Assembly: GCF_008727925.1 (NCBI RefSeq)
Contig: NZ_VTWT01000010.1
Span: 62,001 to 126,000 of the forward strand
DNA length: 64,000 nucleotides
From: Adhaeribacter soli
GTDB taxonomy: Bacteria; Bacteroidota; Bacteroidia; Cytophagales; Hymenobacteraceae
Reading direction: 5' to 3'
Each line of letters starts with the position of its first letter. The first letter of the stretch is position 1. Position numbers and translations under genes: made by a program. The notes under the pieces were generated by a model that was not told where the DNA came from, did not search any database, and saw only the letters and a program-made list of their open reading frames with translations. Positions 1 through 64,000 of this stretch are shown one piece after another.

Positions 1-128
1 CCGATGTCCCAGATTTTTACGGGTACGCTTTGCGAAAAACCTGCAGTAAAAATTAAGCAAAACAAGACCAATAACAGCACATAATGCAATCGGAATGTTC
101 GTTTGAAGCGCAAGTAGTGGTACATCAT
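1..128 (-). CDS. N-terminus of a secreted or membrane protein, cut by the window edge
   Basis: Reading leftward from an ATG at 128 (a second ATG follows immediately) the frame stays open to the window edge, giving about 42 residues. They form a basic stretch (YLRFKRTFRLH), a hydrophobic core (YVLLLVLFCLIFTAGF) and a plausible signal peptidase site at FSQS, so this is very likely a Sec signal peptide followed by the start of an exported domain (VPVKIWDI). The rest lies outside the window, so no family can be assigned. Translation upstream region is A/T-rich with no Shine-Dalgarno, as usual in Bacteroidota. Confidence 0.6.
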   Translation of the reverse strand, partial: MMYHYLRFKRTFRLHYVLLLVLFCLIFTAGFSQSVPVKIWDI

Positions 129-167
129 AAATAATTCAGTAAAGGGTGAGTATTTAATAAGCAGGTT

Positions 168-467
168 TTAGTTTGGGATGGTTACAAAGCGGTAATACCT
201 TACAGGTCGATTTTTCAAAAGCTTTATTTTTTTGCCGTTCATCATTTTAAGGAAGTACCTCCATAAAGGAATGAATGGATTGGCAGTTACCGGGTGCTTG
301 CATGCGTTCAGGCTATTCCGGGCAGCAAAACCAAAGGGAAAGTACTTAAGACAGGTGCAGCATAAAGCTGGGCGCTGCCAATTGGAGAGCACCATCAGGT
401 TAGCCCGAAAATTGCTATTTCTCCTTAAAAAGGATTGTTTGAAATCCGAAGAATATATGATTGCCAT
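168..467 (-). CDS. Doubtful hypothetical protein, 99 aa, in the 129-567 spacer
   Basis: This open frame is the only candidate in the 440-base spacer between the leftward gene starting at 128 and the rightward AraC gene at 568. It has a plausible basic C-terminus (residues about 75-99, rich in K and R, including GKKIKLLKNRPVRYYR), but there is no signal peptide, no recognisable motif, a cysteine-rich middle and no ribosome binding site. It could be a decayed gene or a chance frame. I do not recognise any family. Apart from this I see only promoter-type A/T-rich sequence in the spacer. Confidence 0.25.
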   Translation of the reverse strand: MAIIYSSDFKQSFLRRNSNFRANLMVLSNWQRPALCCTCLKYFPFGFAARNSLNACKHPVTANPFIPLWRYFLKMMNGKKIKLLKNRPVRYYRFVTIPN

Positions 468-567
468 ACTTTAACTTCTCTCCGATTATAAAATAAATTG
501 TAAAATTGCTAATTTTGAAAACAGAGAAAGTACGCCAAAAGGAGAAACAGCTACGCCAACAGGAGAA

Positions 568-1506
568 ATGGGACGGATAATTAAACTGGAACTGGACTAC
601 ATTCGCGAACTGCAGGAACAACAAATGCAGCGGGAGAACGCCCTGCTGCCACCCGAAGCCGGGAAATTAAAACTGGAACGCATTCCCGGACAGCACCTGA
701 ACCGGGTAAACCTGCACGAGATCAAAATGGCCGACCAGGAGCTAACCTTTCACACGCAAAGTATGCCGCTGGTCAGCATCGGGTTCCAGCTGCAAGGCAC
801 CGACGAATCGTGGTATGCCGGCGTAAAAGAACCTATGATCTTGGCGGAAAAAACCTTCAACGTCAACTTCCAGCCGGGAATTTCTGCCAAACACACCATG
901 CGGGGCGAAAACGGGTTTTACTTTCTGCACCTGGGTTTTACCAAAGAACGTTTCCTGGAACTTACCGCCTTTAGTCCGGTACTGCACGAGGCCTATGCGA
1001 ATGTTTTTTTAAAGAATGATTTCTTCCTCCTCTGGAAAAACTCTCCGAAGATATCTCCTGCCCTGCTCAACACCGTAGCCAACCTGAAACAGATCAATTT
1101 CAACAGCAACCTGGCCGGCATGGTGCTGGAAGCCGCCTTGCTGAACCTGATCGTGCAGGCCCACGAAGGTCATTTTACCGAACCAAGCCCAAGCCGCGAA
1201 AACGGTATCTTACAGGAAGTAAAAGCTTACCTGGAAGAAAATTATTTGGCCGATCTCAGTTTGAAAAGCCTGGCAAAGGAGTTTGGCACGAATGAATTCA
1301 GCTTAAAGAAAGGCTTCCGCGAAAAATACGGGCATACCGTTTTCGGTTACATCCATCAACTCCGCATGGAAAAAGCCAAAGACTTATTACTGGCCGGCAA
1401 AAGCATTAAAGCTGTAGCTATCGAGATGGGCTACGAGCACAGCAATCACTTTTCGGCCGCTTTTACCAAATGGTTCGGCCTCAGGCCTTCCGGATTTAAA
1501 AAGTGA
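568..1506 (+). CDS. AraC/XylS-family transcriptional regulator, PchR-like
   Basis: The 312-residue protein has an N-terminal sensing region (about 1-205) and a C-terminal AraC DNA-binding domain (about 215-312) with two helix-turn-helix units: the first around LSLKSLAKEFGTNEFSLKKGF, the second around KSIKAVAIEMGYEHSNHFSAAFTKWFG, ending in the typical RPSGFKK. The domain resembles PchR-type regulators, which in other bacteria respond to siderophores or other small ligands; the ligand here is unknown. AGGAG sits two bases before the ATG, and the 21 bases before the start (531-551) are repeated almost exactly at 552-572, so the start region carries a short tandem duplication. The adjacent genes do not reveal a target; a hairpin terminator follows. 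Confidence 0.85.
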   Translation: MGRIIKLELDYIRELQEQQMQRENALLPPEAGKLKLERIPGQHLNRVNLHEIKMADQELTFHTQSMPLVSIGFQLQGTDESWYAGVKEPMILAEKTFNVNFQPGISAKHTMRGENGFYFLHLGFTKERFLELTAFSPVLHEAYANVFLKNDFFLLWKNSPKISPALLNTVANLKQINFNSNLAGMVLEAALLNLIVQAHEGHFTEPSPSRENGILQEVKAYLEENYLADLSLKSLAKEFGTNEFSLKKGFREKYGHTVFGYIHQLRMEKAKDLLLAGKSIKAVAIEMGYEHSNHFSAAFTKWFGLRPSGFKK

Positions 1507-1518
1507 CCTTACCCCAGC

Positions 1519-1548
1519 CCTCTCCTAAAAACAGGAGAGGAAGCTTTT
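1519..1548 (+). terminator. Rho-independent terminator after the AraC gene
   Basis: An 8-bp stem, cctctcct paired with aggagagg around a 6-base loop, is followed by a run of seven T residues. It lies 13 bases after the stop codon. Confidence 0.65.
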
Positions 1549-2098
1549 TTTGTCTGAATCAGGATTTTCAGGATTACAAGATTTTCAGGACAATTGTTTG
1601 AATCAGAATTATAGAATTTTCAGAATTTTTCTTTTAGATCTTGTACGGACAGGGCTTGACCTGTCCCACGCATATCGCCAGCGCAGCGCTCCTGAAAACC
1701 ACGTTAGCAGATAAAAAACTAAACTAAATAGAAAGCCAAATACAAAGGAAAACTGACAGAAGCCTGCCCCGAAAGCTTTCGGGGTTTCTAAGGAGATAGA
1801 CTTTGGATTAACCGGTGCCCCGATATGCATCGGGGTAGACCTCAGGCACGAGGCAGCCCGGAAGGGCAGGAGAATCCACGGCTTTCGAGTTTGAAACGAA
1901 GCCACCTAGGTCTACCCCGAAGCATTTCGGGGCTTGAGGGAGAAAGCTCAATTGAAAGTTGAAGGTTATGAGTTTAGAATTGAAGCTTGTTTGAATCTGT
2001 AGAAGTTAGACTCAAATATTTCTGAAACCCCGGAATTAAAATAAAAAGCCCTTCGTTTTATCAGAACGGTATTACTTTTAGCAGAAAAACAGCACCGA
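1549..2098. repeat. Non-coding spacer with three CCCCGA-type hairpins and a larger inverted repeat
   Basis: No credible gene lies between the AraC terminator and the rpsF promoter. Three hairpins share a CCCCGA stem start: 1767-1784 (ccccgaa/ttcgggg, loop agct), 1818-1835 (ccccgat/atcgggg, loop atgc) and 1915-1932 (ccccgaa/ttcgggg, loop gcat). In addition cggggtagacct at 1831-1842 pairs perfectly with aggtctaccccg at 1908-1919, so hairpins two and three could be sequestered in one larger fold of about 90 bases. A further ggacagg/cctgtcc stem lies near 1648-1667. The start of the spacer (about 1550-1620) is a run of direct repeats built from 'caggattttcagga'. This looks like accumulated palindromic repeat elements rather than a gene. 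Confidence 0.7.
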
Positions 2099-2130
2099 TT
2101 TGCAAGAGTAGAAAAAACCTTCTATCTTTG
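2099..2130 (+). promoter_or_regulatory. Bacteroidota-type promoter of the rpsF operon
   Basis: A TTTG -33 element at 2099-2102 and a TATCTTTG -7 element at 2123-2130 are separated by 20 bases, matching the Bacteroidota primary sigma-factor consensus (TTTG, 19-21 bases, TAnnTTTG). Transcription would begin about 30 bases before the rpsF start codon. Confidence 0.8.
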
Positions 2131-2165
2131 CACCCTTATAGTATAACCATACACATTATAAAAAA

Positions 2166-2546
2166 ATGGTATCAAAAAATTACGAAACGGTCTTCATTCT
2201 GACCCCTCTGTTAAACGAGGCTCAGGTGACAGAAACGGTCGAGAAGTTCAGACAGGTGCTTAAGGAAAATGGCGCCGACATTATCCACGAAGAAAACTGG
2301 GGCCTGCGTAAACTGGCTTACCCAATTCAGAAGAAATCTACTGGTTTCTACGTTCTGGTGGAATTTGCAGCTCCGTCTACTATTGTAGACACGTTGGAAT
2401 TGGCTTACCGCCGCGATGAGCGCGTGGTTCGCTTCTTAACCACTGTTCTGGATAAACACGCTGTTTCTTACAACGAGCGTCGCCGCAAAGGTGAAATGAA
2501 CACACAGAAAGCTGCAAAACAACAAAAGGAGGCACAAACAGCATGA
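2166..2546 (+). CDS. rpsF: 30S ribosomal protein S6
   Basis: S6 binds S18 and 16S rRNA in the platform of the small subunit. The 126-residue protein begins [11 protein letters not shown] and carries the conserved [22 protein letters not shown] block at about residues 48-69, so the family is certain. The C-terminal tail after about residue 100 ([20 protein letters not shown]) is a basic and glutamine-rich extension typical of Bacteroidota S6. The stop codon overlaps the rpsR start by four bases (ATGA), implying translational coupling. It is first in the rpsF-rpsR-rplI operon; no ssb gene sits between rpsF and rpsR. Confidence 0.97.
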
Positions 2547-2794
2547 GCTTAGTTAACGAAAAAGTCCACAAGCAGGACAATCGCAAAAAATACTGCCGCT
2601 TCAAGAAAAACGGCATCCAGTACATCGATTACAAAGACGGTAACTTCTTACTGAAGTTCGTAAACGAGCAGGGTAAAATTTTGCCACGTCGTATTACCGG
2701 TACCAGCCTGAAATTCCAGCGCCGTGTATCGCAGGCCGTAGCCCGTGCCCGTCACCTGGCAATTTTACCTTACGTAACTGATTCTTTAAAATAA
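2543..2794 (+). CDS. rpsR: 30S ribosomal protein S18
   Basis: S18 is the S6 partner on the small-subunit platform. The 83-residue protein has the family hallmarks: the conserved CRF near the N-terminus ([18 protein letters not shown]), then [20 protein letters not shown] and the basic [12 protein letters not shown] near the C-terminus. The start overlaps the rpsF stop by four bases and AAGGAGG lies just upstream, one of the few strong Shine-Dalgarno sequences in the window. Confidence 0.97.
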
Positions 2795-2809
2795 GGAGGC
2801 TGAAAGAAA

Positions 2810-3253
2810 ATGGAAGTAATTTTAAGAGATGACGTTAAAGGTTTAGGTTTCAAAAACGATATCGTTACCGTAAAACCAGGTTTCGGCCGTAACTACCTTA
2901 TCCCGCAAGGCCTTGCGGTAATGGCAGACAAGTCGAACAAAAAAGTAGTAGCTGAGAACATCCGTCAAGCTGCTCACAAAGCTGAAAAAGTAAAAGCAGA
3001 TGCCCAGGCAATTGCTGACCAGATCGGCGACATGACCCTCGAAATTCCGGCCCGCGTTGGCGAATCCGGCAAAATTTTCGGTGCGGTTACTACCCTGCAG
3101 CTGTCAGAAGCCCTGAAAGCAAAAGGCATCGATGTAGATCGTAAGAAGATCTCTTTCGATACCGATGTTAAAACTGCCGGTGAATACACAGCTTCTATTG
3201 TACTGCACAAAGAAGTGAAGCACCAGGTTAAATTTAACGTAGTTGCTGAGTAA
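2810..3253 (+). CDS. rplI: 50S ribosomal protein L9
   Basis: L9 binds 23S rRNA at the base of the L1 stalk and affects reading-frame fidelity. The 147-residue protein starts MEVILRDDVKGLGFKNDIVTVKPGFGRNYLIPQGLA in the standard N-terminal fold (described here in pieces: RNYLIPQGLA is the family signature), followed by a long helix (about 40-75) and a C-terminal RNA-binding domain with GKIFGAVT. It starts 15 bases after rpsR with AAGGAGG upstream and ends the operon at a strong terminator. Confidence 0.97.
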   Translation: MEVILRDDVKGLGFKNDIVTVKPGFGRNYLIPQGLAVMADKSNKKVVAENIRQAAHKAEKVKADAQAIADQIGDMTLEIPARVGESGKIFGAVTTLQLSEALKAKGIDVDRKKISFDTDVKTAGEYTASIVLHKEVKHQVKFNVVAE

Positions 3254-3274
3254 GCATTTACTATAAACCCGCTT

Positions 3275-3308
3275 AAAACGCCCTGTTACTAAAAACAGGG
3301 CGTTTTTT
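3275..3308 (+). terminator. Rho-independent terminator of the ribosomal operon
   Basis: Stem aaaacgccctgtt paired with aacagggcgtttt around a short loop, followed by a T run. It lies 22 bases after rplI and would also act for leftward transcripts. Confidence 0.9.
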
Positions 3309-3398
3309 TGTTTGCAACGGGCAACTTAAAGAATAAATCTCCGATTTTAATTAAATTGCCTGCTTTCCTTTTACGATCAGAAAACATACTGTTTTAGC

Positions 3399-5573
3399 AT
3401 GATATTCCGTACCGAATTGCACCCCAGCCCGGCTGACCAAAAACTCGACCTGACCTCCAAAGCGGTTACGGTCGGTTCCTGCTTTTCGGAAGTGATCGGG
3501 CGGCAACTGGAGAAATACAAGGTAAACACCCTCTCCAACCCTTTCGGCACCATTTTCAACCCCCTTTCTGCCTGCAAACTGCTGCAGGTTTGTGCCGGCG
3601 CCGACATCGAGCTGGCCGATTCCTTTGTCGAAAATAACGGCCGCTGGTATTCCTATGACTTTCATTCTTCCTTTTCCGCCCCCACCGAAGAAGACCTTTA
3701 CGAACAGCTCGACGAGGTAATTGTAAAAACCCGCCGCTTCCTGAAACAAGCCGATGTGCTGATCCTGACCCTGGGAACGGCCAATATTTTCCGGCTGAAC
3801 ATTACGGGCGAAACCGTAGCCAACTGCCATAAATTACCGGCAGCAAACTTTACCCGCGAAACGCTGCTGCCCGAAGAAATTATTACCGCCATTGCCGAAA
3901 CGCACAGCCTGCTTCGCGAACTGAACCCGAACCTCCGCCTGGTTTTAACCGTGAGTCCGGTAAGGCACATTAAAGACACGCTCGAACTCAACAGCGTGAG
4001 CAAAGCCGTTCTCCGCCTGGCCACTCATTATCTTTCGCAGCAACTTCCTTTTGTAAGCTATTTCCCAGCCTACGAGCTGCTCATCGACGATTTGCGCGAT
4101 TACCGGTTCTACAAGGAAGACATGCTTCACCCTACTGCCACGGCGGAACAATACATCTGGGAGAAATTTTCCGGCGCGTATTTTGAAGAAACCTTCCACC
4201 TGTTTGCTCAGGAATGGGAGAAGATCTTACGGGCCAGAGAGCACAAACCGTTCCATCCGGAATCGCCGCAACACCAGGCTTTCCTGCAGAATATCATCGA
4301 AAAACTGCATACCCTTCAGGAAAAAACCGATGTAACCGAAGAACTGGCATATTTCGAAAGTCAGGTAATTGTGCTGCCGGAAGTGGTAGAAGAACCTGAT
4401 TCTGAAGAAGAGGAAGAAGAAGCGGAATTAACGCCGGAAGAAGCTCAGGAAACTGCTGCAACTGTAGAAACTGCCCTTGCTGAAACTTCTGACGAGGAAG
4501 AAGACATTGCCACGCCGGTAATGGTTGCCGTTCCGGAAGAAGCCGTGGCTCTGGAAGAGGGTTCCCGGAAGAAAAAGAAACGCAAACCAAAGCGGAAAAA
4601 GAAGAAGCCATTTGGCACCGAAGAAGCCCAGCCCATTGCCGAAGCTGCTGCAGCCGAATCGGTTATTGCAATAGACCAGGAGGAAGCAAGTGCAACAGAA
4701 ACTACGCCTGTAGTTGAAAGCACGCCCGAGCTTGGGACCGTTTTAGAAGAAACCGCCGAACCGGTAGTGGCTACTTTAGCGGCCGCCTTTACTGAACCAA
4801 CCGGCGCAACGCTATCGAAATCGGCCAAAAAACGGGCTGCCCGCAAAAAGAAAAAAGCACTGGCTGCTCAGCAAACTTCCGAAGAAGCAATGGTTCAGGA
4901 ACAAGTTGCTCCAATTGAAGAGGAAAGTATTGCTGAAACCGAAACTCCCCTTGAGATTGCGCCATCAGAACCCGTTTTAACCATTCCGGTACCGGTGGAG
5001 GAAGTAGAACCGGTTCCGTTCCAGGCAACTGAAGCGGAGCCTACGCCGGCACCTGCCCCATCAGCTTCAGCAAAAGGCCGGAAGGAAAAGCAACCAAAGA
5101 AAACAGCCGCAAAAGGCAAGAAAAAAGAATGGCCGGATCTGTTTGCCCCGGCCATTCCTGCCGAAGCAGCTCCGGTAGAAGTTCCTGCCTTAACGGAAGC
5201 GCCTGAGCCTGAACCGGAAGTAAATCCGTTACTGGAAATACTTTCTGATTGGGAGAATATCCCAATGCCGACTGCTCCAAAACGCCGCGGACGACCTAAA
5301 AAAGAAGAACCGGCAAAGGTCGAAGCTCCGGTTCCTGCCGCGACACCGGTTACTCCCGAACCTGTGCAAACGGAAGTACTTCCAACCGAAACGGTTACAC
5401 CGGAACCGGCATCCGTACCGGTTTCCGAAACAGCTGAAGAAACAACCGTAGCAACGGAACAACCGAAAAAGAAACGGACCTACAACCGGAAACCAAAGCC
5501 GGAAACAACCTCCGCTCCTGCTCCCACCCCGGCACCGAAAGGCCGCCGGAAAAAAGCAACTCCGGAAGGATAA
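3399..5573 (+). CDS. GSCFA-family (SGNH-like) protein with a long charged tail and AT-hook-like motif
   Basis: Residues about 20-290 form a GSCFA domain: the name-giving GSCFS is at residues 26-30, a TLGTANIF block follows near residue 126 and DMLHPTA near residue 241. These resemble SGNH/GDSL hydrolase blocks (Ser, Gly, Asp-x-x-His), so an esterase-like activity is plausible but unproven for the family. From about residue 330 to 724 the protein is low-complexity: long Glu/Ala/Pro/Val-rich stretches interrupted by lysine-rich patches (RKKKKRKPKRKKKK, KGRKEKQPKK) and, near residue 628, the sequence KRRGRPKKEE, which matches an AT-hook core (RGRP). The tail more than doubles the usual GSCFA length. 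There is no signal peptide, so it is probably cytoplasmic. It stands alone, with its own terminator. Confidence 0.85.
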   Translation: MIFRTELHPSPADQKLDLTSKAVTVGSCFSEVIGRQLEKYKVNTLSNPFGTIFNPLSACKLLQVCAGADIELADSFVENNGRWYSYDFHSSFSAPTEEDLYEQLDEVIVKTRRFLKQADVLILTLGTANIFRLNITGETVANCHKLPAANFTRETLLPEEIITAIAETHSLLRELNPNLRLVLTVSPVRHIKDTLELNSVSKAVLRLATHYLSQQLPFVSYFPAYELLIDDLRDYRFYKEDMLHPTATAEQYIWEKFSGAYFEETFHLFAQEWEKILRAREHKPFHPESPQHQAFLQNIIEKLHTLQEKTDVTEELAYFESQVIVLPEVVEEPDSEEEEEEAELTPEEAQETAATVETALAETSDEEEDIATPVMVAVPEEAVALEEGSRKKKKRKPKRKKKKPFGTEEAQPIAEAAAAESVIAIDQEEASATETTPVVESTPELGTVLEETAEPVVATLAAAFTEPTGATLSKSAKKRAARKKKKALAAQQTSEEAMVQEQVAPIEEESIAETETPLEIAPSEPVLTIPVPVEEVEPVPFQATEAEPTPAPAPSASAKGRKEKQPKKTAAKGKKKEWPDLFAPAIPAEAAPVEVPALTEAPEPEPEVNPLLEILSDWENIPMPTAPKRRGRPKKEEPAKVEAPVPAATPVTPEPVQTEVLPTETVTPEPASVPVSETAEETTVATEQPKKKRTYNRKPKPETTSAPAPTPAPKGRRKKATPEG

Positions 5574-5578
5574 TACCT

Positions 5579-5611
5579 AATGGCCTGTCCTTCGGCAGGC
5601 CATTTCCTTTT
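5579..5611 (+). terminator. Terminator after the GSCFA gene
   Basis: Stem aatggcctg/caggccatt around an 8-base loop, followed by tccttttttt; six bases after the stop codon. Confidence 0.8.
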
Positions 5612-5612
5612 T

Positions 5613-5655
5613 TGTCATCCTGAACGCCAGTGAAGGACCTCGTCGGCCAAAAGCA
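5613..5655 (+). repeat. Dispersed GTCATCCTGA repeat, copy 1
   Basis: The stretch beginning tgtcatcctgaacgccagtg and continuing aaggacctcgtcggcc recurs at 8362-8405 on the opposite strand and at 22910-22952 on the same strand. Copies 1 and 2 face each other and flank the YyaL-type gene. A run of this kind is a common non-coding interspersed repeat in Bacteroidota. Confidence 0.8.
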
Positions 5656-5747
5656 GAATAGCCAAAACAGAAGTTCCTGCAATTCGCCGAAAGTTGTTTC
5701 GCTATCTCTCAACAGGACATAATTAAAAATTGGCAGAATATTATACC

Positions 5748-6016
5748 CCGGTCTGTGTCGCACAGACCGGAGCACTGCCGGAAGGTAAAGCCAGATTTCA
5801 AGTAGCAGAATGGTTGTTGGTGAAAACACAAACGCAATGCTGTTTCGGACATCTTTGTCCGAAACTAACCCTGGTGCGGACATCCATGTCCGCGAGTGCA
5901 GTTACGGGGACAAGGATGTCCCCTGCAGGTTGCTTCCAGACATAGATGTCCGGAAGAGCAGTAAAAGCATTTAAATAATACTCCGTAGCGTAGGGTTTAA
6001 ACCCTACGCTACGGAG
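5748..6016. repeat. Array of six hairpins with different stems, ending in a 36-bp perfect palindrome
   Basis: Six stems lie in 270 non-coding bases: 5748-5770 ccggtctgtg/cacagaccgg (loop tcg); 5842-5865 gtttcggaca/tgtccgaaac (loop tctt); 5876-5893 gcggaca/tgtccgc (loop tcca); 5906-5923 ggggaca/tgtcccc (loop agga); 5934-5955 ttccagaca/tgtccggaa with one mismatch (loop taga); and 5981-6016, a 36-base palindrome perfect over its full length. Hairpins 2-5 share the core GGACA-N4-TGTCC while their outer base pairs and loops differ, so base pairing rather than sequence is kept. Between hairpins 1 and 2 lies tggttgttggtgaaaacac (5811-5829), which recurs at 24956-24974. No protein gene is credible here. 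Confidence 0.8.
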
Positions 6017-6099
6017 ATAAATCCATTCCCGTTAAAAAACGCTATCTTTTCGACCAAAAAACCCGGTACCCGTAAAACGTCTGTTTAAATTCCTGCACC

Positions 6100-8139
6100 A
6101 TGCCTGATACCTCCCGCAAGCCGAACCGTTTAGTCCACGAATCGAGCCCTTATTTGCTGCAACACGCGCATAACCCCGTAGATTGGTACCCGTGGGGGCA
6201 GGAAGCGCTGGAAAAGGCAAAGAAAGAAGATAAGCTCATTATTGTGAGTATCGGGTATGCGGCTTGCCACTGGTGCCACGTAATGGAGCACCAGAGTTTC
6301 GAAAATGAGCAGATTGCCCGGGTAATGAATGAGCGCTACGTGTGCATAAAAGTAGACCGCGAAGAACGCCCCGATGTGGACCAGGTGTATATGGATGCCG
6401 TACAAGCCATGGGTTTGCAGGGCGGCTGGCCACTGAACGTATTTCTGAACCCGGAGGCCAAGCCCTTTTACGGCGGCACGTATTTTCCGCCGGAGCAATG
6501 GATCCAGGTGCTTGAAAACGTGGCTACTGCCTACCAGAAACAACGAACCGAACTGGATGCCTCCGCGGACCAGTTTGCCGAGCACCTGAACGCCGATGAA
6601 CTCTCCAAATACGGCCTGAAATTCGAAGAAACCAATACTTTTTCCGAAGAAGAACTCACCCAGCTTTACCAGAAATTCAGCAAAAACTACGATAAAAAAC
6701 GCGGCGGTATAGGGAAGGCGCCTAAGTTCCCGATGCCGGCCAATTACCAGTTTTTATTGCGCTACTACTACCATTCCAAAGATCCGGCCGCGCTGGAGCA
6801 ACTGAACCTTACCCTCACCGAAATGGCGGGCGGCGGCATCTACGATCAGGCGGGCGGCGGCTTTGCGCGCTACTCCACCGACGAGGACTGGCTAGTGCCC
6901 CACTTCGAAAAAATGCTTTATGATAACGGGCAACTGGTAAGTTTGTATTCCGAAGCTTATCAGGTTACCAAAGATCCGCTTTACAAGGAAGTAGTGTACG
7001 AAACCATCGGCTTTGTAGAACGCGAACTGATGAGTCCGGAAGGCGGCTTTTATTCCTCCCTGGATGCGGACAGCGAAGGCGAAGAAGGCAAATTCTACGT
7101 TTTCACCAAAGAGGAACTGGAAAAGATCTTAGGGCAGGAAGAGCCGCTTTTCTCGAAATACTACCACGTAACGGCCGCCGGAAACTGGGAACACGGCCGG
7201 AATATTCTGCACCGGAAAGTAAGCGATGAAGTATTTGCCAAAGAAAACGAACTGGAGATTGCGGTGTTGCAGGAATTGGTCCCCGGTTGGAAACAGAAAA
7301 TCCTCCAGGTGCGGCTCGAACGCGTTCGCCCGAGCCTCGACGATAAGATCCTACTGGGTTGGAATGCGCTGATGCTACGCGGCCTGACCGATGCCTACAA
7401 AGCTTTCGGGGAAAAGGAATTTCTGGATCTGGCCGTAATAAATGCCGAATTCCTGCTGATGAACCTGAAAATAGAAGCCCAGCTGTACCGGAACTTTAAA
7501 CAAGGCAACGCGAGCATTCCGGCTTTCCTGGAAGATTACGCCCTGCTCATAAGAGCGCTGATCGGGCTGTACGAAGTTTCGTTTGAAGAAAAGTATTTAC
7601 TGGAAGCCAAGAGATTAACCGAATACGTGCTAGAGAATTTCGCCGATGCAAACGATTTCCTGTTCTTCTACACCGATAAAAATGCCGAGAAACTGATCGC
7701 CCGCAAAAAGGAATTCTTCGATAACGTAATTCCGGCTTCCAACTCAGTAATGGCGCAAAACCTGTGGCAACTAGGCTTGTTTTTTGATGAAAGCAGCTAT
7801 TCCGAACGCGCCGTAAACATGCTGAAAAAGGTGCAGGAACTCGTAGTAAAAGAACCGGGCTACGTGGCTAATTGGGCCATTTTGTACTTGCAGCAACTGA
7901 AACCCGCTGCCGAAATTGCCATTGCCGGACCGGAGGCCGATACTTTAAGGGAAGAACTAAGCACTTTTTTCCTGCCAAATGCTATCGTTTGCGGTACCTC
8001 CCGCCCCGAAAGTCAGCTTCCCTTACTCGAAGACCGCGCCGGAATGACGGATAGTACGCTGATCTACGTTTGCTTCAATAAAACCTGCCAGATGCCGGTG
8101 GAAACGGTGAAAGAGGCTTTGGCGCAACTGGGGGTTTAG
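6100..8139 (+). CDS. YyaL/SPATA20-type protein: thioredoxin-like domain (DUF255) plus (alpha/alpha)6-barrel
   Basis: The 679-residue protein matches the YyaL/SSP411 family in length and layout. Residues about 1-165 are the DUF255 thioredoxin-like domain, with NPVDWYPW at about 25-32 and the CHWC motif at 56-59, followed by [13 protein letters not shown] and GGWPLNVFL. Residues about 185-600 resemble the helical six-hairpin glycosidase-like barrel ([44 protein letters not shown]). The family is widespread but its biochemical role is not settled. There is no signal peptide, so it is cytoplasmic. It is a lone gene, with a non-coding hairpin array upstream and inverted dispersed repeats on both sides. 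Confidence 0.9.
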
Positions 8140-8476
8140 CTGAAGTATGACTCTTTAAGTGCAATTTCGACTGAAAGTTCGGCGGAGCCAAATCTCCGGA
8201 ATAAGGTAGGAAGCCTTAGTAAAAGGGCTACCAACTGGATGAGATCTCTCCTGTCGTCGAGATGACCGGGAAATTTTATAGAAATAGTAGAGATTTCTTA
8301 CTAAAAAGTCGGCATGTTGAGCCATTGCAAAACAACTTGTCGGCACCTGGTAGGAAGCTATCTACTAAAAGCCGACGAGGTCCTTCGCTGGCGCTCAGGA
8401 TGACAAGATTTTTTTAAAAACTTCTGACCTGAACCAATTCTTCCTTATTCCGATAATCTTCCCTATTTCATTATAC
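8140..8476. repeat. Non-coding spacer with dispersed repeats (GTCATCCTGA copy 2 at 8362-8405)
   Basis: On the minus strand 8405-8362 reads tgtcatcctgagcgccagcg followed by aaggacctcgtcggcttttag, the same repeat as at 5613 and 22910. At about 8239-8270 there is a second interspersed motif (gagatctctcctgtcgtcgag, then atgacc). Short stems such as agaaatagtagagatttct lie between. I see no gene in this 337-base spacer. Confidence 0.7.
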
Positions 8477-9364
8477 CTACCCGATCTTCACCGAAGTCAT
8501 GGTAAGGGAGCCGGCTACGGCTTTGTCGTTGAAGAATGAGCTGCCTTCGTTTTTGCCTTGCAAGGCCAGGGCGTACAGTAGCGGGTAATAGTGATCCGGT
8601 GATGGTACAGCCAGTTTGGCGGATTTGCTTAGCTTTTCGTAATTGATCAGGGCCTGGTGGTCGCCGTTGGTGATCTTGCTTTTGAAGATCTCATTCATCT
8701 CCAGGGCCCAGTCGTAGCCGTATTCGTTGTTTATTTCGCTGAAATCGCGGATGGCAAGCATGCCCAGATTGTGCACCATATTGCCGCTGGCCAGGATCAG
8801 CACGCCTTTTTTGCGTAAAGCGGCCAGTTCTTTGGCCAGATCGTAATGGTACTGGGCCGGCTTGTAATAGTCCATGCTGAGCTGCAGCATCGGGATATTG
8901 GCTTCCGGGTACATCTGCATCACCACCGACCAGGCGCCGTGGTCTAAGCCCCAGTCGTGGTCCAGGCCTACGTTGGTAGATTTGATTAGAGAAGCCGTTT
9001 CTTTGGCAAGGGCCGGATTTCCGGGCGCCGGATACCGGGCTTCGTTCAGTTCGCGGGAGAAGCCCCCAAAATCGTGGATGGTTTTGGGCTTTTCCATGGC
9101 CGTAATGTGTGTGCCCCGCGTTAACCAGTGCGCCGACACGATAAGCACCGCCTTTGGTACCGGGATCTGCTTCGCCATTTGTTTCCAGCGGATCGTAAAT
9201 TCATTATCTTCCAGGGCATTGGTAGGCGAACCGTGGCCTACGAACAGCACCGGCATGAGCTGGTCCTGCTCCTTTAAAGAACTCGTAAAATGATTGAAAG
9301 CGGTTAAAGTGGTCATGCCGGCAACTCCTGTAACTAAACTTTTGATAAATGTTCTTCTTTCCAT
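8477..9364 (-). CDS. DODA-type extradiol aromatic-ring-opening dioxygenase (YgiD-like)
   Basis: Class III extradiol dioxygenases of the 4,5-DOPA dioxygenase/YgiD family open catechol rings with a non-haem metal. Expected metal-site histidines are visible in FVGHGSPTNAL, SAHW and MVHNLG, together with GLDHGAWSV and DHYYPLLYAL near the C-terminus. I take the start at 9364, giving 295 residues beginning MERRTFIKSLVTGVAGMTTL; the RR plus hydrophobic stretch resembles a Tat signal, so the enzyme may be exported. A longer frame to 9436 would run through the upstream terminator and is unlikely. The true substrate is unknown. It is transcribed leftward, downstream of yceI but separated from it by a terminator. 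Confidence 0.85.
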   Translation of the reverse strand: MERRTFIKSLVTGVAGMTTLTAFNHFTSSLKEQDQLMPVLFVGHGSPTNALEDNEFTIRWKQMAKQIPVPKAVLIVSAHWLTRGTHITAMEKPKTIHDFGGFSRELNEARYPAPGNPALAKETASLIKSTNVGLDHDWGLDHGAWSVVMQMYPEANIPMLQLSMDYYKPAQYHYDLAKELAALRKKGVLILASGNMVHNLGMLAIRDFSEINNEYGYDWALEMNEIFKSKITNGDHQALINYEKLSKSAKLAVPSPDHYYPLLYALALQGKNEGSSFFNDKAVAGSLTMTSVKIG

Positions 9365-9382
9365 GGCTGTACTCCAAAGAAT

Positions 9383-9430
9383 AAAATAAAAACGGAAGCA
9401 CAGCCGGCTTTTTCTTTCCGGCTGCTTCCG
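9383..9430 (-). terminator. Terminator after yceI (leftward)
   Basis: cggaagcacagccgg (9393-9407) pairs with ccggctgcttccg (9418-9430) with a two-base bulge; on the minus strand it is followed by a T-rich run (gtttttattttattc). It separates yceI from the dioxygenase gene. Confidence 0.8.
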
Positions 9431-9448
9431 CTGCAATTTAAATTGAAA

Positions 9449-9985
9449 TTACGCCTGCTTCACCAGCTGCACTTCGGCCTGAAGCTTAATTTCGTCGCTT
9501 ACCACCACGCTGCCGGCTTCGGTTACCGCGTTCCAGGTAAGGCCGAACTCCTTGCGGCTGATCTTACCGCTTACCGTAAATCCGGCTTTGGTTTGGCCGT
9601 ACGGGTCTACCACGATTCCGCCGAATTCCACGTCTACCGTAACCGGTTTGGTAACGCCTTTAATGGTCAGGTCGCCGTGCAGTTTATAGTCGTTGCCGCC
9701 TGTGTTTTCGTACTTCGTACCTACAAAACGAACTTCACCGTGCTGCGCCGCATCGAAGAAATCTGCCGATTTCAGGTGCGTATCGCGCTGCTCGTTGTTG
9801 GTGCTGATCGAATCTACATCGGCGGTAAATACCACGCTGGCGGCATCGGTAAATTTATCGTCGGAGGTTTCGGCTTCGATATTGAACTTCTGAAAATACC
9901 CGGTTACCGTGGTGATCATCAGGTGTTTCACTTTAAACTGGATCTCACTGTGCGTTGGGTCAACCACCCATTTTACATTAGCCAT
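9449..9985 (-). CDS. YceI-family protein (lipid-binding lipocalin-like fold)
   Basis: The 178-residue protein is a single YceI domain: WVVDPTHSEIQFKVKHLMI at the N-terminus, then VEFGGIVVDPYGQTKAGFTVSGKISRKEFGLTWN near residues 117-151 (the PYG and FGLTWN blocks are typical). YceI proteins bind amphiphilic or isoprenoid lipids. No signal peptide is visible, as in many Bacteroidota cytoplasmic YceI proteins. Its promoter overlaps a palindrome (next entry), suggesting repressor control. Downstream is a terminator. Confidence 0.92.
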   Translation of the reverse strand: MANVKWVVDPTHSEIQFKVKHLMITTVTGYFQKFNIEAETSDDKFTDAASVVFTADVDSISTNNEQRDTHLKSADFFDAAQHGEVRFVGTKYENTGGNDYKLHGDLTIKGVTKPVTVDVEFGGIVVDPYGQTKAGFTVSGKISRKEFGLTWNAVTEAGSVVVSDEIKLQAEVQLVKQA

Positions 9986-10034
9986 AATTTTATCTTTTAA
10001 AGTTTTATAGGTAATTCCTTCCGGAATATTTTTT

Positions 10035-10062
10035 CAAATGTACATACATTTAATGTATATAC
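10035..10062 (-). promoter_or_regulatory. yceI promoter with an overlapping palindromic operator-like site
   Basis: On the minus strand TACATTTG (10042-10035) fits the -7 consensus about 50 bases before the yceI start. Directly upstream, in the space between -7 and the expected -33 position, lies an inverted repeat built on tacatacat/atgtatata (about 10041-10060), followed by more alternating TA/TG sequence. The placement is that expected for a repressor such as a MarR-type protein; no such regulator is encoded next to it. Confidence 0.55.
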
Positions 10063-10137
10063 ATATATTTTGACAAAAAAAGTTTCAAAACTTTATGTTC
10101 TGAAATTTTTAAGGCTTCAAAATGGCTTATATCCGCG

Positions 10138-10671
10138 TTATTTAACCCATTCCTCCTTCAGCAAGGAATACAGATAAAGGTCATGAAACCGGCCGTTTAC
10201 CTGTTCGGCCTGCCGGAGAATGCCTTCCCTAGTAAATCCTAAACGTTCCGGAATTCCCTGGCTTTTATGGTTGCCGGTGGCACATTTAATTTCGATGCGG
10301 TTCAGCCCTAAAGCAGTAAAACCGTGGCCGATGATCTCTTTACACGCTTCCGTAACCAGGCCCTTGCCTTGAAATTCTTCGCCGAGCCAATAACCAATAG
10401 CGCCCGTTTTGTTCTGATGATCGAGGTAGTACAGCCCTATGCGGCCGGCCACTTTCCTTGCATGGAGGATCATAAAAGAAGCTTCCTGATTATCAGCCGC
10501 GCGTTGCTGTGCACCTTTAATAAAGCTTCGGAAATTATCGGCAGACTGCATAAAATCTACCCAGGTCAGCCAGGTTTTTAAATGCGTGCGGTTGTTATCG
10601 ATCAGCTCGAAGGCAGGCTCGGCGTGATGGTCGGCAAGAGGTTCGAGTGAAATGGTTTCGGAGATCTGCAT
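10138..10671 (-). CDS. GNAT-family N-acetyltransferase, RimJ/RimL-type
   Basis: The 177-residue protein has the RimL-like layout: ISLEPLADHHAEPAFELIDNNRTHLKTWLTW at the start, the acetyl-CoA pyrophosphate-binding segment GYWLGEEFQGKGLVTEAC near residues 92-109, then GLNRIEIKCATGNHKSQGIPERLGFTREGILR. Family members acetylate ribosomal protein N-termini or small amines; the substrate here is unknown. The gene stands alone between yceI and a divergent small gene. A decayed fragment of a close paralogue lies about 0.9 kb to the right at 11563-11685. Confidence 0.9.
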   Translation of the reverse strand: MQISETISLEPLADHHAEPAFELIDNNRTHLKTWLTWVDFMQSADNFRSFIKGAQQRAADNQEASFMILHARKVAGRIGLYYLDHQNKTGAIGYWLGEEFQGKGLVTEACKEIIGHGFTALGLNRIEIKCATGNHKSQGIPERLGFTREGILRQAEQVNGRFHDLYLYSLLKEEWVK

Positions 10672-11007
10672 AAATTAAAAACTTATCGGGTTATTGCCTC
10701 GCCAGGTTGTAAAAAACCTGACCGGGTGCCCTAAGTTAATTATTCTAACATATAACCCGTCTATCTTTTGCCCGAATTTTCTACCTTAAGCCTTATTTTT
10801 TTCGGTATAGGACTTCAGAATTAGGGTTCCGGTAAATCTATGAATAGCCCGCTGCTTTCGGTAATCTTATGCGAATCAGGAAGCATTCGCTACCAGTATC
10901 AAACTTCAAATGAAATTGGCAGAGGAAAGTCCTTAAAAACCAATTGCCCTTCCTGCCGTTCAATTTTAATACAAACCCAACTGCATTTCTACCTTACCCT
11001 ATTTGCC

Positions 11008-11409
11008 ATGATCGAACTGAAGAATGTTTTTAACAAGGTTTTTCTCACCATTGAAACCGATGCTTTAAACAGATGGGTGGAAGCAACCTGGTACGGCTAC
11101 CCAACAGAAGATAATTTAAGAACCGGCGTGGCTGCCTATACCCAGGCACTGGCCAACACCAATGCCAACCACATCCTGATCGATGCGCGCAAGGTTCTCG
11201 GCACCTGGAAACATTCTTTGAAATGGATGTTAGAGGATTGGGCGCCCGTAGCGGCACAGATGGGGCTGGAATATTATGCGCTGGTGGTAGCTCCGGAAAC
11301 ATTTGCCGAAGAAGCAGCATTGAACATGCGCGAAAACCTGTATTCTTTTCGGGCAAAGGTTTTCAATAACCTGGACGAAGCGAAATTCTGGCTAAGGAGT
11401 CAGGGGTAG
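11008..11409 (+). CDS. Small STAS/SpoIIAA-like hypothetical protein
   Basis: From the ATG at 11008 the product is 133 residues: a short beta segment (VFLTIETDALNRWVEATWYG), a helix, then NHILIDARKVLGTWKHSLKWMLEDW, ALVVAPETFAEEAA and a C-terminal FNNLDEAKFWL. This alternating pattern and the 'L-D-A-R' strand resemble SpoIIAA/STAS-like domains of Bacteroidota, which may bind nucleotides or act in signalling; no catalytic residue is evident. The frame is open further upstream to 10840, but that extension has unlikely composition, so I favour the later ATG. Confidence 0.6.
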   Translation: MIELKNVFNKVFLTIETDALNRWVEATWYGYPTEDNLRTGVAAYTQALANTNANHILIDARKVLGTWKHSLKWMLEDWAPVAAQMGLEYYALVVAPETFAEEAALNMRENLYSFRAKVFNNLDEAKFWLRSQG

Positions 11410-11432
11410 GTTGTTTAGAGGTGATTTTTCAA

Positions 11433-11592
11433 TGTTTAGAGTTTTCGGAAGGATGACATCAAACTTAAAAATGGAAAAGCAAGTTATTGACTTCCCTATG
11501 CTATCACAAATTTTCCAGATTACTTTTATTCATAGCAGCGCCGTCGGAGACGGCTTATTTCATTAAACTTTGAAGTCATCCTCCGGAAGACT
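11433..11592. repeat. Inverted-repeat element with a central gccgtc/gacggc hairpin
   Basis: ttttcggaaggatgacatca near 11433 pairs imperfectly with tgaagtcatcctccggaaga near 11571, enclosing about 110 bases that include the hairpin gccgtc-gga-gacggc at 11540-11554. The same hairpin recurs inverted at 41929-41943, where it is again next to a 'cttccgaaggaggac' segment. The right arm overlaps the decayed GNAT fragment. Confidence 0.6.
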
Positions 11593-11685
11593 CCAAAGAG
11601 CGAAGTTTCTTTCGATCCGTTCGAGAGCTTGTTCGGCGTGATGGTCGGCAATGGGTTCTAGGATGGTGGTTTGGGAGATTTGAAT
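11563..11685 (-). pseudogene. Remnant of a GNAT acetyltransferase N-terminus
   Basis: Read leftward from 11685 the frame gives IQISQTTILEPIADHHAEQ followed by ALERIERN. This matches the start of the intact GNAT protein at 10671 (MQISETISLEPLADHHAEP, then AFELIDNN) over about 27 residues, but the initiation codon is ATT and after ERN the frame runs into the dispersed repeat and stops at 11563. Nucleotide identity is also visible (gcgtgatggtcggcaa in both). It is therefore a truncated duplicate whose distal part has been lost or replaced by a repeat element. Confidence 0.75.
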
Positions 11686-11723
11686 ATTAGTTTTAACGAG
11701 CTACTTTAAACAACCTATAAACA

Positions 11724-11753
11724 AAAGAGGTATAGTTGAAACTATACCTCTTT
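11724..11753 (-). terminator. Terminator after the 11783-12376 lipoprotein gene
   Basis: A 14-bp perfect stem, aaagaggtatagtt paired with aactatacctcttt with a minimal loop, lies 30 bases past the stop of the leftward gene and is followed by TTGTTTAT on that strand. Confidence 0.65.
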
Positions 11754-11782
11754 AAGATTTCAAAAAGCTTAGTTCTTATTTC

Positions 11783-12376
11783 TTACTGTAATATTCCTGC
11801 TTCTTTAAGTTTAGCATTTACTCTTGAGGCATCTGCCTGAATTTGAGGTCTAATTTTATTTAAAGCGTCATTTAATGCATCAGGATAAATCTTTCTCCCA
11901 GCACTTGTCATTCCGTAACCATAATATAGAGCCATAGTTGTATTCGACTCTCCAATAGCCGAGTACTTTCCGATTAATTTATTATTCTTATCTAAAATCC
12001 TTAACTCAACCTCCAGTTTTAAATTAAACTTACCCATTGGAAACCCGAATAAATTTGGTGCAAATAAAAATAAACCAGAAACAATTGGGTAAAGGGCACC
12101 ACTTTTAAGTTCAACTACATTCCTTTTTAAGGCAATGTAACCATACTTATCACCATAAGGGTCCATTAAATTTGCTTCAACTTCTTGCGTAAAAATTTTC
12201 AATTCATCTCCGCTGGATACGACAGTAGTGTTTGCCATATCCTCCATTCTTCTTTCAAGAGTTAAAAGCTTTGGAGTAATAGGTTCTTTCTTTACAGATA
12301 GCATAGAAGGATCCCATGCTTTACAACTTGTCATTAAAAATGAGAATAGTAGAACAATTGAAGTTATCTTTTTCAT
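11783..12376 (-). CDS. Hypothetical lipoprotein, 197 aa
   Basis: MKKITSIVLLFSFLMTSCKAW is a clear SPII signal with the lipobox cysteine at residue 18, so the product should be lipid-anchored in the envelope. The mature part has predicted beta structure (YGDKYGYIALKRNVVELKSG, FNLKLEVELRILDKNNKLIGKYSAIGES) and a C-terminal helical stretch (ALNDALNKIRPQIQADASRVNAKL). The beta segments with repeated 'conserved Lys/Leu-strand' pattern recall LptE- or DUF4136-like envelope lipoproteins but I cannot assign a family. The gene is noticeably more A/T-rich than its neighbours. It is divergent from priA. Confidence 0.75.
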   Translation of the reverse strand: MKKITSIVLLFSFLMTSCKAWDPSMLSVKKEPITPKLLTLERRMEDMANTTVVSSGDELKIFTQEVEANLMDPYGDKYGYIALKRNVVELKSGALYPIVSGLFLFAPNLFGFPMGKFNLKLEVELRILDKNNKLIGKYSAIGESNTTMALYYGYGMTSAGRKIYPDALNDALNKIRPQIQADASRVNAKLKEAGILQ

Positions 12377-12635
12377 AATGTTTTATTTTGCTTGTAAATA
12401 TGGTGCTTTTTGTCAAAACAGAAAAAATATTTTAACACCAAAATCATGCATTAAAGCTATTCCCATTTACAATATCCGTTAACTTGTTTTATTATTTAAT
12501 GTGTACTTAAAAATATCAACCCCTAAAAATGTAAGCTTGTAGACTGTATCTTCCACCCGCAAGGAATTCTCCCCTCCTTTTCCGACCTTTGCAGCGCGAT
12601 TTTACTTTTTAACCGCAATACCTTAGCGTTTTATC

Positions 12636-15164
12636 TTGGATTCTCCGTTGCTTTTTTCCCCAGAAGAATTACCTGCCGACCGGCTCACGCTGTTCGTGGA
12701 TGTGATCCTGCCTTTGCCGTTGCCGAAGCTTTACACCTACCGCGTGCCGTACGAAATGAACGACCAGGTTTTTGTGGGCGGCCGGGTAATTGTGCAATTC
12801 GGGGCGAAAAAGGTATTGAGCTGCATTGTAGCGGCCGTGCACGAAAAACCGCCGGCGGGTTACCAGGCTAAATACCTGATGGAGGTGATCGACGAAACGC
12901 CGGTGGTTACGCCGCCGCAATTGCGCATTTTTAGTTGGATGGCTGAATATTATATGTGCACGCTGGGCGAAGTGATCAACGCGGCTTTGCCGGCTGCTTT
13001 GAAATTAAGCTCCGAATCGCGCATCCAGATGCACCCGGCTTACCGCGACGAAACCAACGAATGGCGGCTTTCCGCGCAGGAAGAAAAAATTCTGTACGCG
13101 CTTTCCCAACAGCCTACCCTAACGTTTACCGAAGTCGGGAATTTATTGCAGACGAGCCATTTTCATAAGTACATCAAATCGCTGCTGCTGAAGGAGATCA
13201 TTATTATTTTCGAGGAAATTGCGGAAAAGTACAGCCCGAAAGTGGTAAAGAAAGTGCGCCTGAACCAGGAACTGCTAAACGAACCGGAAGCACTGGAAAA
13301 ACTCTTCGACGAACTGGCTTCCAAACCGAAACAGGTGGATGTGCTGATGTATTACCTGCAAAAGGCGCCGGTGCATCAGGATCCCAATCTGAACTTCAAA
13401 GGCCTCGATAAAAACCTGCTTACGTCTAACCCGCGGCTATCGCTTTCGGCCATTAATTCTTTGCTGAAAAAAGGAGTACTGGAACAATTTGAGCAAATTG
13501 TTTCACGGTTTCCGGTCGATGACTCGGTGAAGCAAATGGCTTTTCCGCTTTCCGAATACCAGGAAAATGCGCGCAAACAAATACTGGACTTTTTTGCCGA
13601 AAAAGATACCGTTCTGCTGCACGGCATTACCGGATCGGGTAAAACAGAAGTGTATATTGACCTGATAAAAAATGCGCTGGAAGGTGGCGGACAGGTGTTA
13701 TACCTGCTTCCCGAAATTGCCTTAACTGCCCAGATCGTTGGCCGCTTAATGAAAGTTTTCGGCGATAGATTAGGCGTGTACCATTCCAAATTCTCGGATA
13801 ACGAACGCGTGGAAGTCTGGAACGGCGTTTTAAGTGGGCGGTTTCAGGTAGTAGTAGGCGTGCGTTCGTCTATTTTCCTGCCTTTCCACGACCTTTCCCT
13901 CATTATTGTAGATGAGGAACACGAATCGAGCTACAAGCAGTACGACCCTGCTCCCCGCTACAACGCCCGCGAAGTCGCTTTAATGCTGGCCAACTTTCAC
14001 GGCGCGAAAACCTTGCTCGGTTCCGCTACGCCTTCCGTAGAAAGCTTCTACAACGCAAAAAATGGCCGCTGGGGATTGGTAACCATGAATAAGCGTTTCG
14101 GTACGGCCGTTTTGCCGGAAACAGAGCTGGTAGATACGCGCGACGAGCAGAAACGCAAGAACATGCACAGCCATTTTTCGGCCAAACTTCTGGAGGAAAT
14201 TCAGGAACGGTTGAAGCGCGAAGAACAGGTGATTTTATTCCAGAACCGCCGTGGCTACGCGCCTTACATAAACTGCAACGATTGCGGCTGGATACCCAAA
14301 TGCAAGAGTTGTGCGGTGAGTTTGTCGTTCCATAAATTCAGCCACGAGCTGCGCTGCCATTACTGCGGTTTCCACGAGCGGATGCCGCATTCCTGCATTG
14401 CCTGTGGCTCCACCGATCTGAAAACGGTAGGTTTCGGCACCGAGAAAATAGAAGACGAACTGAAGATCCTGCTGCCGGAAGCTAATATCCAGCGCATGGA
14501 CCTAGACACGACTAAAAACAAGAACGCCTTTCAGCAGATCATTTCCGATTTCGAAGCCAACCGCACCAACGTTCTGGTAGGAACGCAGATGGTAACCAAA
14601 GGCCTCGATTTTGAAAATGTAAGTTTGGTAGGCATTATAAACGCCGATAGCATTATTAATTATCCGGATTTCCGGGCACACGAACGGGCTTACAGCATGT
14701 TCGTGCAGGTTTCCGGAAGAGCCGGAAGGAAAGGTAAAAAAGGAAAGGTAATTATCCAGACAGGAAATGTGGCACAACCCATTTTTCAGAAGGTAATGGA
14801 AAACGATTACCAGGCGCTGTACGAAATGGAAATTGCCGAACGGCAGCTCCATGGCTTCCCTCCTTTTGTGCGCTTAATTAAAATTACGGTAAAGCATCTG
14901 GATGAAAAAGCCTGCGACGAAGGTGCTTTGCATTTGGCAGGCGAGCTGAAAAACCGCCTGGCCGGGCCGATGGTTCTGGGACCGGAAACGCCCTATATTT
15001 TCAAGATCCGGAATTATTTTCTGAACGAAATTCATATTAAGCTGCCGCGCAACCACGCCTCCGGAAAGGAAACCAAACAGCAAATAGCGCTGGCCATTGA
15101 GCAGATAAAGCAGCAACCGGAGTTTAAGAATTTACGGGTAGTAGTGGATGTAGATCCGGCTTAG
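12636..15164 (+). CDS. priA: Primosomal protein N' (replication restart helicase)
   Basis: PriA recognises stalled forks and reloads the replisome. The 842-residue protein has the N-terminal 3'-DNA-binding domain (LFVDVILPLPLPKLYTYRVP), a helicase core with Walker A GITGSGKTEVY near residue 335, DEEH Walker B (VDEEHESSYKQYDP) and GSATPS, and the zinc-binding cysteine cluster CNDCGWIPKCKSC, CHYCGF, CIACGS near residues 545-590. Motifs V-VI (VGTQMVTKGLDFENV, QVSGRAGR) follow. An in-frame TAG at 12624 leaves TTG at 12636 as the only standard start before the conserved N-terminus, so a TTG start is likely. It is a single gene ending at a strong terminator. Confidence 0.95.
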   Translation: MDSPLLFSPEELPADRLTLFVDVILPLPLPKLYTYRVPYEMNDQVFVGGRVIVQFGAKKVLSCIVAAVHEKPPAGYQAKYLMEVIDETPVVTPPQLRIFSWMAEYYMCTLGEVINAALPAALKLSSESRIQMHPAYRDETNEWRLSAQEEKILYALSQQPTLTFTEVGNLLQTSHFHKYIKSLLLKEIIIIFEEIAEKYSPKVVKKVRLNQELLNEPEALEKLFDELASKPKQVDVLMYYLQKAPVHQDPNLNFKGLDKNLLTSNPRLSLSAINSLLKKGVLEQFEQIVSRFPVDDSVKQMAFPLSEYQENARKQILDFFAEKDTVLLHGITGSGKTEVYIDLIKNALEGGGQVLYLLPEIALTAQIVGRLMKVFGDRLGVYHSKFSDNERVEVWNGVLSGRFQVVVGVRSSIFLPFHDLSLIIVDEEHESSYKQYDPAPRYNAREVALMLANFHGAKTLLGSATPSVESFYNAKNGRWGLVTMNKRFGTAVLPETELVDTRDEQKRKNMHSHFSAKLLEEIQERLKREEQVILFQNRRGYAPYINCNDCGWIPKCKSCAVSLSFHKFSHELRCHYCGFHERMPHSCIACGSTDLKTVGFGTEKIEDELKILLPEANIQRMDLDTTKNKNAFQQIISDFEANRTNVLVGTQMVTKGLDFENVSLVGIINADSIINYPDFRAHERAYSMFVQVSGRAGRKGKKGKVIIQTGNVAQPIFQKVMENDYQALYEMEIAERQLHGFPPFVRLIKITVKHLDEKACDEGALHLAGELKNRLAGPMVLGPETPYIFKIRNYFLNEIHIKLPRNHASGKETKQQIALAIEQIKQQPEFKNLRVVVDVDPA

Positions 15165-15177
15165 ATTTGGATCAATT

Positions 15178-15224
15178 AAAAAGCAGAAAGCCTTAGAATA
15201 TTTCCTAAGGCTTTCTGCTTTTTT
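15178..15224. terminator. Bidirectional terminator between priA and the Kelch gene
   Basis: A 19-bp stem, gcagaaagccttag extended by five A, pairs with ctaaggctttctgc extended by T residues around an 8-base loop. It serves priA and the convergent gene that ends at 15240. Confidence 0.9.
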
Positions 15225-15239
15225 GCTAAAAGGGTTTCC

Positions 15240-18200
15240 TTATTTTTCTAAAACAACCCGCAACACCTTACTCACATCCTCCCGAGTAACTTTAAGCAGG
15301 TAAATTCCGGAAGCTTGATTTTTTACATTAAATTGTTTTTCCTCCTCTCCAGCACTCAATTGTTCGGTTGTAATTAATTGTCCTGCAAGGTTGTAGAGCT
15401 CCAATCTTGCAACATTCTGATTTCCCTTTACTTTCACTGAAAATATACCGGAACTCGGATTAGGGAAAACACCTATTGCCAATGCACTCTTGGATTCACC
15501 CAAACCAGTGGTAGTTACATTTATTGGGGCAGATGGTGAGGACGAACAACCATTTACCGTTACTACCACTGTATAACTTCCATTTGCAGTAACAGTATAG
15601 TTTTGGTTTGTAGCTCCAGGAATTGCCACGCCATTTAAATACCATTGGTTTCCGGTTGCACTTCCTGAAATAAGAACATTACCCGATTGCGATATACTTG
15701 GCGAGCCGGGTACCCCTTTAACCGTTACATTGATAGCAGCAGAAGGTAGGCTTAAGCACCCACCAGCTTTTGCAACTGTAGTAAATGCCCCTGCCGAATT
15801 TGCTATATAAGAAGCGGAATTTGCTCCAGTAATCAGGTTCCCATTCAGGTACCATTCGAACATACCTCCCGGAGTGTTTGAAGAGGCAGTTAATGTGACT
15901 GAGCTTCCAGAACAAAAAGTAATAGGTCCTGCTGAAGACAAAACAGGAGCAGCCGGAGCAGCATTTATTAAAATTTGTTGGGTAGCCGTTCCGGTACATC
16001 CGCCATTGGTATTAGAAATAACTATGGTATGGGTTCCTACGCTTAAATTTCCTGGATCCAGGGTACTACTTGCAACACCATCAATTGTAAATGTACTGCC
16101 GGATGGCGTGCCGGTTAAGGTTACAGCTGCTTCACTCTGGCAGTAAGCTGATTTTAACCCGCTGATTACCGGCACAGGAATAGGATTAACGGTTATAAGT
16201 GTTGAAGCGGAGGCAGCACTACTACAAGAGCCTGAAGTTGCGATAGCTGAATACTGGCCACTATTTTTTACGGTAAAAGTTGCTGAGTTGGCTCCAGGAA
16301 TAATATTACCATCTTTGAACCAGGTAAAGGTTGCGCCGGAAGAAGCAGAATTAGCCGTTAAAACCACGGAATCACCGGTACAGAAAGTAATTGGTCGGCT
16401 GGCAGTAATATTAGGTACAGCAGGCACAGGACTTATGGCTACGGTAGTAGCGGCGGAAGTGGCACTAAAACAAGCTCCTGTAACTGTTATTGAGTAATCC
16501 CCGGCGGAGCTTGCGGTATAGGTTGGATTGGTTTCTCCTTGTATTGGCATACCATTTAATGACCATTGGTAGGTTGCACCCGGTACCGGAGAACTTATAC
16601 TTAATACTAGTGAACCTGAAGAACAAATGGTTGTTGAACCACTTATTACCACTATTTCCGGAGTTTTATCGGTGGTATATTCCCAGAACCCACGGGCATA
16701 CCCTTGAGTTGAATTACTTCCAATTCCAACATACCCCTTTGCGCCAATACTAAAAGCTACTGCTCCCGAACGGGTATCGCCCCCAATGTCGGTTATCTGG
16801 CTCCAAGTATCCAATGCAGGGTCATATTCATAAAAAAAAGATTTTTCTCCGGTGCTACCAAAGCCGGTTCCCAAATAACCTTTTGACCCGATACTGAATC
16901 CAACTGCCTCTATAATTGGTCCACCTGCAAAATCTGCTTTCATAGTCCAGGCATTGGTTATTGGATCATATTCCCAAAAATCGTCTCTTGCCCCTGAGTT
17001 GCTGTTACCAGTACCTATATAACCTTTAGCACCAATGCTAAAGCCAACAGCCCGCTCCCTGGCCGGGCCGGGCACATTTGCCCGGGATAACCAGGTGTCA
17101 GTGGCTGGATTGTATTCATAAAATGTATTGGATGGCCCGATAACGTTGGCATATCCGGTACCTATATAACCTTTAGTACCGATGCTGAATCCGACCGCAC
17201 TAATTCTGGCACTTCCAATAAAATTAGCCTTCTGAGTCCAGGTATTGGTTAGCGGGTTATATTCCCAGAAATCGTTTTTATAATTTCTGCTATTATCCAG
17301 CCCCGTACCTACGTAACCTTTGGAGCCAATGCTAAAACCAACTGCCCCTTTACGAAGCCCGCCAGCAAAATTAGCTTTCTGCGACCAGGTATCGGTAACA
17401 GGATCGTACTCCCAAAAATCATCCTTAAAAAATCCGAATTCTCCTGTACCTAAATACCCTTTCGAACCTATGCTAAAGCTTACGGCCTCCTGCCGTGAAC
17501 CGCCCCCGAAGCTGGCTTTTTGGGTCCAGGTATCTTTATCGCCGGGGCTACCTACATTCATATTCGTGCCGTTATCAATTATTATAGAAGCTACAGGGGT
17601 AGAAGATACAACCCTAATGCGATAAGCGTTTCCATTAGGGGTGTTGGCCGGAATAGTTGTCACTATGGTGCCTGCAGTTGTGCCATTTAATGTTCCAAGC
17701 ACGGTTGGCGTAGCAAAAGACCCGTACTTATCAGAAAGCTGGGCCGTAAAAATATTGCCGGCATAAGGCATTTCCGGGATTCCATTTAGCGTAAACGCAA
17801 TGTTTAAAGAAGCCCCGGGACACAAAATACTGGAATTCAAGGCTGTTGTAGCAACAGTAAAATCCGGGGTGTATTCAAAAAATGAACTTGATTCGCCAAA
17901 TATAGTAGTACCAGTGCCTAGATAACCTTTTGAACCAATGTTGAAAGCTACTGCGCCATCTCGCTCCAAGCCAGGTATGCTTGGCTTCTGGATCCAGGTG
18001 TTAGTTACCGGATCATATTGCCAGATATCTGCAGTTTTATAGGTACTGTTAAATGGGCTTCTTATTAAACCAGTTCCTACAAAAGCTTTTGTTCCTAGTA
18101 CAAAGGCAACCGCACTGTTCCGGGCTGCCCCACCAAAAGTTGCTTTCGTAGTCCAGGTATTGGTTGCTGGATTATATTCCCGCAGGTCGTTCTTAAAACC

Positions 18201-18812
18201 TGTATTATCTGATCCTAAACCTACATAGCCTTTGGAATTAATAGTAAAACCTACTGCCGCCCACCGTTCATTGCCTGGAATACTAGCCTTTTGAAGCCAG
18301 GTGTTGGTAGTCGGGTTAAATTCCCAGAAATCATCAAACAAAGTAAAAACCGAACCAGAAGTATTGGAACGGATGCCTGTTCCTACATATCCTAACGAAC
18401 CAATAGAAAACCCAATTGCATTTGCCCTGGCTGTCCCCGGAAAATCGGATTTTTGGGTCCAGGTGTTGCCAACAGGGTCGTATTCCCAGAAGTCTTTTTT
18501 ATATAGACCATTTGCTCCGGAACCTGTTCCTACATAGCCCTTATTGCCTATACTAAAGCCTACTGCCGCACTTCGGGTTCCACCCCCAAAATTGGCCTTC
18601 TGACTCCAGGTATCAGTTGCAGGGTCGTATTCCCAGAAATCATCCCGTTGGTTTCCGGTTCCCAAATAACCTTTCTGCCCAATACTAAAACCAATAGAGG
18701 CAGAACGGGCAGTACCGCCAAATGAAGCTTTGGTGACCCAAGTGTTGGGGGCTTGCGCCTGAGCGGATAAACAATAAATTGCACTTAATATTAAAAGTAA
18801 AAGTTTCCTCAT
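15240..18812 (-). CDS. Giant secreted Kelch-repeat protein with Ig-like domains and T9SS sorting signal
   Basis: The 1190-residue protein has a signal peptide (MRKLLLLILSAIYCLSAQA), then a block of six Kelch-like repeats, a beta-sandwich insert, a second block of six repeats, five Ig-like units and a type IX secretion C-terminal domain. Each Kelch unit reads roughly (N/D)TW.QKA.F.G..R..AVGFSIG.KGYVGTG, then DDFWEYDP, so two six-bladed beta-propellers are likely. The insert (about residues 315-430) starts ILCPGASLNIAFTLNG. The Ig-like units (about 690-1090) each have a Cys pair and a (Y/T)QW.LNG..I.GA strand. The tail contains IGVFPNPSSGIFSVKV and ends in VVLEK. It should be exported by T9SS and anchored on the surface. 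The DUF4907 lipoprotein gene lies 19 bases upstream, forming an operon. Confidence 0.92.
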   Translation of the reverse strand: MRKLLLLILSAIYCLSAQAQAPNTWVTKASFGGTARSASIGFSIGQKGYLGTGNQRDDFWEYDPATDTWSQKANFGGGTRSAAVGFSIGNKGYVGTGSGANGLYKKDFWEYDPVGNTWTQKSDFPGTARANAIGFSIGSLGYVGTGIRSNTSGSVFTLFDDFWEFNPTTNTWLQKASIPGNERWAAVGFTINSKGYVGLGSDNTGFKNDLREYNPATNTWTTKATFGGAARNSAVAFVLGTKAFVGTGLIRSPFNSTYKTADIWQYDPVTNTWIQKPSIPGLERDGAVAFNIGSKGYLGTGTTIFGESSSFFEYTPDFTVATTALNSSILCPGASLNIAFTLNGIPEMPYAGNIFTAQLSDKYGSFATPTVLGTLNGTTAGTIVTTIPANTPNGNAYRIRVVSSTPVASIIIDNGTNMNVGSPGDKDTWTQKASFGGGSRQEAVSFSIGSKGYLGTGEFGFFKDDFWEYDPVTDTWSQKANFAGGLRKGAVGFSIGSKGYVGTGLDNSRNYKNDFWEYNPLTNTWTQKANFIGSARISAVGFSIGTKGYIGTGYANVIGPSNTFYEYNPATDTWLSRANVPGPARERAVGFSIGAKGYIGTGNSNSGARDDFWEYDPITNAWTMKADFAGGPIIEAVGFSIGSKGYLGTGFGSTGEKSFFYEYDPALDTWSQITDIGGDTRSGAVAFSIGAKGYVGIGSNSTQGYARGFWEYTTDKTPEIVVISGSTTICSSGSLVLSISSPVPGATYQWSLNGMPIQGETNPTYTASSAGDYSITVTGACFSATSAATTVAISPVPAVPNITASRPITFCTGDSVVLTANSASSGATFTWFKDGNIIPGANSATFTVKNSGQYSAIATSGSCSSAASASTLITVNPIPVPVISGLKSAYCQSEAAVTLTGTPSGSTFTIDGVASSTLDPGNLSVGTHTIVISNTNGGCTGTATQQILINAAPAAPVLSSAGPITFCSGSSVTLTASSNTPGGMFEWYLNGNLITGANSASYIANSAGAFTTVAKAGGCLSLPSAAINVTVKGVPGSPSISQSGNVLISGSATGNQWYLNGVAIPGATNQNYTVTANGSYTVVVTVNGCSSSPSAPINVTTTGLGESKSALAIGVFPNPSSGIFSVKVKGNQNVARLELYNLAGQLITTEQLSAGEEEKQFNVKNQASGIYLLKVTREDVSKVLRVVLEK

Positions 18813-18831
18813 ATAAAGCTTTACTGATTTG

Positions 18832-19275
18832 TTAATTTAAAACATTGAGTTCTTTTAACTCCTCCATAGTAATTGTTGGCGGCATTTCACCATTCTTTAG
18901 TTTTTTAATCACCAAACCAGCTACTTTCTCCGCTTGGTCTTTCGTCTTAAATCCTTTATTGCCTGCAAGCCCAGGTACGCTGGTTTGCCGGATCAATGGT
19001 CGACCATCTTTAAGAATTTCATACCCGAAGGTTCCTCCTTCCGATGGCATCACCTGGAAGGAGAAAGCTGCAGCCGGAGTAGCTTCCGGAAAAGCAGTTA
19101 CTGTTTTCCCGCTTTCGGCAGAAACGCTGGTCTCGGCTGCAGTTGTCCGAGTGGGTGGAAAAGGTTGCTTATGTAATTGTTCGGTAGCAGATTGTTCAGA
19201 TTGGTTAAATTCTTTTTTCTGCTTGGAGCATGCAGAAAAAAGAATTACCAGCAATACCAGATAAATTATTTTCAT
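18832..19275 (-). CDS. DUF4907-type lipoprotein
   Basis: MKIIYLVLLVILFSACSKQKK is an SPII signal with the lipobox cysteine at 16. After a Thr/Ala-rich linker, the C-terminal part (about residues 70-147: FGYEILKDGRPLIRQTSVPG, GFKTKDQAEKVAGLVIKKL, then NGEMPPTITMEELKELNVL) is a DUF4907 domain as seen in many Bacteroidota. The family is repeatedly found beside Kelch-repeat secreted proteins, and here it is 19 bases upstream of one. A role in folding, anchoring or partnering of the propeller protein is plausible inference; no enzymatic function is known. Confidence 0.8.
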   Translation of the reverse strand: MKIIYLVLLVILFSACSKQKKEFNQSEQSATEQLHKQPFPPTRTTAAETSVSAESGKTVTAFPEATPAAAFSFQVMPSEGGTFGYEILKDGRPLIRQTSVPGLAGNKGFKTKDQAEKVAGLVIKKLKNGEMPPTITMEELKELNVLN

Positions 19276-19687
19276 TGTAATTAGCGACTGCCAAAGCTTA
19301 AAATACAGAACCTTGGCAAAATCTTAGAATTAAAAGGTGGTTCCTCATCACCTTTACCCTGGAAATAATTATTGAGATTTATAATGCAGGAAGGATGAAT
19401 CGATGCAATTTAACAAATAGTAAATTACCCAACAAAGATCCTTTTCTGAATAATAGAACAGCAGACTTAATTTACTGGAATACAAACGGTATAATTTCAG
19501 TGGTTAAATATCATTTGTATAGACTGCTAACCCAAAATAAGCCTGTAAATCGGGATTCTGAAAAATAAAACAATCCTCGAAATTCCGACATCCGCTCAAT
19601 CCGGCCTAAAAAAGAAAACCGCTTCCCGGCAAATCCGGAAGCGGTCCTCAATCAACTACTACACAATGAAAAAACTCTATAATATTT
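19276..19687. other. Non-coding spacer with a leftward terminator at 19608-19645
   Basis: In this 412-base spacer the only clear element is a hairpin, accgcttcccgg (19618-19629) with ccggaagcggt (19635-19645), followed on the minus strand by TTTTCTTTTTT; it terminates the lipoprotein gene ending at 19688. The rest is A/T-rich and presumably holds the promoter of the DUF4907-Kelch operon. No gene is visible. Confidence 0.7.
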
Positions 19688-20122
19688 TTAATCCGCAAAG
19701 GCAAAACTTGTTTCAGTAGCGCCGGCCGGATAGATCGGACCGTCGGCTTCTACAAATTCAACCCGGGAATCATGTCGGAAGGTATATACCTGCGAAGCGG
19801 TGAGAGGCGCGGCGAAGCCTTTGGTGCCTTCCCAGTACGTTTGCTCGAAAGCAATCGGACCGGCAATGCTGTTGGCTAAGGCTTGTACGTCAGCTTCGGA
19901 ATTAAGGGTGTTGTTTGCATCAAAAAAAGTTACAATAAAAACAGAATCAGCGGTTTGCGAAGGATCGTTCTTTTTGATCTGTCCCGGCGCATCGCCTTTT
20001 TTCAAGTCGCTGGCCTGGGCCGCCGGCACTAATCCGTCCATCTCAGATTTTTCACAAGAAACCAGGAAAACCGACATCACTACTACTACCCACACCTGCG
20101 AAATTTGGAAAATCTTCTTCAT
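19688..20122 (-). CDS. Lipoprotein resembling a stand-alone subtilase propeptide (inhibitor I9-like)
   Basis: From the ATG at 20122 the 144-residue product has an SPII signal (MKKIFQISQVWVVVVMSVFL, then VSC with the lipobox cysteine at 23). The mature part contains DSVFIVTFFDANNTLNSEAD, VQALANSIAGPIAFEQTYWEG, TKGFAAPLTASQVYTFRHDSRVEFVEADGPIYPA. The pattern 'YIV.F ... V..... F....KGFAA.L...... L...P.V..VE.D' is that of peptidase inhibitor I9/subtilisin propeptides, but no protease domain follows. It would therefore be a lipid-anchored inhibitor or chaperone of a subtilase. A longer frame to 20206 adds 28 residues without features. It is monocistronic with a terminator. Confidence 0.7.
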   Translation of the reverse strand: MKKIFQISQVWVVVVMSVFLVSCEKSEMDGLVPAAQASDLKKGDAPGQIKKNDPSQTADSVFIVTFFDANNTLNSEADVQALANSIAGPIAFEQTYWEGTKGFAAPLTASQVYTFRHDSRVEFVEADGPIYPAGATETSFAFAD

Positions 20123-20333
20123 AAAAATTATTTTATAGTACCCGGAAATTGTATTCAGTTTCAAATTATAGTCCTTTAACGCCCTTATCCTGCTTGCGTT
20201 TATCACTTTTCAAGGAAGGCTATAGTACTTAAAATTTAACAGCACTACTACCTGATTTCTGGTTCTTTCCGGCTTACAGACATAAATTGGCAGGTTTTCC
20301 GGCCGAAAACTGTTTTATTAACCTTCGGGAGCG

Positions 20334-20341
20334 TATTTTTG
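20334..20341 (+). promoter_or_regulatory. -7 promoter element of queA
   Basis: TATTTTTG matches TAnnTTTG 23 bases before the proposed queA start at 20365. It lies inside the longer reading frame that begins at 20287, which argues against that earlier start. Confidence 0.6.
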
Positions 20342-20364
20342 ACCCTTGCAGAAATGAAAAGCGC

Positions 20365-21588
20365 ATGCTCCACCCGAAGAACCTGAAGATTGCCGATTAC
20401 CAGTACGCCCTGCCCGACGAACGCATTGCCAAATTCCCGCTCGGGCAGCGCGACGCCTCCAAATTGCTGTATTACAAGGAAGGAAAAATTGCCGATCATG
20501 GCTTTCAGGAAATTCCGGAGCTCTTGCCACCTGATACTTTACTGCTCTTCAACGACACCAAAGTGGTACAGGCTCGTTTGTTCTTTACCCGAAGCACCGG
20601 CAGCATTATTGAAGTGTTTTGCCTGGAACCGATAGCACCCACTTCCGAAATTCAGCAAGCCATGCAACAAACCGGCACCTGCATCTGGCGCTGCATGGTA
20701 GGAAATGCCAAGAAATGGAAAGAACCGGAACTGGTGTTGGAATTTAGTTTTCAGGATAAAAACGGTAAGCTGAAGGCCGAAAAAGTAAGCCAGGAAGAAG
20801 GCAGTTATCTGATTAGATTTTCGTGGGAACCCGCGGAGCTGACCTTTGCCGAAGTACTGGCCGGCGCCGGAAACCTGCCGCTTCCCCCCTATTTCAAACG
20901 CGACGCCACGCTGGCCGACCAAACCCGCTACCAGACCGTTTACGCACGGCAGGAAGGCGCGGTGGCTGCTCCAACCGCCGGTTTACACTTCACGCCTCAG
21001 GTACTGGAAAAACTTCAGGCAAAAGGCATTAAAACGGCTTATTTAACGCTGCACGTGGGGGCCGGAACGTTTAAACCGGTGAAGGCGGAAAAAATGGAAG
21101 ATCATGCCATGCACGCCGAACAGATCATTATTTCCCGGGAACTGGTGCAGCAAATTCTGGAACATTTCCCGAAACCAATCATCCCGGTAGGCACTACTTC
21201 CATGCGAAGTCTGGAAAGTTTGTACTGGCTGGGCCTGCTGCTGCTCCGCAACCCGGAACTGAAAGCAGAATCGTTGGAAGTGCCGCAATGGCTGCCGTAT
21301 GAAGAAGATTTGAACGTTGCCGTTCCCGAAGCGCTTCAAGCCGTACTGGACTTTTTACGCCAAAACAATACCGATTTTCTGGCCGCTTCCACCCAAATAA
21401 TTATTGCCCCCGGCTACGATTTTAAAATTTGTGCCGGATTGGTTACCAATTTCCACCAGCCGGGCAGCACCCTTTTATTATTGGTTTCAGCTTTGGTTGG
21501 CAACGAATGGAAACGCATCTACGAGCACGCCCTGCACAACAACTACCGCTTCCTAAGCTACGGCGACAGCTCCTTATTAATGGCTTAA
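20365..21588 (+). CDS. queA: S-adenosylmethionine:tRNA ribosyltransferase-isomerase
   Basis: QueA transfers and isomerises the ribosyl moiety of SAM onto preQ1-modified tRNA to make epoxyqueuosine. The 407-residue protein begins MLHPKNLKIADYQYALPDERIA and has LLLFNDTKVVQARL, QTVYARQEGAVAAPTAGLHFT, LTLHVGAGTFKPVKAE, MHAEQIIIS, VGTTSMRSLES and a C-terminal NFHQPGSTLLLLVSA and YRFLSYGDSSLL, all QueA hallmarks. There is an insertion-rich region at about residues 85-160 as in Bacteroidota QueA. The start at 20365 fits the family N-terminus and the promoter at 20334. It stands alone. Confidence 0.95.
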   Translation: MLHPKNLKIADYQYALPDERIAKFPLGQRDASKLLYYKEGKIADHGFQEIPELLPPDTLLLFNDTKVVQARLFFTRSTGSIIEVFCLEPIAPTSEIQQAMQQTGTCIWRCMVGNAKKWKEPELVLEFSFQDKNGKLKAEKVSQEEGSYLIRFSWEPAELTFAEVLAGAGNLPLPPYFKRDATLADQTRYQTVYARQEGAVAAPTAGLHFTPQVLEKLQAKGIKTAYLTLHVGAGTFKPVKAEKMEDHAMHAEQIIISRELVQQILEHFPKPIIPVGTTSMRSLESLYWLGLLLLRNPELKAESLEVPQWLPYEEDLNVAVPEALQAVLDFLRQNNTDFLAASTQIIIAPGYDFKICAGLVTNFHQPGSTLLLLVSALVGNEWKRIYEHALHNNYRFLSYGDSSLLMA

Positions 21589-21645
21589 TTGTTAAATTGC
21601 TGATTGTTAAATTGCTGATTGTTAATTGATGATTGTTAATTGATG
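21589..21645. repeat. Short imperfect tandem repeats of 'ttgttaa(a)ttg'
   Basis: Directly after queA the sequence repeats attgttaaattgctg twice and ttgttaattgatga twice. A related A/T-rich run of attcatt/ctaatcact units stands at 21846-21898 immediately before the Rieske gene, and its near reverse complement (attaatgattaat units) at 22849-22890. These are simple low-complexity repeats. Confidence 0.6.
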
Positions 21646-21654
21646 AATTACGTT

Positions 21655-21831
21655 GTGCGTAGAATTAGAGAAGCGTTCTACGCACGTTCGGTTTACCAGT
21701 CTCTGACTGACGTAAACTTTTTCAGTTGATTCAGAAGCCTGAATTTCAGGTAAATCTGATTTATGGGAAACGCCAATCTGGAGATTGGCTATCTGTTGAT
21801 GCTTAGAGCGCTCCGCTAACTCTACGCATAA
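21655..21831. repeat. Hairpin-rich element with inverted ends
   Basis: Stems are gtgcgtagaa/ttctacgcac (21655-21685), gttta..cagtc/gactg..taaac (21691-21717), cctga/tcagg near 21739 and gccaatc/gattggc with loop tgga (21772-21789). The left end tgcgtagaattagagaagcg recurs inverted near 21805-21831 (gagcgctccgctaactctac, gca), giving the element terminal inverted repeats of about 20 bases. The hairpins are of the same size class as those at 5748-6016 and 47397-47519. The 312-base spacer holds no gene. Confidence 0.6.
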
Positions 21832-21900
21832 CTTTATCAGAAACAATCATTATTCATTATTCATTAACTACTAATCACTATTCACTAATCACTAAATAAA

Positions 21901-22233
21901 ATGGAGTGGATCAAGATATTTGAATCGGAAGAGGAGGCTAAGAATGCGGTGCCGGTTACCAAAGCGAAACAGCTGATCCTGAACGGACAGAAGATCTGCC
22001 TGGCGCATACCCAGCAGGGCTTCTTTGCCATTGCCGATACTTGCCCGCATTTAGGCGAAAGTTTAAGCAAAGGCACCACCAATTACCTGAACGAAATAGT
22101 TTGTCCCTGGCATAGTTACCGCTACCATTTAATTTCCGGCGCCGAATGCAAACACCGTTCCCGCGATGCCCAGACCTTTAAAGTAGAAAACCGGGAAGAC
22201 GGCCTTTATATTGGGGTGCCGGAAAAAAATTAA
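21901..22233 (+). CDS. Small Rieske [2Fe-2S] ferredoxin-like protein
   Basis: The 110-residue protein is a single Rieske domain: cluster ligands Cys48 and His50 (DTCPHLGESLSKG) and Cys68 and His71 (VCPWHSYRYHL). The spacing is that of soluble Rieske ferredoxins and NirD-like subunits, which donate electrons or form the small subunit of oxygenases and nitrite reductases. No reductase or oxygenase is adjacent, so the partner is unknown. There is no signal peptide, so it acts in the cytoplasm. It is followed after 123 bases by a hypothetical gene. Confidence 0.9.
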   Translation: MEWIKIFESEEEAKNAVPVTKAKQLILNGQKICLAHTQQGFFAIADTCPHLGESLSKGTTNYLNEIVCPWHSYRYHLISGAECKHRSRDAQTFKVENREDGLYIGVPEKN

Positions 22234-22356
22234 GAGATGCGGCCGAATCAAATTCCGCGTTCAGCGTTATTTTAATTGCTACTTTCGTAAAATAAACTCA
22301 ACCGGAGAGCCATCCATTTTCAAATCTCCCCATTTTCAAATCTTCAAATTAAAGAA

Positions 22357-22848
22357 ATGTCAGCTGCCAGCTTCGAATACTTACTGGAAAATGCTTTTGG
22401 TCCGGACGATGCGGTTACCAAAAAGATCCTGAATAAGAATCTGTACGAAAATTTTATTGCCGCCGAAGACAAACACCGTCAACGCAATTCTCAGGAGTTC
22501 GACGAAGACCTGGCCTTTGCTTTCGAGCGTTTGCGTTTAGGCATCGGCGTGGCTTTGATCCAGGTATTTGTCCGCTTATCTGAAAATCCTGATAGCAAAC
22601 AGGTGGTAGAATTGTTACTGCATGCGCTGGAAGCAAAATCGATCGAGGAAATTGACAAGATCATGCACGAAGGCGTTTCCGCTTTCGATAATTTATATGC
22701 CGACGTGTTTGTAAACAAGGACCGCGAAGATATGCTGGCCCTGTTCGAAAGAACCCTGGAAGCTGAAAATAAACCCCAACTCAACGCCGTACTCCGCGAA
22801 GGTTTAGCCCTCCTCGATCACATTGACTGGGATCATCTTAGTGAGTAG
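22357..22848 (+). CDS. Conserved-looking hypothetical protein, 163 aa, all-helical
   Basis: The product (MSAASFEYLLENAFGPDDAV...) has no signal peptide or membrane segment and is predicted to be almost entirely helical, rich in Glu, Asp and Leu, with a hydrophobic helix at about residues 68-84 (LRLGIGVALIQVFVRLS). Several amphipathic repeats of the form 'LLLHALEA', 'MLALFERTLEA', 'LNAVLREGLALLD' suggest a helical-repeat fold. I do not recognise a family. The upstream 22316-22350 carries the dispersed 'ttcaaatc' run also found near 41560 and 59410-59550. It may be co-transcribed with the Rieske gene. Confidence 0.7.
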   Translation: MSAASFEYLLENAFGPDDAVTKKILNKNLYENFIAAEDKHRQRNSQEFDEDLAFAFERLRLGIGVALIQVFVRLSENPDSKQVVELLLHALEAKSIEEIDKIMHEGVSAFDNLYADVFVNKDREDMLALFERTLEAENKPQLNAVLREGLALLDHIDWDHLSE

Positions 22849-22909
22849 TGATTAATGGTTAATGATTAATGATTAATAATTAATAATCAGAGGTTAACTC
22901 AAAGAAGAC

Positions 22910-22952
22910 TGTCATCCTGAGCTTCAGTGAAGGACCTCGTCGGCTTTTAGCT
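22910..22952 (+). repeat. Dispersed GTCATCCTGA repeat, copy 3, in the 22849-23183 spacer
   Basis: The sequence tgtcatcctgagcttcagtg followed by aaggacctcgtcggcttttag matches the copies at 5613 and 8362. Before it are simple attaat repeats (22849-22890); after it the spacer is A/T-rich up to a terminator. No gene is visible. Confidence 0.8.
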
Positions 22953-23121
22953 ATCCTGTTTATTCTGGCTTCCAAGGAACTAACTTAATTTTCCTCATTC
23001 AAGGGAACACCAATTTTAAAATAGCTTTCTAAAAAACAGTATTCAGCCCTCTTACTTTATAAACCTGAAAGCATATCTTTTTTCAAGAGTTTAATTTTGA
23101 AAGCCTTCCTGAATTATGAAT

Positions 23122-23159
23122 AAAAAAGCAGCCTGGAATAAATTTCAGGCTGCTTTTTT
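23122..23159. terminator. Bidirectional terminator between the 22357 gene and the HxlR gene
   Basis: A 14-bp stem, aaaaaagcagcctg with caggctgctttttt, encloses a 10-base loop. It lies 25 bases beyond the stop of the leftward regulator gene. Confidence 0.85.
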
Positions 23160-23183
23160 ATTGTCTTTCTATTGCGGTATTTT

Positions 23184-23501
23184 TTATTCCGCAGAAAAGC
23201 TCTCGAGCTGTTTAAAAACGGGCACCAGTGAAAGGCCTTTTTCTGTGAGATGATACTCGATGTGCAGTGGCTTTTCGGTAATGATCGTTTTTTGGAGCAA
23301 GCCTGCTTCTTCCAGTTCTTTTAAAGCCACCGCTACCGACTGCTTATTAGAGCCGGGCAATTGCCGGAGCAGGCTGTTGAACCGCACCGGACCTTCCAGG
23401 GCCAACCGGTAGATCTCGGGTTTCCATTTTCCGGCCAGTAATTTCAGCAGACTCGTGGCCGGGCAACTCGCGTCTTCCGGAAATTCATTCATAGTGGTCA
23501 T
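23184..23501 (-). CDS. HxlR-family winged-helix transcriptional regulator
   Basis: HxlR proteins are dimeric winged-helix regulators, several of which sense thiol stress through a conserved N-terminal cysteine. The 105-residue product has that cysteine (residue 13 in PEDASCPATSLL), LLAGKWKPEIYRLALEGPVRFNSLLRQLPG, SVALKELEEAGLLQK and IEYHLTEKGLSLVPVF. The frame extends to a TTG at 23522, but the ATG at 23501 is preferred. It diverges from a CxxC thiol oxidoreductase gene with a 106-base shared promoter region, so it is the likely regulator of that gene. Confidence 0.9.
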   Translation of the reverse strand: MTTMNEFPEDASCPATSLLKLLAGKWKPEIYRLALEGPVRFNSLLRQLPGSNKQSVAVALKELEEAGLLQKTIITEKPLHIEYHLTEKGLSLVPVFKQLESFSAE

Positions 23502-23607
23502 GTTTTTCTGACTAATTGACAAGGCTTTTTATTTCCCCGACCTTTGTATTGTCTTAAACGCAAGCGGTAAAAAGACGCAAACCCAAATCTACAATCAAAA
23601 GCAAGAT

Positions 23608-24603
23608 ATGAAAAAACTGCTTGTACTTATTTGTTTCAACCTTTTAACTCTTAGTTGTATGAACGCAAAAACTGCTAAAACCGACATAAATACTGCTTCT
23701 AATCCGCTTTTATGCGATCCGTCTGCCGGCAGCTGTGAAATTCCGGGCCTGGCAACCACCGGAAACGTTATTGCTGAAGCCGTAAAAACCGAGAAACCGG
23801 TTCGCCTGGTGTATTTCACCGACCCGATCTGTTCGTCGTGCTGGGGCATTGAGCCGCAATTACGCAAACTGAAACTGGAATACGGCGATGATCTGGAAAT
23901 TGAATACCGTATGGGCGGCCTGTTGAAAAGCTGGGATTCGTATGGCGGCCGTGATGTGTCCGGACCTGAAACCGTGGCCCCGCACTGGGACGAAGCCAGC
24001 GCCTATTACGAAATGCCCATAGACGGCGACGTGTGGCTCGAAGACCCGCTGCCGTCCTCTTATCCGCCATCCATTGCCTTTAAAGCCGCTCAATTGCAGG
24101 ACAAAGAAAAGGCCGTTAATTACATGCGCCGCTTGCGGGAAATGCTGTTCCTGGAGAAAAAGAACATCACCAAATGGGAACATCTGGAAAAAGCAGCAGC
24201 TCAGGTTGGCCTCGACCCGATCCAGCTTTTAAGCGACTACGGCAGCAAAGCCAAGCAGCTTTTTGAAGATGATCTGGCTTTGGCCCGTCAGCTTGGCGTG
24301 CGCGGTTTTCCGACCATCTTTTTCTACGACGAGCAAAATAACCAGACTTTGGTTTATGGCTCCAAACCTTACGAAAGCTACGAAACCGTGGTGCAGAAAA
24401 TAGTACCTAAAAGCGTAAAAAAACCGATCGATGCCACTGGCGATAACCTGTTCCGGATCTACCCAACGCTTACGCTGAAAGAATTTGCCGTACTGGGTAA
24501 TGTCTCAAAAGCAGTAGCCGAATCCAGGTTAAAGGAATTGCAAAGCGCTGGTAAGGTTGAAAGATTCGAAAGTAAAAACGGCCCGATCTGGAAACGGAAA
24601 TAA
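23608..24603 (+). CDS. Lipoprotein DsbA/SpxH-like thiol oxidoreductase with winged-helix-like C-terminus
   Basis: MKKLLVLICFNLLTLSC is an SPII-like signal with the lipobox cysteine at 17, placing the product in the envelope. The core (about residues 64-270) is a DsbA-like thioredoxin fold with active site TDPICSSCWG (Cys75, Cys78), ARQLGVRGFPTIFF carrying the cis-proline, and a helical insertion. This arrangement (TDPxCxxCW) is that of YjbH/SpxH and FrnE-type proteins. An extra pair, Cys36 and Cys43 (LCDPSAGSCEIPG), precedes it. The last 45 residues (LTLKEFAVLGNVSKAVAESRLKELQSAGKVERFE) look like a small winged helix. It is divergent from an HxlR gene and followed by a terminator. Confidence 0.8.
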   Translation: MKKLLVLICFNLLTLSCMNAKTAKTDINTASNPLLCDPSAGSCEIPGLATTGNVIAEAVKTEKPVRLVYFTDPICSSCWGIEPQLRKLKLEYGDDLEIEYRMGGLLKSWDSYGGRDVSGPETVAPHWDEASAYYEMPIDGDVWLEDPLPSSYPPSIAFKAAQLQDKEKAVNYMRRLREMLFLEKKNITKWEHLEKAAAQVGLDPIQLLSDYGSKAKQLFEDDLALARQLGVRGFPTIFFYDEQNNQTLVYGSKPYESYETVVQKIVPKSVKKPIDATGDNLFRIYPTLTLKEFAVLGNVSKAVAESRLKELQSAGKVERFESKNGPIWKRK

Positions 24604-24650
24604 GCCGGAACCTGCCAGGGAACTTAACCTTTCAGGTTTAAATAAAAGCA

Positions 24651-24694
24651 AAGAACCCGCCCGGAATATTTTATTCCGGACGGGTTCTTTCTTT
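24651..24694 (+). terminator. Terminator after the thiol oxidoreductase gene
   Basis: aagaacccgcccggaat pairs with attccggacgggttctt around a short loop, with a T-rich tail (tctttatg). Confidence 0.85.
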
Positions 24695-24726
24695 ATGATA
24701 TTTAAGCATTCCATCCCGCAAGTTTA

Positions 24727-24984
24727 GCGAAGCGTAACTTGTGCCCCCCCTATTGGTCAGTTTGTAACTGACCTTGCCTGCAAGGCAAACATCCCGCCTG
24801 CTATGGGCTACTGAAATGGATATCAACAACTTCCGCCTTCACAAACTGGCTAACAGAAGAAAGTCACACGTTACGGCATCGCCTAAACTTGCAATTGGCC
24901 TTTTAATTCAGAGCTCCAATAAGCTTTATTTGTCAGGTAAAAGCAGACTGATGGATGGTTGTTGGTGAAAACACGCAACAACGG
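24727..24984. repeat. Hairpin-rich non-coding element in the 24604-25055 spacer
   Basis: The element contains a run of seven C (24743-24749), the stems ggtcagtt/aactgacc with loop tgt (24754-24772) and ttgcct/aggcaa with loop gca (24773-24787), and, near its right end, tggttgttggtgaaaacac (24956-24974), which then closes a stem with gcaacaac. That last motif also stands in the hairpin array at 5811-5829. Its left end ttagcgaagcgtaac resembles the ends of the 21655-21831 element. No gene is visible in the spacer. Confidence 0.6.
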
Positions 24985-25055
24985 CGAAGGGTAGTACCCG
25001 ACACTTAATGGGTTATAGAGTATAAGTAAAGCAACGCTACCTAATAAACAACAAC

Positions 25056-26441
25056 CTATAAACCATACTCCGAGAGCAGGTAAACCAAAGCGGCCATTGC
25101 TCCGGCTCCTAGTGCAAGTTCCCGCTGGTTGATTTTATCGAAAGTGTCGGAAGCAGCGTGGTGAATTTCAAAGTAGCGTTGCGAATCTGGTTCCAGGCCA
25201 ATTAAAGCCGTTTCCGGGCTGTTTTTGCGAAGCGGCCCGATATCTACGCCGCCGTAACCCGGTCCAATATCGTGCAGGCCGTAAGGTTCCAATAGTTTTT
25301 TCCACTCCTGAATCTGCTTAATGTGTTTGGCCGGACCATCTATCCCGAAACCACGCGGCGTAAAGCCACCGGCATCCGATTCAATAGCCGCAATGTGGTT
25401 TTCATTCAGCGTTTTGGCTTCTTCAGCGTATTTCAGACCACCCCGCACGCCATTCTCCTCGTTCATGTACATTACTGCCCGGATGGTACGTTTCGGTTTT
25501 ATCTGCAAGGCTTTCATCAGGCGAAGTACTTCTATGGCCTGAACGCAACCCGCGCCGTCGTCGTGGGCGCCCTGGCCCAAGTCCCAGGAATCGAGGTGGC
25601 CGCCTACTACAATAATTTCGTCCGGATTTTCGGTGCCTTTTATTTCCCCGATCACATTATGGGATTTTGCATCGGGCAGGGTTTGCGGGTTTTGCTTTAA
25701 GAAGAACTTCAGCCCGGGCTCATCTTTCAGGCGATGGCTTAAAAATTCTGCCCCGTTCGTGCTGATGGCTGCCGCCGGAATTTTGGCAACCGTTTCGTCG
25801 TAGCGCATGGCGCCCGTGTGCGGGTAATCGTCCAGGGCCAGGTTCATGGAGCGGATAATAACTGCCACGGCTCCATATTTGGCGGCTTCTATGGCCCCGC
25901 GGCTCCGCTGGTCTACCGCCCCGCCGTAAGCATGAAAAGTAGAAACATGGCTGGGCTCCATCGCACGATTAAAGAATATAATTTTCCCTGCGATCTTCTC
26001 TTTTCCCAGTTTAGCCACTTCAGCCAGGCTTTTTACTTCAATAATTTCGGCCGTTATGCCTTTTTTACCGGTACCCACCGAACCGCCCAGCGCGCAAACC
26101 GAAACGGCTACTTTTTTGCCCTTTACCGGTACTATTTTGCCTTCTTCTTTTTCGCCCCGCACCCAATGCGGCACCATTACTTCCTGCACATATACCCGGT
26201 CTAAACCAAGTTTTTCCATTTCCGCTTTGCTCCAGTTCACCGCTTGTGCCGCCTGAACCGAGCCGCTTAACCGCCCGCCGATCCGGGTGCTCAGGTGCCT
26301 GAGCTGTTCGTAACTGCTGCGGTTGCTCAGGGCTTCGGAATATAATTTCCGGATAATGAGGCTGTCGGTTTGCTGGGCTTCTGCTACCAGCGCAGTGCCG
26401 GCCACCAGCAGACCGGCAAGTATTTTTGAAAAGATCTTCAT
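25056..26441 (-). CDS. Secreted M28-family zinc peptidase (carboxypeptidase Q-like)
   Basis: The 461-residue protein has a signal peptide (MKIFSKILAGLLVAGTALVA, cleaved near AEA-QQ), a PA-like insertion domain at about 110-260, and an M28 catalytic domain with predicted two-zinc ligands His282 and Asp284 (GGHLDSWD), Asp294 (GAHDDGAG), Glu328/Glu329 (MNEENG; catalytic base and ligand), Asp356 (ESDAGG) and a late His in FEIHHAASD. The layout matches plasma glutamate carboxypeptidase-like (CPQ) enzymes, which cleave dipeptides or release N-terminal residues. It is probably periplasmic. The gene is monocistronic. Confidence 0.92.
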   Translation of the reverse strand: MKIFSKILAGLLVAGTALVAEAQQTDSLIIRKLYSEALSNRSSYEQLRHLSTRIGGRLSGSVQAAQAVNWSKAEMEKLGLDRVYVQEVMVPHWVRGEKEEGKIVPVKGKKVAVSVCALGGSVGTGKKGITAEIIEVKSLAEVAKLGKEKIAGKIIFFNRAMEPSHVSTFHAYGGAVDQRSRGAIEAAKYGAVAVIIRSMNLALDDYPHTGAMRYDETVAKIPAAAISTNGAEFLSHRLKDEPGLKFFLKQNPQTLPDAKSHNVIGEIKGTENPDEIIVVGGHLDSWDLGQGAHDDGAGCVQAIEVLRLMKALQIKPKRTIRAVMYMNEENGVRGGLKYAEEAKTLNENHIAAIESDAGGFTPRGFGIDGPAKHIKQIQEWKKLLEPYGLHDIGPGYGGVDIGPLRKNSPETALIGLEPDSQRYFEIHHAASDTFDKINQRELALGAGAMAALVYLLSEYGL

Positions 26442-26781
26442 ATGAAAGGTTAAGAATGTAAAATTAGCGATTCTGCCGGAAAAGCCGGTTATATAAACAG
26501 CCGGATTCCTGTTTTTTAAACCTGCCTGAACCTTGTAAAATACAACCCGGCAGATCAGGTTTATTTCTCCTGAATCTTCTTCAGATTAATTGCCTGATGC
26601 CGAACCTAATCCGAAAGTTCCCGCCGGAAGTTGGATTAAACAGGTTAAGCGCACCGAAATTATAAATTTAACAACAACTAAATATAATTAAACCAACTTT
26701 AAAAAAAAGTGCGTTTTCTTCCTTTCGTGGCAGGCGTATAGAACCCCAGAAACACATTTACAAACCTAAAATATTTGAGCC
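26442..26781. other. Spacer without a visible gene
   Basis: This 340-base spacer lies between the divergent starts of the M28 peptidase gene and the 26782 lipoprotein gene. It is A/T-rich near 26660-26710 and should hold both promoters. A few short stems occur (for example gccggttat..acagccgg near 26485) but nothing I can assign. Confidence 0.5.
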
Positions 26782-27249
26782 ATGAAAAACTACTTCAAAA
26801 GTACAATCGCATTTTCCCTGTTTTCTGTTTTTGCTTTCTCTGGCTGCTTCGACATTGCTCCGGGCGCTACCGATGCCCAAGCCTCCCTGAAACAAACGGT
26901 TTCCCAGAGTATCTCGAATGAACTTGCGGATGCTCCCTGCGGGTTCGATGACCGCAAGACCACGGGGATGCTGAAAGAAAGAACAGCTATCGTGGTAGCT
27001 GTGCGAAACCTCGGAGATCGAGAAACGCCGACTTTTATTCTCGACATGCCTGATGAAGGCAGACGGTTTGTAGCCTGTAATATGCCGGATGAAATAAAAA
27101 TAGACGGCGTAAAGGTTACTTTCGATGGCGAGATAAAAGAAATTTACGATTATGAACGCTGGATGGCGCACCCTATGAAACTAACGAAGATCCACAAAAT
27201 GGACGGCTCGCGCGGGGAAACGGCCTCCAATTCCGGTGAGACATTTTAA
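26782..27249 (+). CDS. Hypothetical lipoprotein, 155 aa
   Basis: MKNYFKSTIAFSLFSVFAFS is followed by GC, giving a lipobox cysteine at residue 22. The mature protein has one beta-rich region (TAIVVAVRNLGDRETPTFIL, FVACNMPDEIKIDGVKVTF, DGEIKEIYDYERWMAHPMKL) with two cysteines (53 and 93) that could form a disulphide. This resembles small Bacteroidota lipoproteins of unknown function; I cannot name a family. A strong terminator follows. Confidence 0.75.
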   Translation: MKNYFKSTIAFSLFSVFAFSGCFDIAPGATDAQASLKQTVSQSISNELADAPCGFDDRKTTGMLKERTAIVVAVRNLGDRETPTFILDMPDEGRRFVACNMPDEIKIDGVKVTFDGEIKEIYDYERWMAHPMKLTKIHKMDGSRGETASNSGETF

Positions 27250-27265
27250 TGAACGCTTCTGATGT

Positions 27266-27308
27266 AAAAAAGAGAGGGTTCAGCCGCTTGGTTGAACCCT
27301 CTCTTTTT
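27266..27308 (+). terminator. Terminator after the 26782 lipoprotein gene
   Basis: aaaaagagagggttca pairs with the mirrored ttgaaccctctcttttt around a 9-base loop and ends in a T run. Confidence 0.9.
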
Positions 27309-27405
27309 GCTTATTCGGACAGTTAGCAGTACCATGTTTACAGAAATGCGTTTACCCCGGCCCGAAAATTTCCGTAAGCTTTAGTACAGAAATCAACTAT
27401 TGCCT

Positions 27406-27927
27406 ATGAAACCCGGAACGCTACTTTTCAGGCTACCTGCCCTACTGATTTTCTTTGCCAGTTTATTATGGACTACGAAAGCCGATGCCCAGGTAGTAAG
27501 CACCAATAAAGCCCGCAACCTGTTCTGGGGATTTGGCGGGGGCGGTTTCAGCAGCGAGGGCGGCTCGGCGGGCTTCGGCCTTTCCACCCAATTCGGAAGC
27601 CATATTATATCGGGCCGTTTTGTACGCAACTACGATTTTGACGGCGGCGGAACGCAAAGCTGGGACGCGGGTGCTTTATACGGCAGAAGTTACAAAACCC
27701 AGCACGCCATGATCTCGGGGTCGGCCGGTCTCGGTTACGTGGGTCCTTCTTCTAAAGTCGGCACGGTGGGTATTCCGCTGGAAAGCCAGATATTCTGGAC
27801 GCCAACCCATTATTTCGGCATCGGTATTTACGGTTTCGGCAACCTGAACACCAAACAATCTTTCGGCGGCGCTTTGCTGGGAATTCAGCTGGGCCGGGTT
27901 ACGTCACCCTTTATTTCTTCCAATTAA
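27406..27927 (+). CDS. Small outer-membrane-like beta-barrel protein
   Basis: From the ATG at 27406 the product is 173 residues with a signal peptide (LPALLIFFASLLWTTKADAQ). The mature part is glycine-rich with alternating aromatic/polar strands (NLFWGFGGGGFSSEGGSAGF, HIISGRFVRNYDFDGG, HAMISGSAGLGYVG, YFGIGIYGFGNLN, FGGALLGIQLGRV), the pattern of small eight-strand-type barrels, and ends SPFISSN. An alternative TTG start six bases upstream exists. It converges with the gene ending at 27930, leaving only two bases between stop codons. Confidence 0.7.
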   Translation: MKPGTLLFRLPALLIFFASLLWTTKADAQVVSTNKARNLFWGFGGGGFSSEGGSAGFGLSTQFGSHIISGRFVRNYDFDGGGTQSWDAGALYGRSYKTQHAMISGSAGLGYVGPSSKVGTVGIPLESQIFWTPTHYFGIGIYGFGNLNTKQSFGGALLGIQLGRVTSPFISSN

Positions 27928-27929
27928 GT

Positions 27930-28655
27930 TTACTTGTGCAGGCTTATCTGTAAACCAACGGCTACGCGGGGCAATTCGGCATACTTAACGGTATAATCCT
28001 TATCGAAAAGGTCGGAAAGGCGGTAGTTCCCGTAAAACACGTAGCGGTTAAAGCCCAGCCTTGCCAGCAGGCCGTAATTGAAATCTTCTACGTAAGTCAG
28101 GTCTTTGTGCCGCACCACCACGTGTTCCGAACCGGTAAGTTTCGGGTCGGGCATTTCATCTTCGTAGATATGCCGCGAAAAAGCCAGCCAGTTGCCGTAA
28201 ACACCCAGGTCGATGAAATTACCTACGTAATTGCCGCGTTTCCCAAAGTTGATCCGGTTATACAATCCCAGTCCAATGTTGGTGAACTTCAGTTTTTCCT
28301 TTTCGTGGGTGGCTGCATTCGGCAGGGTTTTCTCTATGCTTTGCTTCAGGAAAAAGGTTTGCGGATTAAAGGCCACGTCGAAGCCCAGCGCATACACGTT
28401 TCCAACTTTGTATTTATACCGGTAACCGATCTGCCATTCGTGCGATTCACCGTATTTCACGGCGCTGCCTTTATTTTCGGACGGACCAGCTACAAAACCA
28501 TAGCCCACGTACAAATGCCGGAAATGCTTCCGGTTGGGGCCAAACTTATGCGGAATGCTGTCTTTGGTAAGGTCTTCCGCCAGAACAACTTTCTGGGCAG
28601 ATAAAGTAGAAACAGACCCGATAAATAAGCCTAAAAACAGAAGATATTTTCTCAT
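27930..28655 (-). CDS. Outer-membrane beta-barrel protein, 241 aa
   Basis: MRKYLLFLGLFIGSVSTLSA is a signal peptide. The remainder consists of alternating amphipathic strands (RHLYVGYGFVAGPSE, EWQIGYRYKYKVGNVYALGF, KFTNIGLGLYNRINFGKRGNY, NYGLLARLGFNRYVFYGNYR) and ends in LPRVAVGLQISLHK, typical of porin-family barrels without a plug. Function unknown. It is nine bases downstream of the S8 peptidase gene, so the two form an operon. Confidence 0.75.
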   Translation of the reverse strand: MRKYLLFLGLFIGSVSTLSAQKVVLAEDLTKDSIPHKFGPNRKHFRHLYVGYGFVAGPSENKGSAVKYGESHEWQIGYRYKYKVGNVYALGFDVAFNPQTFFLKQSIEKTLPNAATHEKEKLKFTNIGLGLYNRINFGKRGNYVGNFIDLGVYGNWLAFSRHIYEDEMPDPKLTGSEHVVVRHKDLTYVEDFNYGLLARLGFNRYVFYGNYRLSDLFDKDYTVKYAELPRVAVGLQISLHK

Positions 28656-28664
28656 AAAAAGTGC

Positions 28665-30332
28665 TTAATACGTAAATGTGCCGGTATAACCTCTATAATA
28701 AACCCGTACCTGAGAGCCAGGTTTCAGGTACGCTAAATTAAGGGTAGCCACTTCGGCTTCTTTCCCCGGTTTCACTACAAAATATTTATCCAGATAGCCT
28801 TTCGGGTTTACCAGGTGGTAATACACGTAATCGGGAGTCGGAAAATCTACCGGCAGCGCATACGGGGCATTACCGGTAAACGCCTTTTGGATGGAATCGG
28901 GGCTAACTTGCGGCAGGAACCGGGGTTTTATCAGGATGGTAAGCTGATTTCCGGTTCGTTCGAAGGCGATCGTTGGTTCGGCTTCCTGAACCGTTTCCCC
29001 GAGGAATCTGCGGGCTTGCGGCACCCCGAAACCATGCGCATAATCGAAGTACGGGTACAGATGACCGGACTGCTCAATTTGCCTGAAAAGCTGCATGTTG
29101 CTAAGCTGGCGGTTGCTTTGCCAGGCACAAGCCGCAAAACCGGCCACCAGCGGACTGGCAAACGAAGTGCCCTGGGTTTGCTCAGAACCATTCGGCCCCA
29201 CTGCTATCACCACCCCAAAAGCACTGACATTGGGCTTCATTTTTTTAGTTGCCGTCGGCCCGAAAGAACTGAAATCAACGTGCATGAGGTCTTCCGGATC
29301 GATTCCTCCTACGGCAAGTACGCTGTCGGCATCGGCGGGCGTACCCAGAATTTTCCAGGTTTTATTGCTCCCGTCGTTGCCGTTGGCGTTTACAACCAGA
29401 ATACCCTTGCGGGCAGCCAGGTTAGCGGCGCGGGCTACAAAAGAAGTCCGGCCATCCATCTGCTCCGGAAAGTATCGGTTATAGGTATAGCCTAAGGAAG
29501 AGTTGATGATATCGGCGCCGTTCTGATCGGCCCATTCCATGGCGGCGAGCCAATGCTCTTCTTCCGAATACCGCTCCGAATGCATGCGCTCGGTGCGCGC
29601 CAGCAAAAACTCGGCACCGGTAGCCAGCCCCACGTTGTTTTCGCCCATGCGGCCGCCAATGCAGGAAAGCACCATGGTACCGTGGGTAGAATAATCGTAG
29701 GCGTATTCGCGGCGTTTTACAAAGTCCCAGGTTTTAAGGATCTGCTTGTTGCGGCGGAGGTGCTCGAAACCTGCCTCGGAATCTACGCCTCTGAACCCGG
29801 CATCCAGCACCGCGACCCGCACGCCCTTGCCATCCAAACCGCGGGCGGAAAAATCGGCGGCTCCCAGGCTGGCGGTCTGGTTGCGCAATATTTTCAGTTC
29901 TTTTCTGGAGAGCGATTTTTCTTTATCGACCGGAAAATTGGCCAGTACAGCTGCCTGTTGCCGGAACGGTAGTATTTCCTTTACAAAAACCTGCTGCCGT
30001 AATGCCTTAACCTGCTCCGGCGTAGCAAAACAGGCCACCGCATTCAGCCAGCGGCTGCTGCCGGAAACCGAATCGGTGAGTTGCGCAATTTTAAGCACAT
30101 ACGCCGGATTGAGCGGTTTATCGGTTTCGTCGGAAAGCGGCAAACCCTGAAGCTGGCGACGTTCAATGGCTTTGGCATCGAAATACTGGTACGGATCGAA
30201 AGCAACGCCTTTTTTATCTTTCAGCACTACCCAGAATTTCTCCTGGGCATGAGCCGGAAAAATGGTAGCAGAAACGATAAAAAACAGGGCCGGAAGCCAC
30301 CTGTACAAAAAATGATCGGAAGAAAAATTCAT
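28665..30332 (-). CDS. Secreted S8-family subtilisin-like serine peptidase
   Basis: The 555-residue protein has a signal peptide (LPALFFIVSATIFPAHA), a propeptide-like region (about 31-165) and an S8 domain with catalytic Asp177 (VAVLDAGFRGVD), His217 (DYSTHGTMV) and Ser390 (QGTSFASPLVAG); the oxyanion Asn lies in NANGNDG near 317. The C-terminal 125 residues (about 430-555) are a beta domain that ends in a tyrosine-rich strand (YYRGYTGTFTY) rather than a recognisable T9SS sorting domain. It is probably periplasmic or surface-exposed. It is first in an operon with the barrel protein gene ending at 27930. Confidence 0.92.
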   Translation of the reverse strand: MNFSSDHFLYRWLPALFFIVSATIFPAHAQEKFWVVLKDKKGVAFDPYQYFDAKAIERRQLQGLPLSDETDKPLNPAYVLKIAQLTDSVSGSSRWLNAVACFATPEQVKALRQQVFVKEILPFRQQAAVLANFPVDKEKSLSRKELKILRNQTASLGAADFSARGLDGKGVRVAVLDAGFRGVDSEAGFEHLRRNKQILKTWDFVKRREYAYDYSTHGTMVLSCIGGRMGENNVGLATGAEFLLARTERMHSERYSEEEHWLAAMEWADQNGADIINSSLGYTYNRYFPEQMDGRTSFVARAANLAARKGILVVNANGNDGSNKTWKILGTPADADSVLAVGGIDPEDLMHVDFSSFGPTATKKMKPNVSAFGVVIAVGPNGSEQTQGTSFASPLVAGFAACAWQSNRQLSNMQLFRQIEQSGHLYPYFDYAHGFGVPQARRFLGETVQEAEPTIAFERTGNQLTILIKPRFLPQVSPDSIQKAFTGNAPYALPVDFPTPDYVYYHLVNPKGYLDKYFVVKPGKEAEVATLNLAYLKPGSQVRVYYRGYTGTFTY

Positions 30333-30565
30333 AAAAGCGCACCGGTTTCCCGGCAGAAAAAACCACTGCCTTATTTCCTGAACATCGTTGTATGGGCCAG
30401 AAAAAGGCTAAAAAGCAACAGCTCCAGAAATTACACATTCCCGGAACTGCTGCTACTTTTCTTTAATTAAGTAGCAGGTCTAAAATAACCGCATAACCGG
30501 AAAGGCGATTCAACCCTGCAGCATGTTGAATTACAAGACATTGCGGTTTTTTAGTCTTGATACTA

Positions 30566-30700
30566 ACTAACGTTACGCAAGTTTTTTGAGGTCCCCCTTT
30601 GGAGGGGGTAGGGGGAGGATTTTATTTTATCGAATCAAAGATGTTTAGATAAATCTCCTGACCTCCCCCTACCCCCCTCCAAAGGGGGACTTTTCTTTTG
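30566..30700. repeat. Inverted-repeat element with G-rich arms, copy A, in the 30333-30734 spacer
   Basis: Arms at 30591-30618 (gtccccctttggaggggg, then tagggggagg) and 30662-30690 are reverse complements apart from one extra base, with a 43-base A/T-rich loop between them. Outside the left arm stands acgttacgcaagttttttgag. The same flank and arms occur at 41684-41812 in the opposite orientation, so this is a mobile-type palindromic element about 130 bases long. The rest of the spacer carries no gene. Confidence 0.8.
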
Positions 30701-30734
30701 CTTACGTAATATCCAGATACTAATATCTTGTTAC

Positions 30735-31544
30735 TTAGTTATCTTTTACCTCTGGGTTCAGGTTTATCTCGGGCTCAAGGCTCCATTCGTTATTCATCTG
30801 CACGATGGCGTGGTGAGCAGTCATATCGAACTGGCAGGGCACTACCGAAACGTAATTATTGGCCAAGGCCCACTCATCGGTATCTTCGCCTTTGTCGAAA
30901 TTCACGAAGCTGCCCGTCATCCAGTAATATTTGCGCTTGTGCGGGTCCGTGCGTTCGTCGAACTCTTCCTGCCACTTGGCGCGGGCCTGGCGACAGATCC
31001 GGATCCCTTTCAAAGGTTCTTCCGAACGTTTCGGGAAATTCACGTTCAAGGCTACGCCCGGCGCAATGCCTTTCTTCAGGGCTTCCCGCACAATCTGCTC
31101 GATAAATTCTTCGGTATGGCTGAAATCGGCATCGTGGCCGAATTCGCAAAGGGAAAACCCGATGGCAGGTAAGCCTTCTATGGCCGCCTCAATGGCCGCC
31201 GACATGGTTCCCGAATACAGAACGCTGATGCTGGAATTGGCCCCGTGGTTGATTCCGCTGACCACCAGATCAGGACGGCGGTTTTTCAGTACGTGAAATT
31301 TGGCCAGTTTCACGCAATCGGCCGGCGTGCCGGAACACTCCCAGGCCTCGATGGATTCGAAGGCGATGGATTTGTCGAGCCGGAGCGTTTCGCCAATGGT
31401 AATGGCGTGCCCCATGCCCGATTGCGGACTGTCGGGAGCTACCACCACCACGTCGCCAATTTTCTTCATCACTTTTACCAGCGTCCGGATGCCGGGTGCG
31501 GTAATACCATCGTCGTTCGAAACTAAAATAAGAGGTCTGGCCAT
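30735..31544 (-). CDS. surE: 5'/3'-nucleotidase SurE
   Basis: SurE is a metal-dependent survival-type phosphatase that removes phosphate from nucleoside 5'- and 3'-monophosphates. From the ATG at 31544 the protein has 269 residues and begins MARPLILVSNDDGITAPGI, in which Asn10, Asp11 and Asp12 supply metal ligands; VSGINHGANSSISVLYSGTM and VVPCQFDMTAHHA follow. The frame is open to 31742, but those 66 residues lie before the family N-terminus and are rejected. It diverges from the export operon that begins at 31735. Confidence 0.95.
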   Translation of the reverse strand: MARPLILVSNDDGITAPGIRTLVKVMKKIGDVVVVAPDSPQSGMGHAITIGETLRLDKSIAFESIEAWECSGTPADCVKLAKFHVLKNRRPDLVVSGINHGANSSISVLYSGTMSAAIEAAIEGLPAIGFSLCEFGHDADFSHTEEFIEQIVREALKKGIAPGVALNVNFPKRSEEPLKGIRICRQARAKWQEEFDERTDPHKRKYYWMTGSFVNFDKGEDTDEWALANNYVSVVPCQFDMTAHHAIVQMNNEWSLEPEINLNPEVKDN

Positions 31545-31734
31545 GGTGGAAACGCTATAATTATTATGCCGTAAAAGTAACCCGAAATGCGCGATATAAC
31601 AAACAGGCAAGTATTTCGGTTGTAGGTTTTGGGCAGGAACAGCTAAAAATAATCCCGGAAAAATTCCACAGCTAGCCAGTTCTTTGCCTGAAACTAAACC
31701 CGACCGGATCACAAATTTCCGGTAAAAAGCATTT

Positions 31735-33930
31735 ATGTACACCCCGCTGCTCCAACGTATCCATCACATTTTCCGGCAACAGTTCGGCTTTCCAACCGAA
31801 GAGCTTCCGGCAATAGCAGTTCCGGCTTCGCCATTAGTAGCCCATATTCCGTCTTTCACCTTGGAACTGGCCGAAACCGGCGGTGCACTGGAGCTTTCTT
31901 ATTTCCTGCAGCACCTTACTCCCGCCGAAGCGACCGACCTACTGTTGCGGCAGGAATTGCCGTTGCTGGCTTTTCAGTTGGAAAACGAAAAATACCTGCC
32001 CGTTATTCTGATTCCGAAAAAAAAGAAGGTGATCGTTTACCGGGTAACGCCCGCGGCCACCGATCTTATCACGCTTACGGACGCTGACCTGCCCAACATC
32101 CTGAACGGGCTGGTAACCGAAAACACCGAATCGGGGCCGGCCCTGACACTAGTACTTTGCTTTCCGCATAAATCTATTTATACGCCTGCCGGCACCACCC
32201 AACCCGGTAAAACCAAGCCCATCACCCGTTTTCTGCAGCTAGTAGCCTCCGAAAAAAGCGCCATTGGTTACCTTTATATTTATGCGGTGCTTATGGGCCT
32301 CATCAGTTTATCGCTGCCGCTGGGAATTCAGAGCATTGTAAGTTTTATTGCTACCGGGCAGGTTTCGGCCTCGGTGGTGGTACTGATTTCGCTGCTCATC
32401 GTCGGTATTCTATTTACGGGCGGATTGCAGGTTATGCAGCTCTGGCTTGTGGAGTTTATTCAGCAGCGCATTTTTGCCAAAACCGCTTTCGAATTCGCCT
32501 TCCGTATTCCCCGCCTGAAACTGGAAAGCCTTCGCCAGCACTACCCGCCGGAACTGGTAAACCGCTTTTTCGATACTATTTCGTTGCAGAAAGGCTTTGC
32601 CAAAATTCTGGTCGATTTCTCCACGGCCGTCATCCAGATAGTTTTTGGTTTGATTCTGCTATCGTTTTACCACCCGTATTTTATTTTTCTGGGCATTGTC
32701 CTGATTGTGGTGCTGGGCTTGATTTTGCGGATTACCGGTCCGAAAGGAATAAAAAGCAGCCTCTCGGAATCGAAATACAAATACAAACTCGTGAACTGGC
32801 TCGAAGAAGTGGCCCGCGCCCAAAGCACCTTCCGCCTTTCCGGTTACTCCAACCTGCCTTTAGATAAAGCCAACGGTTTTGTGAGTCATTACCTTCACGC
32901 CCGGCGGCAGCACTTCGGCGTGCTCATGACGCAGTACTTCAGCTTTGTGGGCTTTAAAACGTTCATTACCGGTAGTTTACTTATTCTCGGTTGTATTCTG
33001 GTTATTCAGCAGGAAATAAACATCGGCCAATTCGTCGCTTCCGAGATCATCATCATCCTGATCATGACGGCCGTGGAAAAGATCATCATCAAGCTGGAAA
33101 ACGTGTACGATGTGCTTACGAGCCTCGATAAAATTGGCATGGTAACCGATCTGCCGATCGAAAATGCCGCCGGCTTTAAACTGGAGCTGCTGCCCGGCCA
33201 GAATGGTATGCTGGTGGCCGTAAAAAGTCTGAAATTCGCTTACCCGGAAAACAAAAAGCCGGTATTGAAAGACGTAAGCTTTACCCTGAAACCGGGCGAG
33301 CGGGTATGCCTGGCCGGCGCCAGCGATTCGGGAAAAACCACCCTGCTCCACCTGCTTTTGGGGCTTTATTCTTCTTACGAGGGCAGCATCTCCTACAACC
33401 ACCTGCCCTTACGCAACCTGAACAAAGCCAACCTGCGCCGCCACATCGGCGATAACCTTTCGCACGGCCAGCTCTTCGACGGCACCCTGCTGGAAAACCT
33501 TACCCTGGGCCAGCCGGTACCGGTTAAGGATGTGCTCTGGGCCCTGGAAAGTGCGGGTTTGCAGGTCTACCTGGAACAGGCGCCGGAAGGGCTCAACACC
33601 TACCTGAGCGCCGGCAGCTACCAGTTACCCCAGTCGCTGGCCCGCAAAATGATTGTGGCCCGCAGCCTGGTGCTCCGGCCTAAATTTTTGATTCTCGACG
33701 AGCTGATTACCGGCTTCGACAAGCACGAAAAAGATCGTTTGCTAAGCCTATTGCTGTCGCCAGAGCGTTCATGGACCCTGATGCTCATTTCCAACGATCC
33801 GGAAGTAATGAAACGCTGCGACCGCGTGCTGCTGCTCACCAAAGGCGCCATAACCGCCGAAGGTACTTTCCCGCAGATAAGCCAGGACAAACTGTTCCAG
33901 GAATTGATTGGTAAACCAGCCACGCTATGA
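31735..33930 (+). CDS. ABC exporter of a type I-like secretion system, with degenerate ATPase motifs
   Basis: The 731-residue protein has an N-terminal cytoplasmic domain (about 1-165) lacking an obvious C39 catalytic cysteine, six predicted membrane helices (about 178-445) and an ATPase domain (about 490-731). Walker A is GASDSGKTT near 526-534 and Walker B is FLILDELITGFD. The ABC signature reads LPQSLARK instead of LSGGQ, and the usual H-loop histidine is replaced by Asn (LMLISNDPEV). It exports an unknown substrate together with the HlyD-like and TolC-like proteins encoded next. Its stop overlaps the next start by four bases. It diverges from surE. Confidence 0.85.
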   Translation: MYTPLLQRIHHIFRQQFGFPTEELPAIAVPASPLVAHIPSFTLELAETGGALELSYFLQHLTPAEATDLLLRQELPLLAFQLENEKYLPVILIPKKKKVIVYRVTPAATDLITLTDADLPNILNGLVTENTESGPALTLVLCFPHKSIYTPAGTTQPGKTKPITRFLQLVASEKSAIGYLYIYAVLMGLISLSLPLGIQSIVSFIATGQVSASVVVLISLLIVGILFTGGLQVMQLWLVEFIQQRIFAKTAFEFAFRIPRLKLESLRQHYPPELVNRFFDTISLQKGFAKILVDFSTAVIQIVFGLILLSFYHPYFIFLGIVLIVVLGLILRITGPKGIKSSLSESKYKYKLVNWLEEVARAQSTFRLSGYSNLPLDKANGFVSHYLHARRQHFGVLMTQYFSFVGFKTFITGSLLILGCILVIQQEINIGQFVASEIIIILIMTAVEKIIIKLENVYDVLTSLDKIGMVTDLPIENAAGFKLELLPGQNGMLVAVKSLKFAYPENKKPVLKDVSFTLKPGERVCLAGASDSGKTTLLHLLLGLYSSYEGSISYNHLPLRNLNKANLRRHIGDNLSHGQLFDGTLLENLTLGQPVPVKDVLWALESAGLQVYLEQAPEGLNTYLSAGSYQLPQSLARKMIVARSLVLRPKFLILDELITGFDKHEKDRLLSLLLSPERSWTLMLISNDPEVMKRCDRVLLLTKGAITAEGTFPQISQDKLFQELIGKPATL

Positions 33931-35306
33931 ATCTGACCGAAAAAGAAAATGCTCCCGTTCGCGGTTTCCAGGCGCTGGAACTGGCCCGCACGCCCCGCTG
34001 GGGTAAAACCCTGGCCCTTTGGTGCGCCGCCATCTTCGGGTTTCTGGTCCTGCTGCTTTTCCTTCCCTGGACCCAGAACATCAGCTCCTACGGCACGCTT
34101 ACCACTATATCGCCGGCCGAGCGTCCGCAAACCATTAACAGCACCATTGCCGGCCGCATCGAAAAATGGCACGTGCGCGAAGGGCAGCTCGTAGAAAAAG
34201 GCGACACCATTGTAAGCCTGGCGGAAGTAAAAGACAAATACATGGACCCGGCCCTGCTGAAGCGTCTGGAAGAACAACTTAAAGCCAAAGAACAATCGCT
34301 GGAAGCCACCGAGCAAAAAGCCGAAGACCTGGACAGGCAGCTGGAAGCCTTGCGGCAGGGTTTGCAGGTAAGCCTCGACAAAGCCCGGAATAAAGTGCGC
34401 CAGACCCGCCTGAAAGTGCAAAGCGACAGCGCCGACGTAATCGCGCAGCGCAACGAAGCCCAGATTGCCCGCGTGCGCCTCGAACGGCAAGAGACGTTAT
34501 ACCGCCAGGGCCTGAAATCGTTGAACGAAGTGGAATCGGCCCGGCTGAAGCAGCAGGAAGCCCAGGCCAAGCTGGTTTCGAGCCAGAACAAACTGGGCAC
34601 CTCGCGCAACGAACTGGTAAACGCAAGATTAGAATTAAGCAGTCTGCAGGCGGAATACGCCGATAAAATTGCCAAAGCCGAAGCTGAACAAAATGCCACC
34701 CGTTCCTATGCCTACAGCGCCGCTTCCGAAATAGCCAAAGCCCGGAGCGAGCTCAGCAGCACGGTCATCAGAAGCTCTTTTTACCAGATCACGGCACCGC
34801 AACAGGGCTACGTAGTGAAAACTCTTAAGGCCGGTATCGGGGAAATCGTAAAAGAAGCCGAAGCTATTGCCACGGTCGTTCCGGTTGCCCCCCATCTGGC
34901 CGCTGAGCTTTACGTGAACCCGCTCGATTTGCCCCTGCTCCGAACCGGGCAGGAGGTCCGGCTGCAGTTCGAAGGCTGGCCTACCCTGGTTTTCTCCGGC
35001 TGGCCAAACATAAGTACAGGTACCTTTGCCGGCAAAATAGCGGTAATCGACAACCTCGACACCCAGGGCAAATACCGCATTCTGGTAACCCCTGATCCGA
35101 AAGAAGAGCCCTGGCCGGAACAATTGCGGGTGGGTTCGGGCGTGTACGGCTGGGCCTTGCTGGGCAACGTGCCGGTTTGGTACGAGCTGTGGCGGCAAAT
35201 GAACGGTTTCCCGGCAGATTTCCCGCGCAACGGCCCGCAAGCTGCCCCTTACAAAGAAAAACTGAAGCCAACCAAAGACGATGCCGCCAAAGAAGAAGAT
35301 AAATAA
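33927..35306 (+). CDS. HlyD-family membrane-fusion protein
   Basis: The 459-residue adaptor has one membrane helix (about 29-46, LALWCAAIFGFLVLLLFLPW), a lipoyl-like half domain (TINSTIAGRIEKWHVREGQ with LVEKGDTIVSL, about 68-95), a long coiled coil (about 110-275) rich in Lys, Glu, Gln and Arg, the second lipoyl half (ITAPQQGYVVKTLKAGIGEI) and a beta-barrel domain (LPLLRTGQEVRLQFEGWP). It links the inner-membrane ABC exporter to the outer-membrane channel. It overlaps the genes before (4 bases) and after (26 bases), so the three are co-translated. Confidence 0.9.
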   Translation: MNLTEKENAPVRGFQALELARTPRWGKTLALWCAAIFGFLVLLLFLPWTQNISSYGTLTTISPAERPQTINSTIAGRIEKWHVREGQLVEKGDTIVSLAEVKDKYMDPALLKRLEEQLKAKEQSLEATEQKAEDLDRQLEALRQGLQVSLDKARNKVRQTRLKVQSDSADVIAQRNEAQIARVRLERQETLYRQGLKSLNEVESARLKQQEAQAKLVSSQNKLGTSRNELVNARLELSSLQAEYADKIAKAEAEQNATRSYAYSAASEIAKARSELSSTVIRSSFYQITAPQQGYVVKTLKAGIGEIVKEAEAIATVVPVAPHLAAELYVNPLDLPLLRTGQEVRLQFEGWPTLVFSGWPNISTGTFAGKIAVIDNLDTQGKYRILVTPDPKEEPWPEQLRVGSGVYGWALLGNVPVWYELWRQMNGFPADFPRNGPQAAPYKEKLKPTKDDAAKEEDK

Positions 35307-36729
35307 CCCTGCTTTTCTGTTGCTGGCATTTGCGCTGGGCTTGTTGCTTTTCCCGGCCCGGAACGCTATGGCCCAGGCCGAAAAAAGTGCCCTGGTCTTT
35401 ACCCTGGATGCTTTCTTTGAACAAATTTTGCAGCACCATCCAGTGGCCAAACAGGCCGCGCTTTTACCTGAACAGGCCCGCCAGGAGATCCGGGTGGCCC
35501 GCGGCCAATTCGACCCGAGCCTGAACAGCTACTACAGCAGCAAGGAGTTTACCGGCAAAAATTACTACCGCCTCTGGGATAGCAACCTGAAAATACCCAC
35601 CTGGTTCGGGCCGGAACTGAAAGCCGGTTTTGAAGACAACAGCGGCATTTACCTTAACCCGCAGAATACGGTTCCGGAAGAAGGGTTGCTGTATGCCGGT
35701 CTTTCGGTACCTATCGGGCAGGGTTTGCTCATAGACCAACGGCGGGCGGCTTTGCGGCAGGCCAAACTGGCAACGGGTATGCTGGAAGCGGAACGCATAA
35801 AAACCATAAACAAACTGCTGCTGCAGGCCGCCAAAGATTACTGGGACTGGTATTTTGCATTTCAGCAGCGGGAGCTTTACCTGAAAGGGCTGCAGTTTGC
35901 CAACGTCCGGAGGCAGGCAGTTGGCCAACGAGCTGCTTCTGGCGATCTGGCTGCCATCGATACCGTGGAAGCCGCCATTGAAGTGAAGAAAAGAGAAGTT
36001 ACGTACCAGGAAGCTGAAGTGCAGTTTCAGAATGCCCGGCTGCTGGTTTCGAATTACCTGTGGCAGGAAAACCTGGAACCGGTAGAATTACCCGAAAATG
36101 CCATCCCCGCCGATTACGGCAGCGCCCTTACGCCCCTTTCAGCCGATTCGCTGCAGCGCCTCTTAGAGCAGGCCCAGACCCGGCACCCCGACCTACTGAA
36201 ACTTCAGCTAAAGAACCAGCAACTGGAATACGACCGGCGGGTGCAGGCCGATAAATTCAAGCCTAAGCTGAACGCCGAATATTACCTGCTGCAACGCCGC
36301 CTGGCCCCGAACCCGGAGTATTTTGCCAACGGGTACCTGCTCGATAATTACAAATTCGGGCTGAGCTTCAGTTATCCGCTGCTGCTCCGGGCTGAACGCG
36401 GAAAATACCAGCTCATGAAACTGAAACTGCTCGACAATAACCTGGAAACCCAGCAAACCCGGCGCGAAGTACTGAACCAGGTGCAGGCCGCTTACAACCA
36501 ATGGCAAACCCTGGAGCAGCAGTTGCAGCGGCAGGAGCAGCTCGTGCAGCAATCGCAACTGTTGCGCGATGCCGAACAGGCGCTCTTCGAAGCCGGCGAA
36601 AGCTCCTTGTTCCTGACCAATTCCCGCGAAATGAGTTTGCTTACCAACGAAATAAAACTCTACGAACTGAAAGCCAAATACGCCAAAAACAAAACCTTTC
36701 TGCAGTGGGCCGCCGGCAGCATCCGTTAA
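35281..36729 (+). CDS. TolC-family outer-membrane channel protein
   Basis: The 482-residue product has a signal peptide (NPAFLLLAFALGLLLFPARNA, shown here as its 20-residue core region) ending near AMA-QA, followed by two outer-membrane-efflux-protein repeats: long coiled-coil helices (about 130-240 and 345-450) separated by strands (ELKAGFEDNSGIYLNP, KLNAEYYLLQRRL, KFGLSFSYPLLLRAERG). It would form the trimeric channel of the export system. It begins within the end of the HlyD gene, 26 bases before that gene's stop. No substrate gene (for example with RTX repeats) is adjacent. Confidence 0.88.
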   Translation: MPPKKKINNPAFLLLAFALGLLLFPARNAMAQAEKSALVFTLDAFFEQILQHHPVAKQAALLPEQARQEIRVARGQFDPSLNSYYSSKEFTGKNYYRLWDSNLKIPTWFGPELKAGFEDNSGIYLNPQNTVPEEGLLYAGLSVPIGQGLLIDQRRAALRQAKLATGMLEAERIKTINKLLLQAAKDYWDWYFAFQQRELYLKGLQFANVRRQAVGQRAASGDLAAIDTVEAAIEVKKREVTYQEAEVQFQNARLLVSNYLWQENLEPVELPENAIPADYGSALTPLSADSLQRLLEQAQTRHPDLLKLQLKNQQLEYDRRVQADKFKPKLNAEYYLLQRRLAPNPEYFANGYLLDNYKFGLSFSYPLLLRAERGKYQLMKLKLLDNNLETQQTRREVLNQVQAAYNQWQTLEQQLQRQEQLVQQSQLLRDAEQALFEAGESSLFLTNSREMSLLTNEIKLYELKAKYAKNKTFLQWAAGSIR

Positions 36730-36899
36730 GAGCAGAAACTCTTCAGGAGTTCCGGTTAAAACTGTTTCACAAGTCAAGCATTTGCAAATAAAACTTCATT
36801 CCCGCAATTAAAAGAAAACAGCCCGGCCTAATTCCGCGTAGAGTTTAATTTCCGGAGAAACTATTTCTCTTTCAACTTCTTAAACACCAGCGAATAGGC

Positions 36900-36907
36900 T
36901 AACTTTG
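36900..36907 (+). promoter_or_regulatory. -7 promoter element (TAACTTTG) of the 36947 operon
   Basis: TAACTTTG is a perfect match to TAnnTTTG 39 bases before the ATG at 36947. It lies within the extended frame that starts with TTG at 36905, supporting the later start. Confidence 0.6.
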
Positions 36908-36946
36908 CCGGCACCTGTTCTTTTACTCACTTACCTGCACAATCTT

Positions 36947-37588
36947 ATGCGTTTTCCGAATTTCATTCCTTTTTCCTGTTCCGTCGTTGCCCTTGCGTTA
37001 TTATTTTCCTGCTCTTCTGAAAACAAGCCAACCGCCACAACTCAAATTGATAGCTCCAAGGACCTGACCGATACAATTGCCACTACCCCCAAGCCCGACC
37101 CTAAAATTATTGAAGCAGAGCAATATACCTTGACAACCGGACACGCCGGAAAAATAAAACTGAACATGAGCTCGGATTCCCTGAAAGCCATGGTACCGGC
37201 AGAGAACCTGAAAACCGTGCAAAGGGTCCTGGAAGGCGTGCCATACACGGCCTATGAATTGCGCAATGCCCAGTCCGGAAACCAGTTGCTTTTACTGGCT
37301 GAAGAAAGCTGCGCCAACCAGAATTGCACCATTTTCCGCATCCGGGTGGTAAGCCCTAAATTCAAAACAGATAAAGGAGTCCGCGTAGGTTCTACCTTTG
37401 CCGACGTAAAAAATGCCTACCCGCTATCGTTTATCGGCATCGGCGAATCGGATTACGTAGCAGTATCGGACGAGAATAAAATGACCTTCACCCTGGATAT
37501 CACCCATTTCCCGCCTAAGGAACTGGCCAAAGTAAAGCCGGAGGAAATCCCGGATTCTACGAAAGTTACCAGCATTATGCTGTTCTGA
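36947..37588 (+). CDS. Hypothetical lipoprotein, 213 aa
   Basis: FIPFSCSVVALALLFSCSSE is an SPII signal with the lipobox cysteine near residue 23, followed by a Thr/Asp/Pro linker to about residue 55. The globular part (TGHAGKIKLNMSSDSLKAMV, ELRNAQSGNQLLLLAEESC, IFRIRVVSPKFKTDKGVRVG, STFADVKNAYPLSF) contains the 'GVRVGSTFADVKNAYP' pattern found in many Bacteroidota lipoproteins of unknown function in which a residue ladder of beta strands is predicted. It is 17 bases upstream of a DoxX gene, so they share an operon. Confidence 0.75.
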   Translation: MRFPNFIPFSCSVVALALLFSCSSENKPTATTQIDSSKDLTDTIATTPKPDPKIIEAEQYTLTTGHAGKIKLNMSSDSLKAMVPAENLKTVQRVLEGVPYTAYELRNAQSGNQLLLLAEESCANQNCTIFRIRVVSPKFKTDKGVRVGSTFADVKNAYPLSFIGIGESDYVAVSDENKMTFTLDITHFPPKELAKVKPEEIPDSTKVTSIMLF

Positions 37589-37605
37589 TAATTACCTGGC
37601 AAACC

Positions 37606-38037
37606 ATGAAATTTCTCCGCAATTACTACCCGAACCGCGATCTTGGTTTACTCATTTTACGAATTCTCCTCGGGATTATGTTCATGCTGCACGGCTGGCC
37701 TAAAATTGCCGGCGGCACCGAAAAATGGACAGCCATTGGCGGTTCCATGAGCAGCTTCGGCATTGAATTTATGCCGGGTTTCTGGGGCTTTATGGCTGCA
37801 TTCACCGAATTTTTCGGCGGTTTTTTATTCATTATCGGGCTTTTTTTCCGGCCGGTTAATTTGCTGCTTCTCCTTACCATGATCGTGGCCACCGCAAAGC
37901 ACGCCTCCGCCGGCGATGGCTTTATCGGCTACTCGCACGCGCTGGAAGCCGGGATCCTGTTTTTCAGTTTGCTTTTTATTGGTCCGGGCCGGTATAGTTT
38001 AGATGCGAAGTATTTTCCGGGGGAACGGTTGCGTTAG
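37606..38037 (+). CDS. DoxX-family membrane protein
   Basis: The 143-residue protein has four predicted membrane helices and DoxX signatures: GLLILRILLGIMFMLHGWPKI, GFWGFMAAFTEFFGGFLFIIG and LLLLTMIVATAKH. DoxX-type proteins are integral membrane subunits associated with quinone-linked oxidoreductases or thiol-oxidation complexes; the specific role is not defined. It follows the 36947 lipoprotein by 17 bases and ends at a terminator. Confidence 0.88.
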   Translation: MKFLRNYYPNRDLGLLILRILLGIMFMLHGWPKIAGGTEKWTAIGGSMSSFGIEFMPGFWGFMAAFTEFFGGFLFIIGLFFRPVNLLLLLTMIVATAKHASAGDGFIGYSHALEAGILFFSLLFIGPGRYSLDAKYFPGERLR

Positions 38038-38071
38038 TTTTTTCGGGCTGAATGTAAATCGTTTAATTTTC

Positions 38072-38108
38072 AAACCTCCCAGGTTTCAGAAACCTGGGAG
38101 GTTTTTTG
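38072..38108 (+). terminator. Terminator after the DoxX gene
   Basis: aacctcccaggttt pairs with aaacctgggaggtt around a minimal loop, followed by TTTTG; 34 bases after the stop. Confidence 0.88.
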
Positions 38109-38167
38109 TTTTAAATCAGTACCAAATTCCTCCCTGAAACCCACCGGATTTTTCGTAAATTCCCCCG

Positions 38168-39952
38168 ATGAAAATCCGTTTTCTGCTTTTATTTTTTACC
38201 GGCCTAACCCTACCCTTTATGGAAACCATTTCCGCACCCGTTAAAACCGACTGGCAAACGCCCTACGAAAAAGGCAACGGCAACCAGACCGTAACCTACG
38301 CCGACTGCATTGCCTGGTACCAGAAACTCGACAAGGAATACGCGCAAATAAAGATCCGGGAATACGGTAAAACCGACGTGGGCAAACCGCTGCATCTGGT
38401 AGTTTTTTCGCCGGAAAAAGTATTTGATCCGGACAAGATCCGCAAGCATAACAAGCGCATTTTATTTATTCAGAACGGCATTCATCCCGGCGAACCGGAA
38501 GGCATCGATGCGAGCATGATGCTGCTCCGCGACCTGCTGCAAAAGCCTGAATGGAAGCAACAATTGCAGAACTTGGTAATTATTGTAGTGCCGGTTTACA
38601 ACGTAGATGGCATGCTAAACCGCAACTCCGGCACGCGGGCGAACCAGGACGGCCCGGAAAGTTACGGCTTCCGCGGAAACGCCCGCAACCTCGACCTGAA
38701 CCGTGATTACATCAAAACCGAATCGGGCAACGCAAAGGCCTTTCAGGAGATTTTCCAGGAATGGCAGCCCGATATTTTCGTGGAAACCCACACCAGCAAC
38801 GGCGCCGACTACCAGTACGTGATGACCCTGATCGCGACGCAGAAAGACAAGCTGCAACCGGTTTTAGGCCAGTATCTGGAAGCCGAAATGCTGCCGCACC
38901 TGTACGCCGAAATGGAAAAAGCCGGCTTCCCGATGATCCCTTACGTGAACTCGAAGGAAGAAACGCCGGAAAGCGGGATTGTCGATTTTCTGGAAAGTCC
39001 GCGTTACAGCACCGGTTATGCCGCTTTGTTCAATACCATCGGGTTTATGCCGGAAACGCACATGCTGAAGCCTTACAAGCAACGCGTAGAAAGCACCTAC
39101 AAATTGCTGGAGATCTACATTAAACTGGTGAACCGCGATGCCGATAAGATAGGAAAATTAAGAGCACAGGCTTGGGCCGAAACCTTAAAGCAAAAGAACT
39201 TCCCGCTGAACTGGAAACCGAACGAGCAAAAATCGGTGCAAATCCCTTTTAAAGGCTACGAAGCCGGCTACAAAAAAAGCGAAGTTTCCGGCGCCGACCG
39301 TCTGTATTACGACCGCACCAAACCGTTCACCCGCAACATCACCTATTTCAATACCTACGAACCAAACGTTACCGTCTCCCGGCCGGAAGCCTACATTATT
39401 CCCCAAGCCTGGCCGGAAGTAATTGAGCGCTTGAAACGCAACGGCATTGCCGTGCAGCAGCTTAAAAACGACAGGGTTTTGCCGGTAGATAGTTACTACA
39501 TCACCGGTTTCGAATCGTTTCCGCGCCCGTTCGAAGGTCATTACCTGCACTACAACGTAAAGCTGCGCACCGAAAAACAAAACTGGCAATTCTTCGAAGG
39601 CGATTATGTGGTCTTTACCGATCAGCAGCACGTACGCTACGTCATAGAAACGCTCGAGCCGCAAGCCTCTGATTCCTTCTTCGCCTGGAATTTCTTCGAC
39701 GCCATTTTAGGCCGCAAGGAATATTTTTCGCCCTACATTTTTGAAGATACTGCCGCCGAATTGTTGCAAAAGAATCCGGAACTGAAAGCTGCTTTAGAGA
39801 AAGGCAAAACCGAAAACCCGGAACTGAAAAACAACCCGCAAGCGCAACTCGAATTCATTTACCAGCGCTCCGAACATTACGAAAACACGCACATGCGCTA
39901 CCCGATCGTACGGGTGGAAAATGCGGCAGAGTTGCGGCAGTTCTTGAAGTAA
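38168..39952 (+). CDS. Secreted M14-family zinc carboxypeptidase
   Basis: The 594-residue protein has a signal peptide (MKIRFLLLFFTGLTLPFMET) and an M14 domain over about residues 35-330. Zinc ligands are visible as His and Glu in NGIHPGEPEG (near residues 101-104) and His in ETHTSNGADY (near 207), with VYNVDGMLNRNSGTRANQDG and NLDLNRDYIK lining the site and MPETHMLK carrying the catalytic Glu candidate. The C-terminal 260 residues form an additional beta domain seen in Bacteroidota members. It should act in the periplasm on peptides or peptidoglycan stems. Confidence 0.92.
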   Translation: MKIRFLLLFFTGLTLPFMETISAPVKTDWQTPYEKGNGNQTVTYADCIAWYQKLDKEYAQIKIREYGKTDVGKPLHLVVFSPEKVFDPDKIRKHNKRILFIQNGIHPGEPEGIDASMMLLRDLLQKPEWKQQLQNLVIIVVPVYNVDGMLNRNSGTRANQDGPESYGFRGNARNLDLNRDYIKTESGNAKAFQEIFQEWQPDIFVETHTSNGADYQYVMTLIATQKDKLQPVLGQYLEAEMLPHLYAEMEKAGFPMIPYVNSKEETPESGIVDFLESPRYSTGYAALFNTIGFMPETHMLKPYKQRVESTYKLLEIYIKLVNRDADKIGKLRAQAWAETLKQKNFPLNWKPNEQKSVQIPFKGYEAGYKKSEVSGADRLYYDRTKPFTRNITYFNTYEPNVTVSRPEAYIIPQAWPEVIERLKRNGIAVQQLKNDRVLPVDSYYITGFESFPRPFEGHYLHYNVKLRTEKQNWQFFEGDYVVFTDQQHVRYVIETLEPQASDSFFAWNFFDAILGRKEYFSPYIFEDTAAELLQKNPELKAALEKGKTENPELKNNPQAQLEFIYQRSEHYENTHMRYPIVRVENAAELRQFLK

Positions 39953-39997
39953 AAACGGTAGCGTTATGAGCACTTATCCATCACATTGGAAGGACTA

Positions 39998-40552
39998 ATG
40001 ATAGATAAAGAAAGAAGAAAAAAACTTGCACTTCATTTGCGGCATTTATCAGTTGGACAGACCAGCAATGATGATTTTGAGGAAGCTATTACAGAAGAAG
40101 TGTCAAATGGTTGGTTGCCTGAACAATATTATCGAGCAAAAGAAGCAAAAACAGATGACCCAATTATTATTCCTATGCTTGAATTGTGCTGGGGTTTATA
40201 CGATGACACGAGGAATCATAAATTGGCTGGCTCAGATAAATTAAGTGATGAAGCTTTGAAAGTAATTGCACGTAGCATTCTTTTCTTGCATTCTGATCAG
40301 GAATATGAATGGCCCTATATAAACCTCAATAGTACTTTATTTAGTCTTACTTTCGAAGACTTTATATTGTCCATATTGACACTTGGGCAACACTATCGGA
40401 ACAAAAAGGAAGAACAATTACAATCTTATGAGGAATGGAAAAAATTGGGAGATTATGATGTCTGGCCATTCTTCAGCAAAGCTGAATATGAAGGCCAACT
40501 TTGTAAACAACCATTCTTAATTGGACAGGAAAAATCAAACGCACAGCATTAA
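39998..40552 (+). CDS. Hypothetical protein, 184 aa, A/T-rich
   Basis: GGAAGGA seven bases before the ATG at 39998 supports this start over the TTG at 39986. The product is cytoplasmic and mostly helical: RRKKLALHLRHLSVGQTSND, DDFEEAIT, GWLPEQYYRAKEAK, PIIIPMLELCWGLYDDTRNH, LSDEALKVIARSILFLHSDQ, EYEWPYINLN. The 'FLHSDQEYEWP' segment looks conserved, as in a small family of uncharacterised proteins known from mobile or accessory loci. Its base composition is clearly more A/T-rich than the neighbours and it has a real Shine-Dalgarno, so it may be acquired. Function unknown. Confidence 0.7.
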   Translation: MIDKERRKKLALHLRHLSVGQTSNDDFEEAITEEVSNGWLPEQYYRAKEAKTDDPIIIPMLELCWGLYDDTRNHKLAGSDKLSDEALKVIARSILFLHSDQEYEWPYINLNSTLFSLTFEDFILSILTLGQHYRNKKEEQLQSYEEWKKLGDYDVWPFFSKAEYEGQLCKQPFLIGQEKSNAQH

Positions 40553-40663
40553 ATTTAAAGACTAATGAAAATGCGTTGAGAAATTCAATTAATTAACTTT
40601 CCAATCCAAAAACGATAACGCTTTAAGCATAAAAACTATCTTTCGCAAAAAACACCTACACCT

Positions 40664-41554
40664 TTGGCAAACGTTTTAGAAATTCAGGGTTTATCGAAAA
40701 ATTACGGTTCGGTAACCGCTTTACAAAACCTGTCGTTGCAGGTACCGCAAGGAAGTATTTACGGCTTGCTGGGGCCGAACGGCAGCGGCAAAACCACCAC
40801 CCTCGGCATTGTGCTCGACGTTTTAAAAGCTTCGGCCGGAACATTCCAGTGGTTTGGGCAACCCTATACCGGAACCGTAAAACGCAGCATCGGCGCCATT
40901 CTGGAAACGCCGAATTTTTACCCGTACCTTTCGGCTTATAAAAACCTGCAGATCGCCGCCGATATAAAAAAAGCGCCTCATTCCGATATTCCCCAGGTAC
41001 TGGAAATGACCGGTCTGGCCGCGCGCCAAAATTCGCCGTTTCGTACTTTTTCCCTTGGCATGAAACAGCGTCTGGCTTTGGCTTCGGCCCTGCTGGGCAA
41101 CCCGGAAGTGCTCGTGCTCGACGAACCAACCAACGGCCTCGACCCCCAGGGCATTGCCGACGTACGAAACCTGATCCGGAACATTGCCGCCCAGGGCAAA
41201 ACCATTATCCTGGCCAGCCACCTGCTCGATGAAGTGGAAAAGGTTTGCACCCATGTAGCCGTTCTGCAGAAAGGCATTCTGAAAGCAGAGGGAAATGTGT
41301 CGAACATCCTTGCTCAGCAGGACCAGGTACTGATAACTGTTCCCCAACCGGAAAAAGCACTTTCCCTGCTTCAAAACCTACCCTTTGTAGAAAGCATTAA
41401 AACCGAACGCGAATGGCTGCAGTTGGTCCTGAAAAACGGCTATAGCAGCACCGACATCAACAAAACGCTTTTCGAAAACGGCATTGTGGCTTCCCAGATC
41501 ATGGTCCGCAAGAAAAGTCTAGAAAGCCAGTTTTTGGAGATTGTTAACAAGTAG
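40664..41554 (+). CDS. ABC transporter ATP-binding protein (ABC-2 type)
   Basis: The 296-residue ATPase has Walker A GPNGSGKTTT (near 40-48), signature FSLGMKQRLALA, Walker B VLVLDEPTNGLDPQG and the H-loop ILASHLLDE; the last 70 residues are the C-terminal extension typical of CcmA/NatA-type exporters. It starts at TTG (40664), where the N-terminus MANVLEIQGLSKNYGSVTAL fits the family. A matching permease gene lies at 42865, after a 557-base repeat region and a TPR gene. The substrate is unknown; antibiotics, ions or bacteriocins are typical of the class. Confidence 0.9.
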   Translation: MANVLEIQGLSKNYGSVTALQNLSLQVPQGSIYGLLGPNGSGKTTTLGIVLDVLKASAGTFQWFGQPYTGTVKRSIGAILETPNFYPYLSAYKNLQIAADIKKAPHSDIPQVLEMTGLAARQNSPFRTFSLGMKQRLALASALLGNPEVLVLDEPTNGLDPQGIADVRNLIRNIAAQGKTIILASHLLDEVEKVCTHVAVLQKGILKAEGNVSNILAQQDQVLITVPQPEKALSLLQNLPFVESIKTEREWLQLVLKNGYSSTDINKTLFENGIVASQIMVRKKSLESQFLEIVNK

Positions 41555-41683
41555 ATTTGAAGATTTGGAAATTTGAAGATTTGAAAATGGAAAATTTAGG
41601 GTTGAATTAGCCGATAATGCTATTGCAGGTTGGAATTCGCTCAAAAGAGATTTTCTAACTGCCCTTACGCAGGTAGGAGCAAA

Positions 41684-41812
41684 GTCCCCCTTTGGAGGAG
41701 GTAGGGGGAGGATTTTACATTATGTAATTTTTAACAATGATCCGATAAATCTCCTGTCCTCCCCCTACCCCCTCCAAAGGGGGACCTCAAAAAACTTGTG
41801 TAACGTCAGTTT
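41684..41812. repeat. Inverted-repeat element with G-rich arms, copy B
   Basis: Arms 41684-41711 and 41758-41785 are complementary over 28 bases with one mismatch and enclose 46 A/T-rich bases. Beyond the right arm stands ctcaaaaaacttgtgtaacg, the reverse complement of the flank seen before copy A at 30566, so the two copies are inverted relative to each other and share flanking sequence. The copy lies in the 557-base spacer between the ABC ATPase and TPR genes. Confidence 0.8.
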
Positions 41813-41837
41813 CTAATTCAATTATTGCCTTCTCGCA

Positions 41838-41960
41838 TTACCCAATTAGCACATTAAAAAATTAGCACATTAAATAAGCCGCTCTTTGTAGTCTTCCGAA
41901 GGAGGACTGCAAAGCAAGAATGAAACAAGCCGTCTCCGACGGCGCTGTCTAATGCAAGGC
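41838..41960. repeat. Short direct repeats and a gccgtc/gacggc hairpin segment
   Basis: attagcacattaaa occurs twice in tandem near 41844-41873, followed by a 'cttccgaaggaggac' segment and the hairpin gccgtc-tcc-gacggc at 41929-41943. The latter is the reverse-oriented partner of the 11540-11554 hairpin. The rest of the spacer up to 42111 is A/T-rich; no gene is visible. Confidence 0.55.
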
Positions 41961-42111
41961 AGAAAGCGCTGAGTGTGATGCACCTATCTTAAAGCAATCA
42001 CTAACTTTAAAACCAAGCAACAATCACAAAATCAATTACTTAACAAATAAAACAACCAAATTTCCCGTTTTAAGGTAAACAGCCCAAACCAAAGGAGCTG
42101 TTTCCTTACCA

Positions 42112-42819
42112 ATGAAAAAGATTTTCTTATACCTGATTGTTGCCCTTCAGTTAGCCGGCTGTGCCCGCGTCCGTTCCAAAGTTCACGAAGAAAAAGGCGA
42201 AGCCAAAGTGCAGGAAAATGACCTGCAGGCCGCTCTGGCGCAATACGACCGCGCCATTCAGCTGCAACGAACCGACGGCGATCTGTACCGGAAACGCGGC
42301 CTGCTGAAATTTGAAATGAACGATTTGCCCGGCGCCCTTTCCGACCTGAATACCGCGGAAATGTACAATGCCGCCGATGCCGAAGCCTTTAAGACCCGCG
42401 CCGATATTCACACCAAAAGCAAGGAATTTAAGAAAGCCTTTCCGGACTACGACAAAGCCATTGCCCTGAAACCCGATTATGCCGCCGCCTACAACAACCG
42501 CGGCCTGGCCAAAGTCCGTCTGCATAACCTTCGCGGTGCCCTGGCCGATTACAACAAAGCCATTTCCCTCGACCCGAATTACGCCATCGCCTACCTGAAC
42601 CGGGCCAACATCAAGCTAAAAAATAAAGAATACCGTCCGGCCCTGATCGATTACGACCGCGCCATTGAGCTCGATAATTCCCTGGCCGAAGCGTACGTGA
42701 ACCGGGGTGTGCTGAAAAGAACAGTGGTAGACAAAGCGGGCGCCTGTGCCGATTGGCGGAAAGCGGCTGACCTGGGAAATATTAATGCCACAGGATTTCT
42801 GAAAAGGTATTGCCGCTAA
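42112..42819 (+). CDS. TPR-repeat lipoprotein
   Basis: MKKIFLYLIVALQLAGCARV is an SPII signal (Cys17). Residues about 28-235 are six consecutive tetratricopeptide repeats, each with the A-x-x-x-Y/F-x-x-A-x-x-L pattern (DLQAALAQYDRAIQLQRTDG, LPGALSDLNTAEMY, EFKKAFPDYDKAIALKPDYA, LRGALADYNKAISLDPNYA, EYRPALIDYDRAIELDNSLA, KAGACADWRKAADLGN). TPR lipoproteins are protein-interaction scaffolds in the envelope. It is 45 bases upstream of the ABC permease gene and may be co-transcribed. Confidence 0.88.
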   Translation: MKKIFLYLIVALQLAGCARVRSKVHEEKGEAKVQENDLQAALAQYDRAIQLQRTDGDLYRKRGLLKFEMNDLPGALSDLNTAEMYNAADAEAFKTRADIHTKSKEFKKAFPDYDKAIALKPDYAAAYNNRGLAKVRLHNLRGALADYNKAISLDPNYAIAYLNRANIKLKNKEYRPALIDYDRAIELDNSLAEAYVNRGVLKRTVVDKAGACADWRKAADLGNINATGFLKRYCR

Positions 42820-42864
42820 GCATTTTTTTGCGAAATTCCGGCTCCTAAACCAACCGCTGCCTTT

Positions 42865-43638
42865 ATGTTATCTCTGCTCCGCACCGAGCTCCGGAAATTG
42901 CTGCCCTATCGTACGTTCTGGGTAATCCTGGGAATTTATGTATTAATGCTGTTCCTGATCCTGCACATGGGAAGTTCCGTAACCATAAACGGGCAAAGTG
43001 CCGGCTCGAACTTCTACAAATTCCCCGATTTCTGGATGATGCTCACCTATATTGCCAGTTGGTTTAACCTCTTACTGGGCATCCTGATCATTATTCTGGT
43101 TACCGACGAATTCAGTTTCCGTACCTTCCGCCAGCAGGTAATAGACGGTTTGTTCCGGTCGGAAGTAATTGCGGCCAAGCTTTTGGTAGTGGTTTTGGTA
43201 GCGTTTTTTGCCACTCTGGTGCTTACCGTTTTGGGCTTAGGTTTCGGGCTGGTTTACGCCCCGAATATTTCTGCTGAAAAAATTACGGGCAATATGATGT
43301 ACCTGGTATATTATTTTGTGCAGGCCCTGGGGTATATGTCGCTGGCGATGCTGTTTGGGTTCCTGCTCCGGAAAAACGGCCTGGCCATTATTGCGTTCCT
43401 CGTATTTTCGAAGATCATAGAACCGATCCTGCGTTTTCCCCTCGACGACCAGCTCGATCAGTTCTTTCCCGTAAAAACCTTCAGCAGCCTTACGCCCATG
43501 CCCGGCCAGGACATTCTGGATTCGGCTTTGGGCGCTTCGGTGGCACTTTCGCCGCAACAGGCCGTGCTTCCGGCCGCGGCTTACATTTTGCTTTTCGTGG
43601 GCCTGTCTTACACCTTACTCAAAGCCCGCGATCTTTAA
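42865..43638 (+). CDS. ABC-2 type transporter permease
   Basis: The 257-residue protein has six predicted membrane helices (for example FWVILGIYVLMLFLILHMGS, LLLGILIIILVTDEFSFRTF, VALVAFFATLVLTVLGLGF-like segment, ALGYMSLAMLFGFLLRKNGL, YILLFVGLSYTLLKARDL). The EFSFRTFRQQVIDGL amphipathic segment after helix 2 is typical of ABC-2 permeases and contacts the ATPase. The likely partner is the ATPase encoded at 40664. Function unknown. Confidence 0.82.
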   Translation: MLSLLRTELRKLLPYRTFWVILGIYVLMLFLILHMGSSVTINGQSAGSNFYKFPDFWMMLTYIASWFNLLLGILIIILVTDEFSFRTFRQQVIDGLFRSEVIAAKLLVVVLVAFFATLVLTVLGLGFGLVYAPNISAEKITGNMMYLVYYFVQALGYMSLAMLFGFLLRKNGLAIIAFLVFSKIIEPILRFPLDDQLDQFFPVKTFSSLTPMPGQDILDSALGASVALSPQQAVLPAAAYILLFVGLSYTLLKARDL

Positions 43639-43783
43639 CGCACCTTTTATCTTAATTTTTCCTGAAAAAATGTAATGCGCCACAACCTTCTCCCGTAAAA
43701 ATCCGGTATCAGGTTTATTGAAAAAGGAACGCGTTTGCTTCCTTCTCCTTACCTGGTAACCGAACCTGCCTACGAATTACAAG

Positions 43784-45775
43784 ATGGAGATCCCTTTACT
43801 TGCCGATATAATTGTAATTCTGGGCCTAGCGGTGGTGGTAATTTTAACCTTCCAGGCCTTGCGGCTCCACCCCATTCTGGGCTTCCTGATAACGGGTTTA
43901 ATTGCGGGCCCTTCCGGCTTAAACCTGGTCCATGCTTCGCACGAAGTGGAAATGCTATCGGAGATCGGGGTAATTCTGCTGCTGTTTATTATCGGGCTTG
44001 AATTCTCGCTCCGGGAACTGATCGCCATTAAGAACCTGGTTTTTATTGGCGGTGCCGTGCAGGTAGTCCTCACCATTCTGGCCACCATTCTGGTAGGGTA
44101 CCTGCTGGGCTATTCGCTTAGCCAATCGTTATTTCTGGGCTTTTTACTTTCCCTCAGCAGCACGGCTATTGTCCTGAAACTCCTGCAGGACCGGCGCGAA
44201 GTGAACAGCCCGCACGGCAAAATAATCCTGGCTATACTTATCTTTCAGGATATTATTGTGGTACCCATGATGCTGGTAACGCCCATGCTGGCCGGGGAAT
44301 CGGAAGACATTCTTTTTTCCGTGATCCTGCTGTTCATTAAGGGCTTGCTGATTGTAGGATTTGTGTATGTAAGCGCCCGGTACCTGGTTCCCAAACTGCT
44401 TTATTTAATCGCCAGGTCGCGGAGCAAAGAATTATTCCTTATCAGCACCATTGTAATTTGCCTGGCCGTGGCCGTACTTACTTCCAGCATGGGGCTTTCG
44501 CTTTCTTTAGGAGCTTTCCTGGCCGGCCTTATCATCTCAGAATCGGAATACAGCCACGAAGCTACCACCAACATCCTGCCCTTCCGGGAAGTTTTCAGCA
44601 GTTTCTTTTTCGTGTCTATCGGAATGCTGCTCGATGTTTCTTTTCTGCTCGATCACCTCAACATGGTATTGCTTTTTACCCTGCTTGCCTTTCTGGTGAA
44701 GAGCCTGGTAGCTTTCCTTGCGTCTTTTTCGCTGGGCTACCCTACCCGAACTTCCATCCTGGTCGGTTTTGCTTTATTTCAGGTAGGGGAATTTTCTTTT
44801 ATCCTTTCCAAAGTAGGTCTGGAAAACGAACTGATCAGCACCACAACCTACCAGTATTTCCTTTCGGTTTCTTTACTGACCATGGCTTGTACTCCGTTTC
44901 TGCTGGCCCGCGGTAATTTTGTAGCAAGCCTGGTGCTGAAGCTCCTTCCTGCCGGCTGGGCCCGCCCCGACGTTCCGCCGGCCAAAGCGCACCAGGAACT
45001 CAACGACCATATTGTAATTATCGGTTACGGAATTACGGGCCAGCACATTGCCCGCGCGGCCCGCAAAGTGGGTATTCCTTACAACATTCTGGAACTGAAC
45101 GCCGAAACGGTACGCCGGGAACGGCAAAAAGGCGAGCCCATTGTTTATGGCGATGCCGTGCACAGCATTATGCTGGCACATCTGGGCATTACCCGTGCGC
45201 GGGTAGCGGTAGTAGCTATTTCCGATGCTAAAGCCACCAAACAGATCGTGGCCAATATCCGCCATTTAAGCAGTTCGGTGCACATTATTGCCAGAACCAT
45301 GTTTGTGCTGGAAATGGAAGAGAATTTCCGGATGGGGGCCGATGAGGTAATTCCGGAAGAACTGGAAACTTCCATCGAGATCTTCACCCGGGTGCTGCAT
45401 AAATACCTGGTGCCCAAAGACGATATCATGGCATTTATCGACCGCATCCGGGCCGGCAACTACAACATGATGCGCTCTTTTTCGGCCGAGCCGCTATTCC
45501 CTAGGTTACCGGAAATAGAACTGGCCAGCATGACCACCGCGGCCTTGAAAGTACCGGACGGGAATAAAGAAATTGTGGGAAGATCGTTGCAGGAATCTGA
45601 TATCCGCGAAAAATATGGCATCACTATTCTGGCCATTAAACGCAAGGACATTACCTTAGAAACCGTTACCCGCAACACCCATATTGAGCCGGACGATGTG
45701 CTGTACGTTTTCGGGCGCCGGGAATCGATCCTGGAATTTGAGAAGGCGCTTAAAATTGTTGAAACCGCGGCTTAA
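43784..45775 (+). CDS. Kef-type monovalent cation:proton antiporter with RCK domains (CPA2)
   Basis: The 663-residue protein has an N-terminal CPA2 domain of about 12 membrane helices (about 1-385; LHPILGFLITGLIAGPSGL, LSLGAFLAGLIISESEYSHE), then an RCK-N/TrkA-N domain starting NDHIVIIGYGITGQHIARAA with a GxGxxG-type nucleotide-binding loop, and an RCK-C/TrkA-C domain at about 575-660. This is the KefB/KefC plan, for potassium or sodium extrusion coupled to protons, gated by nucleotide or glutathione adducts. Its stop overlaps the convergent gene ending at 45772 by four bases. Confidence 0.9.
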   Translation: MEIPLLADIIVILGLAVVVILTFQALRLHPILGFLITGLIAGPSGLNLVHASHEVEMLSEIGVILLLFIIGLEFSLRELIAIKNLVFIGGAVQVVLTILATILVGYLLGYSLSQSLFLGFLLSLSSTAIVLKLLQDRREVNSPHGKIILAILIFQDIIVVPMMLVTPMLAGESEDILFSVILLFIKGLLIVGFVYVSARYLVPKLLYLIARSRSKELFLISTIVICLAVAVLTSSMGLSLSLGAFLAGLIISESEYSHEATTNILPFREVFSSFFFVSIGMLLDVSFLLDHLNMVLLFTLLAFLVKSLVAFLASFSLGYPTRTSILVGFALFQVGEFSFILSKVGLENELISTTTYQYFLSVSLLTMACTPFLLARGNFVASLVLKLLPAGWARPDVPPAKAHQELNDHIVIIGYGITGQHIARAARKVGIPYNILELNAETVRRERQKGEPIVYGDAVHSIMLAHLGITRARVAVVAISDAKATKQIVANIRHLSSSVHIIARTMFVLEMEENFRMGADEVIPEELETSIEIFTRVLHKYLVPKDDIMAFIDRIRAGNYNMMRSFSAEPLFPRLPEIELASMTTAALKVPDGNKEIVGRSLQESDIREKYGITILAIKRKDITLETVTRNTHIEPDDVLYVFGRRESILEFEKALKIVETAA

Positions 45776-46458
45776 AGCAAGCTGTTAGCATAATTCACGA
45801 TCCGGGCAAGTTCCAGGGGTTCGGTAAAACTCAGCTTATTTTCTTTGGCGAAGGTTAGAATCTGTTTTCCTTTCTTTCCGTAGATCTCCGGCAGGTCTTT
45901 TTTCGGGTTCCGTAACGGTTTTATCTCCTGGTTAGGCAGAAGCAGGTAAAATTTCTCCCGGATCCGCTCCCTTTCCATACGCGAATTACTGTAAAGGCTG
46001 CCGGATGCATTATCGTAATACCGTTCTTTTATTTCGCGCATCAGCAAGGTGTTTTTGCCGGGTTGCAGCACCGCAAAAAAAGCCGGTGATTTAAAATTGC
46101 TGTAATCTTTATCGTGGTTCCAGAGGAAGGACTGGTATTCGCGTTTAAAAGTTAATGGGCCTTCGGTGTGGCGGGAAAGCCCGCTGTTCTGCTCATGCTC
46201 CACCAAGAAGCTCTTTACATTAACGGCAGAAAAAGCACTTATAGCGCCATTTGGCTGGGTTACGCGCACAATATCGTTCGGAAGAGTCAAGGTAACGCTA
46301 CCACTTACGGTATCGCCGGTGGCCAGCAAAAGCTGTCCGGACCGCCAGGAAAGCTCGAATGGCTGCTCCTGGGCCCAGGCGCTAAACGATAGGGCAAGCG
46401 CTGCAAAAAGAGATAACGTTGCCCTGCCAGAAACTGAAAAAAAGGATTTGCTCCGCAT
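45772..46458 (-). CDS. Secreted hypothetical protein, 228 aa (paralogue of the 46593 gene)
   Basis: The product has a signal peptide (LSLFAALALSFSAWAQ). It shares its whole architecture with the protein encoded at 46593-47315: an N-terminal beta region (FELSWRSGQLLLATGDTVSG, TLPNDIVRVTQPNG), LFVEHEQN, FLWNHDKDYSNFKSPAFFAV, LLMREIKERYYD, KFYLLLPNQEIKPLRNPKKD and a C-terminal TFAKENKLSFTEPLELARIV. The family is unknown to me; the sequence suggests a beta-sandwich plus a short helical tail that could bind a surface partner. It converges on kef with a four-base overlap. Confidence 0.75.
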   Translation of the reverse strand: MRSKSFFSVSGRATLSLFAALALSFSAWAQEQPFELSWRSGQLLLATGDTVSGSVTLTLPNDIVRVTQPNGAISAFSAVNVKSFLVEHEQNSGLSRHTEGPLTFKREYQSFLWNHDKDYSNFKSPAFFAVLQPGKNTLLMREIKERYYDNASGSLYSNSRMERERIREKFYLLLPNQEIKPLRNPKKDLPEIYGKKGKQILTFAKENKLSFTEPLELARIVNYANSLL

Positions 46459-46592
46459 AAAATCAGTCTTTAGAAAACCATAAGATTGTAATTACCGTCA
46501 AACCGGCACCTTCCATAAATCTCTAACGCACAATTGGTTGTTCTTCGTTTTAACTTACCGGAATATTATTGTGAAAGAAGCAAAAACCGGTA

Positions 46593-47315
46593 CTAAAAAC
46601 GGTTGCAAAACTCCACGATCCTGGCCAGATGTTCCGGCTTGGTAAAGGAAAGGTTGTTTTGGGTAGCAAACTGCATTATTTCCTTTTTCTTTTCCGGAAA
46701 ATACGCCAACAGGTCTTTCTTAGGCTGGCGCAACCATTTCAATTCCTGATTCGGTGAAAGCAGGTAAAATTTTTCGGTTAGGTTGAATTGGTTCATAGCC
46801 ATCCGGGTTACTTGTTCGGCCATTACCCCTCCTACCGCACCTACAGCACTCGCCCCTAGATTACGTCCTTGTCCGGGTGCACGCTCATAACGTTCTTCCC
46901 GGAGCAAAAGTGAGTGCTTTCCCGAAACCAACATTACGAATAGTGCCGGGGAACGGAAATTAGAATAAGCATTATCGCGGTCCCAGATAAAGGTTTTGTA
47001 TATGCGGCGTTGTTGAATCGGTCCGTTTGCTAACCTATAAGTTACTTTCATTTGCTCATCAGAAACCTCCAGCGATCTTATATTAGCCGGTATGGCACTG
47101 GTAACGGTACTATCGGCTGAAGTAATTACCACCAGATCGTGCGGCAGGGTAATACTGGCAGCGCCCCGGATGGTATCGCCGTTGGTTAACACCAGAATGC
47201 CGTTTTTCCATTTCATTTCGAAATCTAAAGGCCTTTGCGCGTTTGCCTGCTGCCCGGAAACAAAAAGAAAAAGGGTACCTAAAAACAAAAAAAAAGTATG
47301 GTTAAGAAGCTTCAT
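46593..47315 (-). CDS. Secreted hypothetical protein, 240 aa (paralogue of the 45772 gene)
   Basis: From the ATG at 47315 the product has a signal peptide (HTFFLFLGTLFLFVSGQQAN). It parallels the 45772 protein: FEMKWKNGILVLTNGDTIRG, TLPHDLVVITSADS, FIWDRDNAYSNFRSPALFVM, LLLREERYE, KFYLLSPNQELKWLRQPKKD, MQFATQNNLSFTKPEHLARI. It differs by a Gly/Ala-rich insert (APGQGRNLGASAVGAVGGVM) in the middle. The two genes are tandem, in the same direction, 134 bases apart, so they look like a local duplication. Function unknown. Confidence 0.75.
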   Translation of the reverse strand: MKLLNHTFFLFLGTLFLFVSGQQANAQRPLDFEMKWKNGILVLTNGDTIRGAASITLPHDLVVITSADSTVTSAIPANIRSLEVSDEQMKVTYRLANGPIQQRRIYKTFIWDRDNAYSNFRSPALFVMLVSGKHSLLLREERYERAPGQGRNLGASAVGAVGGVMAEQVTRMAMNQFNLTEKFYLLSPNQELKWLRQPKKDLLAYFPEKKKEIMQFATQNNLSFTKPEHLARIVEFCNRF

Positions 47316-47349
47316 GTAATTCACAGCAATAAATATCAAGTTCTTTAAG

Positions 47350-47671
47350 GTCCCCCTTTGGAGGGCAGGGCCGTTTCATTCTAAACTAAAACAGCTTTTT
47401 CGGATATTTTTATCCGAAAACTTCCTGCTGGGGATCTATTGATCCCCGTAATGTGGCCTGAAAATGGTCAACGCGGGTTAATAAACCCGCAACAGGATGC
47501 TTCCGGATCGATAGATCCGAAAGAGCAAACGGATTCTCCCCTTGAGGGGAGCCAGAGGGGTGTTTACACTTGCTAATAATTATCAAATAACGTGTTTACA
47601 CCCCTATAATCCCCTCTAGGGGATAGTCATTTGCCAGAATGAAACAGCCTTGGCTCCAAAGGGGGACTTTT
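47350..47671. repeat. Nested inverted-repeat element containing a hairpin array and a second inverted repeat
   Basis: Outer arms: gtccccctttggag (47350-47363) with ctccaaagggggac near 47656-47669, and ccgtttcattct (47371-47382) with agaatgaaac near 47636. Inside the outer pair is a four-hairpin array, loops all four bases: 47398-47419 tttcggata/tatccgaaa; 47430-47447 ggggatc/gatcccc; 47473-47490 gcgggtt/aacccgc; 47504-47519 cggatc/gatccg. This is followed by another inverted repeat, tctccccttgagggga... with cctctaggggat and gtgtttacac facing its complement (about 47525-47625). The whole 444-base spacer 47316-47759 carries no gene apart from these elements and the ribBA terminator. Confidence 0.75.
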
Positions 47672-47700
47672 CTCCTCCCTACGGAATATCAATCTAATTT

Positions 47701-47737
47701 AATAAAAATGCCTGAGAACCGTAAGATCCTCAGGCAT
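47701..47737 (-). terminator. Terminator of ribBA (leftward)
   Basis: atgcctgag (47708-47716) pairs with ctcaggcat (47729-47737); on the minus strand it is followed by TTTTTATT. It is 23 bases beyond the ribBA stop. Confidence 0.8.
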
Positions 47738-47759
47738 AAATCTGTTATAAAAATAAAGC

Positions 47760-48962
47760 TTAACCTTTCAGAATGGTATGGCCCAGTTTGTCGCGTTTGG
47801 TGGTTAAATAGCTTTTGTTGTGTTCGTTGGGCTCTATTTCTATCGGCAGCGTTTCTACAATCTCTAAGCCGTAACCAACCAGACCGGTACGTTTTTTCGG
47901 GTTGTTTGTGATCAGTCGCATTTTACTCACGTTCAGCTCGCGAAGGATCTGGGCGCCCACGCCGTAATCGCGTTCGTCCATGCCGAAACCAAGTTCCAGG
48001 TTTGCTTCTACAGTGTCGCGGCCCTGCTCCTGCAGTTTGTAGGCTTTCAGTTTGTTCAGCAGACCAATGCCGCGGCCTTCCTGGTTCATGTACACAATTA
48101 CGCCCTTGCCTTCTTTCTCGATCATGGCCATGGCGCGGTGCAGTTGCGGACCGCAATCGCAACGGCACGATCCGAAAATATCGCCGGTTACACAGCTGGA
48201 GTGCACGCGTACCATTACCGGCTCATCCTTCTCCCAGGTACCTTTTACCAGGGCTAAATGCTTCACGCCGTTATTTTTCTGGGTAAAAGCATACAGGTCG
48301 AAGTTTCCCCATTCGGTAGGCATCTGCACGGCAATTTCCAGTTGAATCAGGCTTTCCTGCTGCAAACGGTACTGGATCAGGTCTTTAATGGAAATGAGTT
48401 TCAGGTTGAAACGCTCAGCTACTTTTTCCAGGTCCGGCAGGCGGGCCATGGTGCCGTCTTCGTTCATGATTTCCACCAACACCCCAGCCGGCTCAAAACC
48501 AGCTAAACGGGCCAGATCGATAGCCGCTTCGGTGTGGCCGGCGCGGCGCAGCACGCCTTCTTTCTTTGCTTTCAGCGGGAAAATATGACCGGGTTTGCCC
48601 AAGCTTTCCGGATCTGTGTTCGGGTCTACCAGGGCCTGAATGGTTTTGGCGCGGTCGGAAGCGGAAATGCCGGTGGTGCAGCCGTGGCCAATTAAGTCAA
48701 CCGAAACGGTGAAAGGCGTGGCGTGTAAAGCGGTATTGCGGCCAACCATCAGTTCCAGGCCAAGTTCTTCGCAACGTTCTTCTACTAAAGGCGCGCAGAT
48801 TAGGCCGCGGCCGTGGGTAGCCATAAAGTTGATGATCTCGGGCGTTACCGAACGGGCGGCGCAAACAAAATCACCTTCGTTTTCACGGTCGTCGTCGTCT
48901 ACTACAATTACAACTTTACCGGCTTTAATATCTTCAATGGCTTCTTCTATGGTATTGAGCAT
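47760..48962 (-). CDS. ribBA: Bifunctional 3,4-dihydroxy-2-butanone-4-phosphate synthase / GTP cyclohydrolase II
   Basis: RibBA supplies both precursors of riboflavin. Residues about 1-200 are RibB ([51 protein letters not shown]) and about 205-400 are RibA with the zinc cysteines in [20 protein letters not shown] and the GTP-binding [10 protein letters not shown]. At 400 residues the fusion has the usual length. A TATCTTTG promoter lies at 49024-49017 on this strand, with about 45 bases of leader holding a ttccggg/cccggaa hairpin but no FMN riboswitch. The gene is monocistronic. Confidence 0.96.
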
Positions 48963-49016
48963 GATGCGTCCTTCAATTTTAATGCTGTTTCCGGGCTAAG
49001 GTCCCGGAATTTTCCG

Positions 49017-49024
49017 CAAAGATA
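49017..49024 (-). promoter_or_regulatory. -7 promoter element of ribBA
   Basis: On the minus strand 49024-49017 reads TATCTTTG, 55 bases before the ribBA start. It sits just beyond the stop of the glycosyltransferase gene ending at 49047, so ribBA is a separate transcription unit. Confidence 0.7.
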
Positions 49025-49046
49025 CTCAATTTTTGCCGAGCTTGCC

Positions 49047-50216
49047 TTATTCCGACAGCATTACTGTCTCCAGTTGGGCTACCGCGCTTTTCCAGTCGTA
49101 GTTTTTGCGCACAAAATCATACGCTTTTTGCGCCAGATTTTCGGCTAAATATTGGTCAGAAAGGAGTTTAATGATCTGTTCCGCCACTTCTTCTGGCGTG
49201 GCGGCAAGCAGCAGATGTTCATTTTCGGCAGCGCCTACGCCATTGTTCACCAGCGGCGAAATGATGCAGGGAATTTTCATGGCCATGGCTTCCAGCACTT
49301 TGTTCTGCACCCCGGTCCCAATGCTCATGGGCGCCACAAAAACCCGGGCCGAAGCATAGGCTTCGCGAATATCATCCATCCAGCCACTCACGTACACGTT
49401 TTCCGATTGCAGCGTGAGCACCCGTTGGCTCGGCGTGGCACCGGCTAAAAGCAGACGGGTTTCGGGCAGTTTCTCCAGCACCAGCGGCAGCACTTTTTTA
49501 ACCAGAAAAACGGCCGTATCTACGTTGGGCGCATAGCTCATATTGCCGGCAAAAACCAGCTCGAAGTTCTTAATGCGTTCCAGCGGATGAAAAAAATCGG
49601 TATCGATGCCGTTCGGCACAATGGCAATTTCCTGGTTGCGCGGGTGGTCAATCAGGTTGCGGTCCTGCCCGGAAATGATAGTAGTATGCTCAAAATCGTC
49701 AAAAACCTCGGTTTCGTAAGCTTTCAGCCGCTCCGATTCAAAGGTAAAAGCAGGTTTGAGGTAGAACGGCGCAATTTCAGCCCGGCGTGCCATCCCCTTC
49801 GAAAAAGCATCCATGTAATCGAGCGTTTTCGGGATAGTCTTGATGTGGCGCACGTATTCGCTCATGCGTACCAGCTGGCAAAAGATATGGTCGGGCTGGT
49901 GTTTCCTGATTATCTGATCGATCTGCTGCTGGGCCACCGGGTGGTAAAAATAATTAACCTGAGCCGGCTTGTTGTTTGAAAATGCTTTCGCCAGGTTGCC
50001 CAAGGCTTTCAATTTCGAAACCGGAAATAGATAAACTTCGGAACAGTATTTTTTAAGTTCGGCGGTTGCTTCCGGTATCTGATCGGGGTCTTCGGAAAGC
50101 GCAAACAAAATAAGCTCGTGCCTTTTGGAAAGTTCTTTCAACTGGTAGAACGCGCGCAGTTTATCGCCTTTTTCAAGCCGGAGCGGCACGCGTGACAATA
50201 GAAAGAGAATCTTCAT
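49047..50216 (-). CDS. GT4-family glycosyltransferase
   Basis: The 389-residue protein is a GT-B fold glycosyltransferase: N-terminal KILFLLSRVPLRLEKGDKLR and YQLKELSKRHELILFAL, then the donor domain with VPNGIDTDFFHP, LVFAGNMSYAPNVDTAVFLV, YVSGWMDDIREAYASARVFV and APMSIGTGVQNKVLEAMAMK containing the E-x7-E nucleotide-sugar motif. It resembles the TIGR03087-type sugar transferases found in envelope polysaccharide loci. It follows a second GT4 gene by 15 bases, so the two form an operon. Confidence 0.88.
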   Translation of the reverse strand: MKILFLLSRVPLRLEKGDKLRAFYQLKELSKRHELILFALSEDPDQIPEATAELKKYCSEVYLFPVSKLKALGNLAKAFSNNKPAQVNYFYHPVAQQQIDQIIRKHQPDHIFCQLVRMSEYVRHIKTIPKTLDYMDAFSKGMARRAEIAPFYLKPAFTFESERLKAYETEVFDDFEHTTIISGQDRNLIDHPRNQEIAIVPNGIDTDFFHPLERIKNFELVFAGNMSYAPNVDTAVFLVKKVLPLVLEKLPETRLLLAGATPSQRVLTLQSENVYVSGWMDDIREAYASARVFVAPMSIGTGVQNKVLEAMAMKIPCIISPLVNNGVGAAENEHLLLAATPEEVAEQIIKLLSDQYLAENLAQKAYDFVRKNYDWKSAVAQLETVMLSE

Positions 50217-50231
50217 TAATTACTTTTTAAA

Positions 50232-51443
50232 TCAGGAACTTGCTTTAATGGGGCTGTAAGATGCATATAATTGCAGAAACTTCTGAATAATCCGCCGGTT
50301 ATCGTAGGCATTTTTCGCCTTTTCCGCGGCCGCCATGCCCGTTTCGGTTACCGGCAGCGTTCCGGCTGCATACTCCCGCAGCCATTGCGCCCAGCTTTCC
50401 GCCTTATCCGAAATGTAAATTTCCTTGCCGGGCTCCACCGAAATTCCTTCTGCGCCCACCGGCGTCGTCAGAATGCATTTTCCCAAGGCCATGCCTTCAA
50501 TAATTTTAATGCGCATGCCTCCGCCGGAAAGCAAAGGTACCAGCATAATATCGTACTGTTGCATGAATTCCGGCGCAGAAGGTACAAACCCGTGCACAAA
50601 AACGTTCGGCAAATCCAGCTTCAGCAAATGCTCCGGCGGCGATTTCCCGGCAATGTGCAGCTCGAGGTTTGGCAGCGTTTTGGCTACCGTTTTCCAGACA
50701 TTTTCCAGGAACCAGTCAATCCCTTCCAGGTTCGGCAGCCAGTTCAGCGAACTGATAATGAATAAGGATTTCGGTTTGGCTTTTATTTCCGGGTTCAACT
50801 GGAAACGCGCCATTTCCACGCCCGCCGGAATAAATTCGATGGGTACGGTACAGCCCAGCTCGCGCATCCGTATTTTGTCTTCTTCGGTAATGGAAGCAAT
50901 GGCATCGAACTTATTTAGATAGCTTTTTTCGAAGCTTTTCATACCGTTTGCCAGGTACTTCAGGTAAGCTTTTTTCAGCAGGCTCTGCTCGTTAGCCGCC
51001 AGCCTTTCCCAGATCAGGTACTCCACGTTGTGGGACCGCATGATTACCGGCGCTTTGGAATATTTCCGGATCACATCCACGTAATACGCCATAAACAAGC
51101 CTTCCACCTGAATAATATCGAAAGTTTCCTTTTGCAGCAGTTCGGTTAAAGCGCTTTCAACTTCTCTGGAAATGAACCGCTCTAAATTGTAAGGAACGCT
51201 TTTGAAAAGGTTAAGGAAAGCTTTACGTTTGGAAAGGTCCGTATTTACCGGAATGGCGATTACGCGCGCAACATTTTCCATCACGCTGGCCGGCTGAAAA
51301 TGCTTGGGCGTATTAATAGCCAGTAAGGTTACTTCGTGCCCTTCCGCGGCCAGATTGCTGGTTACGTCGTACATGGCAATCGCACCGCCGTCGTGGGGCG
51401 GGTACGGAATACGCGGACAAAGCTGAAGTATTTTCAAGGTCAA
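50232..51443 (-). CDS. GT4-family glycosyltransferase
   Basis: The 403-residue protein is similar in plan to its downstream neighbour: LKILQLCPRIPYPPHDGGAI, MYDVTSNLAAEGHEVTLLAI, IRMRSHNVEYLIWERL-like segment, FIPAGVEMARFQL, SLFIISSLNWLPNLEGIDWF, VFVHGFVPSAPEFMQQYDIM, VPLLSGGGMRIKIIEGMALG (E-x7-E type). The only in-frame start near the family N-terminus is TTG at 51443 (or TTG two codons later). It likely acts with the 49047 transferase on an envelope glycan. A palindrome (51454-51481) lies directly upstream of the start. Confidence 0.87.
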   Translation of the reverse strand: MTLKILQLCPRIPYPPHDGGAIAMYDVTSNLAAEGHEVTLLAINTPKHFQPASVMENVARVIAIPVNTDLSKRKAFLNLFKSVPYNLERFISREVESALTELLQKETFDIIQVEGLFMAYYVDVIRKYSKAPVIMRSHNVEYLIWERLAANEQSLLKKAYLKYLANGMKSFEKSYLNKFDAIASITEEDKIRMRELGCTVPIEFIPAGVEMARFQLNPEIKAKPKSLFIISSLNWLPNLEGIDWFLENVWKTVAKTLPNLELHIAGKSPPEHLLKLDLPNVFVHGFVPSAPEFMQQYDIMLVPLLSGGGMRIKIIEGMALGKCILTTPVGAEGISVEPGKEIYISDKAESWAQWLREYAAGTLPVTETGMAAAEKAKNAYDNRRIIQKFLQLYASYSPIKASS

Positions 51444-51453
51444 TATAAAACAA

Positions 51454-51481
51454 GTAGCGTAGGGTTAAAACCCTACGCTAC
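51454..51481. repeat. 28-base palindrome related to the 5981-6016 palindrome
   Basis: gtagcgtagggtt (51454-51466) pairs perfectly with aaccctacgctac (51469-51481) around two A residues. The same 13-base arm, gtagcgtagggtt, forms the core of the 36-base palindrome at 5981-6016, so this is a second copy of one element. It lies 11 bases upstream of the 51443 glycosyltransferase start. Confidence 0.8.
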
Positions 51482-51548
51482 AAAACAAATGCAATACAAA
51501 TAAAGGTAAATTATTGAAAAGCGGTAGCCTTTTAGCCTGAAAAAGTGG

Positions 51549-51764
51549 TTATGACTGCTTCTGTTTTCTTTTCAGGTACCAATAATCAAAACTCATCCCA
51601 ATAAAAATCGCAATAAGGCTTAACAGTACCTTATAGGTTTTGCCATTTGTTTTCCAGCTCAGATCCGAAAATTCAATGCCGAAACAGGTATAAACAAAAG
51701 CAGCAATTAATAATACAAGCAAGATCTTATTGATCTTAGATTGCGTTTTTTCGTGCTTTTTCAT
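51549..51764 (-). CDS. Small membrane protein, 71 aa
   Basis: The product has a basic N-terminus (MKKHEKTQSKINK), two predicted membrane helices (ILLVLLIAAFVYTCFGIEF and YKVLLSLIAIFIGMSFDYWY) and a basic C-terminus (LKRKQKQS), so both ends probably face the cytoplasm. The family is unknown to me. The promoter region (51765-51840) is A/T-rich. Confidence 0.65.
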   Translation of the reverse strand: MKKHEKTQSKINKILLVLLIAAFVYTCFGIEFSDLSWKTNGKTYKVLLSLIAIFIGMSFDYWYLKRKQKQS

Positions 51765-51900
51765 TGTCCGAATTTTGGTTGTTTAGAACTTTGGTTGCTT
51801 AGTTGAAATCTAACCTAACAAAAAAGTTTAAAACGTAATGGTTTCGGGCTGAAAAAGTCGTTATAAAATTTTCGTTACCAAATCGCGATCATACCCTTTA

Positions 51901-52063
51901 CCCACCCCTAACCCCTCCCAGGAGGGGAATTATCAGATATCGTAATCTTATTAACTGCTTAGATTACGCGAATTCCAATTCATACATTCCAATTCACGCA
52001 TGCTAATTCACGCATGCTAATTCACGCATTGCAATTCCCCTCCTCGGAGGGGTTAGGGGTGGG
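51901..52063. repeat. Inverted-repeat element enclosing 14-base tandem repeats
   Basis: The 31-base arms 51901-51931 and 52033-52063 are complementary with one mismatch; each begins or ends with the motif cccacccctaacccc. Between the arms, at 51972-52027, are four tandem 14-base units (attccaattcatac, attccaattcacgc, then atgctaattcacgc twice). The element occupies most of the 328-base spacer between the small membrane protein and dnaG genes; nothing else is visible there. Confidence 0.8.
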
Positions 52064-52092
52064 TTCCGTATTAGCAACAACCAGCAACCAAC

Positions 52093-54081
52093 CTACCGCG
52101 TTACCACAATCCCTAGCGCCCCGGCAATTTCCATTTCGAAGTTCTTCAGCGCCTTGGCCACCTGCAGGAGTTTCATCATTTCGTCAATGTTCGTTTCTTT
52201 CTGAAGCGCATCCTGGTTTTCCTTGATCATGGCCTGCACGTTCCGCCATTTCAGCCTTAGAATGGAAGTATCGGCGGCGTATTGCAGCAGCTCCACTTCT
52301 TTCGGTACAAAGATCTGGTGCGCGGCCCAGGCTTCGCTGAGTTCGTATTTCTGGGTAAGCAGATCGATGGCTTCGCTCTTCAACACCGTATCAGTTTCTT
52401 CCCGGATAAAATAAGTGGCAATGTCGAAACGGCCCTGCTGCACTTTTTCAGAAATTACGGCATATAATTTTGCAAGCCCCGGTGTTTTAAATTCTATATC
52501 TTCGAGCTGCTCAAAAAGATATTGGGCCAAATTCTGGCCTTCCGGCAGGGTCTGGTCCGAATAGTTCAGCAGCAAGCGCAAAATTTCACGTTCGTACCGG
52601 TGCAGTAACTGCACCTCCGAATCTATTTCTTCTTCCGCATCCTCATAAGCAGCCGCTTCGGCCTCCGCTTCCAACGCGGCCATATCGAATTCATCGAGCG
52701 GGGGGAAATTGCTTCGGCCGCCGGAATTAGGCCGGGAAGGTTGTTGCTGGTTCTGCTGCTTTTTATTTTCCTGCAGGGCAATTTTATTGTATTCCGAAAT
52801 CAGTACTTGCTCATCGATCCCGAACAAACTGCTGCAGCGCTGCAAGAAAACCGACCGCTTAATGGAATCCGGAATTTTAGCAATGCTCTGGACCACTTCC
52901 CGGATGGCTTCGGCTTTCTTAACCGGATTATCTTTCGCTTCCTTCGCCAGAAGCTCGGTCTTAAAAGAGACAAAATCTTTCGCTTCGCTCTTAATATATT
53001 CCCGAAAGGCGTTGTCGCCCACTTTGCGGATGTAGGAATCGGGGTCTTCGCCGGGCGGGAAGATTACCACGTCCACGTTCAGGCCGGCTTCCAGGATCAG
53101 GTCCGTTCCCCGCAAGGAAGCTTTAATCCCTGCGGCATCGCCGTCGTAAAGTACCGTAATGTTTTTGGTGTAGCGCGAAATAAGCTTGATCTGGTTTTCG
53201 GTAAGCGAGGTTCCGGAGCTGGCCACCACGTTCTCGATTCCCCCCTGGTGCAACGAAATTACGTCCAGATACCCTTCAGTCATGTAGCAAACGTCGGCCA
53301 TCCGGATCGCCTGCTTCGCCTGGAACATGCCGTATAAAACGTCGCTCTTATGGTAAATTTCCGATTCGGGCGAGTTCAGATATTTCGGTGTACTCTTATC
53401 GTTGGTTTTTAACGTGCGCGCGCCAAAGCCGATGGTTCTTCCAGAAACGTTGTGGATCGGAAACATCACCCGGGCACGGAAACGGTCATATTTCTTGCCC
53501 TCTTCCTTGAAAATAGTCAAGCCGGTGGCTTCCAGAAACTTCTCCTGAAACCCTTTTTCCAACGCTGCTTTCGTCAATCCGTCCCAGCTTTCCAGGCTAT
53601 AACCCAGTTCGAACTTTTTGATCGTATTCAGGCTTATACCGCGTTCTTTCAGGTAAGGCAGACCAATGCTCTGGCCTTGGTCGTGGTTGTGCAGAATATT
53701 CTGATAGAAGTCCTTGGCAAAGTCCGATAAGATGAACTGGCTGTCGCGGTCGTGCTGGAATTTGAGTTTTTCCGGGCTGGGCGCTTCTTCGGCAATCTCG
53801 ATCCCATACTTTTTAGCCAGGTGCTTGAGAGCTTCCACATAGCTCACCCCTTCCAGGTCCATAATGAACTGCACCGAGTTTCCGGCCTTGCCGCAACCAA
53901 AACACTTGTAAATGCCCTTGGCCGGCGCTACCGAAAACGAAGGCGACTTCTCGTTATGGAACGGACAAGGCGCCCACAAATTCTGACCTTTTTTCTTCAG
54001 CGTTACATAATCGCCCACCACCTCGGCAATATCGGCCGCATTAATGATCTGATCGACGGTTTCTTTACTGATTAAGGCCAT
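52093..54081 (-). CDS. dnaG: DNA primase
   Basis: The 662-residue primase has an N-terminal CHC2 zinc finger (Cys39, His42, Cys60, Cys63; CPFHNEKSPSFSV and IYKCFGCGKAGN), a RNA-polymerase catalytic core (about 110-430) with the TOPRIM metal-binding acidic residues in YMTEGYLDVISLHQ and LYDGDAAGIKASL, and a C-terminal region (about 450-660) that should hold the DnaB-interaction domain; it includes an acidic, Glu/Ala-rich linker (ALEAEAEAAAYEDAEEEIDS). It is monocistronic with a TATCTTTG promoter at 54108-54101 on the minus strand. Confidence 0.96.
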   Translation of the reverse strand: MALISKETVDQIINAADIAEVVGDYVTLKKKGQNLWAPCPFHNEKSPSFSVAPAKGIYKCFGCGKAGNSVQFIMDLEGVSYVEALKHLAKKYGIEIAEEAPSPEKLKFQHDRDSQFILSDFAKDFYQNILHNHDQGQSIGLPYLKERGISLNTIKKFELGYSLESWDGLTKAALEKGFQEKFLEATGLTIFKEEGKKYDRFRARVMFPIHNVSGRTIGFGARTLKTNDKSTPKYLNSPESEIYHKSDVLYGMFQAKQAIRMADVCYMTEGYLDVISLHQGGIENVVASSGTSLTENQIKLISRYTKNITVLYDGDAAGIKASLRGTDLILEAGLNVDVVIFPPGEDPDSYIRKVGDNAFREYIKSEAKDFVSFKTELLAKEAKDNPVKKAEAIREVVQSIAKIPDSIKRSVFLQRCSSLFGIDEQVLISEYNKIALQENKKQQNQQQPSRPNSGGRSNFPPLDEFDMAALEAEAEAAAYEDAEEEIDSEVQLLHRYEREILRLLLNYSDQTLPEGQNLAQYLFEQLEDIEFKTPGLAKLYAVISEKVQQGRFDIATYFIREETDTVLKSEAIDLLTQKYELSEAWAAHQIFVPKEVELLQYAADTSILRLKWRNVQAMIKENQDALQKETNIDEMMKLLQVAKALKNFEMEIAGALGIVVTR

Positions 54082-54100
54082 GGAAAAAAGATTAGGGTTA

Positions 54101-54108
54101 CAAAGATA
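54101..54108 (-). promoter_or_regulatory. -7 promoter element of dnaG
   Basis: On the minus strand 54108-54101 reads TATCTTTG, 20 bases before the dnaG start codon. The region where its -33 partner should lie (from 54129) falls inside the repeat element that begins at 54118. Confidence 0.75.
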
Positions 54109-54117
54109 AGGAATTTA

Positions 54118-54527
54118 CCCCACCCCTACCCTCCCCTAATTCAGGGGAGGTAGTTTTACACGTGCGGACAGGTCGCGACCCAATGCTGTCAACTTAAGGA
54201 AAGTACCAACACATTTAAGGTCATTCTGAGCCTGTCGAAGAAACTATTGGTTACTACTATGGCATTTGAGCGTAGCAAAAAATGCCTTTCGTTTGGGTTC
54301 GGTACGCGATAGTTCCCTCAACTTCGTTCGGGATGACCATATAAACCATTAAATTGACAGCATTGGGTCGCGACCTGTCCGCACGCATATTGCGATAATT
54401 TCTTATCAGAACATCAAAATGCCCGGCACCCACATATTCCCGCACCTCCCTTCTCGCCCCTGCTGTAACATAAAAACTACTGCATCCTGAAAGTCCTTCC
54501 CTGAATCAGGGGAGGATTTAGGTGGGG
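54118..54527. repeat. Nested palindromic elements in the dnaG-mrp divergent spacer
   Basis: An outer pair of imperfect inverted repeats (54118-54150: ccccacccctaccctcccct, then aattcaggggagg; and 54494-54527) encloses an inner element, 54161-54385, bounded by perfect 32-base inverted repeats (54161-54192 and 54354-54385). Inside the inner element are GTCATTCTGA- and GTCATCCCGA-type segments (54218-54247 and 54309-54338) that again face each other, as three levels of nested palindromes. Two TATCTTTG promoters (dnaG and mrp) stand immediately outside the outer arms. No protein gene is present. Confidence 0.82.
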
Positions 54528-54541
54528 TCCTAAAAAATCAG

Positions 54542-54549
54542 TATCTTTG
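54542..54549 (+). promoter_or_regulatory. -7 promoter element of mrp
   Basis: TATCTTTG lies 27 bases before the mrp start, directly after the right arm of the nested palindromic element. Confidence 0.75.
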
Positions 54550-54575
54550 TAAAGCAAAAAATTTGCATTATTACT

Positions 54576-55682
54576 ATGGCAATTACAACTGAAGACGTTT
54601 TACGGGCCCTGAGCTACGTAGAAGAACCGGATCTGGGCAAAGATCTGGTTACGTTGAATATGATAGAAAATGTGGCGATAGACGGTAAAAAAGTAAGCTT
54701 TACCGTGATCCTCACCACCCCGGCCTGCCCGCTGAAAGACCTGATCCGTACCGCTTGCGAACGCGCCATTCATACCATGGTCGATAAAGAAGCGGAAGTT
54801 ACCGTGAACATGACCTCCCGCGTTACTTCCGGCCGCGCCGATGCTTCGGCGGTGCTGAAAGGCGTGAAAAATATTATCGCTATTGCTTCCGGAAAAGGCG
54901 GCGTGGGCAAATCTACGGTTACCAGCAACCTGGCCATTGCGCTGGCGCAAACCGGCGCAAAAGTGGGCCTGGTAGATGCCGATATTTCCGGCCCCTCTAT
55001 TCCGGTAATGTTCAATTGCGAAGATGCCCACCCGCGGGTATTTCAGACGGCAGAAGGCAAAAATCAGATCGAAACCATTGAACGCTACGGCGTAAAGCTC
55101 ATGTCGATCGGTTTTCTGGCACCGGCCGAAAGTGCGGTGGTATGGCGCGGCCCGATGGCTTCTTCTGCCCTGAAACAATTTATTACCGAATGCGACTGGG
55201 GCGAACTGGATTATTTACTTATTGACCTTCCGCCGGGAACGTCCGACATACACTTAACGCTGGTACAAACCGTGCCGGTAACGGGGGCGGTAATTGTAAC
55301 CACGCCGCAGAAAGTGGCCCTGGCCGATGCCCAAAAAGGCTTAACGATGTTCCAGCAGCCCCAGATCAATGTGCCGGTTTTAGGCGTTATAGAGAATATG
55401 GCCTACTTTACGCCGGCCGAATTACCGGAAAACAAATATTTTATTTTCGGAAAAGGCGGCGGCGAGAACTTAGCAGCTAAATTTAAGGTTCCTTTTATCG
55501 GGCAGATCCCGTTGGTGCAGAGCATCCGCGAAGGCGGTGACGAAGGCACCCCGGAAGTAATGAAAGAAAACTCGCCGGCTGCAGCCGTTTTTAAAGAAAT
55601 TGCCCGTGAAGTAGCCCGCCAGGTTTCGGTACGGAATGCTGAGCTGGCGCAAACCAAGGTTGTAGAAATTACCAGAACGTAG
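54576..55682 (+). CDS. Mrp/ApbC-type iron-sulfur cluster carrier ATPase
   Basis: The 368-residue protein has an N-terminal MIP18/DUF59 domain (about 1-90; LRALSYVEEPDLGKDLVTLN, TTPACPLKDL) and a ParA/MinD-like P-loop ATPase domain with Walker A GKGGVGKST at 106-114, VDADISGPSIPVMF, IDLPPGTSDIHLTL and GVIENMAYF. Mrp/ApbC proteins bind and transfer Fe-S clusters. The usual CxxC of the C-terminal part is not seen, as is common in Bacteroidota members; other cysteines remain. It is six bases upstream of a NifU-like gene, supporting a role in Fe-S assembly. Confidence 0.93.
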   Translation: MAITTEDVLRALSYVEEPDLGKDLVTLNMIENVAIDGKKVSFTVILTTPACPLKDLIRTACERAIHTMVDKEAEVTVNMTSRVTSGRADASAVLKGVKNIIAIASGKGGVGKSTVTSNLAIALAQTGAKVGLVDADISGPSIPVMFNCEDAHPRVFQTAEGKNQIETIERYGVKLMSIGFLAPAESAVVWRGPMASSALKQFITECDWGELDYLLIDLPPGTSDIHLTLVQTVPVTGAVIVTTPQKVALADAQKGLTMFQQPQINVPVLGVIENMAYFTPAELPENKYFIFGKGGGENLAAKFKVPFIGQIPLVQSIREGGDEGTPEVMKENSPAAAVFKEIAREVARQVSVRNAELAQTKVVEITRT

Positions 55683-55688
55683 AAAGAA

Positions 55689-55958
55689 ATGGAAGAGATG
55701 AATATGACCCCGGAATTCCTGACCAAGATCGAATCGGCCCTGGATCAGATCCGTCCTTACCTGCAGGCCGATGGCGGCGACGTAAAAGTGCTGGAACTAA
55801 CCCCGGAAATGGTCCTGAAACTGGAACTGGTAGGCGCCTGCGGTACCTGCCCAATGTCGCCGATGACGCTGAAAGCCGGCGTGGAGCAGGCAATCCTGAA
55901 AGCAGTGCCGGAAATTAAGGCCGTTGAGGCCATAAACGTGATGCCGATGCCGGCTTAA
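55689..55958 (+). CDS. NifU C-terminal-domain Fe-S scaffold protein (Nfu-like)
   Basis: The 89-residue protein is a single NifU-C domain: IESALDQIRPYLQADGGDVK, then VGACGTCPMSPMTLKAGVEQ with the cluster-binding Cys51 and Cys54. It can hold a [4Fe-4S] or [2Fe-2S] cluster and pass it on. It follows mrp by six bases in an operon. Confidence 0.95.
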   Translation: MEEMNMTPEFLTKIESALDQIRPYLQADGGDVKVLELTPEMVLKLELVGACGTCPMSPMTLKAGVEQAILKAVPEIKAVEAINVMPMPA

Positions 55959-55989
55959 TTCTAAAAACAAAAGAATATTTCGTATTTTT

Positions 55990-56026
55990 AAACCGGAGCT
56001 AAGCAACGTAGCTCCGGTTTTTTTTT
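55990..56026 (+). terminator. Terminator of the mrp operon
   Basis: aaaccggagct pairs with agctccggttt around a 9-base loop, with a run of T. Confidence 0.9.
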
Positions 56027-56059
56027 GTCTATAAACTACTGAAACCAATTCCTTTCCGG

Positions 56060-57415
56060 ATGAAACGAATTCTACTGCTTATTTTTTTAGCCGCCGCCAG
56101 CCTGCAAGGCTTTGCCCAGACGTCGCAGAACATGAACCTGCTCTCTACCTGGCGAGATCCGAAGCCGGGCGTGTATTATAACGACATCTGGGGATATGCA
56201 GCCAACGGCCGCGAATATGCCATTATCGGCAGCAACGAAGCCACTAACTTTATAGACGTTACCAATCCTGCCTCTCCGGTGCTGATAAAAAAAGCACTCG
56301 GTAAGTTTACGAATACGATCTGGCGCGATTTTAAAACCTATTCGCATTATGCCTATACCGTTGGCGACGGAAATAACTTCCACAGCCTTCAGATCTTCGA
56401 CCTGCAGTTCCTACCAGATTCGGTGCATAAGGTTTACGACAGCAATGCGATAAGCCAGAGCGCCCACACCATTTTCATTGACAATGCCAAACTCTATCTG
56501 GTTTCGAATGTTCGCAATGGCTCCAATCAGGCGGTAGACGTTTATTCGCTCGCCAACCCCGTAGCCCCCACCCTTTTAGGGAGTCTGCAATCTACCTTCT
56601 TTAACGATATGCACGCTGTATTTGTAAAGAACGACACAGCGTATTGCTCTGCCGGCTGGCCGGGTTTTGTGATGTACAACGTAGCCAATATCAACAACCC
56701 GGTACTCATCAGCAGCTTAACCACATATCCTGGCCAAGGCTATAACCACACCAGCTGGGTTAGCCAGAACTCTAAAAAGATGATTATGACCGATGAGATC
56801 CCGGCGGGCTTACCGGTAAAACTGTATGATATTTCCGACCCATCAAACCCGGTTTATAAAAGCTCCTTTACTTCCAACGCAGCAGCAACCCCGCACAACA
56901 CCTTTATTGTCGGAAATAATTACGCTGTGCTTTCATTTTACCACGATGGCGTACAGGTTTTTGATATATCGAATTCCACCAACGTTACCCGCATCGGCTA
57001 TTACGATACGTACCCCGATAACCCGGGAAATTATAGCGGCTACGAGGGCTGCTGGGGCGTTTACCCGTTCCTACCATCCGGCAATATCATCGCCTCGGAT
57101 ATTACCTACGGCCTGTTTGTACTTTCCGCGCCTTATAGCAATATTTCCGGTACCAGGGAGGAGTTGAATAAAGACAGATCCTTTACTGTTTATCCGAATC
57201 CATCTACCGGAACGCTATCGTTTCAGCTCAAAAAACCCGTGAAAAACCTGAAAATAACGGTTACCGATGTCCTCGGCAAAAACCTGAAAACCTTTAGCGG
57301 CGATATGCTTACGGACCAGAAATTAAACCTGAACAACTTATCGGCCGGACTTTACCTGGTACATGCCTCCGGCGATGGCTTTTCCGAAACCCGGCGGGTT
57401 TTAATTAAAAAATAA
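56060..57415 (+). CDS. Choice-of-anchor B-type secreted beta-propeller protein with T9SS sorting signal
   Basis: The 451-residue protein has a signal peptide (RILLLIFLAAASLQGFAQ). The body is built from LVIVD-like repeats (EYAIIGSNEATNFIDVTNPA, SPVLI; HAVFVKNDTAYCSAGWPGFV; PVKLYDISDPSNPVYKSSF; GVQVFDISNSTNVTRIGYYD) and matches the choice-of-anchor B family of secreted propellers. The C-terminus (TVYPNPSTGTLSFQLKKPVK, then NLKITVTDVLGKNL, ending RRVLIKK) is a type IX secretion sorting domain. The mature protein should be exported through T9SS and held on the surface. It stands alone with a terminator. Confidence 0.88.
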   Translation: MKRILLLIFLAAASLQGFAQTSQNMNLLSTWRDPKPGVYYNDIWGYAANGREYAIIGSNEATNFIDVTNPASPVLIKKALGKFTNTIWRDFKTYSHYAYTVGDGNNFHSLQIFDLQFLPDSVHKVYDSNAISQSAHTIFIDNAKLYLVSNVRNGSNQAVDVYSLANPVAPTLLGSLQSTFFNDMHAVFVKNDTAYCSAGWPGFVMYNVANINNPVLISSLTTYPGQGYNHTSWVSQNSKKMIMTDEIPAGLPVKLYDISDPSNPVYKSSFTSNAAATPHNTFIVGNNYAVLSFYHDGVQVFDISNSTNVTRIGYYDTYPDNPGNYSGYEGCWGVYPFLPSGNIIASDITYGLFVLSAPYSNISGTREELNKDRSFTVYPNPSTGTLSFQLKKPVKNLKITVTDVLGKNLKTFSGDMLTDQKLNLNNLSAGLYLVHASGDGFSETRRVLIKK

Positions 57416-57457
57416 TAGCGATTTTAATAATGTAATCTGAGATTCTAAAACTCTACA

Positions 57458-57492
57458 AAGGTCTGCTGAAAGCAATCAGCAGACCTTTTTTT
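57458..57492 (+). terminator. Terminator after the choice-of-anchor B gene
   Basis: aaggtctgctga pairs with tcagcagacctt around a 6-base loop, followed by seven T. Confidence 0.9.
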
Positions 57493-57641
57493 ATCCGGGA
57501 GGCTGGTTTAAAAACGCCGTTATGAAATTACAATCTTTGAGCCCTTCATTTAAACAGGCCTTACGCGAACCCAATTGTCTGAATTATACTCTTTAAGTAA
57601 GTGGACAGATTTAGCTTACATAATAATACTGCTTCTTTTTC

Positions 57642-57705
57642 TGTCATTCTGGAAGAATCTTGTGATTTCAGTGCTTTAAACTCACAAAATTCTTCCAGAA
57701 TGACA
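57642..57705. repeat. Inverted repeat of the GTCATTCTGG family in the 57416-58130 spacer
   Basis: The 24-base arms 57642-57665 (tgtcattctggaagaatctt, gtga) and 57682-57705 are complementary with one mismatch and enclose a 16-base loop. The arms belong to the same GTCATnCnGn class as the dispersed repeats at 5613, 8362, 22910 and inside 54161-54385. I see no gene in the rest of the 715-base spacer apart from the terminator and the T9SS-tail remnant. Confidence 0.75.
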
Positions 57706-58003
57706 ATCGTAGTGATATTAAGTAAATTTGTTCCCATACATAGAATTAGGGGATGCACATGTTTTGTCGCCAAAAGAATTTCGAGGAACCCGAAGGGGAA
57801 TAGGAAAAAGGGAAATTACAGAATCGCTTAACCTGCTACCGTAAGCACAATATCGGCTTCAAGATTTTCACAAAGCTTTAAGCGCAATATTCTCTTCTTT
57901 GCCCGTACCTCGGTTTTCTCCAGGATCAGAATAATTTCTTCTCCAGAATCAAATCCTGTCTATCTTAATAATCCTTAAAATCGTGTTCAGACAAATAAAG
58001 CTT

Positions 58004-58051
58004 AAAGATTTCTTTACTGAAACCCGTCGGTTTTTAATTAAAAGATTATAG
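58004..58051 (+). pseudogene. Remnant of a T9SS-sorting-domain C-terminus
   Basis: The frame reads KDFFTETRRFLIKRL and then a stop. It matches the end of the choice-of-anchor B protein (GDGFSETRRVLIKK plus stop, 57374-57415) in protein and nucleotide sequence (for example tgaaacccgtcggttttt against cgaaacccggcgggtttt, followed by taattaaaa and then atagcg in both). Only the last 15 codons survive, so this is a decayed paralogous gene end. Confidence 0.7.
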
Positions 58052-58090
58052 CGTTTGCGGTGTTTGGGTGTGGGTTCAGGCGCAATTCTT

Positions 58091-58098
58091 TATATTTG
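58091..58098 (+). promoter_or_regulatory. -7 promoter element of fahA
   Basis: TATATTTG matches the -7 consensus 32 bases before the fahA start codon. Confidence 0.7.
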
Positions 58099-58130
58099 CC
58101 CCACTGCTAATTAAAGAGCCCTTTTAGACT

Positions 58131-59405
58131 ATGATAAAAGCCAACGACCCGAACCTGCATTCCTGGATCACCATTGCTCCGGATTCCGAATTCCCGATTC
58201 AGAACCTGCCATTCGGTATTTTTCAGGTAGGCCTGAAAGACCCGCGCGTAGGCGTAGCCATTGGCGACTATGTGCTAGACCTTTATGCATTAAGTCAGTT
58301 TGGCTATTTCGAAGATGTTGATATTGCAGACCATACCGTACTATTTCGCGACAATCTGAACGACTTTATTGCGCTTGGTAAACCGGTTTGGCGCCAGACC
58401 CGCGAGCGTGTTTCCCAGCTACTTCGCCACGACAATACCGAATTCCGCGACAACGAAGAAGCCGTACGCGAATGCCTGGTAAAACGCGCAGAAGTAGAAA
58501 TGCTGATGCCGGTAAAAGTACCGAACTATACCGATTTTTACTCCAGCATCGAGCACGCCACCAACGTAGGCAAAATGTTCCGCGACCCGGCCAATGCGTT
58601 GCTGCCGAACTGGAAACACCTGCCGGTTGGTTACCACGGCCGCGCTTCCTCCATCTGTGTTTCCGGTTACGATGTAATTCGCCCGAACGGCCAGACCAAA
58701 GCTGCCGATGCCGATATGCCGACTTTCGGCCCTACCAAAGAACTTGATTTTGAACTGGAAGTAGCCTTTATAGCTGGCCGCGAAACTGAACTGGGCACCC
58801 CCGTTTCTACTACCGATGCCGAAGACTATATTTTTGGCATGGTGCTCTTCAACGACTGGAGCGCCCGCGACATGCAGCGCTGGGAATACGTGCCCCTCGG
58901 CCCTTTCCTGGCCAAGAACTTTGCCTCCACCATTTCGCCCTGGGTGGTTACCTTAGATGCCCTGGAACCATTCCGCGTGAAAGGCCCGGACCAGGATCCG
59001 CAGGTGTTGCCTTACCTGCAATATACCGGCAACAAGAACATCGACATTAACCTGGAAGTGCTCTTGCAGCCGGAAGGCCAGCAACCGGTTTCCATCTGCC
59101 GCTCCAACTACAAGCACATGTACTGGAACATGAACCAGCAGCTGGCGCACCAGACCAGCAACGGCTGTAACCTGCAGATCGGCGATATGTATGCTTCCGG
59201 CACCATTTCCGGCCCGGAAGAAACTTCTTTCGGCTCTATGCTGGAACTTACCTGGAAAGGCACCAAACCCCTCACCCTACCCGACGGCACCGAACGCAAA
59301 TTCATCAACGACGGCGACACGGTGATCATGCGGGGCTACGCCGAAAAAGACGGCATCCGCATCGGCTTCGGCGAATGCGTAGCCAAAGTATTGCCAGCGC
59401 TTTAG
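58131..59405 (+). CDS. fahA: Fumarylacetoacetase
   Basis: FahA hydrolyses fumarylacetoacetate to fumarate and acetoacetate, the last step of tyrosine/homogentisate breakdown. The 424-residue protein has the FAA-hydrolase N-terminal domain (about 15-120) and catalytic domain with YTDFYSSIEHATNVGKMFRD, PVGYHGRASSICVSG, GPTKELDFELEVAFIAG, DYIFGMVLFNDWSARDMQ and GPEETSFGSMLELTWKGTKP. Metal-binding acidic residues (Asp in DFYSS, Glu in ELELEVA-type strand, Asp in NDWSARD) are present. The gene after it encodes a flavin reductase-like protein often found near these pathways. Confidence 0.95.
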   Translation: MIKANDPNLHSWITIAPDSEFPIQNLPFGIFQVGLKDPRVGVAIGDYVLDLYALSQFGYFEDVDIADHTVLFRDNLNDFIALGKPVWRQTRERVSQLLRHDNTEFRDNEEAVRECLVKRAEVEMLMPVKVPNYTDFYSSIEHATNVGKMFRDPANALLPNWKHLPVGYHGRASSICVSGYDVIRPNGQTKAADADMPTFGPTKELDFELEVAFIAGRETELGTPVSTTDAEDYIFGMVLFNDWSARDMQRWEYVPLGPFLAKNFASTISPWVVTLDALEPFRVKGPDQDPQVLPYLQYTGNKNIDINLEVLLQPEGQQPVSICRSNYKHMYWNMNQQLAHQTSNGCNLQIGDMYASGTISGPEETSFGSMLELTWKGTKPLTLPDGTERKFINDGDTVIMRGYAEKDGIRIGFGECVAKVLPAL

Positions 59406-59552
59406 TAATTTGGAGATTTGAAAATTTGAAGATTTGGAAATGATGGCTCAGAGGAAATATTCGGTTAATTTTCTTAACCGTGATCTATTCTGAAATTAAA
59501 TTTTCCTTCCCATTTTCAAATCTCCAAATCTTCAAATTTTCAAATCAAAAGA

Positions 59553-60464
59553 ATGATAAAAACCATAGATCCGAAAGCAATTCCTACGGCGGAGTTCCAT
59601 GCATATATGCTGGGAGCTGTTGCGCCGCGGCCAATTGCTTTTGCCAGTACCGTAGATGAGGAAGGGAACGTGAACCTGAGTCCTTTCAGCTTTTTCAATG
59701 CCTTTGGTTCCAATCCGCCGATCCTAATCTTTTCACCCGCCCGCCGGGTGCGCGACAATACCATAAAGCATACCCTGGAAAATGCTTATGCTACCAAAGA
59801 AGTAGTGATCAATATCGGGAATTACGACATTGTGGAGCAACTTTCGCTGGCCAGCACCGAGTACGATAAAGGCATCAACGAATTTATAAAATCTGGTTTA
59901 ACGCCAGCGCCATCGGTAATGGTGAAGCCGCCGCGGGTGGCAGAAGCCCCGGCAGCTTTCGAGTGCCGGGTGCGCGACATTATTCCGTTAGGCGACCAGG
60001 GCGGCGCTGCCAACCTGATCGTTTGTGAAGTATTACTGATGCACCTGAATGAAAATGTGTTAGGCCCGGACGGAAAAACCATTGACCCAAATAAACTGGA
60101 TGCCGTTGCCCGCTTAGGCGGCGACTGGTACCTGCGTGCCAGCGGCGATTGCCTGTTCGAACTCCCCAAACCGGTAAGGAATAAAGGTATCGGCGTAGAT
60201 CAGTTGCCGGAGCATATCCGGACCAGCAACCGCCTTACCGGTAACAACCTGGCCCGCTTAGGCAACACCGAAAAAGAGCAGGTTCCAACCGCAAAAGATA
60301 CCGAAGCATTTAAAACCGATCCGCTGGTAGAAAAAATTCTTTCCGGTTACAAACACGACAGAACAGCTTTGAAAGAGCAACTTGAAACGCTCGGAATAAG
60401 GTTACTGAACGATAATAAAGTTACTGAAGCCTGGAAGGTGTTGCTGATGGCAGAAGGTTTATAG
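59553..60464 (+). CDS. Flavin reductase-like FMN-binding protein
   Basis: The 303-residue product has a flavin reductase-like split-barrel domain at about 20-190 (YMLGAVAPRPIAFASTVDEE, GNVNLSPFSFFNAFGSNPPI, LASTEYDKGINEFIKSGLTP) followed by a helical C-terminal extension (about 210-303). FMN binding is likely; the extension is seen in Bacteroidota members encoded near fahA and homogentisate dioxygenase. A role in aromatic amino-acid breakdown is inferred from the neighbour. The 147-base gap before it carries facing 'gatttgaaaatttgaagattt' repeats (59411-59440 and 59513-59549). Confidence 0.88.
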   Translation: MIKTIDPKAIPTAEFHAYMLGAVAPRPIAFASTVDEEGNVNLSPFSFFNAFGSNPPILIFSPARRVRDNTIKHTLENAYATKEVVINIGNYDIVEQLSLASTEYDKGINEFIKSGLTPAPSVMVKPPRVAEAPAAFECRVRDIIPLGDQGGAANLIVCEVLLMHLNENVLGPDGKTIDPNKLDAVARLGGDWYLRASGDCLFELPKPVRNKGIGVDQLPEHIRTSNRLTGNNLARLGNTEKEQVPTAKDTEAFKTDPLVEKILSGYKHDRTALKEQLETLGIRLLNDNKVTEAWKVLLMAEGL

Positions 60465-60484
60465 AAAAAGGCTTTATTTCAAGC

Positions 60485-60523
60485 AAAAAAAGGTGCTGGA
60501 TACATGCTTCCGCACCTTTTTTA
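60485..60523 (+). terminator. Terminator after the flavin reductase gene
   Basis: aaaaaaaggtgc pairs with gcacctttttt around a 15-base loop and ends in T residues. Confidence 0.85.
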
Positions 60524-60672
60524 TTTTATTTAACCCAAGAATAGACGGGCTTGGTTTTACTTCGGCTCAATTAAAATATTCTTGTTATTTTTAGAGTTTC
60601 AAAACAATAGAAACAGGCATGTCTGCGCCTGGATAGGCAGTTGCACTGGTGGTGCTTATCCTTTTTAAAATC

Positions 60673-62124
60673 ATGAGTAAGAAAATTACTACACTCCTCG
60701 TTCTTTTCCTTTTTCTGGATATCTGTTATTCCTTTTTTCAGTATTACTATACCGCACACGATGGCGATATGGCTGCCATCATTGCCCCTGCCGAATGGTA
60801 TTCCGATGTCCTGAAAGACCCTTTTGGATTCAGCCTTTTAAGTGAGCAGAAATCTTATGGCGGCTCTAACCGTTTCTTTGCCCATTGGTCGTTAGGTGCT
60901 TATTTTAAAACAGTGCCGCTTATGCTGCAGGCATTTGTAAGCCCTTTGGATAGCACTTACCTGGCCTCTGCTTTAGCTAAAATTGGTATACACCTGTTAA
61001 TAATCTGGCTGCTCGGGTTATTCATAACCAATTCCGGAAAATGGTGGAAGCCGGAATTTATTCTGGCTGGCGCCCTGGTTGCTCCCTTTTTTCAAACCTG
61101 GGGATACTTCGACCGCGTGTCCATTATTGAGAGTTCTATCACGTACACGTTCTTTTACGCCCTTTCAACCGCTATTCTGATCTTGTTTTTCCTGCCGTTT
61201 TACCAGGCCTATTTTTTGGGGCAGGATGTAAAGTTTACCCTTCCGAAAAAAATAATCCTTTTTGCCTTAACCATCATTCTCCCGTTTATGGGGCCACTAA
61301 ACCTGGGCATAATTGCAATAGTCTGCTCTTTTACTCTCGCTTATCAATGGTGGTTAAATTTTCGGAATTCAGGCGAAATCCCCTTTATTAAAAGGATTTG
61401 GAATTCAGTTTTAAAAATTCCTAAGCCACTGCTTTTTTATTTTCCTGTCATTCTGCTGTTTAGCTTTTACTCGCTTTACATTGGTAGTTTTAATGCTGAA
61501 AGTGATAATAGCATAAGCATTGCGGATCGTTACTCCTTTTTGCTTACAGGCCTGAACCGGCAGCTTTTCTTTGGTCAGGGTTGGGAGTTTAGCCCGGCAT
61601 ATTCCATCTTATTCCTGCTGCTGATCATTAACAGCTTAATACTCTGGAAGAAAGGGCCTGAGGGTAAGAAAATAGTAAAATGGCTGCTTTGGGTCATTGT
61701 GTTTTCTATAATATACATCTTGCTGCTTCCTTTAGGCGGCTATCGGAGCTACCGGCCCCATATCGTTAGCGGAAGCACCTTTCAGCCGGTTACGTTAACA
61801 TTAGTATTTTTCTACGGGCTTACCTGCTGGTACATCCTCCGGCAAACCACGCTCAAGTACCGGAAACTATACATTGGTACCCTCATTTTAGTAGCAGTTA
61901 TTTTTAGCAGCACCGAACGGCCAAGTGATTCCACCTACCAATGCGAACGAAACGCGATTTTGGCCATTGCAGCCTCGCCGGAGAAACACGTAGACCTGGA
62001 AACCTGGTGCGGTGTAATGTCGTGGGGAAAAATTACGCATCCGTATTATTCAATCCCCGGCGGGAAACTGCTGCACTATTGGGGTATCACGAAAGAAGAA
62101 AAAAACTATACGACCGGAAAATAG
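60673..62124 (+). CDS. Polytopic membrane protein, 483 aa, unknown function
   Basis: From the ATG at 60673 (a GTG at 60649 is the alternative) the protein has a signal-anchor (ITTLLVLFLFLDICYSFFQY) and about ten hydrophobic helices (LAKIGIHLLIIWLLGLFITN, FYALSTAILILFFLPFYQAY, IILFALTIILPFMGPLNLGI, LLLLIINSLILW, YIGTLILVAVIFSS). A periplasmic loop near the start reads YYTAHDGDMAAIIAPAEWYS, and the C-terminus has soluble segments with two cysteines (CERNA, WCGV). The layout resembles GT-C or O-antigen-polymerase-like envelope proteins but I see no diagnostic motif. It converges on ald, with a bidirectional terminator between. Confidence 0.7.
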   Translation: MSKKITTLLVLFLFLDICYSFFQYYYTAHDGDMAAIIAPAEWYSDVLKDPFGFSLLSEQKSYGGSNRFFAHWSLGAYFKTVPLMLQAFVSPLDSTYLASALAKIGIHLLIIWLLGLFITNSGKWWKPEFILAGALVAPFFQTWGYFDRVSIIESSITYTFFYALSTAILILFFLPFYQAYFLGQDVKFTLPKKIILFALTIILPFMGPLNLGIIAIVCSFTLAYQWWLNFRNSGEIPFIKRIWNSVLKIPKPLLFYFPVILLFSFYSLYIGSFNAESDNSISIADRYSFLLTGLNRQLFFGQGWEFSPAYSILFLLLIINSLILWKKGPEGKKIVKWLLWVIVFSIIYILLLPLGGYRSYRPHIVSGSTFQPVTLTLVFFYGLTCWYILRQTTLKYRKLYIGTLILVAVIFSSTERPSDSTYQCERNAILAIAASPEKHVDLETWCGVMSWGKITHPYYSIPGGKLLHYWGITKEEKNYTTGK

Positions 62125-62204
62125 TAACGCACTTCAGTTTTCAAGCCCAAAATCCACGAAAAAGCTACCATAATTTTTCAAACAGAAACGTTACCGTTTT
62201 AAAC

Positions 62205-62240
62205 AAAAAAGTGCTGAAGCTTCCGCTTCAGCACTTTTTT
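62205..62240. terminator. Bidirectional terminator between the membrane-protein gene and ald
   Basis: A 16-bp stem, aaaaaagtgctgaagc with gcttcagcactttttt, has the loop ttcc. Confidence 0.92.
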
Positions 62241-62259
62241 GTTTCTATGCAGCAATCGC

Positions 62260-63486
62260 TTAATTCCGAACCGCAATCATCAGCCCGAGCTCCTTATACC
62301 GCATGCCGAATTTCTTAGCGATAACGGCATTGGTGAGGCTGCCGCGGTAAATGTACACGCCGCTTCGGTAATGTTCGTTCGTAAACAGCACTTCGTTTAT
62401 ACCACCGTACTGCGAAATTTCCATCAGGATCGGGGTAAAAATGTTGCTTAGCGCATTTGTGGCCGTCCGCGGTACGCGGGAAGCGATATTCGGTACGCAG
62501 TAATGAATTACGTCGTATTTGCGGTAAACGGGACGGCTGTGCGAAGTCATTTCCGAAGTTTCGAAACAACCGCCCTGGTCGATGCTAACATCTATGATAA
62601 CCGAACCGGGCTGCATGCGGGCCACAACGGCTTCGGGCACCATGTAATTGCCGTGGTTATCTTCCGGACTCAACGCGCCGATTACCACATCGGCCTGGGT
62701 AATGTTTTCGGAAAGCACCTGGCCGTCTAAGGTAGAAGTAAATAACTGGGCGCCTACGTTATGCTTTAAGCGCCGGAGTTTGTAGATCTGGTCGTCAAAT
62801 ACTCTTACTTCGGCCCCCAGACCAATGGCAGCGCGGGTGGCATATTCGGCTACCGTTCCGGCGCCTAAGATCACGACTCTGGAAGGCGGAACCCCGGTAA
62901 TGCCGCCTAAAATTACTCCCTTGCCGTCGTTGCTGCTGCTCAGGTACTCGGCCGCGATGAGCATAACCGTGCTTCCGGCAATTTCGCTCATGGCCCGCAC
63001 CACCGGTTTGGTTTCGGAACGGTCTTTTATGAGTTCGAAGGAAATGGCGTTTATTTTTTTCCGGCACAAGGCCAGCACATAATCGGCGGTAATGCTGGCA
63101 AACTGCAAAGCCGAAATAAGCGTCTGGTTGGCCTTCAGGTAATCCATTTCCTCGTAGGTTGGCGGCGCAATCTTCAGGATGATGTCGGCTTCGTATACTT
63201 CCGGCGTGGAGTATACGATCTTGGCCCCGGCTTCGGAAAAATCGTGGTCGGAGTATTTGGAAGGTTCCCCGGCCCCGGTTTCAACCCAAATTTCGTGGCC
63301 CTGCTCGGTAAGCTGTTTCACGGAAGCCGGGCTCAGCCCGATCCGGTTTTCCTGCAAACTCGATTCTTTCGGAATCCCGATAAAGAGCCGCTTTCGCTTG
63401 GTTTCCACCGCCAGCATCGATTCCTTCGTGGCAAGACCCGGGCTGGCCGCAATAGCAGCAAAGCCCGAAGGTGTTTTATGGGTCAT
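62260..63486 (-). CDS. ald: Alanine dehydrogenase
   Basis: Ald reversibly oxidises L-alanine to pyruvate with NAD. The 408-residue protein has IGIPKESSLQENRIGLSPAS, VWVETGAGEPSKYSDHDF-type N-terminal domain, ALQFASITADYVLAL, EIAGSTVMLIAAEYLSSSND and the NAD-binding glycines in VILGAGTVAEYATRAAIGLG, with GGCFETSEMTSHSRPVYRKY near 325. The Bacteroidota form is longer than the E. coli-type, with an N-terminal leader (MTHKTPSGFAAIAASPGLAT). It starts four bases after the tsaE stop and lies downstream of a PorX-like gene. Confidence 0.93.
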   Translation of the reverse strand: MTHKTPSGFAAIAASPGLATKESMLAVETKRKRLFIGIPKESSLQENRIGLSPASVKQLTEQGHEIWVETGAGEPSKYSDHDFSEAGAKIVYSTPEVYEADIILKIAPPTYEEMDYLKANQTLISALQFASITADYVLALCRKKINAISFELIKDRSETKPVVRAMSEIAGSTVMLIAAEYLSSSNDGKGVILGGITGVPPSRVVILGAGTVAEYATRAAIGLGAEVRVFDDQIYKLRRLKHNVGAQLFTSTLDGQVLSENITQADVVIGALSPEDNHGNYMVPEAVVARMQPGSVIIDVSIDQGGCFETSEMTSHSRPVYRKYDVIHYCVPNIASRVPRTATNALSNIFTPILMEISQYGGINEVLFTNEHYRSGVYIYRGSLTNAVIAKKFGMRYKELGLMIAVRN

Positions 63487-63490
63487 ATTC

Positions 63491-63943
63491 TCAGTACTGT
63501 TTCAAAGTAATTAAGCGCTCCTCGCCGGCCCCGCTCGTAATCGTTACCAGCATGTAGTGGTCGGGCAGCAGGTTCGGGATCTTCGTAGGCCATTCGATCA
63601 GACACAGATTTCCCGAATCGAAATAATCGTAAACGCCGATGTTCACTGATTCCTGTTCTTCGTTTATCCGGTAAAAATCGAAATGATATACCGGACGGCC
63701 GTTGCCGGTCAGGTACTCGTTCACGATGGAAAAAGTAGGGCTGCTTACCGGGTCTATTACGCCCAGTTCCTTGCAAATGGCTTTTATGAACGTGGTTTTG
63801 CCGGCCCCCATTTCCCCTTCGAACAGAACGGTTGAAATGGTCGTGTTTCCGGCCAGAAAAGTAAGAAACTCCTCGGCGGCTTCGGGCAGTTCGGCCAGAG
63901 AAGCCACCTGCAGCATTTTTTCGGTATCGGCGATTGTGTCCAT
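63491..63943 (-). CDS. tsaE: tRNA threonylcarbamoyladenosine biosynthesis protein TsaE
   Basis: TsaE is the ATPase partner of TsaB-TsaD in t6A tRNA modification. The 150-residue protein has Walker A GEMGAGKTTFIK near residues 42-53, SPTFSIVNEYL, VYHFDFYRI and CLIEWPTKI. It starts two bases... in the frame immediately after the upstream gene's stop (63944-63946) and ends four bases before ald, so the three genes are tightly coupled. Confidence 0.95.
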   Translation of the reverse strand: MDTIADTEKMLQVASLAELPEAAEEFLTFLAGNTTISTVLFEGEMGAGKTTFIKAICKELGVIDPVSSPTFSIVNEYLTGNGRPVYHFDFYRINEEQESVNIGVYDYFDSGNLCLIEWPTKIPNLLPDHYMLVTITSGAGEERLITLKQY

Positions 63944-64000
63944 CTAGCGGGGGCTAAGGGTTACAAACGGTATAATGATCTCTTCCAAAGATATGCCCCC
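63944..64000 (-). CDS. porX: C-terminus of a PorX-like response regulator/phosphatase, cut by the window edge
   Basis: Reading leftward from the edge, the last 18 residues are GGISLEEIIIPFVTLSPR followed by TAG directly against the tsaE start codon. This ends like PorX (a response regulator fused to a PglZ/alkaline-phosphatase-like domain that governs type IX secretion), whose members finish in G(I/M)SLEE(I/V)I(I/V)PF followed by a short basic tail. The match rests on 18 residues, so the assignment is probable rather than certain. It fits the T9SS substrates found in this window. Confidence 0.55.
   Translation of the reverse strand, partial: GGISLEEIIIPFVTLSPR

Follow-up and report, generated by a model that had tools for sequence, protein, structure and literature searches.

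A four-hairpin intergenic array of Adhaeribacter soli, very probably a mobile passenger of REP-associated (Y1/HUH) transposases in Bacteroidota

The hairpin cluster at positions 5748 to 6016 of the window (the whole 64-kb stretch of Adhaeribacter soli DNA analyzed here) contains a four-hairpin array, in all probability a mobile passenger of a family of REP-associated (Y1/HUH) transposases (RAYTs) in Bacteroidota. We consider it highly likely that the array, as a REPIN-like mobile element lacking autonomy, belongs to a Bacteroidota RAYT of the TnpA_Y1 subclass 2.6, which would bind, cleave and transpose it, with a putative role for the GCT trinucleotide at its foot. The original prediction had suggested that a Y1-type transposase (RAYT) moves the hairpins as a REP-like family, and this proposal is supported by linkage to RAYT genes, compensatory changes in the stems and coevolution of loops and RAYTs, from which we infer the movement.

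All six hairpins predicted between 5748 and 6016 could be read from the sequence. The array itself occupies positions 5839 to 5959, with the layout 5'-GCT-H1-H2-H3-H4-AGC-3' (four hairpins in ~121 bp). The features of the site, together with a related element found farther along the window, are as follows.

3399 to 5573, plus strand: upstream gene, GSCFA-domain protein (Pfam PF08885, 284 bits)
5617 to 6034 (approximate, edges judged by eye), no strand assigned: nested repeat block absent from the orthologous site of the sister species
5748 to 5770, no strand assigned: hairpin of another dispersed repeat, 10-bp stem (one partial second copy elsewhere in the genome, a 32-bp match at 91%)
5811 to 5829, plus strand: fragment of a repeat of the TTGTTGGTG-AAAA-CACCAACAA family, cut short at this site (17-mer copies genome-wide)
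5839 to 5959, plus strand: class A four-hairpin element (RAYT-associated REP array), 121 bp, GCT...AGC (CM R1 match)
5839 to 5841, plus strand: H1 foot tag GCT, unpaired, with AGC as its mirror image at 5957 to 5959
5842 to 5865, plus strand: H1, 10-bp stem, loop TCTT, forward polarity (sequence; pairs included in the covariation count)
5876 to 5893, plus strand: H2, 7-bp stem, loop TCCA, forward polarity (sequence; covariation count)
5906 to 5923, plus strand: H3, 7-bp stem, loop AGGA, reverse polarity, mirror of H2 (sequence; covariation count)
5933 to 5956, plus strand: H4, 10-bp stem with one A/C mismatch, loop TAGA, reverse polarity, mirror of H1 (sequence; covariation count)
5981 to 6016, no strand assigned: 36-bp perfect palindrome with GTAG...CTAC (separate dispersed palindrome family, at many loci and in the sister species)
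6100 to 8139, plus strand: downstream gene, DUF255/thioredoxin-fold protein (YyaL-like; Pfam PF03190, 243 bits)
47394 to 47526, minus strand: class B four-hairpin element, 133 bp, cores GGATC/GGGTT/GGATA on the same framework (CM R1 match, 78 bits)

H1 reads GTTTCGGACA-TCTT-TGTCCGAAAC, H2 GCGGACA-TCCA-TGTCCGC, H3 GGGGACA-AGGA-TGTCCCC and H4 CTTCCAGACA-TAGA-TGTCCGGAAG. The core GGACA-N4-TGTCC, ascribed beforehand to four hairpins, is exact in three of them, whereas that of H4 is AGACA-TAGA-TGTCC, with one A/C mismatch. The array had also been thought to end in a 36-base perfect palindrome; the palindrome is present at 5981 to 6016, but it belongs to a separate repeat family and, like the hairpin at 5748 to 5770 and the 19-mer at 5811 to 5829, is nested beside the array. 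The 19-mer (TGGTTGTTGGTGAAAACAC) was found, as anticipated, both there and at 24956 to 24974, and the 17-mer of the TTGTTGGTG-AAAA-CACCAACAA family has at least 25 exact copies genome-wide among the matches listed. Hairpins of the type GTTGTTGGTG-AAAA-CACCAACAAC (5811 to 5829, 24956 to 24974; L016 to L045) form another intergenic repeat family and often occur in inverted pairs (L021/L022, L030/L031). The palindrome family (CTCCGTAGCGTAGGGTTTAAACCCTACGCTACGGAG, with GTAG...CTAC ends) resembles “double foot” GTAG REPs and is also frequent in the sister species, which has no close RAYT. The GTAG...CTAC ends in common with the GTAG and “double foot” REPs described in PMC3733652 and PMC6006769 are those of the palindrome, not of the array. 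The whole nest of repeats sits between the terminator-like hairpin of the upstream gene and the leader of the downstream gene. Another strong terminator-like hairpin (20-bp perfect stem, 4-nt loop and a T-run at its end) was seen at 62201 to 62244.

The pattern GGACANNNNTGTCC (GGACA-N4-TGTCC) occurs 77 times in the 4.97-Mb genome, against 7 occurrences of the reversed control pattern. A covariance model (CM R1) built from eight copies, that at 5839 to 5959 included, produced 106 matches on both strands at ~58 distinct places, so the similar arrays on whose existence the original prediction depended are there. The copy in the window (G000:C1:67839-67959) scored 136 bits against this model, of whose seed it also forms part. 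None of the 58 array places overlaps an ATG open reading frame of at least 200 amino acids, compared with 75% of random 121-bp windows. The hairpins are genuine and well in excess of what chance would give. The genomic copies include a class A of 121 bp, with mostly GGACA cores, a class B of 133 bp, with GGATC/GGGTT/GGATA cores, and a class C of few copies, with GGATT/GGATC cores and 3-nt loops, adjoining the gene that we call RAYT-C. No obvious cognate RAYT for the class B arrays was found in the genome.

In copies from relatives, conservation drops sharply outside GCT/AGC, with only a weak T before and a weak A after. Many class A copies lie at the center of a longer inverted repeat with GGTTTAAACCC-ATGCCGTCAA arms, class B copies lie between GTTTCATTCT...AGAATGAAAC arms, and Pontibacter copies lie inside GAGCG...CGCTC palindromes. 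These outer arms, seen at L133, L134, L147 and others, L164 to L177 and L264, vary by class or genus. When array-free copies of the outer GGTTTAAACCC repeat were sought as empty sites, nearly all matches flanked an array and no clean one appeared.

Three other hairpin groups of the window had been described as similar. The one at 47397 to 47519 does share the four-hairpin architecture, with other cores (47394 to 47526), but this does not extend to the remaining two. The group at 21655 to 21831 instead matches repeats around a different, diverged RAYT (loci L052/L188), and for the hairpins at 1767 to 1932 (CCCCGAAAGC...GGGG and CCCCGATATGCATCGGGG) no copy was found elsewhere in the compared part of the genome. 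A single family for all hairpin groups of the window was thus rejected, as they match different repeats.

To evaluate covariation, 69 copies from this genome and its relatives were aligned with MAFFT on sequence, not fitted to the structure. Pairing was found in 96.9% of stem cells, compared with 87.2% after shuffling, and both sides had changed in 19 of the 35 stem pairs. Cells with both sides changed numbered 239, against 70 expected from shuffles and at most 16 when the partner was slid, although copies within a genome and genomes within the family are related, which makes the permutation p-values indicative. The joint change of both stem sides, originally noted from the sequence, is therefore borne out statistically as an excess of compensatory changes. 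The innermost pairs alternate among CA/TG, TT/AA, CT/AG and CG/CG, within a nearly fixed GGA/TCC surrounding. Mismatches of the G-T (41) and A-C (38) types are equally frequent in the stems, indicating that no strand is favored in the element's own orientation.

A search for the Y1 transposase that the original prediction had invoked recovered seven such genes, some with array hairpins beside them. The same GGACA hairpins adjoin both RAYT-A1 (G000:C12:56405-56947, 181 amino acids) and RAYT-A2 (C12:58269), and RAYT-C (C2:40277) is enclosed by a GGATT version of the framework in the order F10-F7-gene-R7-R10. RAYT-A1 scored 113 bits against the NCBIfam equivalog NF047646 (REP_Tyr_transpos; cut-off, 80) and 34.6 bits against PF01797 (cut-off, 23), and carries the motifs NHLH, FWQ and YIHQNP. 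The diverged RAYT at C5:92194 carries repeats of the 21655-to-21831 type. This gene (L188) and another diverged RAYT (L187, C2:52804) have their own cognate hairpins, of the CGCCAATC/GCGTAGAG and CGAGCC types, so that several RAYT-repeat pairs coexist in one genome. Two IS200-like Y1 transposases of 147 amino acids (L046 and L047) are flanked by palindromes of their own (CCGTCTGCTTTAGCTGACGG; CCCCTGCCT...AGGCAGGGG), some of which recur elsewhere in the genome.

When genome_contigs, with one genome for each of 84,980 species, was scanned, 80 related RAYT loci were obtained, the majority of them from Bacteroidota. Of these 80, 79 have the HuH motif, 71 have WQ and 48 show the pattern of the Y motif. 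Perfect hairpins were 16 times denser within 400 bp of these RAYTs (4.28 per kb) than more than 1 kb away (0.27 per kb). A common grammar recurs over the 80 Bacteroidota RAYT loci. Two hairpins, with stems of 10 and 7 bp and ~9 nt between them, lie on one side of the gene and their mirror image on the other, usually in the order F10-F7-gene-R7-R10 (median spacing of 9 nt between two forward or two reverse hairpins). The loops are strand-polar, the nearest upstream hairpin being forward in 54 of 71 loci and the nearest downstream one reverse in 44 of 61. Directly 5' of the 10-bp stem there is a GCT (G 0.93, C 0.78, T 0.88 in 172 hairpins from 71 RAYT loci), outside which conservation is at most 0.37 in the same set. 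It has no matching partner 3' of the stem, and it thus occupies the position of GTAG in canonical REPs. On the 5' side of the 7-bp hairpin the context is CTG-like and weaker. Most simply read, F10-F7 and R7-R10 would be the two ends of the transposase element, and the array the same element minus the gene. Among 17 array-RAYT neighbors measured in relatives of the same family alone (the two arrays of the A. soli genome itself being excluded), 16 arrays were upstream and 1 downstream; the upstream ones were 27 to 72 nt from the gene (mode, 28 nt), always in the same orientation. One might speculate that this regular spacing could let a RAYT act on the leader of its own gene.

The length of the loop (3 or 4 nt) changed only 3 times on the RAYT tree, whereas 300 label shuffles averaged 13 changes and never gave fewer than 9; the core sequence changed 13 times, compared with a shuffle mean of 20.6. 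Across 200 genomes of the family, arrays were present in 31 of the 37 with a close RAYT and in 20 of the 163 without one (Fisher test, 4e-17, which is uncorrected for relatedness and so overstates the association). To explain the latter 20 genomes, one has to assume that the gene was lost, that another RAYT is involved or that the arrays were gained horizontally. The sister species G001, of the same genus, had no close RAYT at an E value of 1e-30 and a handful of degraded array matches. Its intergenic region between the GSCFA and DUF255 genes is array-free and spans ~123 nt, against 526 nt in A. soli; in the global alignment of the two, short matches are scattered through the insert, the boundaries of which were read by eye. 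From this comparison, the repeat nest appears to have been either gained in A. soli or lost in G001. In Pontibacter, one array present in G084 and G098 is absent at the aligned place in G120 and, on a search match alone, in G017, and another array of G084 is absent in G118. The empty orthologous sites are diverged or lie within other repeats, and a joined-flank search in Pontibacter (G120, G017 and G118) recovered no junction exact to the base, as the arrays there are embedded in other repeats.

How such a unit might move can be outlined by analogy. It would consist of the left end (a 10-bp plus a 7-bp hairpin) and the right end (the mirrored 7-bp plus 10-bp) of the transposase's element, with the gene missing, and its hairpins would fold on single-stranded DNA, for example on the lagging-strand template. 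Each strand would present two correctly read hairpins (H1 and H2 on one, H4 and H3 on the other), and the RAYT would recognize three features: the stem, the side of the loop (TC.. or TGY on the readable strand) and, at the foot, the GCT left unpaired. It would then cleave near the foot via a 5'-phosphotyrosine, as is known for TnpA_REP and IS608, and move or copy the unit into other intergenic sites. The stems would be selected to keep pairing while their letters drift, because each strand offers two correctly read hairpins and the folded single strand is what such enzymes recognize. Known TnpA_REP enzymes cut between C and T, a dinucleotide that occurs in the GCT foot of the array. TnpA_REP and IS608 bind hairpins folded from single-stranded DNA, recognize both loop and foot and cut close to the latter, and reverse-complementing the loop abolishes the activity of Stenotrophomonas REPs, a dependence on orientation that matches the polar loops described here (PMC8266576). 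Tentatively, and with considerable doubt, we further suggest a recognition grammar for subclass 2.6 in which GCT replaces GTAG as foot or guide and each end carries a doublet of unequal hairpins, possibly one per monomer, so that the array would be a complete minimal transposon across Bacteroidota.

Subclass 2.6 (Bertels group 5) RAYTs come from Bacteroidetes, have ~179 amino acids and carry NH[LIV]H, WQ and YIH[QN]NP, and PMC6006769 describes their flanks as “atypical secondary structures,” weaker and devoid of GT[AG]G, found by manual inspection. The host phylum, a length of ~180 amino acids, the motifs and the non-GT[AG]G flanking hairpins copied elsewhere in the genome coincide here, and RAYT-A1, with its motifs, length, mostly Bacteroidota relatives and flanking hairpins, would by sequence belong to this subclass. 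What the present analysis describes is the four-hairpin unit, the GCT foot, the loop polarity, the covariation and the coevolution of loop length; this anatomy is new relative to the “atypical” label of that paper, although some of the hairpins may already be in its supplement. Proteobacterial REPs, BIMEs and REPINs are likewise short, intergenic, inverted-pair palindromes that flank RAYTs, coevolve with them and show compensatory changes (PMC2817692, PMC3116915), but they have a GTAG/GTGG foot and one hairpin per half, whereas the arrays have a GCT foot and two hairpins of different stem length per half. IS200/IS605 elements (IS608 and ISDra2) also combine a Y1 HUH enzyme with hairpins and a foot sequence near both ends; they are, however, autonomous, with one hairpin per end, in contrast to a low-copy RAYT and many gene-less units here. 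In the functional sense, the array resembles a REP/REPIN, being a dispersed, intergenic, inverted-pair palindrome that is linked to and coevolves with a RAYT. The GT[AG]G that defines canonical REPs at the 5' foot is not found, the foot being GCT, and we therefore file the array as a REP variant.

Other explanations have to account for the same data. Chance hairpins in AT/GC-biased spacers have nothing beyond short loops in their favor and were already refuted by the 77 matches against 7 in the control and by the ~58 homologous places, which leaves them practically no probability. The strong covariation and the intergenic placement would also fit a structured regulatory RNA (attenuator, riboswitch-like or 3'-end stabilizer) conserved for its RNA fold. 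However, Rfam gave no match within the 64-kb window at curated gathering cut-offs, copies adjoin unrelated genes and RAYTs, and the array at the window site is absent in the sister species, which means that neither flanking gene requires it at that place. A family transcribed from a single strand should also favor G-U, against the parity of G-T and A-C mismatches, a symmetry that bears on an RNA of fixed strand and not on RNA effects after insertion in random orientation. We consider the RNA explanation very unlikely.

Past spread followed by domestication, with the arrays now serving a host function as sites for gyrase, IHF or Pol I or in mRNA 3' protection, gains some credit from such roles of proteobacterial REPs, cited in PMC6006769, and from the arrays persisting in 20 genomes without a close RAYT. 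It is nonetheless quite unlikely, as the copies in the sister species are few and degraded and loop length tracks the transposase. The inverted-repeat arms of classes A (GGTTTAAACCC-ATGCCGTCAA) and B (GTTTCATTCT...AGAATGAAAC) and the Pontibacter palindromes could point to a larger composite element moved by another transposase, the link to RAYTs being secondary. This is also unlikely, because many copies lack such flanks, conservation in relatives ends at GCT/AGC, the outer repeats vary between genera around a constant array and the array is present at RAYT loci.

REP elements are known mainly from proteobacteria, where GTAG defines them, and the mobile passenger proposed here now gives an explicit anatomy to an uncharacterized Bacteroidota branch. 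Its stem letters drift by paired changes, while the loop side and the GCT foot stay. The hairpins are short, single-stranded candidate substrates that can be tested. They also serve as a warning that hairpins of this kind, covarying between the genes of Bacteroidota, can be taken for regulatory RNAs by mistake.
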